Shown: in pieces, positions 1 to 8,462 of the stretch
Layout: each line of letters opens with the position of its first letter
Position numbering within the stretch: position 1 is the first letter of the stretch
Assembly: GCA_934394615.1 (NCBI GenBank)
Contig: CAKRRJ010000089.1
Location: forward strand, 1 to 8,462
Length of the DNA stretch: 8,462 nucleotides
DNA from: an uncultured Lachnospiraceae bacterium
GTDB taxonomy: Bacteria > Bacillota > Clostridia > Lachnospirales > Lachnospiraceae
Direction of reading: 5' to 3'
Notes under the pieces: model-generated
Seen by the model: the letters and a program-made list of their open reading frames with translations, nothing else
What the model was told of the DNA's origin: nothing
The model's database searches: none
Translations under genes and position numbers: made by a program

Positions 1-494
1 TAATTGTATTTGGCAAGGATGCCAGGAATATCGTCCGGGGTGAGCCGTCCGTAAACTTCGTCGTTGATCATCATGACAGGAGCCAGTCCGCAGGCGCCGA
101 CACAGCGGCAGGAATCCAGCGAGAAACGTCCGTCCGGGGTGCATTCTCCGTTGGTGATGCCAAGAAGTTCTTCCAGTTTGGAAAAGATTGCGCCGGAGCC
201 CTTTACGTAGCAGGCAGTGCCCAGGCATACAGAAATCTGATACTTGCCCTTTGGCTGCAGCGCGAACTGGGAATAGAATGTGGAAACGCCGTAAATCTTC
301 TCTAACGGGATCCCGGTTTCATCGGAAATCATAGTCTGGACTTCAATTGGCAGGTAGCCGTAAATGTCCTGCGCCTGCTGCATGATCGGCATGAGCGCGC
401 CTTTGGTGTCCTTCAGTTCCGCAATCACCTTTTTTAAAGCAGCCTCCTGCTCTGGTGTTCCGCTGAAAGGAACCGTCTCTTTTTTACAAGCCAT
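1..494 (-). CDS. hydC: NADH-dependent hydrogenase/oxidoreductase [2Fe-2S] subunit, HydC/NuoE family (3' end cut by window)
   Basis: This is the 24-kDa thioredoxin-like [2Fe-2S] subunit found in complex I (NuoE) and in electron-bifurcating hydrogenases (HydC). It passes electrons between the NADH/flavin subunit (HydB/NuoF) and the rest of the complex in the cytoplasm. The reading frame gives 164 residues to the window edge, and the next codon begins TA, so it may be the stop; the family is about 160 residues long. An N-terminal helical region is followed by the thioredoxin fold with four cluster ligands: C90 and C95 (CLGTAC), then C131 and C135 (CVGAC). The ATG at 494-492 has a strong GAGGAGGAGG ribosome site 6 nt upstream. 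The gene is divergent from the DRTGG/HATPase/hydrogenase-like operon, a context that favours HydC of a HydABC hydrogenase over respiratory NuoE. hydB and hydA would be expected to the left, outside the window, so the symbol is a contextual call. Confidence 0.9.
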   Translation of the reverse strand, partial: MACKKETVPFSGTPEQEAALKKVIAELKDTKGALMPIMQQAQDIYGYLPIEVQTMISDETGIPLEKIYGVSTFYSQFALQPKGKYQISVCLGTACYVKGSGAIFSKLEELLGITNGECTPDGRFSLDSCRCVGACGLAPVMMINDEVYGRLTPDDIPGILAKYN

Positions 495-750
495 GTAAAC
501 CCTCCTCCTCATTGCGTTTGTAAAATGTTTATAATATATTAACATGAAGATGAAAAAAAATCTACAAAATTCATCTGTTAATTTAAAAACACAATAAATG
601 TTTTTGTTGATTATGAACAGAAATGATGATATTCTTACCATGTAAAACTGTTTGCTTTGTCAAAAACGTGACAAAATTTGCAGTAATATAAATGGCTCAA
701 CCAATAAAAAGGCCATGCTTCATTTATTTTATGACAGGGGGAATCTGCTT
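495..750. promoter_or_regulatory. AT-rich divergent control region of the hydrogenase locus
   Basis: These 256 nt hold no convincing gene. The region must contain the start signals for both the leftward hydC-like gene and the rightward operon. It is rich in dyads: a perfect 20-bp palindrome at 656-675; AAAAACA/TGTTTTT at 585-591 and 599-605; AGATGAA/TTCATCT at 548-554 and 570-576, flanked by TTAAC/GTTAA; and two Rex-like 18-mers at 528-545 and 575-592. A weak sigma-A-like pair for the rightward operon is TTGTTG (604-609), 17 nt, TGATAT (627-632), but the -10 matches only half of the consensus. No clear promoter for the leftward gene could be fixed. The rightward reading frame stays open back to a TTG at 652, but that stretch is best treated as leader. 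Confidence 0.6.
656..675. promoter_or_regulatory. Perfect 20-bp palindrome, candidate operator of the rightward operon
   Basis: TTTGTCA at 656-662 and TGACAAA at 669-675 form a perfect 7-bp inverted repeat around a 6-nt spacer (AAAACG). It lies 75 nt upstream of the chosen start codon of the first DRTGG gene. The size and symmetry fit a dimeric DNA-binding protein. The half-site does not clearly match a consensus I know: CRP/FNR sites have a different order of bases in the half-site. The binding protein is unknown, and chance occurrence in AT-rich DNA is possible. Confidence 0.4.
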
Positions 751-1098
751 ATGACAGCAAGAGATGTTCAGAAAATCCTTGGTGCCAGGGTGCTTACGGG
801 AGAAGAATTTCTGGACCGCGAGATCGCAAGTGCCTGCGCATCGGACATGATGAGCGATGTGCTGGCTTTTTCGAAAGACCATTCCGTTCTCATCACAGGG
901 CTTTGCAATCCGCAGGTCATCCGTACCGCAGAGATGCTGGATATTGTCTGCGTGATCTTTGTACGGAGAAAACATCCGGATGAAACCATTCTTGCCATGG
1001 CAAAAGAACGTGAATTGATTGTCATGGAAACAGGGCACCGTATGTTTTCTACCTGCGGCATGCTTTATAAAGCCGGGCTTGGCGGAGGTGCAGTCTGA
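751..1098 (+). CDS. DRTGG-domain-like protein of the hydrogenase locus (first copy)
   Basis: This small cytoplasmic protein of 115 residues resembles the single DRTGG-type domain proteins encoded beside HydABC hydrogenases in Clostridia and Thermotogales. Its biochemical role is unknown; DRTGG-type domains in larger proteins are thought to be regulatory or ligand-binding. The start at 751 is chosen because AGGGGGA (736-742) lies 8 nt upstream. In-frame starts at 652 (TTG) and 715 (ATG) lack a well-placed ribosome site. There is no signal peptide or membrane segment. Residues R23-E24-I25-A26, D32 and S35 fall at the same positions in the second DRTGG-like protein of this operon, which points to paralogy. 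The stop codon overlaps the next start by one base (TGATG at 1096-1100), so translation is probably coupled to that of the HATPase. The assignment rests on overall pattern and gene neighbourhood, since the literal DRTGG motif is not present. Confidence 0.75.
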   Translation: MTARDVQKILGARVLTGEEFLDREIASACASDMMSDVLAFSKDHSVLITGLCNPQVIRTAEMLDIVCVIFVRRKHPDETILAMAKERELIVMETGHRMFSTCGMLYKAGLGGGAV

Positions 1099-1523
1099 TG
1101 GAAAACGCAATCGTATTACAATATCATGTTTCTGCGGACGATTTTACCCGGGCAGGGGAAGCCAGCAGTGATGTGAAGGGCAAGTTAAAGCAGCTCGGCA
1201 TCAGCCCGGAGGCCGTGCGCAAAGTAGCCATCGCCATGTATGAGGGTGAAATCAATATGGTGATTCACGCAAACGGCGGCGAGATCACGGTGGAAATCTC
1301 GCCAGAAAAGGTGCGGATGATCCTGGACGATGTGGGGCCGGGCATTCCGGACATTGAACTGGCCATGCAGGCCGGTTATTCCACGGCGCCGGACGAGGTG
1401 CGCAATCTTGGCTTCGGAGCAGGCATGGGCCTTCCGAATATGAAGAAATATACCGATGACATGAAGATAGAGACAGAGCTTGGTGTGGGGACGAAGATCA
1501 CAATGGAAGTAAATCTGATGTGA
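1098..1523 (+). CDS. Stand-alone HATPase, RsbW/SpoIIAB-like ATP-binding protein
   Basis: A 141-residue cytoplasmic protein consisting of a single GHKL ATP-binding domain, like the anti-sigma-factor serine kinases RsbW and SpoIIAB. The N box is visible as E49/E51-x-N53 with H57. The G1 box is D78-x-G80-P-G82-I, and the G2 lid is the glycine-rich stretch G105-F-G-A-G-M-G-L-P-N114. A further threonine-containing motif near the end (GVGTKI) fits the last ATP-contacting segment. No histidine phosphoacceptor domain is present, so it is not a full two-component kinase. The start overlaps the preceding stop by one base, and the hydrogenase-like gene follows after 75 nt. No anti-sigma antagonist or sigma factor is encoded nearby, so the partner protein is unknown. 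A plausible role is phosphorylating or binding one of the DRTGG-like neighbours in a redox-dependent switch, which is inference. Confidence 0.88.
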   Translation: MENAIVLQYHVSADDFTRAGEASSDVKGKLKQLGISPEAVRKVAIAMYEGEINMVIHANGGEITVEISPEKVRMILDDVGPGIPDIELAMQAGYSTAPDEVRNLGFGAGMGLPNMKKYTDDMKIETELGVGTKITMEVNLM

Positions 1524-1598
1524 GAATGGATGGGGCTGGACTGGCGAAAGCCGGAATCCCCAGGCACCAGGAAATGACATTTGGAGGTGAAAGGCGGT

Positions 1599-2888
1599 AT
1601 GGACAAGTTTTACCATTCCGTGCGCCTGGACGAGGAATTATGCAAAGGCTGCATCAACTGCCTGAAACGCTGTCCTACCCAGGCAATCCGCGTGCAGGAT
1701 GGCAAGGCCCGGATCAACAAAAAATTCTGCATTGACTGCGGGGAATGCATCCGGGTATGTCCCCATCACGCGAAGCATGCGGTCTATGACCAGCTTGAGG
1801 AGATGGAACGCTTCCGCTATAAGGTGGCGCTTCCGGCTCCTTCTTTATACAGCCAGTTCAACAACCTGGACGATATCAACATCGTGCTTCATGCGCTTTT
1901 GCTCATGGGATTTGACGATGTGTTTGAGGTGAGCGCGGCGGCGGAACTGGTCAGTGAGGCAACCAGGTCTTATCTGACGGAGCATGAGAATCAGCTGCCC
2001 CTCATCAGCACGGCATGTCCCAGCGTGGTACGGCTGATCCGTGTGCGGTTTCCGAATTTGATTCCGCATCTTCTGCCCTTAAATCCTCCGGTGGAGGTAG
2101 CGGCCGGACTGGCGGTAAAGCGGGCCATGGAAAAGACAGGGTTTCCCAGAGAAGACATCGGCATCTGCTTCATCTCCCCGTGTCCGTCCAAGGTCACTTA
2201 CGCGAGGGCGCCGATTGGAACGGAAAAGAGTGAGATCGACTGTGTGCTTGCCATCAAGGATGTGTACCCGCAGCTCTTAAAATATATGAAGCAGGTGGAT
2301 GAAGACCCCGAGAACATCAGCATTTCCGGCAAGATCGGAATCAGCTGGGGCCACAGCGGCGGCGAGGCAGGCGGACTTTTTACGGAGAGTTATCTGGCGG
2401 CCGACGGCATCGAGAATGTGATCCGGGTCCTGGAAGATATGGAAGACCAGAAGTTTACGAATCTGAAATTTGTGGAGCTGGATGCCTGCAGCGGCGGCTG
2501 CGTGGGCGGTGTGCTGACAGTGGAAAATCCGTATGTGGCAGAAGTAAAATTAAAACACCTGCGCAAATATATGCCGGTGGCAAGAAGCCATATGGATGCG
2601 GAAACAGAAGAAAAAGCGGAAAAACTGATGGCATGGACGCAGGGTGTAGAGTACGAACCAGTCTACAATCTGGGCGAGACCATGATGGAGAGTTTCGCAA
2701 GGTTAAGCCGCATTGAAGCCTTAAGCAAGCAGCTTCCGGGCCTGGACTGCGGAGCCTGCGGGGCACCATCCTGCAAGGCATTGGCGGAGGATATTGCCAA
2801 AGGCGGGGCGAAGGAAGAGGACTGCGTTTATATTATGAAAGAGCGGATCCGGCGGCTGCTGGAACAGAGTGGGAAACAGACGGATTGA
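1599..2888 (+). CDS. [FeFe]-hydrogenase-like iron-sulfur protein, putative sensory type
   Basis: A 429-residue cytoplasmic iron-sulfur protein. Two [4Fe-4S] ferredoxin motifs come first (C15-x2-C18-x2-C21-x3-C25-P and C44-x2-C47-x2-C50-x3-C54-P). The H-cluster domain of [FeFe] hydrogenases follows. At the C-terminus is a four-cysteine Fe-S motif of the RnfB-like type (C384, C387, C392, C409). The four expected H-cluster ligands are present: C140 in STACP, C195 in SPCPSK, and C297 and C301 in ACSGGC. Compared with catalytic hydrogenases (TSCCP, MPCxxKxxE), the proton-relay cysteine before C140 is alanine and the L2 glutamate is missing, while K198 is kept. It is also shorter than catalytic HydA (about 580 residues). 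These traits fit the low-activity or sensory groups, although here no PAS domain is attached. The ATG at 1599 has GGAGGTG at 1583-1589 about 9 nt upstream; an in-frame TTG at 1581 lies on that site and is rejected. Confidence 0.88.
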   Translation: MDKFYHSVRLDEELCKGCINCLKRCPTQAIRVQDGKARINKKFCIDCGECIRVCPHHAKHAVYDQLEEMERFRYKVALPAPSLYSQFNNLDDINIVLHALLLMGFDDVFEVSAAAELVSEATRSYLTEHENQLPLISTACPSVVRLIRVRFPNLIPHLLPLNPPVEVAAGLAVKRAMEKTGFPREDIGICFISPCPSKVTYARAPIGTEKSEIDCVLAIKDVYPQLLKYMKQVDEDPENISISGKIGISWGHSGGEAGGLFTESYLAADGIENVIRVLEDMEDQKFTNLKFVELDACSGGCVGGVLTVENPYVAEVKLKHLRKYMPVARSHMDAETEEKAEKLMAWTQGVEYEPVYNLGETMMESFARLSRIEALSKQLPGLDCGACGAPSCKALAEDIAKGGAKEEDCVYIMKERIRRLLEQSGKQTD

Positions 2889-2984
2889 TGCAGGAACAGA
2901 CTTGCGGATCCGAACAGACGCCTGGCTGACAACAGCAGTGGAACCTGTGTGATGCAGTCATATGGTGGGGAAAGGAGGATAAAC
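2889..2984 (+). other. Intercistronic gap with ribosome site for a GTG start
   Basis: A 96-nt gap inside the operon. No gene, strong hairpin or terminator was seen. Its only clear element is AAAGGAGG at 2971-2978, 6 nt before a GTG at 2985. This fixes the start of the second DRTGG-like gene at 2985 rather than at the earlier in-frame GTG (2949) or ATG (2952). Confidence 0.6.
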
Positions 2985-3335
2985 GTGAAAGTAAAAGAAC
3001 TTCTTGACAGTGGAAAATTTCAGGTGATCCACGCGGGGGATGACCCGGAGCGGGAAATCGCAACCCCGTTCTGCTGTGATCTCTTAAGCGTAGCTATGGG
3101 AAAAGCCCCGGCGGGCTGTGCCTGGGTCACGGTGATGGGAAATATGAATACGCTGGCAGTGGCAACCCTGGCCGATGCTGCCTGCATCATCCTGGCAGAA
3201 GGCGCTGTGCTGGATGAGACCGCAAGAAAAAAGGCAGAGCAGCAGGATATCATGGTGCTGGCCACGGAAGAGCCGGTGTTTGAGGCAGCGCTGTGGGTGT
3301 GGCAGCAGATGCAGGGAGAAACCCATGGAGTGTAA
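2985..3335 (+). CDS. DRTGG-domain-like protein of the hydrogenase locus (second copy)
   Basis: A 116-residue cytoplasmic protein starting at GTG with a near-ideal AAAGGAGG ribosome site. It looks like a diverged paralogue of the first gene of this operon. R23-E24-I25-A26, D32 and S35 occupy the same positions in both. Both then show a hydrophobic strand, an Asn-x-x (N-P-Q versus N-M-N) turn, an alternating Ala/Leu helix ahead of a valine/isoleucine strand, and a D-E-T helix (in DETI versus DETA) before an I-x-V strand. It carries a Cys-Cys pair at 30-31, where the first copy has a single nearby cysteine at 29. The function is unknown. Having two small relatives flank an iron-sulfur sensor-like protein suggests a heterodimer or two separate partners. 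The end overlaps the next coding region by 11 nt, consistent with coupled translation. Confidence 0.75.
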   Translation: MKVKELLDSGKFQVIHAGDDPEREIATPFCCDLLSVAMGKAPAGCAWVTVMGNMNTLAVATLADAACIILAEGAVLDETARKKAEQQDIMVLATEEPVFEAALWVWQQMQGETHGV

Positions 3336-4122
3336 ACGAAAGGCTGCAATGCCGCAGGATGGGGAACAGGCGCGAGACAGCCTGCAGCCGGACCGCCCGG
3401 AATTTGTGGAGTTAAGTTATGACCTGCATATTCACTCCTGCCTTTCCCCTTGCGGGGATGACGACATGACACCTGGCAATATTGTGGGGATGGCAGCCAT
3501 CAAAGGCCTGGACGTGATCGCGGTGACGGACCACAACTCCTGCCGCAACTGTCCGGCGGTGATGAAGCTGGCAGAGCAGTACGGTGTGCTTGCCATACCG
3601 GGCATGGAGCTGACGACCGCGGAGGAAGTGCACGCGGTCTGCCTGTTTCCGGAACTTTCCGCGGCGCTGGAGTTTGACCGGTTTGTTTATGGAAAACTCA
3701 TGAAATTTCCGAACCGGGAAGAAATCTTCGGAAAGCAGCAGATCATGAATGAAGAAGATATCTGTATCGGCTCCGAGCCCAATCTGCTCATCAACAGCAC
3801 GGAGCTTTCCTTTGATGAACTGTGGGATATGGTAGCCGGGCAGTATGGCGGCGTCATGGTTCCCGCCCACATCGACAAAAACGCCAACAGCCTCATCTCG
3901 AACCTGGGTTTTGTGCCGCCGGAGAGCCAGTTCCGGACGGCAGAACTGCACGATATGGCGAAATTGTCAGAATTAAAAAAGAGCAATCCCTATCTGGAAC
4001 AGTGCCGCATCATCTGCGATTCGGACGCCCATTATCTGGAGCATATTCATGAGCCGGAGTGGAAGATGAAGGTGCGGGAGAAAAGCGCGGCGGCGGTGAT
4101 TGCGTATCTGAGGGGAGAATAA
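3325..4122 (+). CDS. PHP-domain metal-dependent phosphoesterase
   Basis: A 265-residue cytoplasmic protein of the PHP (polymerase and histidinol phosphatase) superfamily, whose members hydrolyse phosphate esters with a tri-metal centre. Visible metal-site motifs are H35-x-H37 (DLHIHSCLSPC), D69-H70-N71, E95 (PGMEL), H103, H182 (PAHID) and D234-x-H236 (CDSDAH), so the catalytic set looks intact. Small relatives hydrolyse substrates such as nucleoside 3',5'-bisphosphates or short RNA, but the true substrate of the hydrogenase-linked branch is unknown. The start at 3325 has GGGAGA at 3313-3318 and overlaps the preceding gene by 11 nt. A second ATG at 3349 would remove eight residues of a poorly conserved leader and cannot be excluded. 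The domain has many cysteines (C39, C43, C73, C76 near the active site). It is the last gene before the terminator; a substrate linked to hydrogenase regulation is inference. Confidence 0.88.
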   Translation: MECKRKAAMPQDGEQARDSLQPDRPEFVELSYDLHIHSCLSPCGDDDMTPGNIVGMAAIKGLDVIAVTDHNSCRNCPAVMKLAEQYGVLAIPGMELTTAEEVHAVCLFPELSAALEFDRFVYGKLMKFPNREEIFGKQQIMNEEDICIGSEPNLLINSTELSFDELWDMVAGQYGGVMVPAHIDKNANSLISNLGFVPPESQFRTAELHDMAKLSELKKSNPYLEQCRIICDSDAHYLEHIHEPEWKMKVREKSAAAVIAYLRGE

Positions 4123-4174
4123 AAAATACTGGATATTTCCGGGAAAGTTTACTCGGAAATATCCAGTATTTTTT
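4121..4174. terminator. Bidirectional rho-independent terminator
   Basis: A perfect 21-bp inverted repeat: left arm 4121-4141, loop 4142-4153 (12 nt), right arm 4154-4174. The outer six base pairs are A:T, so each strand ends in a run of six T residues after a GC-containing stem. It lies between two converging genes and so should stop transcription of the PHP gene (rightward) and of the regulator (leftward). The left arm starts inside the TAA stop codon of the PHP gene. Confidence 0.9.
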
Positions 4175-4178
4175 ATTC

Positions 4179-4205
4179 TTTCATAGGAAATTGCGTCCTA
4201 TGAAA
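4179..4205. repeat. Second hairpin between converging genes
   Basis: TTTCATAGGA at 4179-4188 and TCCTATGAAA at 4196-4205 form a perfect 10-bp stem with a 7-nt loop. It lies 5 nt past the stop codon of the leftward regulator and 4 nt from the main terminator. It has no T run of its own, so it may be an mRNA 3'-end stabiliser or an accessory pause hairpin rather than an independent terminator. Confidence 0.6.
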
Positions 4206-4210
4206 CAAAA

Positions 4211-6007
4211 TTAATGCAGATCAGGTTCCGCATGCGATTTTAAAATCCGCCATAATGTGCTGCGCCCAATCCCAAGACGCTGCGCAGTCCGGCTCTGGTT
4301 GTTATTTTCTTCTTTCAGGACCATGCGTACGACATCATAGGTGATGTCGGCCAGAGTCTGATTTAAGTCAAACTGATACCCGGATTGTTCGGGAGCTACC
4401 CAGAGTGCTGTTTCCTGATGCAGGAGCCGCATCGTATTTTCATAAGAAATATACGGAGTTGAGGTAATCAGCATCAGCTCATAGATAATGCGCTGCAGCT
4501 GGTGCAGATTGCCTTCCCACGGAAACTGTTTTAGCGCGAGGCTGGCTTTCGTGTCAAATCCGATGATCTGTTTTCCAAGATCTGCGTTCAGCTGGTTGAG
4601 ATAGAGCGTAGTCAGGTAGGGAATATCATCCGGCCGTTCTCTCAAAGGAGGAAGATGCAGGGACAGACAGGAAAAAAGTTTGGTGATTCCGGTGATAATG
4701 GGTTTGGAATCATGTTCTTCATTGTTTGTGGAAAAGGAAAAATACAGCCGGTTCCGGACGGCTAGCCTGGTATCCGCAATGTAGGAAAGGAGCTGGCTGA
4801 AAATCTGGGGCGGGATCGTTTCCATCTGCTTAAAGTAAATGCTGTGCCCGTTATGTGCCAGCGGGGAGTCATGATGGGAAAGCAGATAGGTCCAGTTCCG
4901 CTCTGTGGCGTAAGCGCAGTCGATCTGATAAAAAATGGTGTTCCGGTAACTGCTCTTACAGTAAATATTGTAGGCAGCCAGGTCTTTTCCGGTTCCTTTT
5001 TCGCCGGAAATCAGCACAGGGGTGGAAACGTGGCTGTATTTTTCAATCAGATCCCGTGTGCTTGACAGGCTGTGTGTGCTGTTGAAATAAGAAAAATCAG
5101 GCATGGCATTGCTGTCGGCCATTTTTTCTGTGACCGCGTCAATCTTCCGGATTTCCTGTTTTTCTTTTAACAGGGAATACACATAAAGGCAGGTGCTGTT
5201 CCGCATGGTGGATTTTTTCATAGTAAGGCGCAGTGTATGTCCCTTGATGGTACGTTCTAAAGAAGTATCCCCTTCTTTCCACAATTCTTCAAAATGTTCC
5301 TGCAAAAATGGAAAAATCAGTTTTTTTTCATATTCTGAGAGGCTTGACAGGATGCTTTTTCCATACTGGTCAAAAATGGTGCATGCGACAGGGCTGTTTT
5401 GAAATGCCATGGTCAGCTGAGTCAGTTCCCTGCGGCTTTGCAGGGAAGAACGGGTCAGAGAGATAGCCTGCCGGAATGTGTTCTGGACGGATTCGTAACC
5501 ACTGGTGACAAGGACCGGTGTAATTCCCATGGAAAGAGCCAGATTATGCGCGATCACATCACAGACAACCACCGAAATTCCCATTTCTTTGAGCAGTTTC
5601 ATATTAGATGTGGCATCTTCCTCACTCCAGATTGTGTAGATCGGGATATCGTAATCGAGCAGTTCGCATAAAATCCGGGCATGGCTGGTGATATTTTCGT
5701 AGCCAATGATCGCCATGGGCTGTTGGAAGTTCTGGGCAAGCCGTATGGCGCGCAAGGCATCGAGTGACCAGAGCCCGATGTCGTAGACCGGCAGCGCAAT
5801 GCGCTCTTTTAAGTAGCTGGCGGTACCGCCGCGGGATATAACTGCGTCGTAATTCAGCAGATTCAGTTTATCCAGAATAGAATCCACTTCACTTAAGTTT
5901 GCCACATAACAGTCAGCCTGTACCTTTGTTTCAGAAAGAAGAACTTCATGAACCAGTTCATTCATGCCGCGGTAGGGAGAAATGACGAGAAAATGGATAT
6001 TTTCCAT
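4211..6007 (-). CDS. PrpR_N-type Fis-family transcriptional regulator with degenerate AAA+ domain
   Basis: A 598-residue cytoplasmic regulator with the layout of sigma-54 enhancer-binding proteins. Residues about 1-185 form a PrpR_N sensor (SRGGTA motif near 58-63). About 195-290 is a PAS-like segment, 305-530 an AAA+ domain, and 566-590 a Fis-type helix-turn-helix (QSRTAQRLGIGRSTLWRILK). Walker A is intact (GEKGTGK, 335-341), and the LPPLRERPDDI arginine-finger region is kept at 452-462. However, the Walker B position reads GHSIYFKQ where active members have GGTLFLDE, and no GAFTGA sigma-54 contact loop is seen in the shortened stretch before it. It may therefore act through sigma-A promoters. 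The start at 6007 has AGGAGG about 6 nt upstream; an open extension to 6193 is rejected. It is divergent from the alcohol dehydrogenase/PdxA2 operon and probably controls it, with a C4 sugar acid or related metabolite as likely effector (inference). Confidence 0.88.
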   Translation of the reverse strand: MENIHFLVISPYRGMNELVHEVLLSETKVQADCYVANLSEVDSILDKLNLLNYDAVISRGGTASYLKERIALPVYDIGLWSLDALRAIRLAQNFQQPMAIIGYENITSHARILCELLDYDIPIYTIWSEEDATSNMKLLKEMGISVVVCDVIAHNLALSMGITPVLVTSGYESVQNTFRQAISLTRSSLQSRRELTQLTMAFQNSPVACTIFDQYGKSILSSLSEYEKKLIFPFLQEHFEELWKEGDTSLERTIKGHTLRLTMKKSTMRNSTCLYVYSLLKEKQEIRKIDAVTEKMADSNAMPDFSYFNSTHSLSSTRDLIEKYSHVSTPVLISGEKGTGKDLAAYNIYCKSSYRNTIFYQIDCAYATERNWTYLLSHHDSPLAHNGHSIYFKQMETIPPQIFSQLLSYIADTRLAVRNRLYFSFSTNNEEHDSKPIITGITKLFSCLSLHLPPLRERPDDIPYLTTLYLNQLNADLGKQIIGFDTKASLALKQFPWEGNLHQLQRIIYELMLITSTPYISYENTMRLLHQETALWVAPEQSGYQFDLNQTLADITYDVVRMVLKEENNNQSRTAQRLGIGRSTLWRILKSHAEPDLH

Positions 6008-6033
6008 GAATGACCTCCTGTACTTTACTTGAT

Positions 6034-6053
6034 ATGTCTCATAATAAAACAAA
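6034..6053. promoter_or_regulatory. Operator-like repeat, copy 1
   Basis: ATGTCTCATAATAAAACAAA matches the second copy at 6083 in 18 of 20 positions. Its core, 6035-6051, is an imperfect dyad of the form TGTYTCA-N3-TAAAACA. It lies next to the regulator's own start (AGGAGG at 6014-6019), so binding here could also autoregulate that gene. Assignment to the PrpR-like protein is inferred from position. Confidence 0.5.
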
Positions 6054-6082
6054 AATGATAGAAAAACAACAAAAAAACAAGC

Positions 6083-6102
6083 ATGTTTCAAAATAAAACA
6101 AA
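6083..6102. promoter_or_regulatory. Operator-like repeat, copy 2
   Basis: ATGTTTCAAAATAAAACAAA has the better dyad of the two copies: TGTTTCA at 6084-6090 against TAAAACA at 6094-6100, with one mismatch in the arms. It is offset 49 bp from copy 1. If the extended -10 at 6140-6148 is real, its centre lies about 60 nt upstream of the transcription start, a usual place for an activator of sigma-A promoters. Confidence 0.5.
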
Positions 6103-6139
6103 TAAGCAATTTCAAATTCTGGAGCCTGTCAGGATTTTC

Positions 6140-6148
6140 TGTTAGGAT
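6140..6148 (+). promoter_or_regulatory. Possible extended -10 promoter of the dehydrogenase operon
   Basis: TGTTAGGAT reads as TGn followed by a -10 hexamer with four of six consensus bases. The predicted start near 6155 would leave a leader of about 30 nt containing the AAAGGAG ribosome site. The -35 region is weak, so this is a tentative call. Confidence 0.3.
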
Positions 6149-6184
6149 AGCATCATCAAGAGAGAACGAAAGGAGCAACAAATC

Positions 6185-7339
6185 ATGAAACATCAGTTGA
6201 TTATCCCGTCTGTACTTTATACAGGAGAGGGAAGCATTGCAGAGAGCATCAAAGAAGTGATCGCAAAAGAGCAGGCAAAGAAAGTGCTTGTTTTTACAGA
6301 TAAAGGAATTATCGGAGCTGGTTTACTGGATCTTTTATTAGACGCGTTAAAAGAGCAGGAAACCGCGTATGAGATTTTCAGTGATTTAAGACCAGAGCCA
6401 TCTTATGAAGATGTGGAAAAAATCCGCAGACAGGCAGAAAACAGCGAGGGAGACCTGATCGTGGCATTTGGCGGCGGAAGTGTTATGGATGCCGCGAAAC
6501 TGGTTTCCATTTTAAAAGGTTCCGATTATTCGGTGAAAGATCTTCTGGCAGACCCGTCTCTTGGAAGAAAGCAGATGAAGAGCGTGGCAATCCCGACCAC
6601 CTGCGGAACCGGATCTGAGGCAACCTGCAACGCCATCGTGGCAGTTCCGGAAGAGGAAGTAAAGAAAGGCATTGTCAACACCGCCATGATCCCGGATTAT
6701 GTAATTCTGGATGCGCAGGTGATCAAAAAACTTCCGAAGTCCATTGTGGCAGCAACCGGAGTTGACGCGCTGGCTCATGTGGTAGAGTGCTATACTTCCA
6801 AAAAGGCTACCCCATTGAGCAATACTTACGCGCTTGCAGGAGCAAAACTGATCTTTGAAAATATCAGAGAGGCTTACTGCAACCCGGACAATATGGAAGC
6901 AAAAAGCAATATGATGCTGGGCGCTTTTTACGGCGGCGTGGCAATTACCGGAAGCGGTACTACCGCGGTACACGCTCTGTCTTATCCGTTAGGCGGCAAA
7001 TATCACATCCCGCACGGCGTATCCAACGCGATCTTATTTGCTCATGTTATGAAAATGAACAAAGAGGCCTGTGCAGCACAGCTTGCGGAAATCTGTGACG
7101 CGATCAATCCGTCCCTGTATGCACAAAGCATTGACGCGAAAGCAGACTATGTGATCGGTCAGATCGAGGATATCGTGAAGTTCACGGAGATCCCGACCGA
7201 TTTATACAGCTTTGGTGTGAAGAAAGAAGATCTGGATTTCCTGGTAGATTCCGGAAGCAAGCAGACCAGACTTTTAGTAAATAACCGCAAGGAACTGACA
7301 CTGGACGATATCCGTTCTATCTATCTGAAAGTTTTATAA
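6185..7339 (+). CDS. Iron-containing (group III) alcohol dehydrogenase
   Basis: A 384-residue cytoplasmic NAD(P)-dependent dehydrogenase of the Fe-ADH family, full length. The N-terminal Rossmann-like half carries GGGSVMDAAK (G96-S99, D102), which binds the cofactor phosphates. A TCGTGSEAT segment follows near residue 140. The C-terminal half supplies the metal ligands D194 and H198 (DALAH), H263 (AVHALSYPLGG) and H277 (IPHG), all present, so the enzyme should be active. The family interconverts alcohols and aldehydes or ketones; the exact substrate cannot be read from sequence. As first gene of an operon with PdxA2-like and DUF1537 kinase genes, a C4 polyol, hydroxyaldehyde or hydroxyacid substrate is likely (inference). 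AAAGGAG (6169-6175) lies 9 nt before the ATG. The PdxA2-like gene follows after 20 nt with no terminator. Confidence 0.93.
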   Translation: MKHQLIIPSVLYTGEGSIAESIKEVIAKEQAKKVLVFTDKGIIGAGLLDLLLDALKEQETAYEIFSDLRPEPSYEDVEKIRRQAENSEGDLIVAFGGGSVMDAAKLVSILKGSDYSVKDLLADPSLGRKQMKSVAIPTTCGTGSEATCNAIVAVPEEEVKKGIVNTAMIPDYVILDAQVIKKLPKSIVAATGVDALAHVVECYTSKKATPLSNTYALAGAKLIFENIREAYCNPDNMEAKSNMMLGAFYGGVAITGSGTTAVHALSYPLGGKYHIPHGVSNAILFAHVMKMNKEACAAQLAEICDAINPSLYAQSIDAKADYVIGQIEDIVKFTEIPTDLYSFGVKKEDLDFLVDSGSKQTRLLVNNRKELTLDDIRSIYLKVL

Positions 7340-7359
7340 GAAAAAAGGGGGATTACAAC

Positions 7360-8412
7360 ATGGCACAGTTACCAATCCTGGCAATTACAGCAGGAGATCC
7401 GGCAGGAGCAGGTCCGGAGATCACAGCAAGAGCATTTGCGAATGACAGCGTTTATGAAATGTGCAGACCAGTCGTGATCGGGGATCCATGCATGATGCAG
7501 CAGGCGCTCGTATGTACCGGATTAAACGATCAGATCCGGATCCATGTGATCGAAGATGTAAAGGATGCGGTTTATGAGAAGGGCATCATGAATGTTTATG
7601 ATATGCATCTGATCTCCGACCCGTCCGAAATCGAGCTTGGAAAGATCAGCAAAGAAGCAGGAGAAGCCGCATTCCAGTATGTAGTGAAAGCGATTCAGCT
7701 GGCAATGGCGGATGAAGTGGATGGCACGATCACCAACGCGATCAGCAAGGAAGCAATCAACCTGGCAGGACATCATTATTCCGGCCACACCGAGATCTAT
7801 GCGGACTATACCGGAACGAAGAAGTACTGCATGATGCTGGCGCACAATGATTTCCGTGTGGTACATGTATCCACACATGTTTCCTTACGGGAAGCCTGCG
7901 ACCGCTGCAAGAAGGAGCGGATCCTGGATGTGATCGAGATGGCAGATGAAGTATGCCGTGATCTTGGCATCAAGGAGCCGAAGGTAGCTGTGGCTGGTTT
8001 AAATCCGCACTGTGGAGAGCACGGAATGTTCGGAAGAGAGGAAATTGAGGAGATCGAGCCAGCCATTGCGGAGGCAAAGGAAAAGGGGATTCAGGCAATT
8101 GGACCGTGCCCGCCGGATACAGTATTTTCCCAGGCAATTGGCGGCTGGTATGACATTGTTGTATGCATGTACCACGATCAGGGACACATTCCGACAAAAG
8201 TACAGGGCTTTGTGTATGACCGTGAACGGCAGCAGTGGAATGCGGTTGCGGGAATTAACATTACACTGGGACTTCCGATCATCCGTGTATCCGTAGATCA
8301 TGGAACTGCGTTCGATCATGCCGGAAAAGGAGATGCAAACGAACTGAGCCTGCTCAATTCCATCGAATATGGAGCGAAGATGGCGCTGAGCAGACTTGAG
8401 AAAAGGGGGTAA
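7360..8412 (+). CDS. pdxA2: PdxA2-like 4-phospho-D-threonate/D-erythronate dehydrogenase
   Basis: A 350-residue cytoplasmic enzyme of the PdxA family, which oxidises a phosphorylated C4 hydroxyacid with NAD+ and is followed by decarboxylation. PdxA itself serves vitamin B6 synthesis. The adjacent DUF1537 kinase start indicates the catabolic PdxA2 branch, which acts on 4-phospho-D-threonate or -erythronate and yields dihydroxyacetone phosphate plus CO2. Motifs seen: GDPAGAGPE (residues 12-20, substrate/NAD site), and three metal-ligand histidines by alignment with E. coli PdxA, namely H143 (SGHTE), H173 (STHVSL) and H272 (MYHDQGH). A C-terminal VDHGTAFDHAGKGDANE stretch starts at 312. The start is set by AAGGGGG (7345-7351), 8 nt before the ATG. 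The 3' end carries the ribosome site of the kinase. A role in pyridoxal phosphate synthesis is less likely given the operon, but sequence alone does not exclude it. Confidence 0.88.
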   Translation: MAQLPILAITAGDPAGAGPEITARAFANDSVYEMCRPVVIGDPCMMQQALVCTGLNDQIRIHVIEDVKDAVYEKGIMNVYDMHLISDPSEIELGKISKEAGEAAFQYVVKAIQLAMADEVDGTITNAISKEAINLAGHHYSGHTEIYADYTGTKKYCMMLAHNDFRVVHVSTHVSLREACDRCKKERILDVIEMADEVCRDLGIKEPKVAVAGLNPHCGEHGMFGREEIEEIEPAIAEAKEKGIQAIGPCPPDTVFSQAIGGWYDIVVCMYHDQGHIPTKVQGFVYDRERQQWNAVAGINITLGLPIIRVSVDHGTAFDHAGKGDANELSLLNSIEYGAKMALSRLEKRG

Positions 8413-8417
8413 TCCGT

Positions 8418-8462
8418 ATGGATAAACTCCTGATCATTGCAGATGATTTTACCGGTGCGCTG
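8418..8462 (+). CDS. DUF1537 four-carbon acid sugar kinase, first 15 codons only
   Basis: The visible peptide is MDKLLIIADDFTGAL, ending at the window edge. The ADDFTGA motif is the N-terminal signature of the DUF1537 family, ATP-dependent kinases of four-carbon acid sugars (DtnK/DenK types for D-threonate and D-erythronate, OtnK types for 4-carbon oxo-sugar acids). AAGGGGG at 8403-8409, inside the end of the preceding gene, lies 8 nt before the ATG, and only 5 nt separate the two coding regions. The kinase product would be the substrate of the PdxA2-like enzyme just upstream. The subtype cannot be told from this fragment. Confidence 0.85.
   Translation, partial: MDKLLIIADDFTGAL

Follow-up and report, generated by a model that had tools for sequence, protein, structure and literature searches.

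TamHydS of Thermoanaerobacter mathranii is a published group D (M2e) putative sensory [FeFe]-hydrogenase (PMC8163306 and PMC13104023, in the available text of each). How group D hydrogenases relay a signal is treated there as an open question (PMC8163306). In group C (TmHydS, R. albus HydS, and HfsB with HfsC), a slow hydrogenase has likewise been proposed as a regulator, and HfsB is encoded next to a serine-phosphatase-like protein, according to the available part of PMC11837493. Here, we report a five-gene unit from an uncultured Lachnospiraceae bacterium in which a group D-type protein is encoded with a GHKL ATPase, two DRTGG proteins, and a PHP-family protein.

The window analyzed is the whole 8,462-nucleotide stretch (contig CAKRRJ010000089.1, assembly GCA_934394615.1). 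Five plus-strand genes occupy positions 751 to 4122, in the order DRTGG1 (751 to 1098; 115 amino acids, a single DRTGG domain, PF07085), a stand-alone SpoIIAB/RsbW-like GHKL ATPase (1098 to 1523; 141 amino acids, PF02518), a group D-type [FeFe]-hydrogenase (1599 to 2888; 429 amino acids, called on Pfam domains and cysteine motifs), DRTGG2 (2985 to 3335; 116 amino acids, GTG start), and the PHP-family protein (3325 to 4122; 265 amino acids, PF02811). The compact operon described in the first-pass annotation was borne out, with overlaps of 1 base (DRTGG1 and ATPase) and 11 bases (DRTGG2 and PHP) and gaps of 75 bases after the ATPase gene and 96 bases before DRTGG2. Its divergence from a HydC-type gene held as well: a HydC/NuoE-type [2Fe-2S] subunit (2Fe-2S_thioredx, PF01257; 174.3 bits) is encoded on the minus strand (3 to 494), starting at 494 and cut by the window edge. 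The terminator claimed after the operon corresponds to a terminator-like hairpin of 20 pairs with a T-rich tail (4124 to 4171, plus strand), which is distinguished by its stem length because the number of terminator-like sites in the window is close to that in shuffles (12 versus 8.6; SD, 3.2). HydB and HydA lie beyond the window, and, judging from relatives, the source genome probably carries both. No confirmed relative was found on viral contigs. The divergent promoter was also scanned with the Rex consensus; the best window match was 11/14, and 15 of 68 intergenic regions reached at least 11/14, versus about 3.9 in mononucleotide shuffles, a suggestive result that was too weak as a basis for Rex control.

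Conservation was assessed in a class-wide sample of 236 Clostridia genomes (the class of one Lacrimispora genome), requested at a completeness of ≥90, with completeness values not returned with the sample. Group D membership was set at >300 bits, the next match being already down at 132 bits, and close relatives were the best 80 of 422 loci. Short loci (L081 to L121) did not enter the neighborhood counts, and any that belonged to the class sample were refetched with longer flanks; the seed genomes G002 and G003 lie outside the class sample. Neighbors were counted out to about 9.5 kb, or 11 kb for Rnf, or to the contig end where that came first.

The group D hydrogenase was present in 120 of the 236 genomes, at 121 loci, and all five genes stood together at 105 of these. 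Among the close relatives (best 80 of 422 loci), 77 kept the full gene order and 76 the divergent HydC. The set goes far beyond chance, since the order is kept in 77/80 close relatives and at 105/121 class-wide loci. The module-type ATPase was almost all-or-none, occurring in 117/120 genomes with the group D hydrogenase versus 2/116 without it (Fisher tests on such co-occurrence counts ignore kinship). The five genes are one co-conserved operon, and a description of this unit, or of its Rnf-linked form without hydrogenase, was not found in the literature.

The hydrogenase exceeds the Pfam cut-offs for Fe_hyd_lg_C (100.2 bits; cut-off, 22.1) and the FeS domain PF04060 (47.7 bits; cut-off, 23) and carries Fer4 domains too. 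Eight cysteines form its two N-terminal 4Fe-4S motifs, each kept in 118 to 120 of 121 relatives, and the H-domain cluster cysteines (C140, C195, C297, and C301) are kept in 121/121, even where the lysine equated with the cyanide-binding residue of the H-cluster is replaced (17/121). The proton-transfer cysteine is missing in 121/121 (position 139; A139 in the window protein), the M353 position holds Ser or Thr in 120/121 (S193 in the window protein), and the C-terminal pattern Cx2Cx4Cx16C (C384, C387, C392, and C409 in the window protein) recurs in 80/80 close relatives (best 80 of 422). The score for group A stayed far below its threshold (TIGR02512, 93.4 versus 405.95 bits), and no PAS domain, the feature sought for group C, was found in the window hydrogenase (Pfam, E value of 0.1). 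A profile search against solved structures gave no match at an E value of 1e-20, and a single-sequence search gave group A enzymes, up to 4.3e-19. On its cysteine motifs, the protein is assigned to group D, described in print as "putative sensory," in agreement with the earlier call of a noncanonical [FeFe]-hydrogenase-like protein.

Of the H-cluster maturases, HydF over its cut-off was missing from 27 of the 120 module genomes, and HydF and HydG were both missing from 24. Group A HydA, checked in 17 of these 24, kept the L2 and L3 motifs in 17/17 (L1 read TSCSP in 16 and TSIGP in 1), and because of this the gaps were not counted against an H-cluster; the argument from missing maturases was dropped, assembly gaps being at least as likely. 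Retention of all Fe-S cysteines would also suit a metabolic hydrogenase or electron carrier with the other genes as bystanders, and TamHydS does interconvert H+ and H2, although slowly, in the available text of PMC8163306. The absence of the proton-transfer cysteine from every relative, the gene order kept at 105/121 loci, and the ATPase in 117/120 genomes nevertheless make a metabolic role very improbable.

The ATPase matches HATPase_c (PF02518) with 38.8 bits (cut-off, 26.4), and its NCBIfam scores lie under both equivalog cut-offs (best match spIIAB, 60.3 versus 135 bits; RsbW, 26.2 versus 145 bits). Its ATP-site residues (E49, N53, D78, G80, and G82) and GFGAGMG box are 100% conserved in 119 sequences, the Glu of the N box included, and among solved structures it is best matched by SpoIIAB (1til; E value, 6.9e-07). 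The PHP protein (PF02811; 34.4 bits; cut-off, 26.4) keeps D33, H35, H37, D69, H70, E95, and H103 in 100% and H182, D234, and H236 in 98% of 116 sequences, residues that we take to be metal ligands. The ATPase and PHP phosphoesterase named in the first pass thus keep the ATP site and the presumed metal ligands.

DRTGG1 exceeds the PF07085 cut-off (32.1 versus 25.2 bits), and DRTGG2 falls under it (18.5 bits) and is recognized by the tree as a diverged paralogue, separated from DRTGG1 by a 99% branch. On this tree, both copies are retained since a single duplication. Ser35 is near-invariant in the two proteins (99% and 100%). Some sources label the DRTGG proteins "predicted transcriptional regulator." No helix-turn-helix, the feature sought for the AraC family, was found in either (Pfam, E value of 0.1).

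SpoIIAB/RsbW-like ATPases control sigma factors, and a module with an ATPase of this kind might pass its signal to a hyd gene regulator. Such a transcriptional circuit has been proposed for TamHydS and its "AraC family" neighbor (PMC8163306, available text). It is unlikely here, however, as the small neighbors are DRTGG proteins and no match to a DNA-binding domain or to a sigma or STAS family was found in the five module proteins (Pfam, E value of 0.1).

The predicted DRTGG1 model (pLDDT, 92.2) is nearest to 2ioj (TM score, 0.84), followed by a pyrophosphatase regulatory region built of CBS and DRTGG domains (3l2b and 3l31). For the PHP model (pLDDT, 89.4), the nearest solved structures are EndoQ, BAD_1165, and RNase AM; with EndoQ, RNase AM, and an AMP-binding enzyme closest to it, the model points to nucleotides or nucleic acids as substrates no less than to a phosphoprotein. 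Both likenesses would fit a small-molecule switch, with a nucleotide signal bound by the DRTGG proteins and degraded by PHP and the ATPase reading the pair, but the module is without a synthase for such a signal, and we consider this quite unlikely.

Co-conservation with hydABC, named as a check in the first pass, was found across the sampled Clostridia: of the 120 group D genomes, 118 carried HydB and 116 a group A HydA, and the five genes were not frequent without HydABC in this sample. The proposed hydrogenase link is thus borne out by co-occurrence and yet too narrow. HydA lay within 9.5 kb of the module at 64/121 loci at least (a lower bound, as contigs end); within the stretch seen, HydA was not adjacent at 57/121 loci and HydB at 44/121. 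Sets of ATPase, DRTGG, and PHP genes adjoin Rnf in three genomes (L264 to L266), with a hydrogenase gene absent between them, and one of these sets also adjoins HydCB. HydABC and Rnf operons often adjoin the module, yet some modules sit away from both. A second GHKL ATPase was close to 85/121 loci. Arg replaces the presumed cyanide-binding Lys at 16 loci, with HydA nearby in 0/16 and Rnf genes beside 8/16; the non-Lys state changes 3 times on the tree, so Arg arose few times, and independent support for this Rnf/Arg pattern is accordingly thin (a paired test of Arg against HydA neighborhood had 2 to 3 independent pairs, with which significance is unreachable).

GHKL proteins can act as chaperones, and the ATPase, DRTGG, and PHP proteins might assemble or cofactor-load HydB/HydC-type or Rnf complexes, with the group D protein carrying or testing Fe-S clusters. 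The unit tracks HydB genome-wide and is also present on Rnf operons, and the hydrogenase cysteines persist in 121/121 despite Lys loss in some. Of the 116 genomes lacking the module, however, 74 have HydB and 74 have RnfC, so neither complex needs the module in general, and TamHydS, a group D relative, is a working H2 enzyme (PMC8163306, available text). A biogenesis role is doubtful on this balance.

Our preferred reading, to which we give a probability of roughly 40%, is that the five genes encode a protein switch, responsive to H2 or to redox state, that acts on NADH-ferredoxin electron-exchanging complexes. The group D hydrogenase would be the likely input (H2 or redox), the GHKL ATPase the likely kinase, the DRTGG proteins its likely partners or substrates, with Ser35 accepting phosphate or contacting ligand, and the PHP protein the likely phosphate-removing side; the output would be the activity of HydABC or Rnf, not transcription. 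We infer signaling from the gene order, the near all-or-none co-occurrence, the conserved ATP-site and presumed metal-site residues, the group D cysteines, the presence of HydB and HydA in nearly all the same genomes, the retention of both DRTGG copies, the lack of DNA-binding domain matches in Pfam at an E value of 0.1, and the Rnf-linked sets without hydrogenase. Counted against the switch are the missed SpoIIAB and RsbW cut-offs, the PHP fold, the frequent separation of the module from HydA and HydB, the thin independent support for the Rnf/Arg pattern, and a TamHydS C-terminal cluster unresponsive to H2 (PMC13104023, available text).

The Rnf-adjoining relatives without a hydrogenase gene suggest a switch broader than a hydrogen sensor. 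We tentatively entertain, as a possibility open to real doubt, that DRTGG-GHKL-DRTGG-PHP forms a core not described before, a switch that does not depend on the hydrogenase and acts on HydBC and Rnf, NAD-ferredoxin oxidoreductases of Clostridia. For this core, the group D "sensory hydrogenase" would be a plug-in input. Where the target is Rnf, that input would have been lost, or loss of its cyanide-binding Lys would have converted it from sensing H2 to sensing redox state with 4Fe-4S clusters throughout. The preferred reading, too, would make the hydrogenase an exchangeable input, and in it Arg-for-Lys inputs may carry 4Fe-4S clusters only, reading redox state, not H2. The Rnf-linked, hydrogenase-less forms help to tell a possible core from its possible input. 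Four constant partners, present in roughly one of every two Clostridia genomes sampled, provide concrete candidates for group D signal relay and argue against any direct neighbor being a transcription factor. If real, the switch would help set how fermenting Clostridia split electrons among NADH, ferredoxin, and H2.

Compared by its published description (available text), TamHydS has in common with the window protein the cysteine motifs, the lack of a proton-transfer Cys, Ser at the M353 position, the C-terminal Cx2Cx4Cx16C, the lack of PAS, and a histidine-kinase-like ATPase encoded with it near HydABC. Its neighbor was published as AraC, whereas both small neighbors here are DRTGG proteins; unlike the published set, the unit includes a PHP gene and has forms beside Rnf or without hydrogenase. 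Group C sensory hydrogenases differ in their PAS domain, absent here, and in their partners, which in the module are DRTGG proteins, a stand-alone GHKL ATPase, and PHP. With the SpoIIAB/RsbW anti-sigma kinases, the ATPase has in common a stand-alone GHKL domain with an E-x-x-x-N box, but it falls under both NCBIfam cut-offs in a module without a STAS or sigma gene. The DRTGG fold is common to the CBS-DRTGG pyrophosphatase and HPr kinase N-domains, whereas the module has it twice, each time as a stand-alone domain.

The module (751-4122, + strand) comprised DRTGG1, a GHKL ATPase, a [FeFe]-hydrogenase-like gene, DRTGG2, and a PHP gene; neighboring genes either overlapped, by 1 and 11 bases, or were spaced 75 and 96 bases apart. 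It was divergent from a HydC/NuoE-type gene (from 494) and was followed on its 3' side by a hairpin of 20 pairs with a T-rich tail (4124-4171). The genes 3' of the hairpin (4211-8462) were unrelated to the module and included a PrpR_N/sigma-54-type activator (- strand), from which an iron-containing alcohol dehydrogenase and a PdxA-family dehydrogenase diverged; a further gene started near 8419, at the downstream end of the window. A candidate Rex-like operator lay at 528-545, with similar matches in other intergenic regions; matches of at least 11/14 occurred in 15 of 68 intergenic regions versus about 3.9 in shuffles, somewhat more commonly than expected.

The first-pass annotation had described a compact five-gene set and proposed a comparison of neighborhoods, in which the set held up: the five genes were in order in 77 of 80 close-relative loci (the best 80 of 422, some cut by contig ends), with a divergent HydC at 76, HydB on the HydC strand at 71, and HydA at 67. 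Across a class sample of 236 Clostridia genomes, group D hydrogenases (over 300 bits) were found in 120 genomes at 121 loci, and all four partner genes were in place at 105 loci. At 7 of the 16 incomplete loci, the contig ended within 350 bases on the side where genes were missing (G235, G012, G045, G116, G023, G126, and G015). PHP was absent from the module in G011, G034, G048, and G096, DRTGG1 in G127, and both DRTGG2 and PHP in G021 and G191, while the hydrogenase of G184 and G234 stood alone at its locus without the four partners. The module-type ATPase was detected in 117/120 group D genomes versus 2/116 others (Fisher p about 5e-61, kinship ignored); in the three group D genomes without a match (G023, G045, and G235), the locus lay at a contig end.

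The window hydrogenase had eight Fe-S cysteines at its N terminus, the motifs STACPS, SPCPSK, and DACSGGCVGG, and a C-terminal Cx2Cx4Cx16C; PAS was absent. By sequence, it is a predicted group D protein, carrying the features in the available text of PMC8163306 (missing proton-transfer Cys, Ser/Thr at the M353 position, and an additional C-terminal cluster). Against the group A model it scored 93.4 bits, well short of the cut-off of 405.95 bits, and its nearest hydrogenases among loci of named genomes (79-80% identity) were chiefly from Lachnospiraceae. The protein stopped 20 residues past its last cluster Cys (2826-2888); this tail was 26-106 residues in the 80 close relatives (median, 60; stop-to-stop frames counted). 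A 99% identical protein, also 429 aa, represents 560 sequences, and the short tail is therefore no sequencing error.

The proposed link to the bifurcating hydrogenase HydABC stood in part. HydB (E 1e-120 or better) was present in 118/120 module genomes versus 74/116 others, and group A HydA (E below 1e-90) in 116/120 versus 86/116; therefore, the module nearly implies HydB and HydA, but not the reverse. RnfC, of the NAD-ferredoxin complex Rnf, was found in 104/120 versus 74/116. Within 9.5 kb of the group D locus, HydB occurred at at least 77/121 and HydA at at least 64/121 loci. In some genomes the module stood apart, adjoining PyrK/PyrD-like genes (L158 and L171) or a molybdopterin-type oxidase (L192 and L201; all named by reading sequences). 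A second GHKL ATPase, about 185 aa, sat between HydC and HydB (e.g., L207 and L193); it was near 85/121 loci and adjoined Rnf sets too.

All 121 group D proteins retained the four H-domain cysteines. The H-domain Lys, which we equate with CpI K358, was replaced by Arg in 16 and by Trp in 1. HydA was nearby at 1/17 non-Lys versus 63/104 Lys loci, and Rnf at 8/17 versus 6/104; independent support for this pattern is thin, because the non-Lys state requires three changes on the tree. In L203 and L208, a solitary Arg-type protein was located upstream of divergent Rnf-like genes whose set included a 2Fe-2S protein. In G184 and G234, a DRTGG-ATPase-DRTGG-PHP-second ATPase set led into Rnf genes with no hydrogenase in between, and the Arg-type hydrogenase adjoined other Rnf-like genes at a separate place. 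In G196, an ATPase-DRTGG-PHP set with a single DRTGG gene led into HydC, the second ATPase, a small NuoE-like gene, HydB, and Rnf; no group D protein was found in this genome at E 1e-20. In G173, the other genome that had the ATPase and lacked a group D protein, the stretch covered carried DRTGG1 and the ATPase alone. The module core can therefore exist without a local hydrogenase.

DRTGG1 and DRTGG2 (118 and 121 rows) were split by one branch with 99% support, as one old duplication with both positions retained would give, and shared D32, S35, T49, and an Asn. The DRTGG1 model (pLDDT 92.2) matched 2ioj (TM 0.84), CBS-DRTGG pyrophosphatase regions, and HPr kinase; no HTH was found in either protein (Pfam scan, E 0.1). 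The N, G1, and G2 boxes of the module ATPase were conserved, and with them the N-box Glu that serves as catalytic base in SpoIIAB. The closest structures to the PHP model (pLDDT 89.4) were EndoQ, BAD_1165, RNase AM, and an AMP-bound enzyme, making a nucleotide or nucleic acid no less plausible as the substrate than a phosphoprotein.

We tentatively propose (probability roughly 40%) that the module is a protein switch acting on NAD-ferredoxin complexes. Gene context and literature suggest these complexes as the target and the group D hydrogenase as the H2 or redox input; the GHKL ATPase would be the kinase, the DRTGG proteins its partners, perhaps as substrates, and the PHP protein the reset. 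The strongest rival, that the module assists assembly of the same complexes, seems less likely. Among the matches listed in the open-access literature, none paired DRTGG with a hydrogenase, PHP, or Rnf.

In Thermoanaerobacter, the bifurcating hydrogenase is reported to have genes for a group D hydrogenase and a histidine kinase upstream (PMC3608648), and TamHydS, the putative sensory hydrogenase of Thermoanaerobacter mathranii, has the same arrangement with an "AraC" gene in addition (PMC8163306). The label "predicted transcriptional regulator," which DRTGG1 relatives carry in some sources, may explain this "AraC" gene. PMC13104023 describes a TamHydS C-terminal cluster giving no response to H2 and native-host partners that are little known; PMC8924675 terms the sensory role putative. 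HydD of A. woodii is described as a cofactor-free subunit (PMC6288185). Of 24 class-sample genomes without HydF and HydG over threshold, 17 were examined for group A HydA, and it was intact in all 17, which may reflect an assembly gap or another maturation route. The HydA neighbors at close-relative (L001-L080) and class loci had TSCSP rather than TSCCP as the L1 motif (a few had TSIGP and one TSCCP); A. woodii HydA1 (7q4v) likewise has TSCSP.
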